A DNA stretch of 37,488 nt from Opitutaceae bacterium. GTDB lineage: Bacteria; Verrucomicrobiota; Verrucomicrobiia; Opitutales; Opitutaceae. This document shows, piece after piece, positions 1 through 37,488 of the stretch. Under the pieces are notes generated by a model, which ran no database searches, was not told where the DNA came from, and saw nothing but the letters and a program-made list of their open reading frames with translations. A program made the translations under genes and the position numbers. The stretch's first letter is position 1; each line of letters starts with the position of its first letter. The stretch lies in NCBI GenBank assembly GCA_028822375.1, contig JAPKDW010000010.1:1-37488 (forward strand), given 5' to 3'.

Positions 1-21
1 GCCATCTGCGCTCCACTCCGT

Positions 22-62
22 CAGACGATTTCAGTTAAGTTGACGCCAATGCGCTGAGCGGG
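22..62. repeat. Partial copy of a palindromic intergenic repeat at the window edge
   Basis: The stretch contains TTAAGTTGACGCCAATGCGC followed by a GAGCGGGA end. It matches the right inner part of the large element at 17758-18042 (around 17981-18005) and, inverted, the segment at about 17878-17910. It probably belongs to an element that continues to the left or has decayed. Seen in sequence; the extent is uncertain because the window starts here. Confidence 0.45.
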
Positions 63-90
63 AAGATCGGCCGCTACCAAAATTAGAAAC

Positions 91-966
91 CTATCTCCCC
101 CCCGCGGCCATGGGCGGAGATCCGGCTACAGTGGTTCTCAAGACAACACGACGTTTACCGGGATAGTCATTGATAGCCGCGTGCATGAGACAGGGATTAA
201 ACCACATCGTCACCGTACCAGGTGCCCACCTAAGCCGGCAGGTAAATTCCAAACGCTGAGCGTGTGATTTTAAAAATTCGATAATCGGCCGACTCTCAGC
301 TTCGGTCATACCGACAAAACGGGTGAGAGAGCCACTTATATATAGGTGCGGGCGCTTTGTTTTGGGATGGCAACACACCACCGGGTGCTGGCTCTCGATA
401 TCATCGGCAACGTGTCCGCTTGCTCTAACCGAAAAGGCCTTTTGCGCAGCGTTGAGCGCATAAACACCTTTGCCTGAATGTACTCCGATTAAATTATGAA
501 TAAGAGAACGCATAGCATCCGATAGCCCTTCATAAGCGGCCGAAAGACTGGCGAACAAAGTATCTCCACCAACCGCCGGAATCTCCTCCCCATAAAGCAT
601 CGTAATCGCCGGAGGGTTCTCCATCCAAGCTAAGTCCATATGCCAGTCCTCACCCACTACCGGACCGCGGTCTTCAGCACTTCGCGTAAAACGTACGAGG
701 TCATCAAAACCATCAAGAGGCGTGTGAATCGGATTCCCACTGAATGGCCCGAATTTGCGCGCTACTTCGTGGAAGGCAGCAGGATCTAAGCTTTGATCTC
801 GTATTGCCAGCACGTGGTAGTGGTCAAGAGCTGTATGCACATTCCCTATCAGCTCGTCGCTGGCAGCGTTGAGGTCTATGCCAACAATTTCAGCGCCAAT
901 GCTGCCGGTCAGCGGACGCAGCTCAAAACAGGTAAACTTCGGGATCGGATTAGTGATGATTGTCAT
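91..966 (-). CDS. TauD/TfdA-family Fe(II)/2-oxoglutarate dioxygenase
   Basis: A 291-residue protein of the usual TauD/TfdA length. The iron-binding facial triad is visible: His109 and Asp111 in 'EDWHMDLAW', and the distal His262 in 'MWFNPCLMHAAIND'. Arg277, fifteen residues after the distal His, has the spacing of the 2-oxoglutarate carboxylate-binding Arg in TauD. The family couples 2-oxoglutarate decarboxylation to hydroxylation of a small organic substrate such as a sulfonate, aryloxyacid or related compound; the substrate cannot be told from sequence. No signal peptide, so cytoplasmic. The ATG start at 966 is the only reasonable one. It lies downstream of the DUF1592 gene on the same strand, separated by a palindromic element, so it is probably transcribed on its own. 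The residue before the distal His region is Asn (WFN) where many members have Asp (WDN). Confidence 0.9.
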   Translation of the reverse strand: MTIITNPIPKFTCFELRPLTGSIGAEIVGIDLNAASDELIGNVHTALDHYHVLAIRDQSLDPAAFHEVARKFGPFSGNPIHTPLDGFDDLVRFTRSAEDRGPVVGEDWHMDLAWMENPPAITMLYGEEIPAVGGDTLFASLSAAYEGLSDAMRSLIHNLIGVHSGKGVYALNAAQKAFSVRASGHVADDIESQHPVVCCHPKTKRPHLYISGSLTRFVGMTEAESRPIIEFLKSHAQRLEFTCRLRWAPGTVTMWFNPCLMHAAINDYPGKRRVVLRTTVAGSPPMAAGGR

Positions 967-1006
967 AGGGGTAGATGGTTGATTGAGAACAAAACGAGGG
1001 CTCAGA

Positions 1007-1154
1007 TCTAATATACATTACACCAAGCATCAGCATAAAATTGAGATTTTATATTGTAGGGCGGGTTGCTAACCCGCCATTCCAGTACGCGTGTCGCCTC
1101 AGCGAGGCGACCTACAAAAAATAAGATTTATTATGACGCTTAGTATAGTTTAGA
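1007..1154. repeat. MITE-like palindromic element, GGCGGGTT subtype
   Basis: The core at 1055-1116 runs from TGTAGG to CCTACA and holds two perfect small hairpins, GGCGGGTT/AACCCGCC and GTCGCCTC/GAGGCGAC. The AT-rich flanks out to 1007 (TCTAATATAC) and 1154 (GTATAGTTTAGA) are imperfect inverted repeats of each other, giving an element of about 148 bp. It fills the gap between the DUF1592 gene and the dioxygenase. The same core recurs at 11885-11950. Confidence 0.75.
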
Positions 1155-1190
1155 TACAAGATAAACACAGTGATAACTGAAAGACAGCAG

Positions 1191-3800
1191 CTACTTCGAC
1201 AGGAAAATATCGCTCTGCGTCACCGCGTGTATGAGCGACCTGAAACCATAGTCGTCTTCGGACAATCCCTCCACAATCTGGTCGATTTCACGGCGATCAG
1301 CGAATTCGATCTCCGCGCCAGTCGCATAAGTCATTACCTGGTTCACGAGATTGCGCGTGATTTGATCGGTATCAGAGAGAGCGATTTCTTTAAAACCGTA
1401 GATGTCTTTAAATGCCTTCCCATTGGGGTATTGATAGCTGGCATCGACTTCAGGACCATCCGTCCAATTTTTCTTCTCTGATTCAATCGCACGGTAGTTC
1501 TGTCTCCATCCTCCAATGACATCGTAATTCTCAAGCGCGAACCCAGGTGGATCGATTATCTTATGACAGGCCATGCAGGCCTTTGTATTCCTATGTTTGT
1601 CCAACTGATCGCGTATCGAAACAGCGCCTCGAATATCTGGCTCAACCGCCGGGACTTGATCAGGCGGCGGCGGGATATGCTTACCCATAATTCGCTCCAA
1701 AAGCCAAACTCCACGAATAATCGGCGACGTCGTGGTTCCATTAGCAGTGACCTTCAGCACACTCCCGTGAGTCATGACTCCTCCCCTTCTGTTTTCCGGC
1801 TTTAGAGCTACCTTTTGAATACCCGTTCCGTCAAAGCCTTCGATTCCATAATGCACTGCAAGACGTTCATTGAGCATCGCAAAATCAGAGTCGATGATGT
1901 TCGTTACGCTCAGGTTCCCTTCAATCATTTGATCCAGAAACGCATAGGTTTCATCCAACATGGAATGAAGCAGAATCTCATCGAACTCCGGGTAGAGTCT
2001 AGCATCGGGCGTGGTGAAGCTGATGTCTCGCAGCTCAAGCCAACTATCGGCAAAATTCTTAACAAACGCTTCCGCTTTCGGATCGCTCAGCATACGTTCC
2101 ACTTGAGCTCTAAGCTTTTCGGGACGCGACAGAACATTTCTTTTGGCTTGCTGAAGAAGCGTCTCATCGGGAGGGCTGCTCCAGAGGAAATAGCTCAATC
2201 GCGAAGCAATACTATAGTCATCGAGCTTCCCGACATCTTCAGTCAAATAGATAAAGCGATGTGAACTGAGAATAGCGCGATAACCAGCCTTTACCCCCTC
2301 TAGAAGCGAACCGCTTGCGTCTAGTTCCTCTTTCGCAAACGAAAAGTAAGGCTCAATCTCATAATCAGACACAGGTCGCCGAAAGGCGTACTCTGCAAAC
2401 CGAGTGACTAGTCTTTTCAAATCGGATTGAGGCCGTTTACTTATAAGGGTTCCTTTCTTCACTTTGAGATTATCGAACAACCGACGTCTCAGTTCACGAG
2501 TCTCTAGCCCCGGATAAATACGCTCGATTTCCAGGCTTTCGACCGCAATCCCCGCAGTCCCGTCTGTGAGAACCGTAAGATTTTGAATCACATCCGAAGA
2601 AACCCAATCGATTGTTTTGTCGACTGGCTGAACCCCAATAATATGATCTTTCTGAATCCATGAATCGAATACAAACTCCTGCGACTCCCGAGTGACTTCG
2701 AAATTCCCGACCCAATAGACCGCAGGCGCCTTAGCTCTCAAAATTCCAGTATGAACCCGTCCCCAGACATTACGCCCTTCAGGCGGGTTATGGGCCTTGG
2801 CCTTTATCTTAATCCTATACCAACCGGTTTCAGGAGCTTCCGTTCCAGCCATCCGTCCATGAAATCCTTGAGTTGTCGGGAAGCTGAGAATTTGTTCCTT
2901 TTCCTTGTAATAAATGCCCTGCCGCTCATTCAGAATTCGCTCCTTCCCTACTCCCAGCTCATTGGGTTGAAAAACTCGCTTGTATGGTCGAGACGCTATG
3001 AGGGCTTTTATCTCAGCATTCTTGGCGATGGTTCCCTTCAAATCCAAGGTCGATTCAGTATCCACAAACTGTCCATCTTCATAACGGTAGGTTTTGTTCT
3101 CGTTAGCCAGAAATGTCTTATAACCTTCGTAAAAAAATATCGTTGGCAGCTCTGAAGTGGCAAACGGGTCGATCTCGATGGGCCACAAATCTTTGGACAA
3201 AGGATCCGAGGCAGGCATCGGTGGATCGATCGCGCGCTGAAAGGACTCTTCAAGCATGAGATCGACAACCTCAAGATACTTCTGAAGCAGATGATAGGAT
3301 ACCTGCTGTCCTTCAGCGATATTGCTAAAGCCATCGATCGTCAGATCCTCTGGCAAAAACTCGAGAACCGGAATCTCAACGCCTAATAAATCGTGGAGCG
3401 TATTTTCATACTCGATACGACTAAGCCGACGTAATTTGACTCGCCCCCCTGCCATCAACTCCTCGCGAGACACGTCATGCAGAATATTCTCGAAAACCTT
3501 CAGAAACTCGGATCGCTCATCTGGCTCTACCAAAGAATCCTCCGGCGGAGGCATTTCCCCAATTTTTATGCGATCGTGAACAAAAGCCCAGAAGTCCATC
3601 GTCGAATGATTCGAAGGATCGAACACCAACGACTCCAAGTCGAGCTCACCCTCTTTATCCACTTCATTGTGGCATTCAAAGCAATTCAAGTCGAAGAACT
3701 CTCGAACTGGTTCAGGCAGATTCGTGGCCCAAACACGGTTACCCCAAACAGAGAAGGACAATGACGAAATAAAAAAAGCGAAAACCAGACGGCGTATCAT
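1191..3800 (-). CDS. Planctomycete-type cytochrome/DUF1592-DUF1588-DUF1585 protein (copy 1)
   Basis: An 869-residue exported protein. Residues 1-25 form a Sec signal peptide. A c-type heme motif CFECH (Cys40, Cys43, His44) lies at the N-terminus and a second, CMACH (Cys742, Cys745, His746), lies near the C-terminus. Domain order by motif: cytochrome-like (about 30-110), DUF1587 around 'RLSRIEYENTLHDLLG' (about 122-190), a long variable middle, DUF1595 (about 450-515), DUF1592 with 'ASRLSYFLWSS' (about 525-650), DUF1588 with 'GGVMTHGSVL' and 'IDPPGFALENYD' (about 665-770), DUF1585 (about 797-866). The biochemical role of this family is not established; envelope redox work on polymers is a common guess. 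The DUF1552 gene ends 47 bp upstream, so the two are probably one operon. Confidence 0.92.
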   Translation of the reverse strand: MIRRLVFAFFISSLSFSVWGNRVWATNLPEPVREFFDLNCFECHNEVDKEGELDLESLVFDPSNHSTMDFWAFVHDRIKIGEMPPPEDSLVEPDERSEFLKVFENILHDVSREELMAGGRVKLRRLSRIEYENTLHDLLGVEIPVLEFLPEDLTIDGFSNIAEGQQVSYHLLQKYLEVVDLMLEESFQRAIDPPMPASDPLSKDLWPIEIDPFATSELPTIFFYEGYKTFLANENKTYRYEDGQFVDTESTLDLKGTIAKNAEIKALIASRPYKRVFQPNELGVGKERILNERQGIYYKEKEQILSFPTTQGFHGRMAGTEAPETGWYRIKIKAKAHNPPEGRNVWGRVHTGILRAKAPAVYWVGNFEVTRESQEFVFDSWIQKDHIIGVQPVDKTIDWVSSDVIQNLTVLTDGTAGIAVESLEIERIYPGLETRELRRRLFDNLKVKKGTLISKRPQSDLKRLVTRFAEYAFRRPVSDYEIEPYFSFAKEELDASGSLLEGVKAGYRAILSSHRFIYLTEDVGKLDDYSIASRLSYFLWSSPPDETLLQQAKRNVLSRPEKLRAQVERMLSDPKAEAFVKNFADSWLELRDISFTTPDARLYPEFDEILLHSMLDETYAFLDQMIEGNLSVTNIIDSDFAMLNERLAVHYGIEGFDGTGIQKVALKPENRRGGVMTHGSVLKVTANGTTTSPIIRGVWLLERIMGKHIPPPPDQVPAVEPDIRGAVSIRDQLDKHRNTKACMACHKIIDPPGFALENYDVIGGWRQNYRAIESEKKNWTDGPEVDASYQYPNGKAFKDIYGFKEIALSDTDQITRNLVNQVMTYATGAEIEFADRREIDQIVEGLSEDDYGFRSLIHAVTQSDIFLSK

Positions 3801-3847
3801 GGAATTGTAATATAAAATCAGTTACAGAATTTATTCTAAAAATCGGA

Positions 3848-5137
3848 CTACGCCATTTCCAAACCAGCCATCTCGCCAGTGCTGGTCGCAAAACGTTCGG
3901 ATTCCAAACCATGTCGGCGCAAAATGCTAAGATAGAGATTCGGCAGTGGATAATTATCGGTTTTGTCAAAGGCCAGATGCTGACCATGTTTGAAACCGCC
4001 ACCGGCTAGCATGACCGGCATGTTCCGGTTGTCATGCGAACTCGCATTCCCTAGGTTAGAAGTCATTAAGACGCTGGTTGTATCCAGCATCGTACCGTTC
4101 GACTCATTAGCGCCTTTAAGATCGCGTACAAAACCGCCCCACTTATGAATCAGCTCGGACTCCACCAATGCCAACTGATCCAGCTTCTCTTCATCAAGTC
4201 CATGATGACTCAGACTGTGATATCCCTCGTCCACACCCTCAAGAGGCACGGCTCCACCCTCTCCATTTAAGTGGACGGTAATAAAACGGGTCGAATCGGT
4301 CTGCAAAGCCAAGAACATGACATCGAGCATCAGCTTCTTGCGATCGATAATCGCGTCGCTGTTCTCAATATCGACAGGAGCTTGCGCGTTAACTTTCGGT
4401 TTTGGCTTACGCGCCCATTCCTGGACATCGCCCAAGCGCTTTTCGAAATTGCGAACTGACGTAAAGTACTGATCCATTTTCTCACGATCGCCGGAGCCCA
4501 GTTTTTTCTCCACACGTTTTGCATCTGCAGCAACGACATCCATGATGCTTCGTCCCTGCTTCAAACGCTCGACTTGTCGCTCTTTTTCTTCGGGCGTATT
4601 TGCAATGAAGAGTTTATTGAATACTTGAGATGGCGACTCCTCTGCAGGAATCATACTACCCGATTCCGTATAAGACGCGCTCGTCGTTCCATTAATATCG
4701 AGAACCAACGATGGGAATCGAGTGTGATGCCCCTGGTGTTTCGCCAAATACTGATCGATAGAAATCGAATTCTTAAACGTAGCATTGCGCGAATACGGAG
4801 CAGCAGAAAGGATACTCCCCTCAGCTTGATGCCCTCCACTCACTCCAGGATGCGACGAGCCGGTAACGACCGTTAAATCACCCAACAAATCATCGATGCC
4901 AGATAGATACCGCGAAGGCGCGTAGTTACGTCCTGTTTCCTTAGGATTGAGATTGGGGCCGTGCAATCCTAGGGCTAAAGTCACTGCAACAAAACGTCTC
5001 GGAGCTTGATAGGCCGAACTGGCGGCAAACGCCGGCGTCATCGCTTCAAGCCAAGGAAGCGCCATAGCTGCCCCGGCTCCTTTTAGAAACGAACGACGGG
5101 ATAACGAATTGGAAAAATTGAAATATACCTTTTTCAT
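3848..5137 (-). CDS. DUF1552 (HXXSHH) protein, Tat-exported (copy 1)
   Basis: A 429-residue protein with a twin-arginine signal (Arg14-Arg15 in 'SRRSFLKG', then a hydrophobic stretch ending in 'AFA'). The family-defining HxxSHH motif is present as His307-Ser-Leu-Ser-His311-His312. Near the C-terminus lie 'LLTSNLGNASSHDNRNMPV'-like residues and an 'AGGG' turn that recall the alkaline-phosphatase/DUF1501 type fold, which suggests metal binding; this is inference. DUF1552 genes are habitually next to DUF1592 genes in Planctomycetes and Verrucomicrobia, and here the DUF1592 gene follows 47 bp downstream. Function is not established. Tat export implies a fold or cofactor completed in the cytoplasm. 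Confidence 0.92.
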   Translation of the reverse strand: MKKVYFNFSNSLSRRSFLKGAGAAMALPWLEAMTPAFAASSAYQAPRRFVAVTLALGLHGPNLNPKETGRNYAPSRYLSGIDDLLGDLTVVTGSSHPGVSGGHQAEGSILSAAPYSRNATFKNSISIDQYLAKHQGHHTRFPSLVLDINGTTSASYTESGSMIPAEESPSQVFNKLFIANTPEEKERQVERLKQGRSIMDVVAADAKRVEKKLGSGDREKMDQYFTSVRNFEKRLGDVQEWARKPKPKVNAQAPVDIENSDAIIDRKKLMLDVMFLALQTDSTRFITVHLNGEGGAVPLEGVDEGYHSLSHHGLDEEKLDQLALVESELIHKWGGFVRDLKGANESNGTMLDTTSVLMTSNLGNASSHDNRNMPVMLAGGGFKHGQHLAFDKTDNYPLPNLYLSILRRHGLESERFATSTGEMAGLEMA

Positions 5138-5539
5138 ATCTGATTATGACAGGGGTTTCGGATAACGGTAATCGAAAGACTACATTCCGCCCAGTGTAGA
5201 ATCAACGACTATATCGGAGGCCATATCCGCAAAACAACGCACCCCTTGGTCTACAGTTGACTAAAAATGGCCAATTGAAGCTCGTTCGAGCATAGGAAAG
5301 AACCTGCCCACAGATTGCTCAGATGAGCACAAATCGATCTATTGATGGCTTCGTAACTTTGTGATGGTAGGGTTTCGTTGTCCCAACGAACCGTGGAGCT
5401 TAATTAGGCCGTATGCGGCTGTTTGGGGACAAACAGCCCTACCATCGGACCACGTCGGGACGCCCTGCCCCACCTGAAATTGATTCGGATACTTGAATTA
5501 ACTCAAGAACCTCTTTGCTACGCGAATGCCTAAAAAATC
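5138..5539. other. Intergenic region between the two minus-strand DUF1552/DUF1592 pairs
   Basis: About 400 bp without a convincing gene. It holds one palindromic element (5363-5447) and presumably the promoter of the 5137-1191 pair. No clear intrinsic terminator was seen for the upstream operon; a short hairpin CTTGA/TCAAG at about 5493-5508 lacks a T-run. Confidence 0.6.
5363..5447. repeat. Nested palindromic repeat, GATGGTAGGG/CCCTACCATC arms
   Basis: Outer arms GATGGTAGGG (5363-5372) and CCCTACCATC (5438-5447) are perfect inverted repeats. Inside are two hairpins, TTCGTTG/CAACGAA with a TCC loop and GGCTGTTT/AAACAGCC. The architecture (GTAGGG ends, two internal hairpins) matches the cores at 1055-1116 and 11885-11950 although the hairpin sequences differ. 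Confidence 0.75.
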
Positions 5540-8017
5540 CTAGTTCCTCGAAAAAGATCCGCTGAGTACGATCGCCTCGATTAGATCATTGAGACCGCCT
5601 TGGTCTTCATCCAAGTCTTCCAAAATCGAATCGATCACTGGTCGGTCCCTCGGGTCCAATTCCCGGCCGAGAGCGTAGGTCATAAGTTTCTCCGTTAGGC
5701 AACGAGTGAACTGATCCGTTCGCTTGATCATCATGGAACGAAAATCGGGAACGCCCTTAAAACGGTCTCCATTCGGCAGCGTACCAGATGCATCAATCTT
5801 CAAATTTCGCCCGTAGTGGCTCCGCCACATTCCGGTTGCATCGAAATTTTCCAAGGCGAAACCGAGTGGATCAATTTTTCGATGACACTCCGCGCAGGTT
5901 TCCACTTCTCGATGCTTGGAGAGCTGTTCGCGAATCGTTTTAGCCCCACTAATATCGGACTCGATCACCGGCACATCCGGCGGAGGAGGGGGAGGGGAGT
6001 AGCCGAGCAAATTCTCCAAGACATAGATCCCGCGAACAACCGGAGACGTATCCACGCCGTTGGCAGAGGCGGTCAAGAAGAGCGACTGCCCCATCAAACC
6101 GCCTCGCGGGGTCCCCTTCAAAGAAACCTTTTTGAGCTCATGCCCTTCCACACCATCGATCCCGTAGTGCAAAGCCAACTCGCGATTGAGGAATGAATAG
6201 TCGGCCGACAGCAATTCACCCGGTCGTAGATTATTGCTCAAGGTATGACGAAAGAAGGCTTCCGTTTCGCCGACCATCGCGGTTTCAATGTCATCGCGAT
6301 AGTAGGTCCTAAAATCCGCCGACACCGGCATCTCGCCAATATTATCCAGTTCAAGCCAACGCCTTATAAAATTGGATACAAATCGACCCGACTTTGCATC
6401 GTTCAACATTCGCGATATCTGTTTTTTCAATACATTAGGATTTCCAAGCGTTCCTTTTCGAGCAGCGCGAAGCAACGACTCATCCGGACGAGACGACCAG
6501 AGGAAATACGACAAACGCGAAGCCAACGCAAAATCGTTCAAGTCGCCCTCTCCTTCGTCCAAATAGATAAAGCCCGGTGAGCAGAGGATCGTTTGAAATC
6601 CCAATTGAAGCGCATCGAGTTCCTCTAGTCCCTCGTCCATTTTCGCCAAGACCATCGACTCGATCGGTTTCAACTCATCGCTCTCTAGGGGACGACGATA
6701 GGCTGATGCGGCAAAGTGACGCAGACGATCAACCGCCGTTTCGCGCTTCACTTCATTTTCTTTGAGATCGCCGTATAGCAACTGCTGTCCCTGCGGAGGC
6801 CATTGTTCGATCAAAGGGCCTTCCACCTGAATTTCCCAGACACGGAGCTTAGGTCCCTCGTAAACCTTCAACAAGCCATGCGATCTCTCATTGCCCGGCT
6901 TCATATCGGCGAAAGGTCTCACTTCTTCGCGATCGCCCGCCTTTTGAGCAATCAACCTTACAAGTCGCTTCGTGGCGATCGTGCCGTTACGAAAACGGAT
7001 CTCCGGTTCGAATCCTTTTTCCAAATACACTTCCCATTCGAACCACTCAGGATTTTCGCTCGTCAACTCGACGCGGGCCAAAGAACGCTCCACTGAAACA
7101 TTGCCGGTACTCTGCACACTTCCTTCTCGATCTACCGCAACCAGTTCGAGCACCAAAGGATCCCCGTTTCTAAAATCGTCGATCGCGTCTCCATAAGGAT
7201 GGATACGATCCACCGCCGCCGCCTTCACACGCACCTTGTAGGTGCCGCTGTACGGCGCGCCCCCTCGCGCCAGAGGTACGAATCCAATGTGACCGCCTCG
7301 GTAGTGCCGCCCGTACATATCGGTGTACGGCGTTTCAGGCGTGAATCGAAAGCGATCTACGCGAAACAACTTCACAAGGTCCGCGTTCTCTTTTCCTTCG
7401 AAATAAAACGGCGTTTGTTGCGTATACAAACGACTCTTCGGTCGCTCTCCAAAATTCGTAGACCGAAGGATCGACTCCTCAGCTGCTGCAAAATACTGAT
7501 CCAGCAGCATGCCAGAAGTGACCAATTCAGTGCCCAAGTTATCGAATCCGTCTTTCACGACTTCCTTCGGGAAATCCGCTGCGGGGTTCCAGGCAGATAC
7601 ATTCATTCCAAGCAAATCTCCGACCGTCTGCTGATATTCCCACGCATTAATGCGACGCAAGACACTGTGCCCTCCAGAGTCCGACAAATCCGCTAAGGCA
7701 GTCGTGACCAAATCCGTCGTCAAATCGATCATCGCCGCACGGTCTTCGACTGAAGGCTGCGGCTCATCCTCAGGAGGCATATCGCCCAGATTGAGCATAT
7801 CCAAAACCTCCTGCCACAACTCGATATCCTCCAGGCCCGTAACCTCATCGGCGAGACCATCCAAGCGACGATCCCCTTTCTCTTTGTCCGGACCGTGGCA
7901 ATCGATGCAATGCTGCTCAAGAAAATCTATTCGAGACGATGCACTGAAAGCGGAATTTGAAAACCCGAAAGCCAATACAGTGCATGCCATCACTTGACGT
8001 ATAACGCTACGTCTCAT
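5540..8017 (-). CDS. Planctomycete-type cytochrome/DUF1592-DUF1588-DUF1585 protein (copy 2)
   Basis: An 825-residue exported protein, paralogous to copy 1. The start at 8017 gives a compact Sec signal ('MRRSVIRQVMACTVLAFGF', cleavage near 'AFSA'); an in-frame ATG at 8050 would add 11 residues, and neither has a strong ribosome site. N-terminal heme motif CIDCH (Cys37, Cys40, His41) is followed by 'GPDKEKGDRRLDGL', a signature of the planctomycete cytochrome domain; the second motif CAECH is Cys708, Cys711, His712. DUF1587 lies around 115-180, DUF1592 ('LASRLSYFLWSS') near 490-620, DUF1588 ('GGLMGQSLFLTASANG', 'IDPLGFALENFD') near 635-735, DUF1585 at the C-terminus. The middle region (about 180-400) is a likely carbohydrate-binding or jelly-roll insert. 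It is the last gene of the sigma/FecR/DUF1552/DUF1592 cluster. Confidence 0.92.
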   Translation of the reverse strand: MRRSVIRQVMACTVLAFGFSNSAFSASSRIDFLEQHCIDCHGPDKEKGDRRLDGLADEVTGLEDIELWQEVLDMLNLGDMPPEDEPQPSVEDRAAMIDLTTDLVTTALADLSDSGGHSVLRRINAWEYQQTVGDLLGMNVSAWNPAADFPKEVVKDGFDNLGTELVTSGMLLDQYFAAAEESILRSTNFGERPKSRLYTQQTPFYFEGKENADLVKLFRVDRFRFTPETPYTDMYGRHYRGGHIGFVPLARGGAPYSGTYKVRVKAAAVDRIHPYGDAIDDFRNGDPLVLELVAVDREGSVQSTGNVSVERSLARVELTSENPEWFEWEVYLEKGFEPEIRFRNGTIATKRLVRLIAQKAGDREEVRPFADMKPGNERSHGLLKVYEGPKLRVWEIQVEGPLIEQWPPQGQQLLYGDLKENEVKRETAVDRLRHFAASAYRRPLESDELKPIESMVLAKMDEGLEELDALQLGFQTILCSPGFIYLDEGEGDLNDFALASRLSYFLWSSRPDESLLRAARKGTLGNPNVLKKQISRMLNDAKSGRFVSNFIRRWLELDNIGEMPVSADFRTYYRDDIETAMVGETEAFFRHTLSNNLRPGELLSADYSFLNRELALHYGIDGVEGHELKKVSLKGTPRGGLMGQSLFLTASANGVDTSPVVRGIYVLENLLGYSPPPPPPDVPVIESDISGAKTIREQLSKHREVETCAECHRKIDPLGFALENFDATGMWRSHYGRNLKIDASGTLPNGDRFKGVPDFRSMMIKRTDQFTRCLTEKLMTYALGRELDPRDRPVIDSILEDLDEDQGGLNDLIEAIVLSGSFSRN

Positions 8018-8079
8018 TCTGGCTAATCCATCAGTGTAAATCAGTGTCATCAGTGGTTCAAAAATATATTAATTCTACA

Positions 8080-9339
8080 CTACCCAATATCCATCGGCGA
8101 GAACGTCCCCGTGCTCCTACCGAAACGCTCGACATCTAGACCAAACCATTGAAGAGAAGAGAGCCACAAGTTGCTCAAAGGAACACGTTTTCCCTTCTCC
8201 TCTGGGCAGACCAAATGACCTTGATGGTCCAGTCCTCCACCGGCCAATAATACCGGAATATCGCGATTGCTGTGCGTATGCGCATTCCCCATACCGCTTC
8301 CGAGAACAATTAGGGTGTCATCAAAAACCTTTGCCTCTTTCAGTCGGTCCATAAATAGCCCGAATTGCTTCATCAAATATGCCTCAACTATTTGCAGTTC
8401 CCCGAGGCGACCGCCCTCTTTGCCATGATGCGACAAGCCATGATAGGAACGGACCTCCAGGTCGTTCGTTTGAAAAGCGAGCGGAACTTCAAAAGTCGCC
8501 ACCCTCGTCGAATCGGTCTGCAGGGCCAAAACCAATAGATCGTAGATCAGCGGCATTTCCTCGATATGCATACGGTCCTCATCGAGAACGGGATCGATCG
8601 GCGACTTCGGCTTCGGTCGATCCAGCCATTCTTTAGACATTTGCAAACGTTGCTCCACTTCACGCACCGAGGTCAGGTATTGATCCAGTTTATCCCGGTC
8701 CGGCGCATTCAATTTTCCGCCTAAAGTATTCGCCGATTCTCGAAGCGCATCCAAAACGCTACTACGATGCAATAAACGCGTCCGCTCTTTTTCCAAAGCC
8801 GCCTTATCCGAATTGACGAATAAAGCTTCGAAGAGTCGAGCAGGGTTGCTAACCGGAGCTATATTCACGCCAGAACGAGTCCAGCACATATTCGTTCCAC
8901 CCCCAATGCCCGTCGAGATCGACGGATACCGCGCCGCGCTCCCGGAAAATTCCGCGGCCGCCTGATCGATAGTCATGTTCTTTTCCGCAAATCCCCCCGC
9001 CTCGCTTTTACGCACACCGCTTAGAAATGAATGTACCGCCGAATGCCCCCCGCTAACGCCATGGTCTAAATGAGAAAAGACAGTAAAGTCGTCGCGATGC
9101 CGATCGATGCCCCCTAGCGTCAAACTCGTCTTATAGTCCTTGCCGGCAGTTTTCGGGAAAAAGCCTCCCGGCCAAAACCCCAAGTGATTCCCCACGCATA
9201 CCAACCGACGCGGACTTTGCGGCTTCGTCGACGCCGCGAATCCTACATTGAGGCTTTCAAAGGCAGGCAATGCCAAAATCACTCCTAATCCCTTCAGAAA
9301 ATGGCGACGATCGATGGGGCTACTTTTTTTTAAACTCAT
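8080..9339 (-). CDS. DUF1552 (HXXSHH) protein, Tat-exported (copy 2)
   Basis: A 419-residue protein beginning with a twin-arginine signal (Arg11-Arg12 in 'DRRHFLKG') followed by a hydrophobic stretch to about residue 35. The HxxSHH motif is His300-Gly-Leu-Ser-His304-His305. 'LGSGMGNAHTHSNRDIPV' near residues 350-368 matches the corresponding region of copy 1. The start codon is only 6 bp after the stop of the FecR-like gene and the DUF1592 gene begins 62 bp after its stop, so all three with the sigma factor are very probably co-transcribed. Function of the family is unknown; partnership with DUF1592 is established by recurrent gene neighbourhood only. Confidence 0.92.
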   Translation of the reverse strand: MSLKKSSPIDRRHFLKGLGVILALPAFESLNVGFAASTKPQSPRRLVCVGNHLGFWPGGFFPKTAGKDYKTSLTLGGIDRHRDDFTVFSHLDHGVSGGHSAVHSFLSGVRKSEAGGFAEKNMTIDQAAAEFSGSAARYPSISTGIGGGTNMCWTRSGVNIAPVSNPARLFEALFVNSDKAALEKERTRLLHRSSVLDALRESANTLGGKLNAPDRDKLDQYLTSVREVEQRLQMSKEWLDRPKPKSPIDPVLDEDRMHIEEMPLIYDLLVLALQTDSTRVATFEVPLAFQTNDLEVRSYHGLSHHGKEGGRLGELQIVEAYLMKQFGLFMDRLKEAKVFDDTLIVLGSGMGNAHTHSNRDIPVLLAGGGLDHQGHLVCPEEKGKRVPLSNLWLSSLQWFGLDVERFGRSTGTFSPMDIG

Positions 9340-9345
9340 AAATTT

Positions 9346-10704
9346 TTATTCCACAGAAGAGGCAACGAGGACGCGGATCTGGTCGATTCCCTGATACGTG
9401 TCGAAAGATATACTCAAAGAACGCCGATCGGCATCAAGGACCACCGAGTCCTCAGAATTTATCCCGCGACGAAAAGTCCCTTCGAATTCAGACCCGGACA
9501 GTCCGAGCAACTCGTCGGAATCGTCCAACAGTTCCTTGCTCAGCAAAAGCCCAACAATCGGTCGATCAAAACGAAGACTCCCAACGAAACGTCTCGACTC
9601 TCGATCGGAGTCCCCGGCGCCCGGGCTAAACTGCAACAAATAGCTATCGACATGCAAAGCTCGCTCGAGGGCGAAAGTCTGCTTGATTCGTCTCGAACGC
9701 CCTTTGTTGGCATACTTGCCTGGTTCAATCGCATTGACCCGAAACTCTTTCGACAAAGGCACAAACTCGCGCTCGGGAAACAGCAGCAAATGATCAGGAT
9801 CGACCACCAGTCCGGGCTTCCCTCGTTCCGTTGGATCAGATACTCTCAGATCGCCCTCAACCACCTCCACGCCAAAGGAAGCCTGCCATGTATTCAAATA
9901 ATCAGCTACATCGTAAGGAATTTCTAGCGGGTTTCCTCCACCGCCTTCAACCCGAACCGAAGCGCCCGCTAGAAGCGTTTGAGGGCCCGCTGCATACTGT
10001 GCTCCCTGCAATTCTATTTCACCTTCGAAAACGGCGATTGAAGTCGCGCCGCCTCTTTCCACTTCAACTCCAAAGGAAGTTCCTAAGTCAACCACTCGCT
10101 CGGAGGGGGTATCGAGCGTAAATCCCTTGATTTTGCCCGGCACGCGAATCGTTGCCCGACCGAGAATCATTTCAGCTCCATTATCGCTCACTATTTGAAA
10201 AGCCGCAGGTCCCTCAACCGCCAGCTTAGCCCCTGATCGAAAACGAACCATCATACGCCCTTGATCAAAACGTATCCAATCACCCATATCAAAGGTCTCC
10301 CCTGGCAAGTAAGGAACGATGAAATTCGCATTGTGCACAACTGCGATGGGATCGTTTTTCGATGAAGGATCAAGAGGCTCGTTTTGCAAAACCTGAAAGC
10401 TGAAGACAATCAACGCAATAGCCGCCGCTGCAGCAACCCAGGTCCTTCGCTGAAAAGGAAAGCGAATTATCTTCCCCAGAGCACTCTCTTGCTTTTCCGC
10501 ATAGCTCCGCTCCACCGATTCCGACAATAGATAATCGGAGAGCGTTGCATCCAAAATCAAATGACGCGCTGCAAACGCTCGAGCACTTGCGCTTCGCTTA
10601 AGAATCGCATTCAGCTCACTGCGATTTTCATCCGAAAACTCAGTTCCCGCTGCGCCGAGCAGCAGTTCCTCGAGCCGCTCCTGATCGAAATCCAGTTCGG
10701 TCAT
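9346..10704 (-). CDS. FecR-like membrane protein with C-terminal adhesion-like domain
   Basis: 452 residues. The ATG at 10704 was chosen because it overlaps the sigma-factor stop in an ATGA and is preceded by a GGGGGAG ribosome site; the longer frame begins with TTG. Residues 1-85 are cytoplasmic and helical with 'ARHLILDATLSDYLL', resembling the N-terminal tail of FecR anti-sigma-type regulators. One membrane helix lies at about 89-106. The FecR domain (about 140-245) contains 'LDTPSERVVDLGTSFGVEV' and 'SIAVFEGEIEL'. The last 110 residues ('VDSYLLQFSPGAG', 'GSLRFDRPIVGLL', 'DQIRVLVAS') form a beta-rich module seen in secreted planctomycete and verrucomicrobial proteins. Being coupled to the sigma factor, it may control that factor, with the extracytoplasmic part sensing something; this is inference. 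Confidence 0.88.
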   Translation of the reverse strand: MTELDFDQERLEELLLGAAGTEFSDENRSELNAILKRSASARAFAARHLILDATLSDYLLSESVERSYAEKQESALGKIIRFPFQRRTWVAAAAAIALIVFSFQVLQNEPLDPSSKNDPIAVVHNANFIVPYLPGETFDMGDWIRFDQGRMMVRFRSGAKLAVEGPAAFQIVSDNGAEMILGRATIRVPGKIKGFTLDTPSERVVDLGTSFGVEVERGGATSIAVFEGEIELQGAQYAAGPQTLLAGASVRVEGGGGNPLEIPYDVADYLNTWQASFGVEVVEGDLRVSDPTERGKPGLVVDPDHLLLFPEREFVPLSKEFRVNAIEPGKYANKGRSRRIKQTFALERALHVDSYLLQFSPGAGDSDRESRRFVGSLRFDRPIVGLLLSKELLDDSDELLGLSGSEFEGTFRRGINSEDSVVLDADRRSLSISFDTYQGIDQIRVLVASSVE

Positions 10705-11243
10705 GCCGCTCCCCCTTTCGCCAACTGTCTCTCGATACAAGAACCCAAACTGCGACGGATACGCATCAACATAACGCGCACCGCGCCCAAACCGCGATTC
10801 CCAGAATTTGCGATCTCCTTAATCGTTAGGTCCCCCGAATAATAAGCGGACAAAGTCTCCCGATTCTTCAAACTCAATTTCGACATGCAGACCTCAAGAG
10901 CCTCTTCCATCTCAGGATTCAAGCCCACCGTCGCCTCAGCATCATCCACCATCTGCTCTACAACTTCCGAGTCGAAGACATAACGTTTCGACTCGCGCTG
11001 ACGATCCCGAACCACACCCAGCACTTCGAACTTCGCCACCGCGATCGCCCAATGAAGAAAAGGCGTTTCCGGGTCCCATTTTTCGCGTTTCTTCCACAAT
11101 ACGATACTGGTCCGCTGCAAGGCTTCCTTCGCCTCCTCACCGTGCCCCAAGGACGCCTGACAATAGCCACGCAAGGCAGTCTGACTTTCAGTCAGTGCCC
11201 GAACGAAAGCTTCACTAGGATTGTTCTGTATCGAATTCGGCAT
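10701..11243 (-). CDS. ECF RNA polymerase sigma factor (Rhodopirellula/Verrucomicrobium-type)
   Basis: A 180-residue sigma-70 family protein. Region 2 covers about 12-85 ('SEAFVRALTESQTALRGYC', 'ALQRTSIVLWKKREKWDP', 'FLHWAIAVAKFEVL'); region 4 covers about 115-170 ('CMSKLSLKNRETLSAYY', then 'TIKEIANSGNRGLGAVRVML' as helix-turn-helix). The family directs RNA polymerase to dedicated promoters, typically under control of a co-encoded membrane protein. Its stop codon overlaps the start of the FecR-like gene (ATGA), and the DUF1552 and DUF1592 genes follow. The target promoters are not visible; autoregulation of the whole cluster is likely for this arrangement but is inference. Confidence 0.93.
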   Translation of the reverse strand: MPNSIQNNPSEAFVRALTESQTALRGYCQASLGHGEEAKEALQRTSIVLWKKREKWDPETPFLHWAIAVAKFEVLGVVRDRQRESKRYVFDSEVVEQMVDDAEATVGLNPEMEEALEVCMSKLSLKNRETLSAYYSGDLTIKEIANSGNRGLGAVRVMLMRIRRSLGSCIERQLAKGGAA

Positions 11244-11278
11244 GCGTCTCTTCGTGTATTAACTCCACCCCAGGAGGC

Positions 11279-11684
11279 CTACGTTACAATTTTTGAATCA
11301 ATAAACACACAACCCAAATATACCAGCAGATTTCTCCATCCGGCTTGCGGAACCCCACAAGCCAATTGCTCTCCTGTAATCTCCTTCACGTATTCGAAAA
11401 ACTGCTGCTTGCGCTCGTGATTGATTCCCCAGTCAACAGAAACCGATTGGTAGCCTATTTTGATGTCTGACTCGTCCTTTCGACGGAAATCGAAGAAACC
11501 CCAAGAAGCGTAAGATTCGATAGCGTACTTGAAGTTGTTAGCGTCCTTCATAAGTGGGTACGCCATCGATGAGAAATCCATTCCCTTCGATGGAAACAAC
11601 GGGACGCTGAGAACCGGATGGTTTACAGGCCGAAAAGAAAAAGAGCATCAAAAATGCAGACAGGATATGGGGAGTATTTTTCAT
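11279..11684 (-). pseudogene. Remnant of a secreted glycoside-hydrolase-like lipoprotein with internal deletion
   Basis: The 5' part starts at ATG 11684 and encodes 48 residues up to a TAA at 11540-11538: a lipoprotein signal ('LMLFFFSAC', lipobox Cys at residue 20) followed by 'VSIEGNGFLIDGVPTYEGR'. From about 11543 down to 11279 a different frame encodes 'NNFKYAIESYASWGFFDFR', 'GYQSVSVDWGINHERK' and 'FFEYVKEITGEQL', then an unrelated-looking tail. These two pieces resemble the very N-terminus and the C-terminus of a TIM-barrel, glycoside-hydrolase-like secreted protein (from memory of the family, not from a search). The roughly 300 residues between are missing and the junction is out of frame. 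The 106-residue frame that could start at 11599 is therefore not a real gene start. Confidence 0.75.
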
Positions 11685-11737
11685 GAGATTTATTTTTCAG
11701 GGGAATATTAATGAGGATGAAAGGGCACATTTTTGAC

Positions 11738-11815
11738 GTAGGGCTGGTGCTTACGCCACGCCGCGTAGTTAGAGAGCAATCTTCTATCGCGGCACAGCGC
11801 AAGCACTGGCCCTAC
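11738..11815. repeat. Palindromic repeat, GTAGGGC/GCCCTAC arms
   Basis: Left arm GTAGGGCTGGTGCTTACGC (11738-11756) pairs with right arm GCGCAAGCACTGGCCCTAC (11797-11815) with few mismatches. An inner GCCGCG/CGCGGC pair gives a second stem. Same general form as the other GTAGGG-ended repeats. Confidence 0.7.
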
Positions 11816-11839
11816 CGTTTTTAGAATTATTAAAAGGTC

Positions 11840-12125
11840 TCTTAAAGCCTGTTTAATAAGTCCAATTCCTTCGAATAGATCAACTGTAGGGCGGGTCGCT
11901 GACCCGCCATGAAGCAGCATAAGGTTGTCGCCTCAGCGAGACGACCTACATTTCAATCCCTTTTAGGGCGGGTCGTTGACGCCGATTAGGATGAGATCTC
12001 GCCTCAGCCCTTCGACTCCGCTCAGGATCTACGATGAGACGACCTACAAAATCGAACTATTCAGAATTTACCTTATTGGGTTTCAATTGTAGTGTTCATT
12101 CCGACTTATTTAGTAGTCTCTTAGG
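11840..12125. repeat. Composite MITE-like element carrying two GGCGGGTC cores
   Basis: Outer inverted repeats are CTTAAAGCCTGTTTAATAAG (from 11841) and its counterpart GACTTATTTAGTAGTCTCTT (12103-12122). Inside are two cores of the GTAGGGCGGGTC type: 11885-11950 (GGCGGGTCGCTGACCCGCC hairpin plus GTCGCCTCAGCGAGACGAC) and 11962-12048. The second core is interrupted by a segment containing CCCTTCGACTCCGCTCAGG. The right end overlaps the last codon of the glycerophosphodiesterase gene: the TAA stop at 12123-12121 is part of the terminal CCTAAGAGAC. Confidence 0.75.
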
Positions 12126-12996
12126 GCGACTCCTTCCGCCAACCGTTTTTAATTAGATAATCCAAGGTTTCATCGGGACTATTCGTATGAAACATTCGAA
12201 CGCCCAATTTGGCGAGTTCCTCGATTTGGTTTGGATCTTCGTAAACGTGCGTTTGCACCAAAACTCCGTTCTTCACGGCAAAGCGAATTGCTTCGCTCAT
12301 CGCTTCCAAAATCGCTTCGCCCTTCCCGACCTCCACATGAACGGCCTTTGGGTGAAACGTCTCGATGACATGCCTCAACTCCAAAAGGTTTCGAGTCTTG
12401 ATCATCACTTCCACCTTAGGCGTTCCGTTTACAAAATACTTTTGAATCCTTTCTGTATCCTTGAAAACCGTACGAAGGAAAACGTCATCCGTCATTTCCA
12501 GCGTTGAAACCAATCGCGCCAACGCATCGAAGTGGTCGATCATCCCCGGTTTCAAATCAGGTTTGAATAGAATCTTCCCTTTGCCCGCATTCAACAGCTC
12601 TTCCAAGGTCGCCACCGATTCATTGGATATCGAGCCGTCGCGGTAGCGCTTCTTAAGCGCTTTCAATTCCGCAAGCGTCAGATCCTTTGCTTTTCCAGTA
12701 GCGTTAGTTTCCCGATCTAAAGTCGCATCATGAACCACGACGAAAACACCGTCTGAAGTACGCTGGATATCGGTCTCGTAAACATCGTATCCCTTACGAA
12801 TCGCTACAGCCAAATTCGCTAGCGTATTCTCAGGGGCTTGATCGGCTTTATCATTTGAATACCCGCCCCTATGCGCTGCCACGAGTACCATTCCATTCCG
12901 AGACGCTTCCAATAATTCCGAGGTTCGTAAGCCGTCTCCTCGGCAAAGTACCGAGAACCCCAATACAAAAAACAATAACAGATGCATTCGCGTCAT
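12121..12996 (-). CDS. Secreted glycerophosphodiester phosphodiesterase family protein
   Basis: 291 residues from the ATG at 12996, which lies 5 bp after the sulfatase stop and gives a clean Sec signal ('MTRMHLLLFFVLGFSVLC'); the longer frame would need a GTG inside the sulfatase gene. The catalytic GDPD signature is present: His42-Arg43 in 'AAHRGGYS', Glu56 in 'APENTL', Glu74 and Asp76 in 'YETDIQRTSDG', and the general acid His89 in 'VVHDATLDRETN'. The family hydrolyses glycerophosphodiesters to an alcohol and glycerol 3-phosphate; secreted verrucomicrobial members found with sulfatases may act on other substrates. A Cys close to the end of the signal ('SVLCRG') could make it a lipoprotein. 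The stop codon is supplied by the repeat element at 11840-12125. Confidence 0.9.
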   Translation of the reverse strand: MTRMHLLLFFVLGFSVLCRGDGLRTSELLEASRNGMVLVAAHRGGYSNDKADQAPENTLANLAVAIRKGYDVYETDIQRTSDGVFVVVHDATLDRETNATGKAKDLTLAELKALKKRYRDGSISNESVATLEELLNAGKGKILFKPDLKPGMIDHFDALARLVSTLEMTDDVFLRTVFKDTERIQKYFVNGTPKVEVMIKTRNLLELRHVIETFHPKAVHVEVGKGEAILEAMSEAIRFAVKNGVLVQTHVYEDPNQIEELAKLGVRMFHTNSPDETLDYLIKNGWRKESP

Positions 12997-13001
12997 AAGG
13001 T

Positions 13002-14492
13002 TCAGTAATCCGCCCCGGTTAAGCTTTTGAGAACAGACTCCTGCCACTGACGAAGCTCCGCTTGCAGCTTTTTCGCGGCAGCGGGTTTCTTTTCGATGAG
13101 ATTCATCGTTTCCGCAGGATCCTTTTTCAGATCGAAAAGCTCTTGTTCAATTTCACCGTTTTTACTTTCGCGTACGACTAATTTGAAGCGACCATCGATT
13201 ATTGCCCGTGGACCGAGGTAGTCGGCATCGCTGATTGTCGGGTGTTTGAGGTTCTTAAAGTTTCGCGTGGCGATATCGTCCATGAGTTTTACGAGCGGCG
13301 TCGTACCCACTTGCAATGCGGGATCGATGTAGTTTTCCGCCTGATCACCTCCACTATTCCTGAACTGCCAAAAATAGAGTGGATTGGAACGCGTGCTCAT
13401 CGTTCCATCAATTAAAGGAGTGAGGTCGATACCATCGATTGGACGCTCTGGAAGCGCTTGCCCAACGATCCCACAAAGCGTCGGGAGCAGATCGCTTGTA
13501 CTGGCGCGAATTTTCGTGCTGCGCGGTTTCGAAATTCGGTCAGGCCACTCAATAAGACCTGGAACGAGAATGCCACCGTCATAGACTTCGCCTTTGACGC
13601 CGCGATGCGGAGTAACCAGCGAGCCATCCTTCGAAGTGCCATTGTCGCCGCAATAAAAGAGCAGTGTATTATCTCTCAACCCTTCATCTGAAAGGTATGT
13701 TCGCAGCGTGCCTATGGATCGATCCATAGCGGTTATCTCTGCATAACGTTCGCGCAGAACATCGCCTTGAGGGCGCTGAGTTCGTCTACCGGTTTCGTTA
13801 GAAGTGAGACTTACCATCTTGTCTTTGTACTTCCCCGGAAGCTCATCGTAGAGCGCTAGGTCATCCGGCAGTCCACTGTAGGGCTCGTGTGGAGACCCAA
13901 ACCAAACGACTGTGAAGAACGGCTTATCAGACCCACTCCCACGACCTATGAAATCAATCAGCTCGCGAACAAGGATTTCAGAACTCTCGCCCGGATAAAC
14001 CTCTGGCGGTCCTCCGTTGCGAGAAAGCGATGGATTGAGCTCGAAGAAATTGTCATGCGAAAGCCATTCGTCGAAACCCATCGCGCCTGGATTCAATGGC
14101 GATTCGGCTTTGACCGTGCCGACATGCCATTTGCCGTAGTGGGCGCTTCGATAACCGGCTTTGCCCATAATGTGAGCGCTGGTGATTTCTTCAGGTCGGA
14201 AAGACCAACCCGGCGAGAACGTGCCCATGCGATTCGGGTGACGCCCCGTTAGAAAGCTCGCCCGCGTCGGCGAACAAGTCGGATGACCCGAGTAGAAATT
14301 CTCCAAGTGCAGCCCCGTAGCCGCCATCTCGTCGAGCACAGGAGTTTTAACGTACGGGTGACCGTTGTAACCCGTTTCCTCCCAACCATGATCGTCACCC
14401 ATCAAAAGGATGATATTTGGCTGCTCCGCAATCGATGATAGGCAAATGCCAAGCGTTGAGAGAATCAGGGCGAAAAGAGTAATAGGTTTCAT
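13002..14492 (-). CDS. Secreted formylglycine-dependent sulfatase
   Basis: 496 residues from ATG 14492, chosen because a Sec signal follows directly ('MKPITLFALILSTLGICL', cleavage near 'SSIAEQ'); an in-frame ATG at 14732 would put about 80 unrelated residues before the signal. The sulfatase core is intact: 'NIILLMGDDHGWEE' with metal-binding Asp33-Asp34, and the formylglycine motif Cys73-Ser-Pro-Thr-Arg77 followed by 'ASFLTGRHP'. 'GYRSAHYGKWHVG' holds the conserved GKWH. 'FYCGDNGTSKDG' supplies the second pair of metal ligands. The C-terminal 'QELFDLKKDPAETMNL' is typical of arylsulfatase-A-like (S1 family) enzymes. It hydrolyses sulfate esters, probably on a polysaccharide, in the periplasm. 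A GDPD gene follows after 5 bp, and a small membrane ORF overlaps its start. Confidence 0.93.
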   Translation of the reverse strand: MKPITLFALILSTLGICLSSIAEQPNIILLMGDDHGWEETGYNGHPYVKTPVLDEMAATGLHLENFYSGHPTCSPTRASFLTGRHPNRMGTFSPGWSFRPEEITSAHIMGKAGYRSAHYGKWHVGTVKAESPLNPGAMGFDEWLSHDNFFELNPSLSRNGGPPEVYPGESSEILVRELIDFIGRGSGSDKPFFTVVWFGSPHEPYSGLPDDLALYDELPGKYKDKMVSLTSNETGRRTQRPQGDVLRERYAEITAMDRSIGTLRTYLSDEGLRDNTLLFYCGDNGTSKDGSLVTPHRGVKGEVYDGGILVPGLIEWPDRISKPRSTKIRASTSDLLPTLCGIVGQALPERPIDGIDLTPLIDGTMSTRSNPLYFWQFRNSGGDQAENYIDPALQVGTTPLVKLMDDIATRNFKNLKHPTISDADYLGPRAIIDGRFKLVVRESKNGEIEQELFDLKKDPAETMNLIEKKPAAAKKLQAELRQWQESVLKSLTGADY

Positions 14493-14644
14493 GATACTAA
14501 GGGGTTCCACAATCGAATGAAGATTTTGCGTTGATAAAGGAAATAGACTAACAACACCGGCAAGGTCAACCCGACAACCGCAACCAGCAATCCGCCGATC
14601 CCGTGGCGACGCGCGTGTCCAGAAACGCAAACGTATCGATTCAT
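14489..14644 (-). CDS. Possible small single-pass membrane protein overlapping the sulfatase start
   Basis: A 51-codon frame from ATG 14644 to a TGA that overlaps the sulfatase ATG in an ATGA. It encodes a basic N-terminus ('MNRYVCVSGHARRHG'), one hydrophobic helix at about residues 17-37 ('GGLLVAVVGLTLPVLLVYF') and a tail 'QRKIFIRLWNPLVS'. An AGGA lies about 11 bases upstream. I do not recognise it. An alternative reading is that a frame from ATG 14732 ('MFGDDYAPVSIPVKSLQDM' region) originally ran into this membrane segment and is now shifted by one base near 14590. Either way the hydrophobic segment and the ATGA overlap suggest a real small protein translationally coupled to the sulfatase. 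Confidence 0.4.
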   Translation of the reverse strand: MNRYVCVSGHARRHGIGGLLVAVVGLTLPVLLVYFLYQRKIFIRLWNPLVS

Positions 14645-14742
14645 TGGCAATCATATCCTGCAATGATTTGACTGGTATCGAGACAGGAGCATAATCATCG
14701 CCAAACATCTCCCCCTCCTCCCCTAGCTTCATGATTTCATTC

Positions 14743-14847
14743 CTTAGAGTCTGTTTAATAAGTCGAAGATTTCTCCGCTGCCTAATTGTAGGAGCGGTCC
14801 CGCTAAGCGGGACCGCTCCTACACTGACTTACTAAACAGTCTCTTAG
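14743..14847. repeat. MITE-like nested palindrome, best-formed copy
   Basis: Outer inverted repeats: CTTAGAGTCTGTTTAATAAG at 14743 and CTTACTAAACAGTCTCTTAG ending at 14847. Inner arms TGTAGGAGCGGTCCCGC (14787-14803) and GCGGGACCGCTCCTACA (14807-14823) form a near-perfect 37-bp palindrome. It sits between divergently transcribed genes (small ORF/sulfatase to the left, DUF1080 gene to the right). The left spacer, read in reverse, is almost the same as the right spacer of the copy at 24301-24456 (CAATTAGGCAGCG), so the whole unit, not only the arms, is conserved. Confidence 0.85.
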
Positions 14848-14908
14848 ACCAGTGGCGATTGAAGACCGCAGTTGCGTAGTCAAGATCAGACAAAATCAAA
14901 TCCAAGAT

Positions 14909-15598
14909 ATGAAAAATACAATTTCTATCATCATACTGTTCTTTACAGCGTTACTCCACGCCGACGAGGAATCCGACTTTGTCCCACTCTTCAACGGCAA
15001 CGATCTCGAGGGCTGGGACAGTAAACCAGAATCCTGGGAAGTCCGCGATGGCGAGATATGGTGTACCGGCGCCTCTAAGGAAAGGAACTGGCTTATCTGG
15101 CGCGGTGGCGAGCCCGCCGACTTTGTTCTCCGTCTCGAATTCCGTTGGGACAAAGGAAACTCCGGCGTCCAGGTTCGCAGTGACGATCTGGGTGAGTGGC
15201 AGGTTTTTGGATCCCAAGTCGAGATTGCGAGACAAGAAGTTATGGGACTCTGGCATCACTCCCTAATCGATAAAGAACACCCTAAAAGAGAAGCCCGATT
15301 CCTAATGACCACTGCGGGCGAAAGAGCCGTTATCGTAAAAGACGGAACGCGCACGAACACGAAACTCAAAGAATCAGCCGAGGTCCAGGCCCACTACAAA
15401 GAACACGAATGGAACAGCATGGAGATCATCGCAAAGGGCAATCGGATCGTTCAAAAAATCAACGGCGTCCACTTTGCCACCCTCATCGATAGAGACGCAG
15501 AAATGAGTCGAGCCAAGGGCTTCATCGGTTTCCAGGATCACGGCAAAGGCTGCACGGTCGCCTTTCGCAATATTCGCCTCAAGGAATCAAGGCCCTAG
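14909..15598 (+). CDS. DUF1080 family protein (3-keto-disaccharide hydrolase-like)
   Basis: 229 residues from ATG 14909, which begins a Sec signal ('MKNTISIIILFFTALLHAD'); the longer frame starts at a GTG inside non-coding sequence. The DUF1080/concanavalin-like fold covers about residues 24-226, with the hallmark 'FNGNDLEGW' (28-36), 'GNSGVQVR' (83-90), and a C-terminal 'GFIGFQDHGKGCTVAFRNI' strand. Members of PF06439 include enzymes that hydrolyse 3-keto-glycosides produced by Gfo/Idh/MocA dehydrogenases; two such dehydrogenases lie elsewhere in this window. Secreted, periplasmic. It stands alone on the plus strand, downstream of a MITE-like element. A GC-rich hairpin CAAGGCC/GGCCTTG spans the stop codon but has no T-run on this strand. 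Confidence 0.9.
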   Translation: MKNTISIIILFFTALLHADEESDFVPLFNGNDLEGWDSKPESWEVRDGEIWCTGASKERNWLIWRGGEPADFVLRLEFRWDKGNSGVQVRSDDLGEWQVFGSQVEIARQEVMGLWHHSLIDKEHPKREARFLMTTAGERAVIVKDGTRTNTKLKESAEVQAHYKEHEWNSMEIIAKGNRIVQKINGVHFATLIDRDAEMSRAKGFIGFQDHGKGCTVAFRNIRLKESRP

Positions 15599-15612
15599 GC
15601 CTTGAAAAGAGT

Positions 15613-15857
15613 GAATGGTGAGGTTTAAATGGTGAAATGAATTTAACTCCACCCGACATTAAAAAAAGAGCGTTCGAGTTTGCTTATAGCGACGAAACTA
15701 CTACCCGAAAAACGCCTAATTATTCTAACGAATGAGTCCAACCAACTCGTCGCTATACTCACATCCATAGTAAAGAAATCGAGAAACTCCTAATTCTCTC
15801 CCGTTAAGCTCCTTTTGCTACGCCATCTCCACTTCGCTTCGTCACTACTCACCATTC
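15613..15857. repeat. Inverted repeats flanking the four-helix-bundle remnant
   Basis: GTGAATGGTGAG (15611-15622) and CTCACCATTCAA (15848-15859) are inverted copies about 225 bp apart, with further TCACT/AGTGA-like words next to the right copy. They bracket the broken gene and end 15 bp before the next sulfatase start codon. The arrangement suggests a small inserted unit. Confidence 0.6.
15637..15793 (+). pseudogene. Remnant of a four-helix-bundle (23S rRNA IVP-type) protein gene
   Basis: From ATG 15637 the frame reads 'MNLTPPDIKKRAFEFAYS', the usual N-terminus of the TIGR02436 four-helix-bundle proteins. From about 15695 another frame reads 'KLLPEKRLIILTNESNQL' then 'VAILTSIVKKSRNS' and stops at 15793; this is the usual C-terminal helix of the same family. 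The middle, about 70 residues with the 'GKQLLRSGTSVGAN' type motif, is absent and the frame changes at the junction, so the gene is dead. GAATGGTGAG at 15613-15622 and CTCACCATTC at 15848-15857 flank it as inverted repeats. Identification is from recognition of both ends, not from a search. Confidence 0.8.
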
Positions 15858-15872
15858 AATACTCACTATTCC

Positions 15873-17732
15873 ATGTCCGACACCCCCAACATTCTCTGGA
15901 TCACCTCCGAGGACATGAGCCCGACCCTTGGCTGTTATGGTGATGCCTACGCGACCACTCCCTACCTCGACCAGCTCGCCAAAGACGGTGTCCTTTACAC
16001 CAATGCCTCCGCGACAGCCCCCGTTTGTTCCCCATCGCGTTCCTGCCTCATCAATGGGCTGCCTGCCACTTCTCAAGGCACTCAACAAATGCGTTCCGCG
16101 TTTCCAATTCCTGAATACATGATCGGCTTTCCGAGCGTCCTGCGCGAGGTTGGGCAATACACCTCAAACAACGTCAAGACGGACTACAACAGCGGTAATT
16201 GGGAAGCTATCATCGCCGCCTCCTGGGACGAAAGCAGCGACAATGCCCACTGGCGCAATCGCAAGGCAGACCAACCGTTCTTCTCCATCTTCAACCTCAT
16301 GACCTCTCACCAGAGTCGCACGATGGTCTGGCCCTACGAGCAATTCCTCTCAGAGGTTCAGAGTAAACTCGAAGCCAGCGAAATCCACGACCCCGACAAA
16401 GCGCCCATCCCTCCTTACTACCCCGACACCCCCGTCGTTCGCAAAACCCAGGCCCGCTTCTACGACTGCGTCACGGCGATGGACAAAGAAGTCGGCGCCA
16501 TTCTTCAGCAACTGGAAGACGACGGCCTCGCCGAAAACACGATCGTATTCTTCTACTCCGACCACGGCTCCGGCATGCCCCGCCATAAGCGCACGCTGCT
16601 CGATTCCGGCATAAAGGTTTCCCTCATTATTCGCTTTCCGGAAAAACACCAGCACCTAGCCCCCTCAGCCCCCGGCACTCGCGCCGATCGCCTCGTCAGC
16701 TTCGACGACTTCGGGCCTACCGCTCTCAGTCTCGCCGGCGCCAAAATTCCTGCTTACATGGAGGGCCAGCCCTTTCTCGGTGCAGCTGCCGTCTCGCGCC
16801 GTGAATACACATACGGCCACCGCGACCGCGTCGACGAAGCTCACGACCTGGCTCGATCCGTCCGTAACAAACAGTTCCTCTATATCCGCAATTACATGCC
16901 CCATCTGGGTTACAACCAGCCGACCGCCTGGCCAGACCTCGGAGAAATCCCCCACGAATTCTACGCCCTCGCCAAAACCGAGGACATGACCGTCCCCCAG
17001 AAACACTTCGCTGGCCCAACTCGCCAACTCGAAGAATTATACGACTGCCAAGCCGACCCCCAGAATCTCAAGAACCTCGCAAGCTCATCCGCCTACCACG
17101 ACGTCCTCGAAAGAATGCGAGCTCAACTCCAGGAGCGTATCCACGCAAGTCGCGACCTTGGTTTCCTCCCCGAAGCCCTCGCTTGGAAACTCAGCGAAGG
17201 CAGCACTCCTTACGAGCTCGCCCGCAGTTCTTCCGGCGCCTACGACCAATCACGTCTCGTCAACGCTGCCTCCCAAGTTGGACTCGGTACGAGCGAGGAT
17301 TTTCTCGTCAACCTGAAGCACCACGACCCCGGCGTCCGTTTCTGGGGCGCCGTCGGATTCAGCGCGGCAAAATCACTCTCCTCCAAAGCCATCGATTCGC
17401 TGACTGATGCCCTCAGCGACGACATCGCCAACGTTCGTATCGAAGCCGCGAACGCCCTCGCCCGCCACGGCCACACGGGGAAATCCATTCCCATCCTCGC
17501 CGCCGCCCTGGAAGAAGAGAACCTCGCGGCCGTCCAGCACGCCGCCCGCGCGATCGAACTGCTCGGCGAAAAAGCCAAAGCAGCCCTACCTGCCGTTGCC
17601 GCCTGCGACGTTCGCATGAAAGCTATCCGTCCCCCAGGCACCTCTCCAATCGTCGTCGACCCCGACAAAGACAAAGCCATGTTCGTCACCTTCTCCACTG
17701 AAGCCTTCCTCAAACAATTCGGCTCGAACTAG
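15873..17732 (+). CDS. Sulfatase with C-terminal HEAT-like repeats, no signal peptide
   Basis: 619 residues. The sulfatase domain starts at once ('TPNILWITSEDMSPTLGCYG', metal Asp/Glu at 13-14) and carries the formylglycine motif Cys52-Ser-Pro-Ser-Arg56. 'FFYSDHGSGMPRHKRTLLDSG' supplies the second metal site. Residues about 480-600 form alpha-helical HEAT-like repeats ('DPGVRFWGAVGFSAAK', 'IANVRIEAANALARHG', 'LAAVQHAARAIELLG'), a known fusion in planctomycete and verrucomicrobial sulfatases. There is no signal peptide from ATG 15873, and the upstream sequence is the four-helix-bundle remnant, so the original start may have been lost. Codon use is strikingly C-rich at third positions compared with neighbours, which suggests a different origin. 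Substrate unknown. Confidence 0.9.
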   Translation: MSDTPNILWITSEDMSPTLGCYGDAYATTPYLDQLAKDGVLYTNASATAPVCSPSRSCLINGLPATSQGTQQMRSAFPIPEYMIGFPSVLREVGQYTSNNVKTDYNSGNWEAIIAASWDESSDNAHWRNRKADQPFFSIFNLMTSHQSRTMVWPYEQFLSEVQSKLEASEIHDPDKAPIPPYYPDTPVVRKTQARFYDCVTAMDKEVGAILQQLEDDGLAENTIVFFYSDHGSGMPRHKRTLLDSGIKVSLIIRFPEKHQHLAPSAPGTRADRLVSFDDFGPTALSLAGAKIPAYMEGQPFLGAAAVSRREYTYGHRDRVDEAHDLARSVRNKQFLYIRNYMPHLGYNQPTAWPDLGEIPHEFYALAKTEDMTVPQKHFAGPTRQLEELYDCQADPQNLKNLASSSAYHDVLERMRAQLQERIHASRDLGFLPEALAWKLSEGSTPYELARSSSGAYDQSRLVNAASQVGLGTSEDFLVNLKHHDPGVRFWGAVGFSAAKSLSSKAIDSLTDALSDDIANVRIEAANALARHGHTGKSIPILAAALEEENLAAVQHAARAIELLGEKAKAALPAVAACDVRMKAIRPPGTSPIVVDPDKDKAMFVTFSTEAFLKQFGSN

Positions 17733-18050
17733 TCTCGTATGAATTCATGAGATTGGTCTCAGAGACTGTTAATTAAGGCAGAAATCTTATATTTGGTTGA
17801 TTGTAGGAGCGGGTTTATCCCGCGATTCCCCTTAATCGATCACACGCAAATCAATTCTATCGCGGTCCACGCTTAGCGCATACGCGTCAACTTAACTGAA
17901 AATCATCTAAAACCACGCCGCCTTGCGTCTACGACGAGAATTCGGCGTGGTATCTGCAATAACCTTCCTCAATCCGGCCTAAGTTCACGCCAATGCGCTT
18001 AGCGGGACCACTCCTACAATGACTTATTGAAAAGCCTCTAAGAAAGAACC
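17733..18050. other. Intergenic stretch occupied by a repeat element
   Basis: Nearly the whole 318-bp gap is the composite palindromic element listed at 17758-18042. Nothing else was recognised; the promoter of the next sulfatase would have to lie within the element. Confidence 0.6.
17758..18042. repeat. Long composite MITE-like element with nested palindromes
   Basis: Left outer end CTCAGAGACTGTTAATTAAG (17758 onward) and right outer end GACTTATTGAAAAGCCTCTA (18021-18040) are inverted versions of the same terminus. Inner arms: TTGTAGGAGCGGG (from 17801) and CCACTCCTACAA (18008-18019). Further inside, GCTTAGCGCATACGCGTCAA and, inverted, CACGCCAATGCGCTTAGC form another pair, and ACCACGCCG/CGGCGTGGT (17912-17920, 17943-17951) form a central hairpin. 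It is about 285 bp, roughly 180 bp longer than the copy at 14743-14847, as if one palindrome had inserted into another. The right end supplies an AAGAAAG a few bases before the next start codon. Confidence 0.75.
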
Positions 18051-19790
18051 ATGAACTCACGAGCAAAAACAGTCGCTTATATTAGCCTTCTAACGGGTCT
18101 GACTCTAGTCAGCACTATCTCTCACGCCGCCGGATCGCCAAACGTCATTTTGATAATGACCGATGACCAGGGTTATGGAGAACTATCCAGTCACGGACAT
18201 GCTATATTGAAGACTCCAAACTTGGATCGCCTACGCGATGAAAGCGTACGCCTGACTGACTTTCATGTATCCTCGAAGTGTTCGCCCACCCGAGGAGCCT
18301 TGATGACGGGAAGACACTGCCGACACGTGGGGGTTCGCGAGGCGGACAATGGTCGTAACATCATAGGCAGAGAGTTTTCCACTGTAGCCGATATATTCTC
18401 AGATAATGGATACAAAACCGGGATCTTCGGGAAATGGCACCTGGGTGGGCATTATCCATTCAGGCCACAAGATCGAGGATTCGACGAAGTGGTCATACAC
18501 ACGAACGGTGCGATAGGCACCACTGGCGATAGATGGGACAATGACTATTACGACGATCTCTTTTGGCATAATGGCAGGCTGCAACGGTATGCGGGCTACT
18601 GCACCGATATTTGGTTCGAAGAGGCGATGGCCTGGATGAAGCAATCGACAGACAAGGAACAGCCGTTCTTCTGCTACCTTCCAACCAATGCGCCCCATGG
18701 GCCTCATATTGTGCCTGACAAATATGCCGAGCCCTATCGAAAAGCCGGGAGAACGGATGCCGACCGCCTGGGCATGATCAGCAATTTCGATGAGAACATG
18801 GGCAGATTGATGTCCTTCCTGAAATCGTCCGGACTTCAGCAAAATACGATCCTAATCTTTCTCACCGACAATGGCGCTCCACAGAGAACGGGAGACAATG
18901 CTGGTATGCGTGGCGGGAAAGGTAATGGATACGATGGTGGACACCGCGTACCATTCTTAATTCGATGGCCGGATGGATCAATAACAGGCGGGAAAGACGT
19001 GGACACCCTCACTGCGCACATCGATGTGTTACCAAGCCTAATCGATCTCTGTGGGCTATCGCCAGGTGATACGCGGTTCGATGGAATCAGTTTCGCGTCT
19101 TTGCTACAGGGGAAACGAAATAGCCAGTTCGATAACCGGGTGCTCATTGAATCCTACTCCGGGGTAGTCCTGACAGAAGAGTGGCGCTTGGTAAACAATG
19201 AGGAACTGCATAATATCCAAAACGATCCCGCTCAGGAGAAGGACTTGGCGGATGAATTCCCCGAACTAGTCAGCAAATTCCGCAAAGCGCTGGATAAAAA
19301 CAGAGCCGACGATTTTAGTGTCACCCCGAGAATAATCATCGGCTCGGAGTTTCAACCAGAACAAGCGTTTACGATCTACCACTGGTATGATCATCATGGA
19401 TACTACAATAACCTAAAAGTCACCCAGGGCCAATTGATCAATGGAGTGATTCCCATTGAAGTCACGAAGTCTGGAAAATTCGAATTCACACTACGACGCT
19501 GGCCCTCCGATCTGGACATACCGATTAGCTCAAAACCGGATAACGATTTAGACGGGTTTAAATTATTCAACGCATCAGATCCCGATCATCGTTTTAAAGC
19601 GATAGATATTCGTTACGCCAGACTACGAGTTGGGTTGTTTGATAAATCTAGTCCTGTTTCCAAAACGATATCATCCGTCGTCTTCAGTTTGCATCTCGAA
19701 GCCGGCGAAACCGAAATCGAAACCTGGTTTACTACCGCAGATGGAAAAACGCTTGGAGCGTACTATTTGGACGTTCGACGAATTAATTGA
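18051..19790 (+). CDS. Secreted arylsulfatase A-like sulfatase
   Basis: 579 residues with a Sec signal (cleavage near 'ISHAAG', residue 27). 'NVILIMTDDQGYGELSSHG' carries the metal-binding Asp38-Asp39; the formylglycine motif is Cys77-Ser-Pro-Thr-Arg81 in 'SSKCSPTRGALMTGRH'. 'GIFGKWHLGGHYPFRPQDRG' and 'IFLTDNGAPQRTG' complete the active site. Residues about 420-579 form a C-terminal beta-rich extension typical of this arylsulfatase group ('YHWYDHHGYYNNLKVTQGQ'). It releases sulfate from an unknown, probably polysaccharide, substrate in the periplasm. It is followed after 78 bp by the third DUF1592 gene and may be co-transcribed with it. Confidence 0.93.
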   Translation: MNSRAKTVAYISLLTGLTLVSTISHAAGSPNVILIMTDDQGYGELSSHGHAILKTPNLDRLRDESVRLTDFHVSSKCSPTRGALMTGRHCRHVGVREADNGRNIIGREFSTVADIFSDNGYKTGIFGKWHLGGHYPFRPQDRGFDEVVIHTNGAIGTTGDRWDNDYYDDLFWHNGRLQRYAGYCTDIWFEEAMAWMKQSTDKEQPFFCYLPTNAPHGPHIVPDKYAEPYRKAGRTDADRLGMISNFDENMGRLMSFLKSSGLQQNTILIFLTDNGAPQRTGDNAGMRGGKGNGYDGGHRVPFLIRWPDGSITGGKDVDTLTAHIDVLPSLIDLCGLSPGDTRFDGISFASLLQGKRNSQFDNRVLIESYSGVVLTEEWRLVNNEELHNIQNDPAQEKDLADEFPELVSKFRKALDKNRADDFSVTPRIIIGSEFQPEQAFTIYHWYDHHGYYNNLKVTQGQLINGVIPIEVTKSGKFEFTLRRWPSDLDIPISSKPDNDLDGFKLFNASDPDHRFKAIDIRYARLRVGLFDKSSPVSKTISSVVFSLHLEAGETEIETWFTTADGKTLGAYYLDVRRIN

Positions 19791-19868
19791 AAAGAGCTGT
19801 ACTGAATCACGACCAGGTCCCAGGTTGATGATTCCTGAGATGACCCTTACCGCTCATTTTTCCAATGT

Positions 19869-21938
19869 ATGATGACAAGAACTCATAACATTTTTGCCTC
19901 ACTAGTTCTCACGGCATTTGCTTGTTCTGCTACCAGTCCCGCAATGCCAGGAGCGGATCTCGAAACCGATTCGGCAAAAGCATTCAGCATGGAGGAACTA
20001 CCGGTTTTCATGAAAACCTATTGTGCCGATTGTCATAATCCGGAAAAAGAAAAGGGTGATATCGACCTTACACCGATTATCGAAAACCTGGACCTGGCCG
20101 GAACCGATATCCTCGAGCACGTATTCGACATGGTGTCCTTCCTCGAAATGCCCCCGGAAGACGAAAACCAACCCAGCTATGACGAACGTCAACAGTTTCT
20201 AAAAGGCTTGGGATCTCTTCTCCCGGGTTCCGAGATTGAAATGAAGGATCTTTTCGCTCAGCCCGCCCATGGCAATTACGTCAACCACGAGAAACTTTTT
20301 ACCGAGCCTGGGCAACGCAAGGCGGCCACACCGGTTCGCCTTTGGCGCATGAGCCCGCATATTTTCAAGGAGCAGGCCAATCGAATCTCTCGCACGGTCA
20401 TGCTGCGAGTTCAGGCAAACCAGGGTTCGGATGGTCTCCATCCGGCATTTTCCTACATGACGCCGCCCCACGCTTTCCGCGACCATGCAGAAGCCCATTC
20501 CTTTGAAGAAGCCACTACCGAGTTACTTTTTAATGTATGTTGGCAGATCTCCGGCTACGAAATTAATTCGCCAAAATCATCGGATATTATTCAGGGATTT
20601 CTAAAGTTGAAAACGCCCGCCAAGGAGGATTGGAAAAAGATGATCCGCCTCCAATATAGTATGGCGCTTCGCCGCGATCCTACCGAAGAGGAGTTTGACG
20701 GTTTAATCGCTTTGGGTGAAAAAACTCGCACCGAAACCGGTATTCGGGAGGCTTTGCAAACCGTGCTAACGGCCGTCCTTCTCAAACCCGAGGCGGTCTA
20801 CCGATTTGAAATAGGTCAAGGTGAACCGGATCAATACGGTCGAGTGTTCCTGGCGCCGAATGAGGTGATGCATGCAATTGCGTTTGCGCTCACGGACAAG
20901 GTGCCAGATCCATCGCTCACCAATGCGATGGGGACTGGCAAACTGGAAACTCGTGCCGACGTTCGCAAACAGGTCGAACGTCTCCTAGCAAACAGAGAAG
21001 CGACGAAAGAAAGGATACTGCGTTTCTTTCAGGAGTATTTTGAGTATCCGAGCGCTACGGAAGTTTTTAAAGATGCCCGTCGTCCCAACGCTATTTTTGC
21101 CAATAATCGGGTTGCCGACGCGGATGACCTCGTGCTTTGGATCTTGGGTGAAGACAGGGATGTACTGAAGCGCCTACTTACCGAAGAGCATTTATTTGTA
21201 TCGCGAAAAGCGATTCTCGGTCGCGAACCGGTGGTCTTCCGCGCGAGGCGGGATTTTCTGCCGGATTATGGTTTTCAGAACGATTGGGTGTACAATGAGA
21301 ACCAACCGGTCAAACCGACGGAAGCTCGTAGATCCGGAATGTTGACGCACCCTGCATGGCTGTTGGCCTTTTCTGACAATGAAAAAAACCAGGCCATCCA
21401 ACGTGGAAAGTGGATACAAACGAAGCTCCTCGGAGGCACGATTCCAGAAACCCCAATCGGCGTTGACGCCAAACTTCCTGACGATCCACATCTGACCTTG
21501 CGGGAGAAGATGGGCAAGGTGACCAATGCTGAATACTGCTGGCGTTGTCACCAAAAAATGGATCCATTAGGACTGCCGCTTGAGCAGTTTGACGACTTCG
21601 GCCGTTTTCGCAAGATGGAGCTTGATAAGCCGGTCGTCACCACAGGCAGGATAGCTATTGGCGACCCCGAACTCGACGGACCGATAACGGACTCTTATGA
21701 AATGATGGAGCGCCTTGCGAATTCCACACGCGTGGAACAGGTTTTTGTCCGCCACGTATTTCGTTACTTTCTTGGTCGCAATGAAACGATAGACGATGCC
21801 CCCACCTTGATCGATGCCCATAACGCTTATCGCGAGAACAACGGCAGTATGAAAGCGCTCGTTGCTTCGTTGCTTACCTCCGATTCTTTTCTCTATCGCC
21901 AATTGCCGCCCGAATCAATGCAGGCTTCTAATAATTAG
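19869..21938 (+). CDS. DUF1592/DUF1588-type planctomycete cytochrome protein, short form (copy 3)
   Basis: 689 residues, 140-180 shorter than the two minus-strand paralogues. A Sec signal covers about 1-27. Heme motif CADCH (Cys52, Cys55, His56) is followed by 'NPEKEKGDIDLTP'; a second motif CWRCH is Cys557, Cys560, His561, followed by 'QKMDPLGLPLEQFDDFG' (DUF1588). The DUF1587-equivalent region reads 'RLWRMSPHIFKEQANRIS'. DUF1592 spans about 310-440, and the C-terminus matches DUF1585 ('FVRHVFRYFLGRNE', 'LVASLLTSDSFLYRQ'). The large variable middle domain of the other copies is reduced here. The DUF1552 partner follows 29 bp after the stop. An alternative ATG is the next codon. Confidence 0.9.
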   Translation: MMTRTHNIFASLVLTAFACSATSPAMPGADLETDSAKAFSMEELPVFMKTYCADCHNPEKEKGDIDLTPIIENLDLAGTDILEHVFDMVSFLEMPPEDENQPSYDERQQFLKGLGSLLPGSEIEMKDLFAQPAHGNYVNHEKLFTEPGQRKAATPVRLWRMSPHIFKEQANRISRTVMLRVQANQGSDGLHPAFSYMTPPHAFRDHAEAHSFEEATTELLFNVCWQISGYEINSPKSSDIIQGFLKLKTPAKEDWKKMIRLQYSMALRRDPTEEEFDGLIALGEKTRTETGIREALQTVLTAVLLKPEAVYRFEIGQGEPDQYGRVFLAPNEVMHAIAFALTDKVPDPSLTNAMGTGKLETRADVRKQVERLLANREATKERILRFFQEYFEYPSATEVFKDARRPNAIFANNRVADADDLVLWILGEDRDVLKRLLTEEHLFVSRKAILGREPVVFRARRDFLPDYGFQNDWVYNENQPVKPTEARRSGMLTHPAWLLAFSDNEKNQAIQRGKWIQTKLLGGTIPETPIGVDAKLPDDPHLTLREKMGKVTNAEYCWRCHQKMDPLGLPLEQFDDFGRFRKMELDKPVVTTGRIAIGDPELDGPITDSYEMMERLANSTRVEQVFVRHVFRYFLGRNETIDDAPTLIDAHNAYRENNGSMKALVASLLTSDSFLYRQLPPESMQASNN

Positions 21939-21967
21939 ATTCAAAACCGACTCCCCAATCTTCTGAA

Positions 21968-23350
21968 ATGAAAATGCCACAACTCTCACGCCGCAGGTTC
22001 CTCAACCATCTTTCGCTTGGGGCTAGCGCTCCGATCCTATTGCCCTTGCTGAACAACATCGCCCTGGGGGAAGAAGGAAAGGTGGCTCCCCTCCGGTTCT
22101 TATTCGTAGTGGAAGGCAATAGTGTGCCGCCCCAACAAGTTTGTCCGATTGGCATTCCCTTTATCGAGAGAGAACAACGAAATGGATACGTTGAGCATTC
22201 ACTGGATGGAAGCACTTTGCCAACGGCCTTGAAACCGGTGGAACAATTTCGTGACAAGCTCACCATTGTGCAGGGCCTCTCCGGGCGGATGTGCTCCGGC
22301 GGTCACTCCAGTGACCATGGCGCGCTTGGCGCCTACCATGCCAACCAGGGGCGCAGTATTCTGGCACCCACAATCGATGCTGTGCTTGGCCAAGCAAATC
22401 CCGGAATTTTCGAGAACCTGGTTCTCGGTATTTCCAGCAACGCAAAAAAGGTAGTGGATTTCAACTGCTCCGCAGCCGCTCGCGGGCGCAGCCTCGCCAC
22501 CTTGCTTCACCCCTCAGTAGCCTATGAGCGATTGTTTGGCAGTGTGGCCGAAGGCGAAGCCAAAGCTTCCTTCCAAGCCCGCAGCAATCTGCTCGATTAC
22601 ATGCGGGAGGATATCAAACACGCGCGCCGGGAACTGGGTTCCATTGAAAAGGAAAAAATGGATGCCTACCTGTCCTCATTCGAGACTCTCCAATCGACTT
22701 CCAAACGGCTCGTTGAATACCGTGATACTCTAAAGGAAGTGGCGCCAGCGGTGACCGATAAATACTCGTCCACTGTCGAGACCGATCGACTCGATGCCCA
22801 CTTCGAATTGGCCACCGCTGCATTGATTGGCGGACTTAGCAATTGCGCCACGATCTCATCGGGTGTCGGTTTTCCCAATTTTAATATTACCTTCAGCGGG
22901 CTCGGCATCACCACGGGCAAACATCCGATGGGGCATGCGCTTTACAATGAGGAGAATCATGATGCTTGGGAAATGTCGGAAAAGATTCGCGCCTTCCATT
23001 TCCAGCTCATCGCGCGAACCATGCGAAAGCTGCAATCTATGCCTGAGGGCGACGGCGGCACCATGCTGGACAACACCGTGGTCGTTTACCTGAGTGACGG
23101 TGCTGAGACGCACCACAGCCGTTGTTTCGAATGGCCGTTCGTGGTGCTGGGGGATGCCAACGGGCGCATCAAGTCAGGTGGTCGTTACCTTCAGTATCCA
23201 GATTATGGAACTAAAGGACACCGCACGATCAACGCGCTCTACAATACGTTTCTCCACGCGGCCAAAATACAAAAAAATGACTTTGGCCATATGGATCCGA
23301 ACCTCGACGAAAGCATGCACCGCGGTCCGCTCAGCGAAATGCTGGCATAA
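21968..23350 (+). CDS. DUF1552-family protein, Tat-exported, lacking HXXSHH (copy 3)
   Basis: 460 residues with a twin-arginine signal ('LSRRRFLNHLSLGASAP'). It aligns in outline with the other DUF1552 proteins: 'TIVQGLSGRMCSGGHSSDHG' early, a helical middle 'KEKMDAYLSSFETLQ', and 'VVYLSDGAETHHSRCFEWP' late. The HxxSHH box that names the family is not present; the equivalent stretch is His319-Pro-Met-Gly-His323, followed by 'YNEENHDAWE' with His331. It is the partner of the preceding short DUF1592 protein (29 bp gap). The TAA stop at 23348-23350 belongs to the end of the MITE-like element that follows. Confidence 0.87.
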   Translation: MKMPQLSRRRFLNHLSLGASAPILLPLLNNIALGEEGKVAPLRFLFVVEGNSVPPQQVCPIGIPFIEREQRNGYVEHSLDGSTLPTALKPVEQFRDKLTIVQGLSGRMCSGGHSSDHGALGAYHANQGRSILAPTIDAVLGQANPGIFENLVLGISSNAKKVVDFNCSAAARGRSLATLLHPSVAYERLFGSVAEGEAKASFQARSNLLDYMREDIKHARRELGSIEKEKMDAYLSSFETLQSTSKRLVEYRDTLKEVAPAVTDKYSSTVETDRLDAHFELATAALIGGLSNCATISSGVGFPNFNITFSGLGITTGKHPMGHALYNEENHDAWEMSEKIRAFHFQLIARTMRKLQSMPEGDGGTMLDNTVVVYLSDGAETHHSRCFEWPFVVLGDANGRIKSGGRYLQYPDYGTKGHRTINALYNTFLHAAKIQKNDFGHMDPNLDESMHRGPLSEMLA

Positions 23351-23495
23351 GATACTGTTAAATAAGTCGTGTAGGAGCGGGTTTACCCCGCGATAGTGCA
23401 GATAGACATAAATGGAAACGAGGGACATCGCGGGATAAACCCGCTCCTACAATTTGGTTGTGGAGCAATTTTAGACTTATTAAACAGGCCCTAAT
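23346..23495. repeat. MITE-like nested palindrome, GGTTTACCCC subtype
   Basis: Outer ends ATAAGATACTGTTAAATAAG (23347 on) and AGACTTATTAAACAGGCCCT (23473-23492) are inverted repeats. Inner arms TGTAGGAGCGGGTTTACCCC (23370-23389) and GGGATAAACCCGCTCCTACA (23432-23451) pair over about 20 bp with a CGCGAT/ATCGCG continuation. The first bases form the stop codon of the preceding DUF1552 gene. Confidence 0.85.
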
Positions 23496-23525
23496 AATTT
23501 TAATTGAAACTAAACGGCAGAAACG

Positions 23526-24215
23526 ATGAAAACGCCCAGTCTCATTCGCATTCCCCAACTCACTCTGCTATCTGCAATTATCGTATTGGTTCCTGCTTTT
23601 CTCCAGGCCAAGGCTGATGAATCCCAATCAGCCATTTTTCAAAAAGAAACAGGAAAAGAGGAGGCTTTCGATCTCAAAGGGAAAACCCGTGAGCGTAATG
23701 GGGCTTACGAGTTTTTCATTCCACACGGCGAAAAGTACACCACGTTTGCCCTCTCTGAGGAACCGCGCCAGCTTTGCGCCCGATTGAGCGAGGAAGGGAC
23801 CGCGCAGATGAAGGACCTGGAAGGTCTAGCTATGGGTCGCTGGCGCATAGCCGGCAAATGCATTCCGAATCCGAATGGCAAAGGCCATATAATAACATCG
23901 GTCCAAGAAATCGAACCACTCGGTCCTGGGGTCGTTTATACCGAAGACCGCGAGCTTACCGGTACTCTTGAAGTCTTGGGCGATCCGAATGCCAAGGATT
24001 TCCTGACCACGTCCTCCATGCATTTTCATAGCGACGACGGCATAGTTTACCGTATTCCCGCTAAGAAATTCAAGCTCAAGCCGAGCGGGCTCAGTTATCA
24101 ACAGGCAGCTCTTTTTGACAAAAAATCCATAAGAATGAAAGCCCGAATCCAAATCTACCGCGAGCAGCCTTTTCGTGTGGCAACTGTATTTAATTTCGCT
24201 GAAGCGGGTGGTTGA
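23526..24215 (+). CDS. Unrecognised secreted protein
   Basis: 229 residues with a clear Sec signal ('LTLLSAIIVLVPAFLQAKA', cleavage near residue 29-30). I do not recognise the family. The mature part is predicted mostly beta: 'AYEFFIPHGEKYTTFALSEE', 'MGRWRIAGKCIPNPNGKG', 'ITSVQEIEPLG', 'ELTGTLEVLGD', 'MHFHSDDGIVYRIPAKKF'. Two Cys residues ('QLCARL' and 'GKCIPN') are about 30 residues apart and could form a disulfide. It reads like a two-repeat small beta-barrel (the GxW/I-x-G and LTGTLEV motifs recur), but that is only an impression. It lies between two MITE-like elements, downstream of the third DUF1592-DUF1552 pair, and has no obvious operon partner. Confidence 0.75.
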   Translation: MKTPSLIRIPQLTLLSAIIVLVPAFLQAKADESQSAIFQKETGKEEAFDLKGKTRERNGAYEFFIPHGEKYTTFALSEEPRQLCARLSEEGTAQMKDLEGLAMGRWRIAGKCIPNPNGKGHIITSVQEIEPLGPGVVYTEDRELTGTLEVLGDPNAKDFLTTSSMHFHSDDGIVYRIPAKKFKLKPSGLSYQQAALFDKKSIRMKARIQIYREQPFRVATVFNFAEAGG

Positions 24216-24300
24216 GTCATGCGAATTCACATAGCGGAATATTGCTCTGAACTCCTCTCCTGCCCCTTCAAGATTACTGATACTCCGGAGTGCCATAAAT

Positions 24301-24456
24301 CTTAGAAACTTTTAAATAAGTCAGTGTAGGAGCGGTCCCGCTAAGCGTGGACCGCGATTTTTCATTTCCATGTTATAGAGAGGCGTTATCGCGGGGTAAA
24401 CCCGCTCCTACAATTAGGCAGCGCAACAATCTTCGACTTATTTAACAGTCTCTTAG
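24301..24456. repeat. MITE-like nested palindrome, hybrid core
   Basis: Outer ends CTTAGAAACTTTTAAATAAG (24301) and ACTTATTTAACAGTCTCTTA (24436-24455) are inverted repeats. The inner left arm, TGTAGGAGCGGTCCCGC at 24325, is of the type in the 14743 copy, while the inner right arm, GGGGTAAACCCGCTCCTACA ending at 24412, is of the type in the 23346 copy. The two halves therefore pair fully only at TGTAGGAGCGG/CCGCTCCTACA and at short CGCGAT/ATCGCG words, as if two elements had recombined. Confidence 0.8.
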
Positions 24457-24801
24457 TTTTCATTTGGCGGTAATCCAGATCGTTTAGGAAACGCCAGTGA
24501 TTATAAAAAAAGAATTCGTCAAAGTTGCCGGAGGCAACGTAGGTGTAGCTAAAGCGACATTAGGTTCGCTTGCCGCCCGCTGGGCGTCTTCGCTCCGGTC
24601 CTCGTTTGCCATTGAAGGATGTTTGAACCTGTTCGGCTTTCAGCCGACCTATATTCGCAACGCGAATCCTGACAAAATCTCTCAGCTTGTTTATGATGAG
24701 CTCCTTGAGAAATAATTAAACTCATTTTGCAACATCGCTCCTTCCGTCTTCGCTACGCTGCACCGAGACGGGCCGTCGCCGGATCGGCGATGGATCGGCG
24801 A
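24457..24801. other. Degenerate region before the sulfatase remnant
   Basis: A GTG-started frame at 24497-24715 (72 codons, ending 'ANPDKISQLVYDELLEK') is open but I cannot link it to a family and it has no ribosome site. Just upstream of the sulfatase remnant is a short tandem repeat, GATCGGCGATG twice then GATCGG (about 24783-24808), and a GC-rich TTCGCTACGC-like patch. It looks like scar sequence. Confidence 0.4.
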
Positions 24802-25170
24802 TGGATCGGTTTCACGGACATCATGGCCACACTTGCCGAGATCGTCGGGGATGATTTTCCCGAGGCTGCAAAAACCGACAGTCAGAGTTTTTTACCGATC
24901 ATCAAAGGAGAAACCCGCTATCAAGTGCGAGAGACTCTAATTATGAATCATAAGGCTCAGGCCTATCGCCATAAAAACTGGAAATTAATCACGCAGAAAG
25001 GCCCCGGTGGCTTTACTCATTGGGATGGCAATCCAGATGAAGAGCCCGATGGCCAACTCTATGATTTGGCTGTAGACCCTTCGGAGAAAAACAATTTGTG
25101 GGATGTGAAACCCGGAATGGTCAAAACATTGCTTTCGATGCTCGAAGCGGAAAAGGCCAATACGAAATAG
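24802..25170 (+). pseudogene. C-terminal remnant of a sulfatase
   Basis: The frame from about 24802 to the TAG at 25170 reads 'GFTDIMATLAEIVGDDFPEA', 'SFLPIIKGETRYQVRETLIM', 'YRHKNWKLITQKGPGGF' and 'GQLYDLAVDPSEKNNLWD', which is the last 120 residues or so of an arylsulfatase. The catalytic half (Asp-Asp, CxPxR) is missing; upstream sequence in this frame is unrelated and could only start at a TTG (24727). The tandem repeat immediately before the conserved part may mark the deletion point. Confidence 0.8.
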
Positions 25171-25638
25171 CAAAATGAGGATGAGAACACAGAGACAAGG
25201 ATTCATCGGAGCGTTGGCTCTAGCACACCGTTCTATAAATCTTGTAATTATAGCCGAATGATAAATTAACCACAGAGAGCACAGATGACTTGATATTTAC
25301 TTTTTCCAAAGCGGTTCGACCAATCGAATAATCAGTACCCTAACTCATTGCCTATTAGAAATCTGTGAATATCTGTGTCATCTGTGGTTAAGAACATAGC
25401 ATACTTTGAGGTCACGGATTTCCATCGATATTAATACTCCCGTTGTGACTTGAAAGTAGTTACGTGATTTTCGACATGATACTCTAGTCACACCCAATCT
25501 GGCAACGGCCAGTGCAGTCCATGCTCAATCCGAGAGAGTCCGTTAACTGCTTGAAACGCTCAACCAATGGGTGTAAGAAAAACTCTGAAACTAAAATAAA
25601 TTCCCCAGGTGAATTAATCACCCAAACAAGAGAACATT
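25171..25638. other. Intergenic region with a CACAGA-type inverted repeat
   Basis: No gene seen in 468 bp. It contains the inverted repeat at 25266-25391 and, closer to 25639, the likely promoter of the Gfo/Idh/MocA gene. An AAGAGA precedes its ATG. Confidence 0.5.
25266..25391. repeat. Inverted repeat TTAACCACAGA...TCTGTGGTTAA
   Basis: TTAACCACAGAGAGCACAGA (25266-25285) plus TGAC, and GTGTCATCTGTGGTTAA (25375-25391), are inverted, imperfect copies separated by about 85 bp. A further CACAGAGACA-like word lies at about 25190. Repeats with CACAGAG words of this type are scattered through many genomes of this and related phyla; function unknown. Confidence 0.6.
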
Positions 25639-27000
25639 ATGACCATTCAACCTACCCCTAAAAGCATCAACCGCCGATCCTTTATCAAAACCAGCGCCGT
25701 CGTCGGAGCGGCTGCGACCATCTGGGCGCCCACCATATTGCGTGGGCGCAATCTGAATGGGAAACTCAACATTGCGATGATCGGCATTGGCAATCGTGGT
25801 CAGCGCAACACCGGTTATTTCGAGAAGGAAAATATTGTCGCCCTATGCGATGTAAATGCAGAGAAGCTCGGATTAGCGGCGAAGTTCTTCCCCACAGCAC
25901 GAAAGGCAACGGACTTCCGTCGATTGTTTGAGCACGAGAAGGAGTTTGACGCCGTGGTTGTATCCACTCCGGAGCATACGCACGCCTTTGCCACGCTGCC
26001 CGCGCTTCAATTGGGTAAGCATGTTTACTGTGAAAAGCCGCTGACTTATAACATCGAAGAGGCGCGCATCATTCGCATGGCGGCCCGCAACGCTAACGTT
26101 GTCACGCAAATGGGAACGCAAAACCACGCCAACGATAACTATCGGCGCGTGGTCGAATTGATTCAGTCGGGGGCAATCGGCAAGGTTCGCGAAGCTCATG
26201 TCTGGAATTCGCGTGCCTGGGGCTGGCACGAAAGCGAGCAGGCGGCCCGCGATGCCAAGGATCGCTATATTGTAATTCGCCGTCCAAAGGAAACTCAGCC
26301 AATACCAAAAGGTTTAAACTGGGACCTATGGCAGGGACCCGCTCCGGCCCGTCCATTCCACAACGATTATTTCGAGGGTCCTTTATGGTACCGCTGGTGG
26401 GACTTTGGAAACGGCACCATGTCCGACCTGGGCAGCCATTTCATCGACCTGCCCTTCTGGGCCCTGAAACTCGAAGCGCCGCTAACGGTCGAAGCCAAGG
26501 GACCGAAACCTCATGCCCATATGGCTCCCGCTTCAATGCAAGCGATTTATGAATACGGCGCTCGCGGCGAATTGCCACCGGTGGAACTGACCTGGCATCA
26601 GGGATTGGAAAAGCCTCAAATCTGGAAGGATAACGGTATTCCTCAATGGGCCAACGGACATCTGTTCATCGGGGACAAAGGCATGTTGCTGTCCGACTAC
26701 AAAAAACACGTGTTGCTACCGGAAGAAAAATTCGCCGATTTCAAAGGCCCTGATCCGTTCATTCCACGTTCGGCCAACGGCCATCACGAGGACTGGGTCG
26801 TCGCATGCAAAGGCGGTGCTCCGACACTATGCAACTTTGAATACTCCGGATTGCTAACCGAGGCCAACCACCTCGGCAACGTCGCGTATCGCTCCGGCAA
26901 GAAAATCCACTGGGATACAAAAGAGATGCGAGCCACCAATGCTCCCGATGCCGAGCAGTTCATTCGACGCGAATACCGCAAAGGTTGGAAGCTCAGTTAG
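25639..27000 (+). CDS. Tat-exported Gfo/Idh/MocA family oxidoreductase (1)
   Basis: 453 residues. The twin-arginine signal is Arg12-Arg13 in '[17 protein letters not shown]'. The Rossmann dinucleotide motif is Gly49-x-Gly51-x-x-Gly54 in '[10 protein letters not shown]'; the catalytic Glu-Lys-Pro is 132-134 in 'YCEKPLTYN'. The C-terminal alpha/beta domain contains '[20 protein letters not shown]', with the active-site Asp-x-x-x-His. The family uses a tightly bound NAD(P) to oxidise sugars or sugar derivatives; verrucomicrobial Tat-exported members are linked to 3-keto-glycoside formation. It stands alone between repeats and pseudogenes. Followed directly by the LamG remnant. Confidence 0.93.
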
Positions 27001-27020
27001 TCGCTCGCTGAAGAATCAGG

Positions 27021-27571
27021 AATGACACTTTTCGTCGCCACCTCGATCTATTCAACGAATCGGCCTTTACGATTGAAGCCTGGATTCGCAATCCGGCCGC
27101 GAATAATTTTCCCGGGATCCTCCGCGTGGACCTCCAGCCCTCCGGAGTAAATCAGAGCATAATTCAGTTCGGCCTGGATGGAGACGGCAACAACCTGCGC
27201 CTCGCAGGATTCAATGCCGCGGGCCGCTTTCAAGCCTTTGTATCGAGCGTTTCGACGACCTTCATTCTGGATACCTGGTATCACGTAGCCGTCAGTTACG
27301 ACGGGACAGACCTGCAATTCTATGCAGACTCCGAGCTCGACGACGGGACCCCCTTGCGCGCGGGACCTCACTCGGCACCGCAGTGAGTGGGCCCACGGGC
27401 GGCTGGGCGGATCTGACCGGTGCCGGGGGCGATATTTGGCTCGGTGAACTGGAATCAAACAATCGCTTACTCGGAGACCTCGATGAGCTGCGCTGGTCCA
27501 ACTCGGTCCTCACCGAGTTTCATCTCAACTCCAGCATTCCCGAACCCTCCAGTTTCGCTCTGATTCGTTAA
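27021..27571 (+). pseudogene. Frameshifted, 5'-truncated LamG-domain PEP-CTERM protein
   Basis: Frame 1 from about 27021 reads 'LDLFNESAFTIEAWIRNP', 'SIIQFGLDGDGNNLRLAG' and 'TWYHVAVSYDGTDLQFYAD', a concanavalin-like LamG domain. It breaks around 27340-27360; the continuation in another frame from 27362 reads 'GTSLGTAVSGPTGGWADLTG', 'NRLLGDLDELRWSNSVLT' and ends 'IPEPSSFALIR'. The last motif is the start of a PEP-CTERM exosortase sorting signal, but its transmembrane and basic tail are missing. A stop lies just upstream of the first frame, so the beginning of the gene is gone. It begins only 20 bp after the preceding dehydrogenase gene. Confidence 0.8.
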
Positions 27572-28208
27572 TCAGCAGGGGTCGCTGCTGTCAGCGAGTC
27601 GGGCGAAGGTGCCCCCCGGACCCCTGAAGCTGGGCAACCTGGGTCCTTGCGGCTGGGCAGCCTCGGTACGTTGGTAGCTCGGGATCGACAGTGCCTCCTC
27701 TGCGACGGACTACGGATTCCCAGGAGAAAACAGGGGGGGCATGGGGGAAACGGGGAAGCGGTGGAACATAGGGAACCTATCCCCGGCATCAATTTTGTTA
27801 ATTTTGAGTTTTTTGGTGAAAAACGGTCCCAAGTTTGGACTTTTCCGGTATCTTGGACATAGCGGAACATCGAGCTGAGTATTCGATGAGTGAAGAAAAG
27901 GCTGCGGTGGTGACCGTTTAGCGAATTTGGATCATCAAAGGAGGCATTGGTTGTAGGTCTTATGACGTTCATTCGAAAACGGAGCCGTGAAGGCCCTGTT
28001 TCGGTGTCAGAATCGGATTCAGGAATCGCTCGCCAATCCTAGTTTGCTACAGAGGGGGAGGGGGTCTGAAGAAGGCCCTATGAGGAGATGATTTTTTTAG
28101 GGGGCAGTGGATCTATGATCATATCTCCTAGGGGCAGCGACAAGACCCTAGAGATCCGCAAGGGCTATCCTGTCGCCAAGAAAGGAGAGCCAACGATAAA
28201 CTTCTGTA
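27572..28208. other. Gene-free, G-rich intergenic stretch
   Basis: 637 bp without a credible gene on either strand; open frames here lack ribosome sites and domain-like sequence. It has runs of G (such as GGGGGGCATGGGGGAAACGG near 27734), and near the right end two copies of AAGAAAGGAGAGCCAA (28179-28194 and 28209-28224). Probably scar sequence from deleted genes. Confidence 0.45.
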
Positions 28209-28475
28209 AGAAAGGAGAGCCAAGCCTGCATTGAGGCCCTTTATTCGCTCAGAGAGCCATCTGATGTGACATTGTATTCAGATTCTCTGCTAGTGGTTAA
28301 TTGCGCGTCAGGGAAATGGAAGCGAAAGGCCAATCTCGATTTGTGGGCTATCCTAAACCCCTTGCTAAAGCGCCATGCAGTCACCTTCAAGTGGGTAAAG
28401 GGACACGCGAGTAACAAGCGGAATATTCGCTGTGATGAATTGGCGGGGGAGGCGGCGAAGAGAGCTAGGAACTAA
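28209..28475 (+). pseudogene. 5'-truncated ribonuclease HI
   Basis: The frame from 28209 to 28475 reads 'RKESQACIEALYSLREPS', 'VTLYSDSLLVVNCASGKW', 'NLDLWAILNPLL' and 'FKWVKGHASNKRNIRCDELA'. Against E. coli RNase HI this begins at the strand with Glu48 (Glu of 'RKES') and keeps Asp70 ('YSDS'), the loop His ('KGHAS') and Asp134 ('CDELA'). The first 45 or so residues, including the catalytic Asp10, are missing, and an in-frame TAA lies just upstream. The break falls inside the second copy of the duplicated AAGAAAGGAGAGCCAA. No start codon with a ribosome site; an in-frame GTG is at 28266. Confidence 0.8.
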
Positions 28476-28494
28476 ACGCACTAAACCTAATCGC

Positions 28495-29592
28495 TTATTC
28501 AATTATCTCGTATACTTCTACGAGCACTTCCCCTTGTCTGCCGTCAGCAGAAGTCACCACTACGGTGTAAACTCCAGTAGAAAGCGTTATTAGAGTAGCA
28601 GCGCTTTTAGTATCGTCAGTGGGAAGCGGGTTTCCTTGGAAGTCGGCAACGGGTTCCAGCGGGAACGCTCCTGCGGTAGCCATTACGGTATTCAGTAATT
28701 CAATATCCGCTCCGTTTTCCTTCCAGTTATCGACAATAGCTATCTCATCGGGCGGCTGGCCATCGAAGCGGCTTTTGTATATCGTCATCGTTGGGTCAGG
28801 CAATGGCGAGGCTACCCCAAGATCGGCGAGCTTAGGACCAACAGCTCGAATTAGCATCTTCTTCCGTTCCCCAAGAACGACGAAACCGGGAATTACTGTT
28901 TCGCCCTCCCCGAGAGCGACACGAGCCGAGACATTGACAATCGTTCGCGCTTCCTCAGCCGCAGTAGCGACTTCCGATTGACTATAGTAGGTTGAAAACA
29001 CCCTGAAATACCCTTTATTTTCTGAGTACGGGAGACCCATCGCTCCCGCAGCCACAGCGCTCCCGTCGGCGCTGAGCGATACTGAAGATCCGAACCCATC
29101 GCCGGCGGCTTCGCCGTCTATGTCGGCGCCAAGCTGCAACCATCCGCCGGTCGCGGCATTATAAGTGTAGACGCGCACGTGCCCGGATTCGGTACCATTG
29201 CCATTGTTGAAGTTCGTCCCAACGGCTAACGTGGATGAGTTAGCACTGAGCGATACTGAATATCCGAACCAATCGCCGGCGGCTTCGCCGTCTATGTCAC
29301 CACCCCTCTGCAGCCATTCACCGGCCGAAGCATTGTAATCGTAGACGCGCACATGCCCGGAGTCGGTACCATTGCCATCGTTAAATTCCGCGCCAACAGC
29401 CAGAGTCGAGCCATCGGCACTGAGCGATACCGAGGAGCCTGAACGGTCACCAGTCGCCTCTCCGGCAATACTACCGCCTTTCTGAACTTGAATAGCGGCG
29501 GGTAACGTCAAGGCCACCGAAAACGAGATAAAGCACACGAGAACGGTCACAAAGCATCGTATTGGCATTAGGTGCAAAGATCTAGATACCAT
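28495..29592 (-). CDS. Secreted FG-GAP repeat protein with verrucomicrobial C-terminal module
   Basis: 365 residues from ATG 29592, preceded by GAGGG; a TTG-started frame at 29628 is less likely. Signal peptide about 1-33 ('CFVTVLVCFISFSVALTLPA'). Three FG-GAP-type repeats of about 53 residues follow: 'GEATGDRSGSSVSLSADGS', 'GEAAGDWFGYSVSLSANSS', 'GEAAGDGFGSSVSLSADGS', each with a 'DGNGTDSGHVRVY' type loop. The number is low for the fold (seven blades), so the protein may be shortened. From about residue 210, 'VNVSARVALGEGETVIPGF' to the end is a roughly 140-residue module common at the C-terminus of verrucomicrobial surface proteins ('KMLIRAVGPKLADLG'). No enzymatic motif; surface binding is a guess. 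Confidence 0.8.
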   Translation of the reverse strand: MVSRSLHLMPIRCFVTVLVCFISFSVALTLPAAIQVQKGGSIAGEATGDRSGSSVSLSADGSTLAVGAEFNDGNGTDSGHVRVYDYNASAGEWLQRGGDIDGEAAGDWFGYSVSLSANSSTLAVGTNFNNGNGTESGHVRVYTYNAATGGWLQLGADIDGEAAGDGFGSSVSLSADGSAVAAGAMGLPYSENKGYFRVFSTYYSQSEVATAAEEARTIVNVSARVALGEGETVIPGFVVLGERKKMLIRAVGPKLADLGVASPLPDPTMTIYKSRFDGQPPDEIAIVDNWKENGADIELLNTVMATAGAFPLEPVADFQGNPLPTDDTKSAATLITLSTGVYTVVVTSADGRQGEVLVEVYEIIE

Positions 29593-29849
29593 ACCCTCGA
29601 TCCTGTAAGCATACCCGTTGGTGAGCAAGCGGAAAACTCTGAGTAAGCGTTCGCTTGGGCTTCGCAGGATACGGATCTCTTAACTAGGGGTTCCCGTTTT
29701 TAGTTTACACCTTCAACACCAAGCCCTTGTGCTCGTTGTCCGCGGTGCCTTGTTCAAGTGTATAAATAGGGACAGGCTAATAATCATTAATATGAATGCA
29801 TAACTTGCTGATACGCAAGGTGATTATAGATTTCTAATAAACCTAATGT
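29593..29849. other. Intergenic stretch before the tRNA fragment
   Basis: No gene seen. It contains the upstream region of the FG-GAP gene and a small hairpin CTTGC/GCAAG at 29804-29818 next to the tRNA remnant. Confidence 0.4.
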
Positions 29850-29876
29850 ATGGGTTCGAGTCCCATCGCCGACTCA
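29850..29876 (+). tRNA. 3' end of a tRNA (T-arm and acceptor strand), truncated
   Basis: ATGGG (29850-29854), TTCGAGT (29855-29861) and CCCAT (29862-29866) form a perfect T-arm with a canonical loop, followed by CGCCGAC as the acceptor 3' strand and T-C-A. The expected GTCGGCG 5' strand, D-arm and anticodon arm are not found upstream; TTTCTAA at 29831-29837 could be a relic of an anticodon loop but lacks a stem. Truncated tRNA 3' ends often mark integration sites of mobile DNA. This is a fragment, not a functional tRNA. Confidence 0.55.
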
Positions 29877-29915
29877 ATTTTCATAGCAACGGAGGTACGG
29901 CTCCTATTTGGATTC

Positions 29916-31226
29916 CTAAACCATATCGTAGTCCCAAGGCTTTCGCATTGGGCGCGAAATCGTCTTAGCGACTTCTTTATCGCCAATAAACGATTCCCTC
30001 TTTGGATTCCACTCTATTTTCCGGCCCAGACGAACTGCGGTGACGCCCAGATGGCACATGGTCGCCGACTTGTGGCCAATCTCCGCGTCGCAGATCGCCT
30101 TTTTGCGGGAGCGCACCGATTCAACGAAATTGGTCATGTGGTTATCGCTCTTGTAGAGTCTTTCGGCGTTTGAAGGGAGCGGGGTAGTCAAGATATCAGG
30201 ATCACTCGCTTCGATGGCCCCACGAGTTACCCAAACCCAACCGTTGGTACCCGTAAGACGCAGTCCATTTTGTTGGCCGTTTGGATCGACGACTGCGCCA
30301 TTCCAGGCGTTGGCCAATGTGCTTTTGCATCGGTGCTTAACGCCATTCGGGTAGACATACTCCAATTCGTACTGGCTGGCGGCGGTGAAGCCTCTTGGAA
30401 TCATGTCGATAAGCGCCCGTCCTTCCGCTGAGACCGGGCCACTTCGCTCGAAGCCGGTTGCCCACAAAGCGATGTCATTGTGGTGGGCTCCCCAGTCGGT
30501 CATAGTCCCGCCGGAGTACTCCCACCAATAACGGAAAAGTCTATGGGCCCGCTCCTTAACATAGTCCACGTAGGGTGTTTGTCCCTGCCACATATCCCAG
30601 TCCATTCCGTTGGGGACGGGGCCTGACTTGAAAGGACCCAATCGTTGACCGGCTGGGAGGTAAACGTCGATTTCTTTGAGCTCTCCGATGATTTTATTGC
30701 GGGCGATCTCGCAGGCTAGCCGAAATCGGGGATCGCTGCGCTGTTGCGTACCTGTTTGCAATATGCGGCCGGTCGCTTTTTCCGCGGCGACCAAATGTTT
30801 GCCTTCATCAATGGTAAGGGTCAGCGGTTTCTCGCAATAAACATCTTTTCCCGCCCTCATCGCGGCGAGCGAGACCAGCGTATGCCAATGGTCGACCGTG
30901 CCGCAGACGACGACATCGACCTCCTTCAACTCCATGACTTTCCGAAAATCCTTAAAGGCTTTCGCTTTGGGCCACTTTCCCTTCGCTTTAGCGAGTTGGG
31001 CATCGTCGACGTCGCAGATAGCGACCATTTCTCCGTAGTACACGGCCGCTTCGGCAACGCTGCTCCCACGAGCCCCGCAACCAACGAGGGCGACACCCAG
31101 ACGATCGTTCGCCAATCTAGGACGGGGAACTTCATTTTGGGCCAGGCACTCTTCGATGTACCATGCTGGAAGTGTTGCTGCTGCAGTTGCCAGACTGGTC
31201 GTTTTTAGAAATTTTCTGCGATTCAT
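29916..31226 (-). CDS. Tat-exported Gfo/Idh/MocA family oxidoreductase (2)
   Basis: 436 residues from ATG 31226, which begins a twin-arginine signal ('MNRRKFLKTTSLATAAA', Arg3-Arg4); a longer frame from 31418 would bury the signal 64 residues inside and is rejected. Gly49-x-Gly51-x-x-Gly54 in 'VALVGCGARGS' binds the nucleotide and Glu132-Lys-Pro134 in 'YCEKPLTLT' is the catalytic motif. The C-terminal domain shows 'FRYWWEYSGGTMTDWGAHHND'. It is a paralogue of the gene at 25639-27000 with its own probable sugar substrate. It stands alone; the TPR gene is divergent to its right. Confidence 0.93.
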   Translation of the reverse strand: MNRRKFLKTTSLATAAATLPAWYIEECLAQNEVPRPRLANDRLGVALVGCGARGSSVAEAAVYYGEMVAICDVDDAQLAKAKGKWPKAKAFKDFRKVMELKEVDVVVCGTVDHWHTLVSLAAMRAGKDVYCEKPLTLTIDEGKHLVAAEKATGRILQTGTQQRSDPRFRLACEIARNKIIGELKEIDVYLPAGQRLGPFKSGPVPNGMDWDMWQGQTPYVDYVKERAHRLFRYWWEYSGGTMTDWGAHHNDIALWATGFERSGPVSAEGRALIDMIPRGFTAASQYELEYVYPNGVKHRCKSTLANAWNGAVVDPNGQQNGLRLTGTNGWVWVTRGAIEASDPDILTTPLPSNAERLYKSDNHMTNFVESVRSRKKAICDAEIGHKSATMCHLGVTAVRLGRKIEWNPKRESFIGDKEVAKTISRPMRKPWDYDMV

Positions 31227-31529
31227 GAGGGTTGAGGTAGGGTGAAAAAGAGAGGTTTTTATGATTGGATTCGCTCCGCTTTGCAAAGCTAAAAAAGGGC
31301 CTTTTGAAGCTGCACCGACAATGTCGCCGAGCCTTTGCGCTGAGCGTGAGCCCAGTCCCACTGGAAAATGAAATCCTATCCGTTGAGTGGAGAGCGTTAC
31401 CCAGTATCCGCCAGTCATTGGACGACCCCTATCTTAGACGCTCTTGACGCGTTCTCATCTATTTCCGATAAAGATCCGCAAGTGCAGCTCTGGATGGATA
31501 AACTGCGCGTCTACTGACCGACTGATACA
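31227..31529. other. Divergent intergenic region
   Basis: 303 bp between divergent genes, so it should hold both promoters. The only coding-like signal is the 49-codon frame at 31368-31517 on the plus strand. Confidence 0.4.
31368..31517 (+). CDS. Possible small ORF or 3' gene remnant
   Basis: A 49-codon frame from ATG 31368 (preceded by GGAAA) to TGA 31517, ending 12 bp before the next start codon. It reads 'MKSYPLSGERYPVSASHW' and ends 'DKDPQVQLWMDKLRVY', which is soluble-protein-like with few rare residues. No family recognised. It could be a leader gene of the TPR gene or the tail of a lost gene. Confidence 0.25.
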   Translation: MKSYPLSGERYPVSASHWTTPILDALDAFSSISDKDPQVQLWMDKLRVY

Positions 31530-33701
31530 ATGAAATCGATTTCAAAGACGAAAATTTGGATTTTTCGATTCATACTGGCGATAGGCTCGCCACTCGCTTT
31601 CTTCCTACTTCTTGAATTGACACTCCGCTTGGTCGGATATGGCTATCCATCGACCCTACTTCTCCCTCAAGAAAACGGTACCCTCGGAACCAATACAAAA
31701 TTTGCCTGGCGTTTTTTCGATCCCAAGATTGCTCGGATCCCCGAGGCGATATCAATCGCCCCAATAAAACCTCCCAACACCAAGCGTATCTTCGTACTGG
31801 GAGGATCCGCTGCCCAGGGTGTTCCCCATTCTGCCTATAGTTTTTCGCGCCTATTGGAAGTCATGCTGGACACCGTTTATCCAGAGCAAAATTTTGAAAT
31901 CTACAATGTGGCGATGACCGCCATCAACTCCCATGTGGTCCTACCCATTGCTCGAGAATGCGCCGCCCTGGATCCTGACTTATTCATTGTATACATGGGA
32001 AACAATGAAGTCGTTGGACCTTACGGACCCGGGTCAGTCATCACTCCATTCCAGCCGAACTTGTCTATCATACGACTCAGCGTTGGTTTAAAGGCGACGA
32101 GAACGGGCCAGCTTTTGTCTAATGTTATTGGAAAAATTGGGAACGATCCGGCAGCTCCCTCTCAATGGACAGGGATGGATATATTTGTAGACAAGGTTGT
32201 CTCTCCCATTGATCCGCGACTCGAAAGCGTCTATTCTCACTTTCAATCGAATCTCAGGGATATTATCGACGTGGGAAGAAACGCGGGCGCCCATGTCCTC
32301 GTAAGTACGGTAGCAACCAATCTAATGGACTCGCCCCCATTTTCGTCGCAACATTCTCCCAGCCTTTCAGATTCCGACTTGCAGCAATGGCAGGGCGCAT
32401 ACGATGAAGCCACAAAGCAATTACTACGGGGAAATTATTCGGAAGCCCTCGCCCTCCTAGAGAAATCCGAGTTGGCGAACCCGCAACACGCCCTACTCGC
32501 TTATCAGAAGGCCCAGTCTTTCGAAAAACTCGGACAGCTAAACAAAGCGAGGGGAGCCTATATAGATGCTCGCAATTTAGACGCGCTTCGCTTTCGAGCA
32601 GACTCCGCCCTCAACGAGCGGATAAAAGAGACGGTTCAAACTTACTCCGATGAACGCGTCGCGCTTTTCGACGCGGAGCGCGCATTCGGGGGAACTGCGG
32701 ATTCCACGTATCCCATCGCTGGCTACGACGATTTTTTCGAACACGTTCACTTAACCTTCGAAGGCAGCTATAAGCTAGCCAACGGGCTATTGAACCAGTT
32801 GCCGAATGTTTTCCCCGAGCTCCTGCCGATCAAAGAAAACCGAACGCCCAGTTCCCAAACCACCGCGACACAACTTGGCTGGAATAGCTGGGGCAAAATC
32901 CAGCAGCTCGACGGCATCTTGCCGCTCATTGACAGACCACCCTTCACTTACCAAGTCGGTCATGAGCAACGATTGTTGGCGCTTAGAAACGACTTGAATC
33001 GTTATTCCGCCGAGCTGGGAAAAGACAACGCAACCGGAGCGCTTCAGAATTTTGCCAACGCCCTCGTAGATCGCCCGGAAGACCCTTATCTACATCAATT
33101 GCTTGGGGAACTGTACTATGCGATGAACCGGCATGACGATGCCTTCGAACATATCAATGCGATGTTACGCATACTCCCGACGAGCCATGATGCCTTCATG
33201 CAGCTGGCGTATGTCTATTTTAGATCTGGCCAAGTCGAGGAGTCGCTGCCCCATTTCCGGCGGGCGATAGAACTCAGCCCTTACTACTCGCAGACTCAAA
33301 TCGATCTTGCATCCGCGCTAGCCCATCTGAAGCGATTTGAAGAGGCCGAAGAAATTTGCCAGCGACTCATCCAGCGCCAACCCGAAGACCCAGCGCTGCA
33401 ATTCGGATATGGATACGTGTTGCTGCAAGCAGGAAAGTTAGACGCCGCTGAAGAACCCCTGCTCAAAGCATTCACTTTGGATCCCAACGCCTTTCATCTG
33501 AGACAGCTTGTCGACCCCAAGCTCCGTGCGGCCGGTAAACAAAGCATGAGTCGCAAATTCGATAGCTTATTTATTGAGAGTCAACCCGACCGAAAGAAAG
33601 CGTACGGGCAATTAATCGATTACTATTTCAACTCCAAAGATATCCCTTCAGTCAAATACTATAATCAGTTGCGGGACGAATTGGAGATTTCCGAGGAGTA
33701 A
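31530..33701 (+). CDS. Membrane-anchored SGNH-hydrolase-like protein with TPR repeats
   Basis: 723 residues. One membrane helix at about 10-32 ('FRFILAIGSPLAFFLLLEL') anchors it in the inner membrane. The SGNH/GDSL-like fold follows: block I Ser93 in 'FVLGGSAAQG', Asn126 in 'IYNVAMTAINS', block III Gly157-Asn158-Asn159-Glu160 in 'IVYMGNNEV', and block V His407 in 'FFEHVHLTFEG'. TPR-like helices are inserted in the hydrolase domain (about 290-360, 'YSEALALLEKSELANPQ') and a C-terminal set covers about 490-690 ('DPYLHQLLGELYYAMNRHDD', 'AEEICQRLIQRQPEDP'). The fold usually has esterase or acyl-transfer activity; the all-in-one arrangement suggests a role on envelope polysaccharide or protein. 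No operon partner is obvious. Confidence 0.88.
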   Translation: MKSISKTKIWIFRFILAIGSPLAFFLLLELTLRLVGYGYPSTLLLPQENGTLGTNTKFAWRFFDPKIARIPEAISIAPIKPPNTKRIFVLGGSAAQGVPHSAYSFSRLLEVMLDTVYPEQNFEIYNVAMTAINSHVVLPIARECAALDPDLFIVYMGNNEVVGPYGPGSVITPFQPNLSIIRLSVGLKATRTGQLLSNVIGKIGNDPAAPSQWTGMDIFVDKVVSPIDPRLESVYSHFQSNLRDIIDVGRNAGAHVLVSTVATNLMDSPPFSSQHSPSLSDSDLQQWQGAYDEATKQLLRGNYSEALALLEKSELANPQHALLAYQKAQSFEKLGQLNKARGAYIDARNLDALRFRADSALNERIKETVQTYSDERVALFDAERAFGGTADSTYPIAGYDDFFEHVHLTFEGSYKLANGLLNQLPNVFPELLPIKENRTPSSQTTATQLGWNSWGKIQQLDGILPLIDRPPFTYQVGHEQRLLALRNDLNRYSAELGKDNATGALQNFANALVDRPEDPYLHQLLGELYYAMNRHDDAFEHINAMLRILPTSHDAFMQLAYVYFRSGQVEESLPHFRRAIELSPYYSQTQIDLASALAHLKRFEEAEEICQRLIQRQPEDPALQFGYGYVLLQAGKLDAAEEPLLKAFTLDPNAFHLRQLVDPKLRAAGKQSMSRKFDSLFIESQPDRKKAYGQLIDYYFNSKDIPSVKYYNQLRDELEISEE

Positions 33702-33754
33702 CCTGGGATAGATGACAATCAGATATGACCGCCCACATTCCTCGATTCCATCCA

Positions 33755-33790
33755 CAAAAAAGCCGGTCCACCTTTTTAAGGTAGACCGGC
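33755..33790 (-). terminator. Intrinsic terminator of the TonB receptor gene
   Basis: Read on the minus strand, GCCGGTCTACCTT pairs with AAGGTGGACCGGC (one mismatch) around a short A-rich loop and is followed by TTTTTTG. It lies 29 bp after the stop of the receptor gene. On the plus strand the hairpin lacks a T-run but could still slow transcription from the TPR gene. Confidence 0.85.
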
Positions 33791-33818
33791 GAAATTAAAT
33801 ATTAACTATACCCAATAC

Positions 33819-36800
33819 TTAGAACCTGAAGGTGTTGGTAAGGTATATATCCTTTGGGTTGGGATTGCGCACGACTGCCGTTCTTCCATCTGGATTGATA
33901 ACCACCGGGATGTAATCGTTGTCTCCAAGGGCATTCCGCATGTTTAGCTGAATCTTCCAGGTAATCTTGTCATTGATGGGCCGGGAATAACTGGCCCACA
34001 GGTCGATATTCGTTTCAGCAGGACCAAAGAACGCCCGATCCAAAACTGGAAGCAAGATGCCATCTGCGTTTAATTGCCTTTCGTAACCAACCGCTGCCTT
34101 CGATTGGTAGCGCCAAGCGCCACCAACGCCGAATCCTTTCAATACCCCTTCACTGTAGCTGTAGTTAGTGGCTAAATTGGTACGCCATTCCCGTTGTTCC
34201 AGAGAAACAGTACCATCTTTTGCTTGCTCAGTAGCGAGCGGAATAAGCGTGGCGCCATTTAACCGGCTTTGAAAGGTTGAACTGCCGTCATTGTCCGGTG
34301 CATCTTGCAGACCATAAACGCCCTCTCTTATCATACCTGCAATCGTTTCAGCTGCAACTTCAGCCAAAATGGGTGCTGAATTAGAAGTTACCGTTTCCTG
34401 TTGTCCCACATTTAGAGACATACGCCAATTTTTAGTTAGATTACCGATCAATTCAGCTTCGTATCCCTCCGAGCTAAAAGACCGGGTTGCGGTCAAACCA
34501 ATAATTGGATCGATAAAGAAGGTAGCACCTTCGGCTGGAAGCGGTGGCTCGTAGCGGGCATTAATCAGCGCTTCAATCTCTGGCGGCAGGTACCCTCTTA
34601 TACCTTGCTGGAGCTCCGCATACGAATTGAAAGTGCCCGCATCCGGAAAGCGAGCGTCAGTCGCTTGAGCAATAATTTCCTCGAATGGAACTCCTTCCGC
34701 TTCAATAACTCCCCAGCGAACAGCGCCCAATGGACTCAGAATTGCATTCGCGGCTGCGGTCAAATTGGCATCCTCGTTCGCACTGGACATTTCGAACTTG
34801 CTAATGCGCAGGGAAATTGCGCCCTCTTTGAACTCAAATCCAATACCGTATTCTTTCGTTGAACCCGCTGGACTGGAGAGGATATTTCCTCGAATATCGC
34901 GGCGGGTGGATTCAGGCGCAAAGTTTTCCGACTCGTTCCAGTGAAAACTGACATTGGTACTGCCAAAATCTATGAGCTCATCCGGTATGTGAACCACCAT
35001 ACTATTGGTTCGAGTACTTCCTTTGATGAGGGGGTCGGCAGCAGTAGCTAATTGAGTTTGCCCAAGATCCGCCGATCCCTCTGGTCCGCGGCCAAGACTG
35101 GCTTGTCCGGTATTCACGGATTCATCCGTTCTCAACCCGACTAGTCCGACGATGTTGCCATTCCAGAATCGGCTCTGCCAAGCAATGGCTTCAGAAGTTA
35201 TAACTTGTTCATTTCTGCGGGCAGAGTTGAGACTAAGCCTACTTGTGAAAGTATTATAGAACGAGGGATCCCCAGTGCCTGGCACATAGGTTTCCAGGGT
35301 AGATCCCGCTGGAACTCCCGGCCCCAACTCAGGTTTCGGGTGGTCGTTCCAAGAAAAAAAGTATTGGTCTCCAGGCTGAGTCAAAACTGCGTTAGTAGGC
35401 TGGGTTAATCGTACATCACTCGCGGACTGAAACTCTGAACCCCGCAAATCACCCGTAATGTATGCTAGCATATTCACATTGCGTCGGCCGGCGGCATCGT
35501 TACCTGAGAAAATATCCGATGCGATGCGAGGAGCATCTACACTGTCCCAAACGAAGCGTTGATTCAACGTCAGGTTGTCAATGGTTTGCTCGTTCCACAA
35601 ACCGGTAAAAGTATGGTTGCCGAACCATCCTAGAGGGCCTTCTCGTTCCGTAAAATCCAGTTCATAAAAGGCGGTGGCGCGAAGGGATTCTCGAGTCGTT
35701 GTCCTTTCTGACGGTTGAGTACCTCTGGATTGAATCAACGCCCTTCCCACATTGGGATTTGGTTGGTCGTTGGTAAGGTGCGAAGAGACATCGATTCGAA
35801 CGTCTTCATCCCAGGGAAATGATTCATAGGCGTTGTAATCTTGCTGGTCATACACGAACTCAATACCTCCTTTGCCATTAAATAGCGCCTGTTCTAAAGC
35901 AAAGTTTGTAGCGTTCCAATCATGGGAGGCAAATTCTGTTGTACCTTCGAGAAGGAGTTTCCTGTTATCGAGTACATTTGTGTCCATAATCACTGGCTGA
36001 GTGAATCCAGGAGTGTTACCACTTCTAAAGATAGTGGTTGTGTGCAGTGTCTCTAACCTACCCCTAGGTGCGGGCACCTTATTCCAATTTATGCGTCCCA
36101 AGACTCCCTGCACCCCAGGTTGGCCGGGTAACCCCACCGAAGGAACAGGAGAATTCACGTCATTCCAAGTAATTGGGATGTTCACCCAGGCTGATAGGGA
36201 ATTCGGGAAACCATTTCGTCCGATCTTCGCACCGGGAAGGGTGTCGATGATAGTCTTTGGGACGAAGACACCGAGTTTGTCGTCATTGTGAGAATTATCA
36301 ATATACCCTGGAAGCGGTACGCCCGTAATGGCTTCAATACTTCGGTCGGTTTCTGGCGCGAACCAACCGCCGTATCCATTCCGTGGAGGTATTACATTGA
36401 CGGGTGTGCCTTCGATCGAGCCGTCCTCGAAATTCGCCTTTATAGCGGTCCGGCCAAAAAAGTTGGAATTCTCGTTTCTTGAAACGACCCATTCCGCGGC
36501 AGCGTAAAACCGCTTGTCTTCTTCGTACGCGGGCTTTTGATGAAACTCTAGTTCCTCATTCAATATTGAGAACCGTACTGCGAGTTTGTCCTCAACGAGG
36601 ACCTTATTGTAATCCAAGGTCTCCCGATGGCTTCCCGTTTCGCCAATTCGGATTCCGAGCACGCCAAATGTATCTCCTAGAGTGGCTTGTTTCACCCCGT
36701 TGTTTATAATACCTCCTGGACTGCCCACCCCGAAGAGCAATGAATTGGGTCCCCGGTTTATGGTTACGCGGTCAGTATTATAGGAATCGAACGGGATATC

Positions 36801-37250
36801 AGTAAGAAAGTATCCACGAGTAAGCGAAGCGGCAGCAAGTCCACGAATACGCTGTCCGTTGCTCTGTGGGCTGGCACGTTGCGAATCCAACGTTGGTCCC
36901 TCTACGGTGTCGTCGCCCCCGGCAAAGTTCCCCATTTCACCACTGACCTCAGTATTCAGACCGTAGGAAAGGACAGTGGATGCATCGGTAGCCCCAGTGT
37001 CTTCCAGAAACTCGGGGGTAAAAACGGAAATGGCAGCTCCGATATCGCGCAAATTCGTTTTAATACGGGTTCCTGCAAGGGTCGAGGTAGCGGTATAGCC
37101 GATGGAGTCCTCCGCTGTAACGGAGAACGGCGAAAGCTCGAAGACTTCCTCTTCGTCTTGGGCAACAAGAACGACGGGAGAACTTGCAATCGCGCAAGCA
37201 AGCAGGCCTTTAAACAGACCGACTGGATTTCGTTTTTCTATATTCATCAT
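33819..37250 (-). CDS. TonB-dependent outer-membrane receptor, Opitutae type
   Basis: 1143 residues, long for the family but normal in this class. A Sec signal ends near 'VVLVAQ' (residue 31). It is followed by the acidic 'EEEVFELSPFSVTAEDS', the usual mature N-terminus and TonB-box region of verrucomicrobial receptors. The plug domain (about 55-210) has 'IGAAISVFTPEFLEDTGATD' and ends with 'TINRGPNSLLFGVGSPGGII'. The rest is a 22-strand barrel; the last residues 'DIYLTNTFRF' end in Phe, as expected for outer-membrane insertion. It imports large ligands using TonB energy; the substrate is not visible, but the neighbouring glycan enzymes point to oligosaccharides. No SusD homologue lies next to it. 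ATG-ATG start; 37250 was used. Confidence 0.93.
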   Translation of the reverse strand: MMNIEKRNPVGLFKGLLACAIASSPVVLVAQDEEEVFELSPFSVTAEDSIGYTATSTLAGTRIKTNLRDIGAAISVFTPEFLEDTGATDASTVLSYGLNTEVSGEMGNFAGGDDTVEGPTLDSQRASPQSNGQRIRGLAAASLTRGYFLTDIPFDSYNTDRVTINRGPNSLLFGVGSPGGIINNGVKQATLGDTFGVLGIRIGETGSHRETLDYNKVLVEDKLAVRFSILNEELEFHQKPAYEEDKRFYAAAEWVVSRNENSNFFGRTAIKANFEDGSIEGTPVNVIPPRNGYGGWFAPETDRSIEAITGVPLPGYIDNSHNDDKLGVFVPKTIIDTLPGAKIGRNGFPNSLSAWVNIPITWNDVNSPVPSVGLPGQPGVQGVLGRINWNKVPAPRGRLETLHTTTIFRSGNTPGFTQPVIMDTNVLDNRKLLLEGTTEFASHDWNATNFALEQALFNGKGGIEFVYDQQDYNAYESFPWDEDVRIDVSSHLTNDQPNPNVGRALIQSRGTQPSERTTTRESLRATAFYELDFTEREGPLGWFGNHTFTGLWNEQTIDNLTLNQRFVWDSVDAPRIASDIFSGNDAAGRRNVNMLAYITGDLRGSEFQSASDVRLTQPTNAVLTQPGDQYFFSWNDHPKPELGPGVPAGSTLETYVPGTGDPSFYNTFTSRLSLNSARRNEQVITSEAIAWQSRFWNGNIVGLVGLRTDESVNTGQASLGRGPEGSADLGQTQLATAADPLIKGSTRTNSMVVHIPDELIDFGSTNVSFHWNESENFAPESTRRDIRGNILSSPAGSTKEYGIGFEFKEGAISLRISKFEMSSANEDANLTAAANAILSPLGAVRWGVIEAEGVPFEEIIAQATDARFPDAGTFNSYAELQQGIRGYLPPEIEALINARYEPPLPAEGATFFIDPIIGLTATRSFSSEGYEAELIGNLTKNWRMSLNVGQQETVTSNSAPILAEVAAETIAGMIREGVYGLQDAPDNDGSSTFQSRLNGATLIPLATEQAKDGTVSLEQREWRTNLATNYSYSEGVLKGFGVGGAWRYQSKAAVGYERQLNADGILLPVLDRAFFGPAETNIDLWASYSRPINDKITWKIQLNMRNALGDNDYIPVVINPDGRTAVVRNPNPKDIYLTNTFRF

Positions 37251-37488
37251 AGGGGTTGGTGGGTATTGTGTTAATTTCTGTGAATAGTAAATTCAAGAGG
37301 GCCACCTGGAATTCTCTGGTTAGCTCTACAGCGGATCAGTGACAATGCAAAGGCAGGCAGCCACGTCTGTGGCGTTGTTTCTCCACGGTAGTTTTTAATC
37401 GAGGCAATATTCTGGGTTTAGGCAAGGTGGAGGGTGGCTAACAACTTAGATGCACGATAAACGCACCCCTTGCTAATAGACGAGCTTT
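37251..37488. other. Upstream region of the TonB receptor gene
   Basis: About 240 bp to the window end. It should contain the receptor promoter; I see no gene, repeat or obvious regulatory site in it. Confidence 0.4.

Follow-up and report, generated by a model that had tools for sequence, protein, structure and literature searches.

A gene-less MITE of an Opitutales-related bacterium with GTAG-type REP doublets and a third inserted mini-element

Described repeat systems and the stack in the window

MITEs of the IS5 family are short, have no coding capacity, carry terminal inverted repeats and are flanked by a TNA duplication. The outer element described here is alike in all of this, and its ends are the same in kind as those of an IS5-family insertion sequence found in a congener, yet in most of its copies a fixed internal site is occupied by a REP doublet, and several unrelated palindromic cores are found under the same ends. 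The inner repeats recall GTAG REPs and REPINs, which are GTAG-tagged palindromes in inverted pairs (PMC3733652, PMC3116915); Opitutus terrae (Verrucomicrobia) is listed as rich in GTAG repeats in PMC3733652. Unlike those, some of the REPs studied here are enclosed in a DDE-type MITE, and no RAYT gene at the loci examined in the genus has these REPs nearby. A third layer inserts in the REP palindrome, as do the REP-targeting insertion sequences IS1397, IS621 and ISRm22 (PMC1525189), but unlike a full insertion sequence it has no genes, measures roughly 115-150 bp and makes a 9-bp duplication. Finally, as in nested or tandem MITE insertions, tandem copies have one TNA in common, whereas here three different kinds of element are combined in one unit. 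Each layer is of a known kind, and our search of the literature found no account of the three-layer stack.

The window, i.e., the whole stretch of 37,488 nucleotides analysed, belongs to an uncultured Opitutales-related bacterium in which the gene-less mini-element is found in many copies, with up to three layers of selfish DNA piled up within a few hundred bases. All five copies recognised in the initial annotation are present at the positions it gave (Table 1), and the spacers, which it had described as conserved between copies, are so indeed (arms of 54-55 nt at 83-89%). Other parts of that description needed refinement. Its outer repeats contain real 18-bp ends, but their edge, CTTAG/CTAAG, is mostly target (TNA in CTNAG) and not repeat. 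The shared inner repeat TGTAGGAGCGG is found in four of the five copies (the arm at 18008 with a mismatch), whereas the copy at 11840 has another inner REP family, TGTAGGGCGGG ... CGACCTACA. What had been termed a variable core is made up in part of REP alleles that can be exchanged and, at 17762-18038, of the third inserted element.

Table 1. Repeat features located in the window; MITE boundaries are given with the TNA duplication taken off.
Feature	Position	Strand	Remarks
Third-layer element, right part	1..51		cut by contig start; then CGCTGAGCG at 52-60
Type-2 REP doublet, free-standing	1055..1116		families D11, D12; no recognisable MITE ends
Degenerate further MITE copy, unpaired right end	11824..11841	+	3 mismatches to end consensus
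MITE copy of inner type 2, its GTAGGGCGGG REPs in part tandem	11845..12120		TTA at 11842-11844 and 12121-12123
Type-2 REP doublet (TGTAGGGCGGGTCGCTGACCCGCCAT / TGTCGCCTCAGCGAGACGACCTACA) inside MITE copy 11845	11885..11950		repeat families D11, D12
MITE copy, 97 bp	14747..14843		terminal inverted repeats 14747-14764 and 14826-14843; TTA at 14744-14746 and 14844-14846
Inner perfect palindrome TGTAGGAGCGGTCCCGCTAAGCGGGACCGCTCCTACA, a collapsed REP pair	14787..14823		within copy 14747
MITE copy holding all three layers	17762..18038		flanks TCA 17759-17761 and TAA 18039-18041, non-identical
REP-A (TGTAGGAGCGGGTTTATCCCGCGAT) of copy 17762	17802..17826	+	repeat family D13
REP-B of copy 17762, split by third-layer element	17859..18018	-	repeat family I14
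Third-layer mini-element (left end CATACGCGTCAACTTAACT) in REP-B loop of copy 17762	17879..17995		boundaries by eye
MITE copy with REP-A doublet (23370-23394 and 23427-23451)	23351..23491		TAA at 23348-23350 and 23492-23494
MITE copy with REP-B (~24325-24358) and REP-A (24388-24412)	24305..24452		TTA at 24302-24304 and 24453-24455

The outer element and its proposed mobiliser

The 18-bp terminal inverted repeats of the MITE read GAGACTGTTWAATAAGTC. Sites matching them with at most 3 mismatches number 163 genome-wide (control, 1), and the same search gives 10 matches in the window, where shuffles expect 0.00. We analysed 55 paired copies, 7 of 62 pairs having been dropped for poor ends and 25 loci with unpaired ends kept out of the counts. 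These copies measure 59-359 bp, under the limit of about 400 bp set for a MITE, have no transposase gene of their own and are scattered across many contigs, beyond the 13 kb occupied by those in the window. Mean pairwise identity is 82-83% in the 18-bp ends versus 25-27% in the flanks 6-46 nt further out. An identical 3-bp TNA duplication is seen on both sides of 33 of the 55 copies (TAA/TAA in 17, TTA/TTA in 15), versus a mean of 17.4 and a maximum of 28 identical pairs in 10,000 permutations, while the remaining 22 copies have no identical duplication. The target context is CTNAG, with a preceding C in 42 and a following G in 40 of the 55 copies. Tandem copies with one common TNA occur at L035, L060, L100 and L111, and in the window the degenerate end at 11824..11841 adjoins copy 11845 via a common TTA.

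Segmental duplication as the source of the copies is ruled out, as their flanks do not align: among 37 pairs of same-length copies (at least 85% identical, compared over 40 nt of flank on both sides), flank identity is 15-35% throughout. Over 139 bp, L057 matches L061 at 98.6% identity, against 29% in their flanks; window copy 24305 is 96.6% identical over 148 bp to a copy on another contig (L070), with unrelated flanks (24%). The initial annotation had named confinement of the copies to this locus, or flanks aligning beyond the outer repeats, as what would speak against a dispersed element; the spread over many contigs and the divergent flanks are the opposite of both, and its proposal of a dispersed gene-less element is supported, with target duplications present. 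Judged by its sequence, the outer element is a MITE and not a segmental duplication.

Terminal repeats accompanied by a direct TNA duplication are the hallmark of DDE enzymes, and a 3-bp TNA duplication is typical of IS5-family groups, not of IS4 (9-13 bp). The outer layer thereby points to an IS5-family DDE transposase and not to a RAYT, which had been suggested at first as a possible mobiliser and does not fit these ends and duplications. Ends of this kind also enclose an IS5-family element in congener genome G004: L229, of 914 bp, is bounded by GAGAGTGTCCAATAAGTC and GAAAGTGTCCAATAAGTC, which differ from the commonest MITE ends of the window's genome at 3 and 4 of 18 bases, and encodes a two-frame IS5-family transposase (PF13340, E 1.1e-26; NF033580, E 4.8e-38 and 2.3e-26). 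Its two flanks read TGA and TTA, so its own duplication is inexact. Because this congener insertion sequence carries the same kind of ends, we infer mobilisation in trans, in agreement with the original suggestion, and an enzyme of this kind presumably moved the copies in this strain. The anticipated partner, a transposase gene between ends of this kind, was seen in the congener; none was found in the genome bin of the window, where PF13340 had no match (0 of 22 candidates scored). An IS5 relict in G010 (L235) has one end at 1 mismatch to the L229 ends; a second end was looked for there and not found, and the visible end is followed by GAA, not TNA. Elsewhere in relatives, 10 of the 12 IS5 loci L229-L240 had no pair of ends within the limits of the scan, and in G002 (L189) two ends separated by 809 bp were dropped as a candidate insertion sequence, the outer TNAs being different.

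PF01609 has three matches in the window's genome bin, namely an IS1634-type locus (L113), an IS4-type locus (L114) and an IS4-type remnant (L115). L113 was rejected as mobiliser, its only end-like site lying inside the locus at 5 mismatches, and so was L115, which lies ~650 bp from a MITE copy and is not enclosed by MITE ends. It is unlikely that the IS4-family transposase L114 moved the outer element, although it belongs to the same genome, its gene is cut by a contig end, and GATTGATTAAACAGCCTC, at 3 mismatches to the MITE end, lies directly downstream of its ORF: this single visible end is followed by CTA rather than TNA, the four best relatives of L114 (39% identity; L242, L243, L248 and L250) have no MITE-type end within 5 mismatches, and the 3-bp TNA duplication speaks against IS4.

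Another alternative is that the copies are regulatory palindromes maintained by the host and selected at gene ends as terminators or mRNA-stabilising hairpins. The three copies that were folded do form strong hairpins, with z from -4.7 to -9.7 in four folds, and copy 14747..14843 folds as a single long one (z -9.7 as DNA, -9.4 as RNA). In 7 of the 55 copies an ORF of at least 150 codons has its stop codon exactly at a flanking TNA; among intergenic sites of the same stretches, the count is 7 of 170 for CTNAG (Fisher p 0.047) and 104 of 3274 for TNA (binomial p 0.0017). In the window, the GDPD gene at 12121-13047 has the right TTA of copy 11845 as its stop codon (TAA on the minus strand), and the gene at 21968-23350 has the left TAA of copy 23351. 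However, a TNA always reads TAA or TGA on one strand, and target choice together with selection against gene disruption would lead to the same bias. Moreover, the orthologous gene neighbourhoods of congeners show no MITE end; their intergenic DNA is too diverged to align, and the search for empty sites yielded none that was exact. We thus regard maintenance by the host as very improbable. An Rfam search of the window gave no match.

REP doublets and the third-layer element

The inner repeats are GTAG-type REPs, two of which in inverted orientation form a hairpin. REP sites within 3 mismatches number 268 (control, 0). Among 100 REP sites listed, a MITE end lies within 70 nt of 39 and is absent near 60, and one site is at a contig end; the background is 1.55%. 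Some of the REP sites lacking a recognisable end may be decayed MITEs. Genome G001 has 112 REP sites and 0 outer-end sites, and these counts, together with the REP sites without ends, suggest that the REP and MITE layers are independent.

In most type-1 copies the register of the REPs is fixed, the short arm lying at offset 21 in 34 of 39 and the long arm at offset 41 in 30 of 39. The two copies L061 and L086 have a 101-base prefix and a 31-base suffix in common, the right REP being their sole difference; the exchange is read from the sequences themselves and probably occurred by gene conversion. The GTAGGAGCGG REP is absent from 16 of the 55 copies with the same outer ends, and some of these 16, five of them labelled type 3, have an unrelated core without GTAG REP under these ends. 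The automatic type labels give only an approximate grouping (by eye, L083 belongs to type 2 although labelled "other", and the label of L060:1689 is doubtful), and most of the REP alleles printed as "?" are REP-B by eye.

RAYT-like genes are present in the window's genome (four matches, two above the family cut-off), and of 37 matches, the 30 with a locus were examined in the genus. None of these 30 has an exact TGTAGGAGCGG or a MITE end nearby, while five have isolated one-mismatch matches to TGTAGGAGCGG that do not continue as REP. The single-contig genome G010, rated 97% complete, has 23 REP sites and no match to the RAYT model. We therefore speak of GTAG-REP doublets and not of REPINs proper, because no RAYT locus examined has the same REP; the RAYT proposed in the initial annotation would fit the inner doublets only, and even for these the null count at the 30 loci tells against it. 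It is scarcely credible that a RAYT moved the entire structure as a variant of a REPIN, with the outer repeats as mere conserved flanks, for in spite of the RAYT-like genes and the doublets, the same outer ends occur without the REP or around unrelated cores, the RAYT-like loci have neither REP nor MITE ends nearby, and 18-bp terminal repeats with a TNA duplication are not those of a RAYT-mobilised element.

The third-layer mini-element sits in the loop of REP-B, and its end sites number 125 (control, 6). Among 16 paired copies scored, a set separate from the window copy at 17879-17995, 12 have 9-bp flanking repeats with at most one difference, seven of them exact, and four have no matching 9-mer; three of the 12 differ solely at a middle base that is complementary, a pattern that the palindrome alone gives as well. 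The duplications include the non-REP-B targets CGCAGAGCG and CGGTAGGGC. Around the window copy, a 9-bp duplication, CGCTTAGCG, is visible by eye at 17870-17878 and 17996-18004. The repeats also seem to break assemblies, at least 21 of the third-layer sites listed falling within the first 100 bases of a contig.

Proposed history and significance

We consider it highly probable that a MITE moved by an IS5-family enzyme captured a REP doublet, spread with it as a unit and later hosted the third element. An IS5-family DDE transposase would act on the 18-bp ends, insert at TNA, best within CTNAG, and duplicate three bases. At one fixed position within it, an ancestral MITE copy would have taken up a GTAG-type REP doublet, presumably before the spread, and the composite would then have dispersed as a whole. 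Inside the MITE, REP-A has been exchanged for REP-B, for which gene conversion with other REPs is the simplest mechanism, and the REPs of some copies have collapsed to shorter hairpins. The third mini-element, which makes 9-bp duplications and prefers CGCTNAGCG, has inserted in the loop of REP-B.

More tentatively, and with considerable doubt, REP doublets in the genus may have spread largely as cargo of DDE-type MITEs and not by RAYTs, the MITE serving as a chassis whose exchangeable REP slot is refilled by gene conversion from other REPs, and the REP hairpin as a landing pad for the third element. If so, the same ends would have acquired several unrelated palindromic families of the genus (types 1, 2 and 4 and those of G006 and G009) on separate occasions, and a preference of the enzyme or the host for cargo with hairpins would follow.

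There is no settled account of how REPs spread. RAYTs appear incapable of moving themselves, according to PMC3116915, and in PMC3733652 REP families are not obviously correlated with tyrosine transposase genes. Transport of REPs within a DDE-type MITE, if it occurs, would constitute a second route of REP spread. In the fixed chassis with its swapped REPs, the exchange of REPs is recorded naturally, and the third element, which seeks out loops, suggests that palindromes serve as safe landing sites.

Terminal repeats, target duplication and neighbouring genes of the MITE

The outer layer is a MITE, a gene-less element with 18-bp terminal repeats that starts with GAGACTGTTWAATAAGTC and finishes with the reverse complement of GAGACTGTTWAATAAGTC. 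The window carries 10 matches to its end pattern GACTTATTWAACAGKCTCTTA (≤3 mismatches; 0.00 expected), and the genome bin holding the contig (4.56 Mb, 457 contigs, 93% complete) carries 163, versus 1 for the reversed control. Using the unit at 14743-14847 as query, we obtained 110 matches at the DNA level. From the window and 78 fetched stretches we paired 62 copies and kept the 55 with good ends, unpaired ends being also present at 25 loci of this sample. A TNA borders 46 of the 55 copies on the left and 48 on the right, and identical TNA duplications are found in 33 of them (17 TAA/TAA, 15 TTA/TTA, 1 TGA/TGA), whereas 10,000 permutations gave identical flanking triplets in 17.4 copies on average and 28 at most. 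The target context is CTNAG, with a C before in 42/55 copies and a G after in 40/55. Tandem copies with one TNA in common (loci L035, L060, L100 and L111) show insertion into an already present target.

The initial annotation had favored a dispersed element over segmental duplication, and the flanks bear this out, as they are just 15-35% identical in all 37 pairs of equally long copies that share at least 85% identity and have 40 nt of flank on either side. For instance, copies L057 and L061 are 98.6% identical across 139 bp of MITE versus 29% in their flanks, and the window copy at 24305 and L070 96.6% across 148 bp versus 24%. Over all copies, mean pairwise identity is 82-83% at the ends and 25-27% at 6 nt or more outward.

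Genes beside the copies encode, among others, three sulfatases, a GDPD, a 3-keto-disaccharide hydrolase and DUF1552/DUF1588 proteins. In 7/55 copies, two of them in the window, a TNA at the border provides the stop codon for an ORF ≥150 codons long, versus 7/170 intergenic CTNAG sites (p = 0.047) and 104/3274 intergenic TNA sites (p = 0.0017). Since one strand of any TNA, whatever its middle base, carries TAA or TGA, insertion at a stop-codon TNA preserves the stop. The GDPD ortholog of the congener G002 (L305) ends four codons earlier, with no MITE end nearby. Strong hairpins were predicted for all three copies folded.

Coordinates of repeat features in the window
Feature	Position	Remark
MITE copy	11845-12120	
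MITE copy	14747-14843	
MITE copy	17762-18038	REP-B split by third-layer element
MITE copy	23351-23491	
MITE copy	24305-24452	
Target duplication	12121-12123	stop codon of neighboring gene
Target duplication	23348-23350	stop codon of neighboring gene
Third-layer element	17879-17995	between two CGCTTAGCG; read by eye
Third-layer element	1-51	such elements often at contig starts
Large palindrome	52-87	
Direct tandem repeat	29069-29416	174 nt, 79% identical, within minus-strand ORF 28495-29628

REP doublets and a third element within the MITE

The inner repeat, TGTAGGAGCGG...CCGCGAT, is a GTAG-tagged palindrome arranged as inverted pairs. According to PMC3733652, which defines GTAG REPs, Opitutus terrae is rich in them; REPINs are defined in PMC3116915. 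There are two alleles, distinguished by GGGTTTAYCCC (REP-A) and GGTCCCGCTAAGCGTGGACC (REP-B), and the right REP (A versus B) is the sole difference between copies L061 and L086. REP sites (≤3 mismatches) number 268 in the window's genome, versus 0 for the control, and at least one is present in 29/76 genomes (own counted); G001 has 112 REP sites and 0 MITE ends. Of the first 100 exact REP sites listed, 39 are accompanied by a MITE end no more than 70 nt outward (against a background of 1.55%), 60 have none and 1 lies at a contig end. This REP is contained in 39/55 MITEs, with arm offsets of 21 in 34 and of 41 in 30 of these 39; given these largely constant offsets, REP capture at a fixed MITE site looks ancestral. 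In the 84-bp copies, nothing but a collapsed hairpin is left of the REP pair.

The RAYT model has matches in 8/11 genomes of the genus, including four in the window's genome (two above cut-off). Exact TGTAGGAGCGG was found near none of 30 fetched RAYT-like loci, five of which have isolated one-mismatch matches that do not continue as REP.

A third element, with GCGTCAACTTAACT-type ends, splits REP-B in seven copies (L051, L063, L072, L101, L102, the window copy at 17762 and the free REP pair L124). Such end sites number 125 in the genome, versus 6 for the control. Flanking 9-bp repeats with at most one difference, mostly CGCTNAGCG and also CGCAGAGCG and CGGTAGGGC, were found in 12 of 16 paired copies scored (7 exact), the other four being without matching repeats. 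Another third-layer target seems to be a large palindrome of approximately GGTAGCGGCCGATCTTCCCGCTNAGCGGGAAGATCGGCCGCTACC, assembled by eye from half sites, at L369, L378 and in the window. Insertion sequences targeting REPs are already known (PMC1525189).

Distribution of the ends and candidate mobilizer

Any MITE end site occurs in 15/76 genomes (own counted), and the five genomes with more than five all belong to one genus: the window's own (163), G006 (120), G009 (44), G002 (22) and G004 (21). A second scan of named genomes, by exact match to a stricter end pattern, gave 33 stretches with MITE-type ends: two Opitutales bins, SI072_bin25 and OFTM265, account for 19, Pelagicoccus for one, Anaerolineae for 7, and Bacteroidetes, Acidobacteriota and Bacillota records for the other 6. 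The end sequence is widespread, since same-type ends bound short elements with other palindromic cores in Anaerolineae bins (L140, L153, L161, L164, L165). Other cores also lie between such ends in relatives (GGGACGGCGCCCG in G006, long palindromes in G009), and a 162-164-bp class with a CCGGGTATT core is shared by the window's genome, G009, G006 and a member of another genus, Pelagicoccus (L065, L087, L088, L089, L106, and L148 in Pelagicoccus), with the same ends and without GTAG REP.

The TNA duplication suggests mobilization by an IS5-family enzyme. PF13340 has matches in 9 of the 29 genomes searched, and none in the window's own. One of 12 PF13340 loci, L229 in the congener G004, contains a 914-bp element bounded by two MITE-type ends, between which two overlapping reading frames both match the IS5-family model NF033580. 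The two ends have 3 and 4 mismatches in 18 bases to the consensus of the window's genome, the bordering TNAs are unequal (TGA and TTA), and the end form GACTTATTGGACACTCTC is also among the listed end sites of the congener G009. L235 in G010 is a relict with four stop codons and one end 1 mismatch from the L229 end; a second end was looked for there and not found. The three PF01609 matches of the window's genome are of IS1634 and IS4 type. A single MITE-like end lies beside one IS4-type gene, whose four best relatives are without such an end at up to 5 mismatches. Elsewhere in this genome (L115, contig C344, ∼1432-1740), an IS4-type transposase remnant lies ∼650 bp from a MITE copy.

The literature searched, covering few subscription journals, gave no account of an IS5-type MITE with REP doublets in its interior or of this three-layer stack, and in a MITE review (PMC10969869) "nested", "IS5" and "REPIN" are absent as whole words. 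Each of the three layers is of a known kind.
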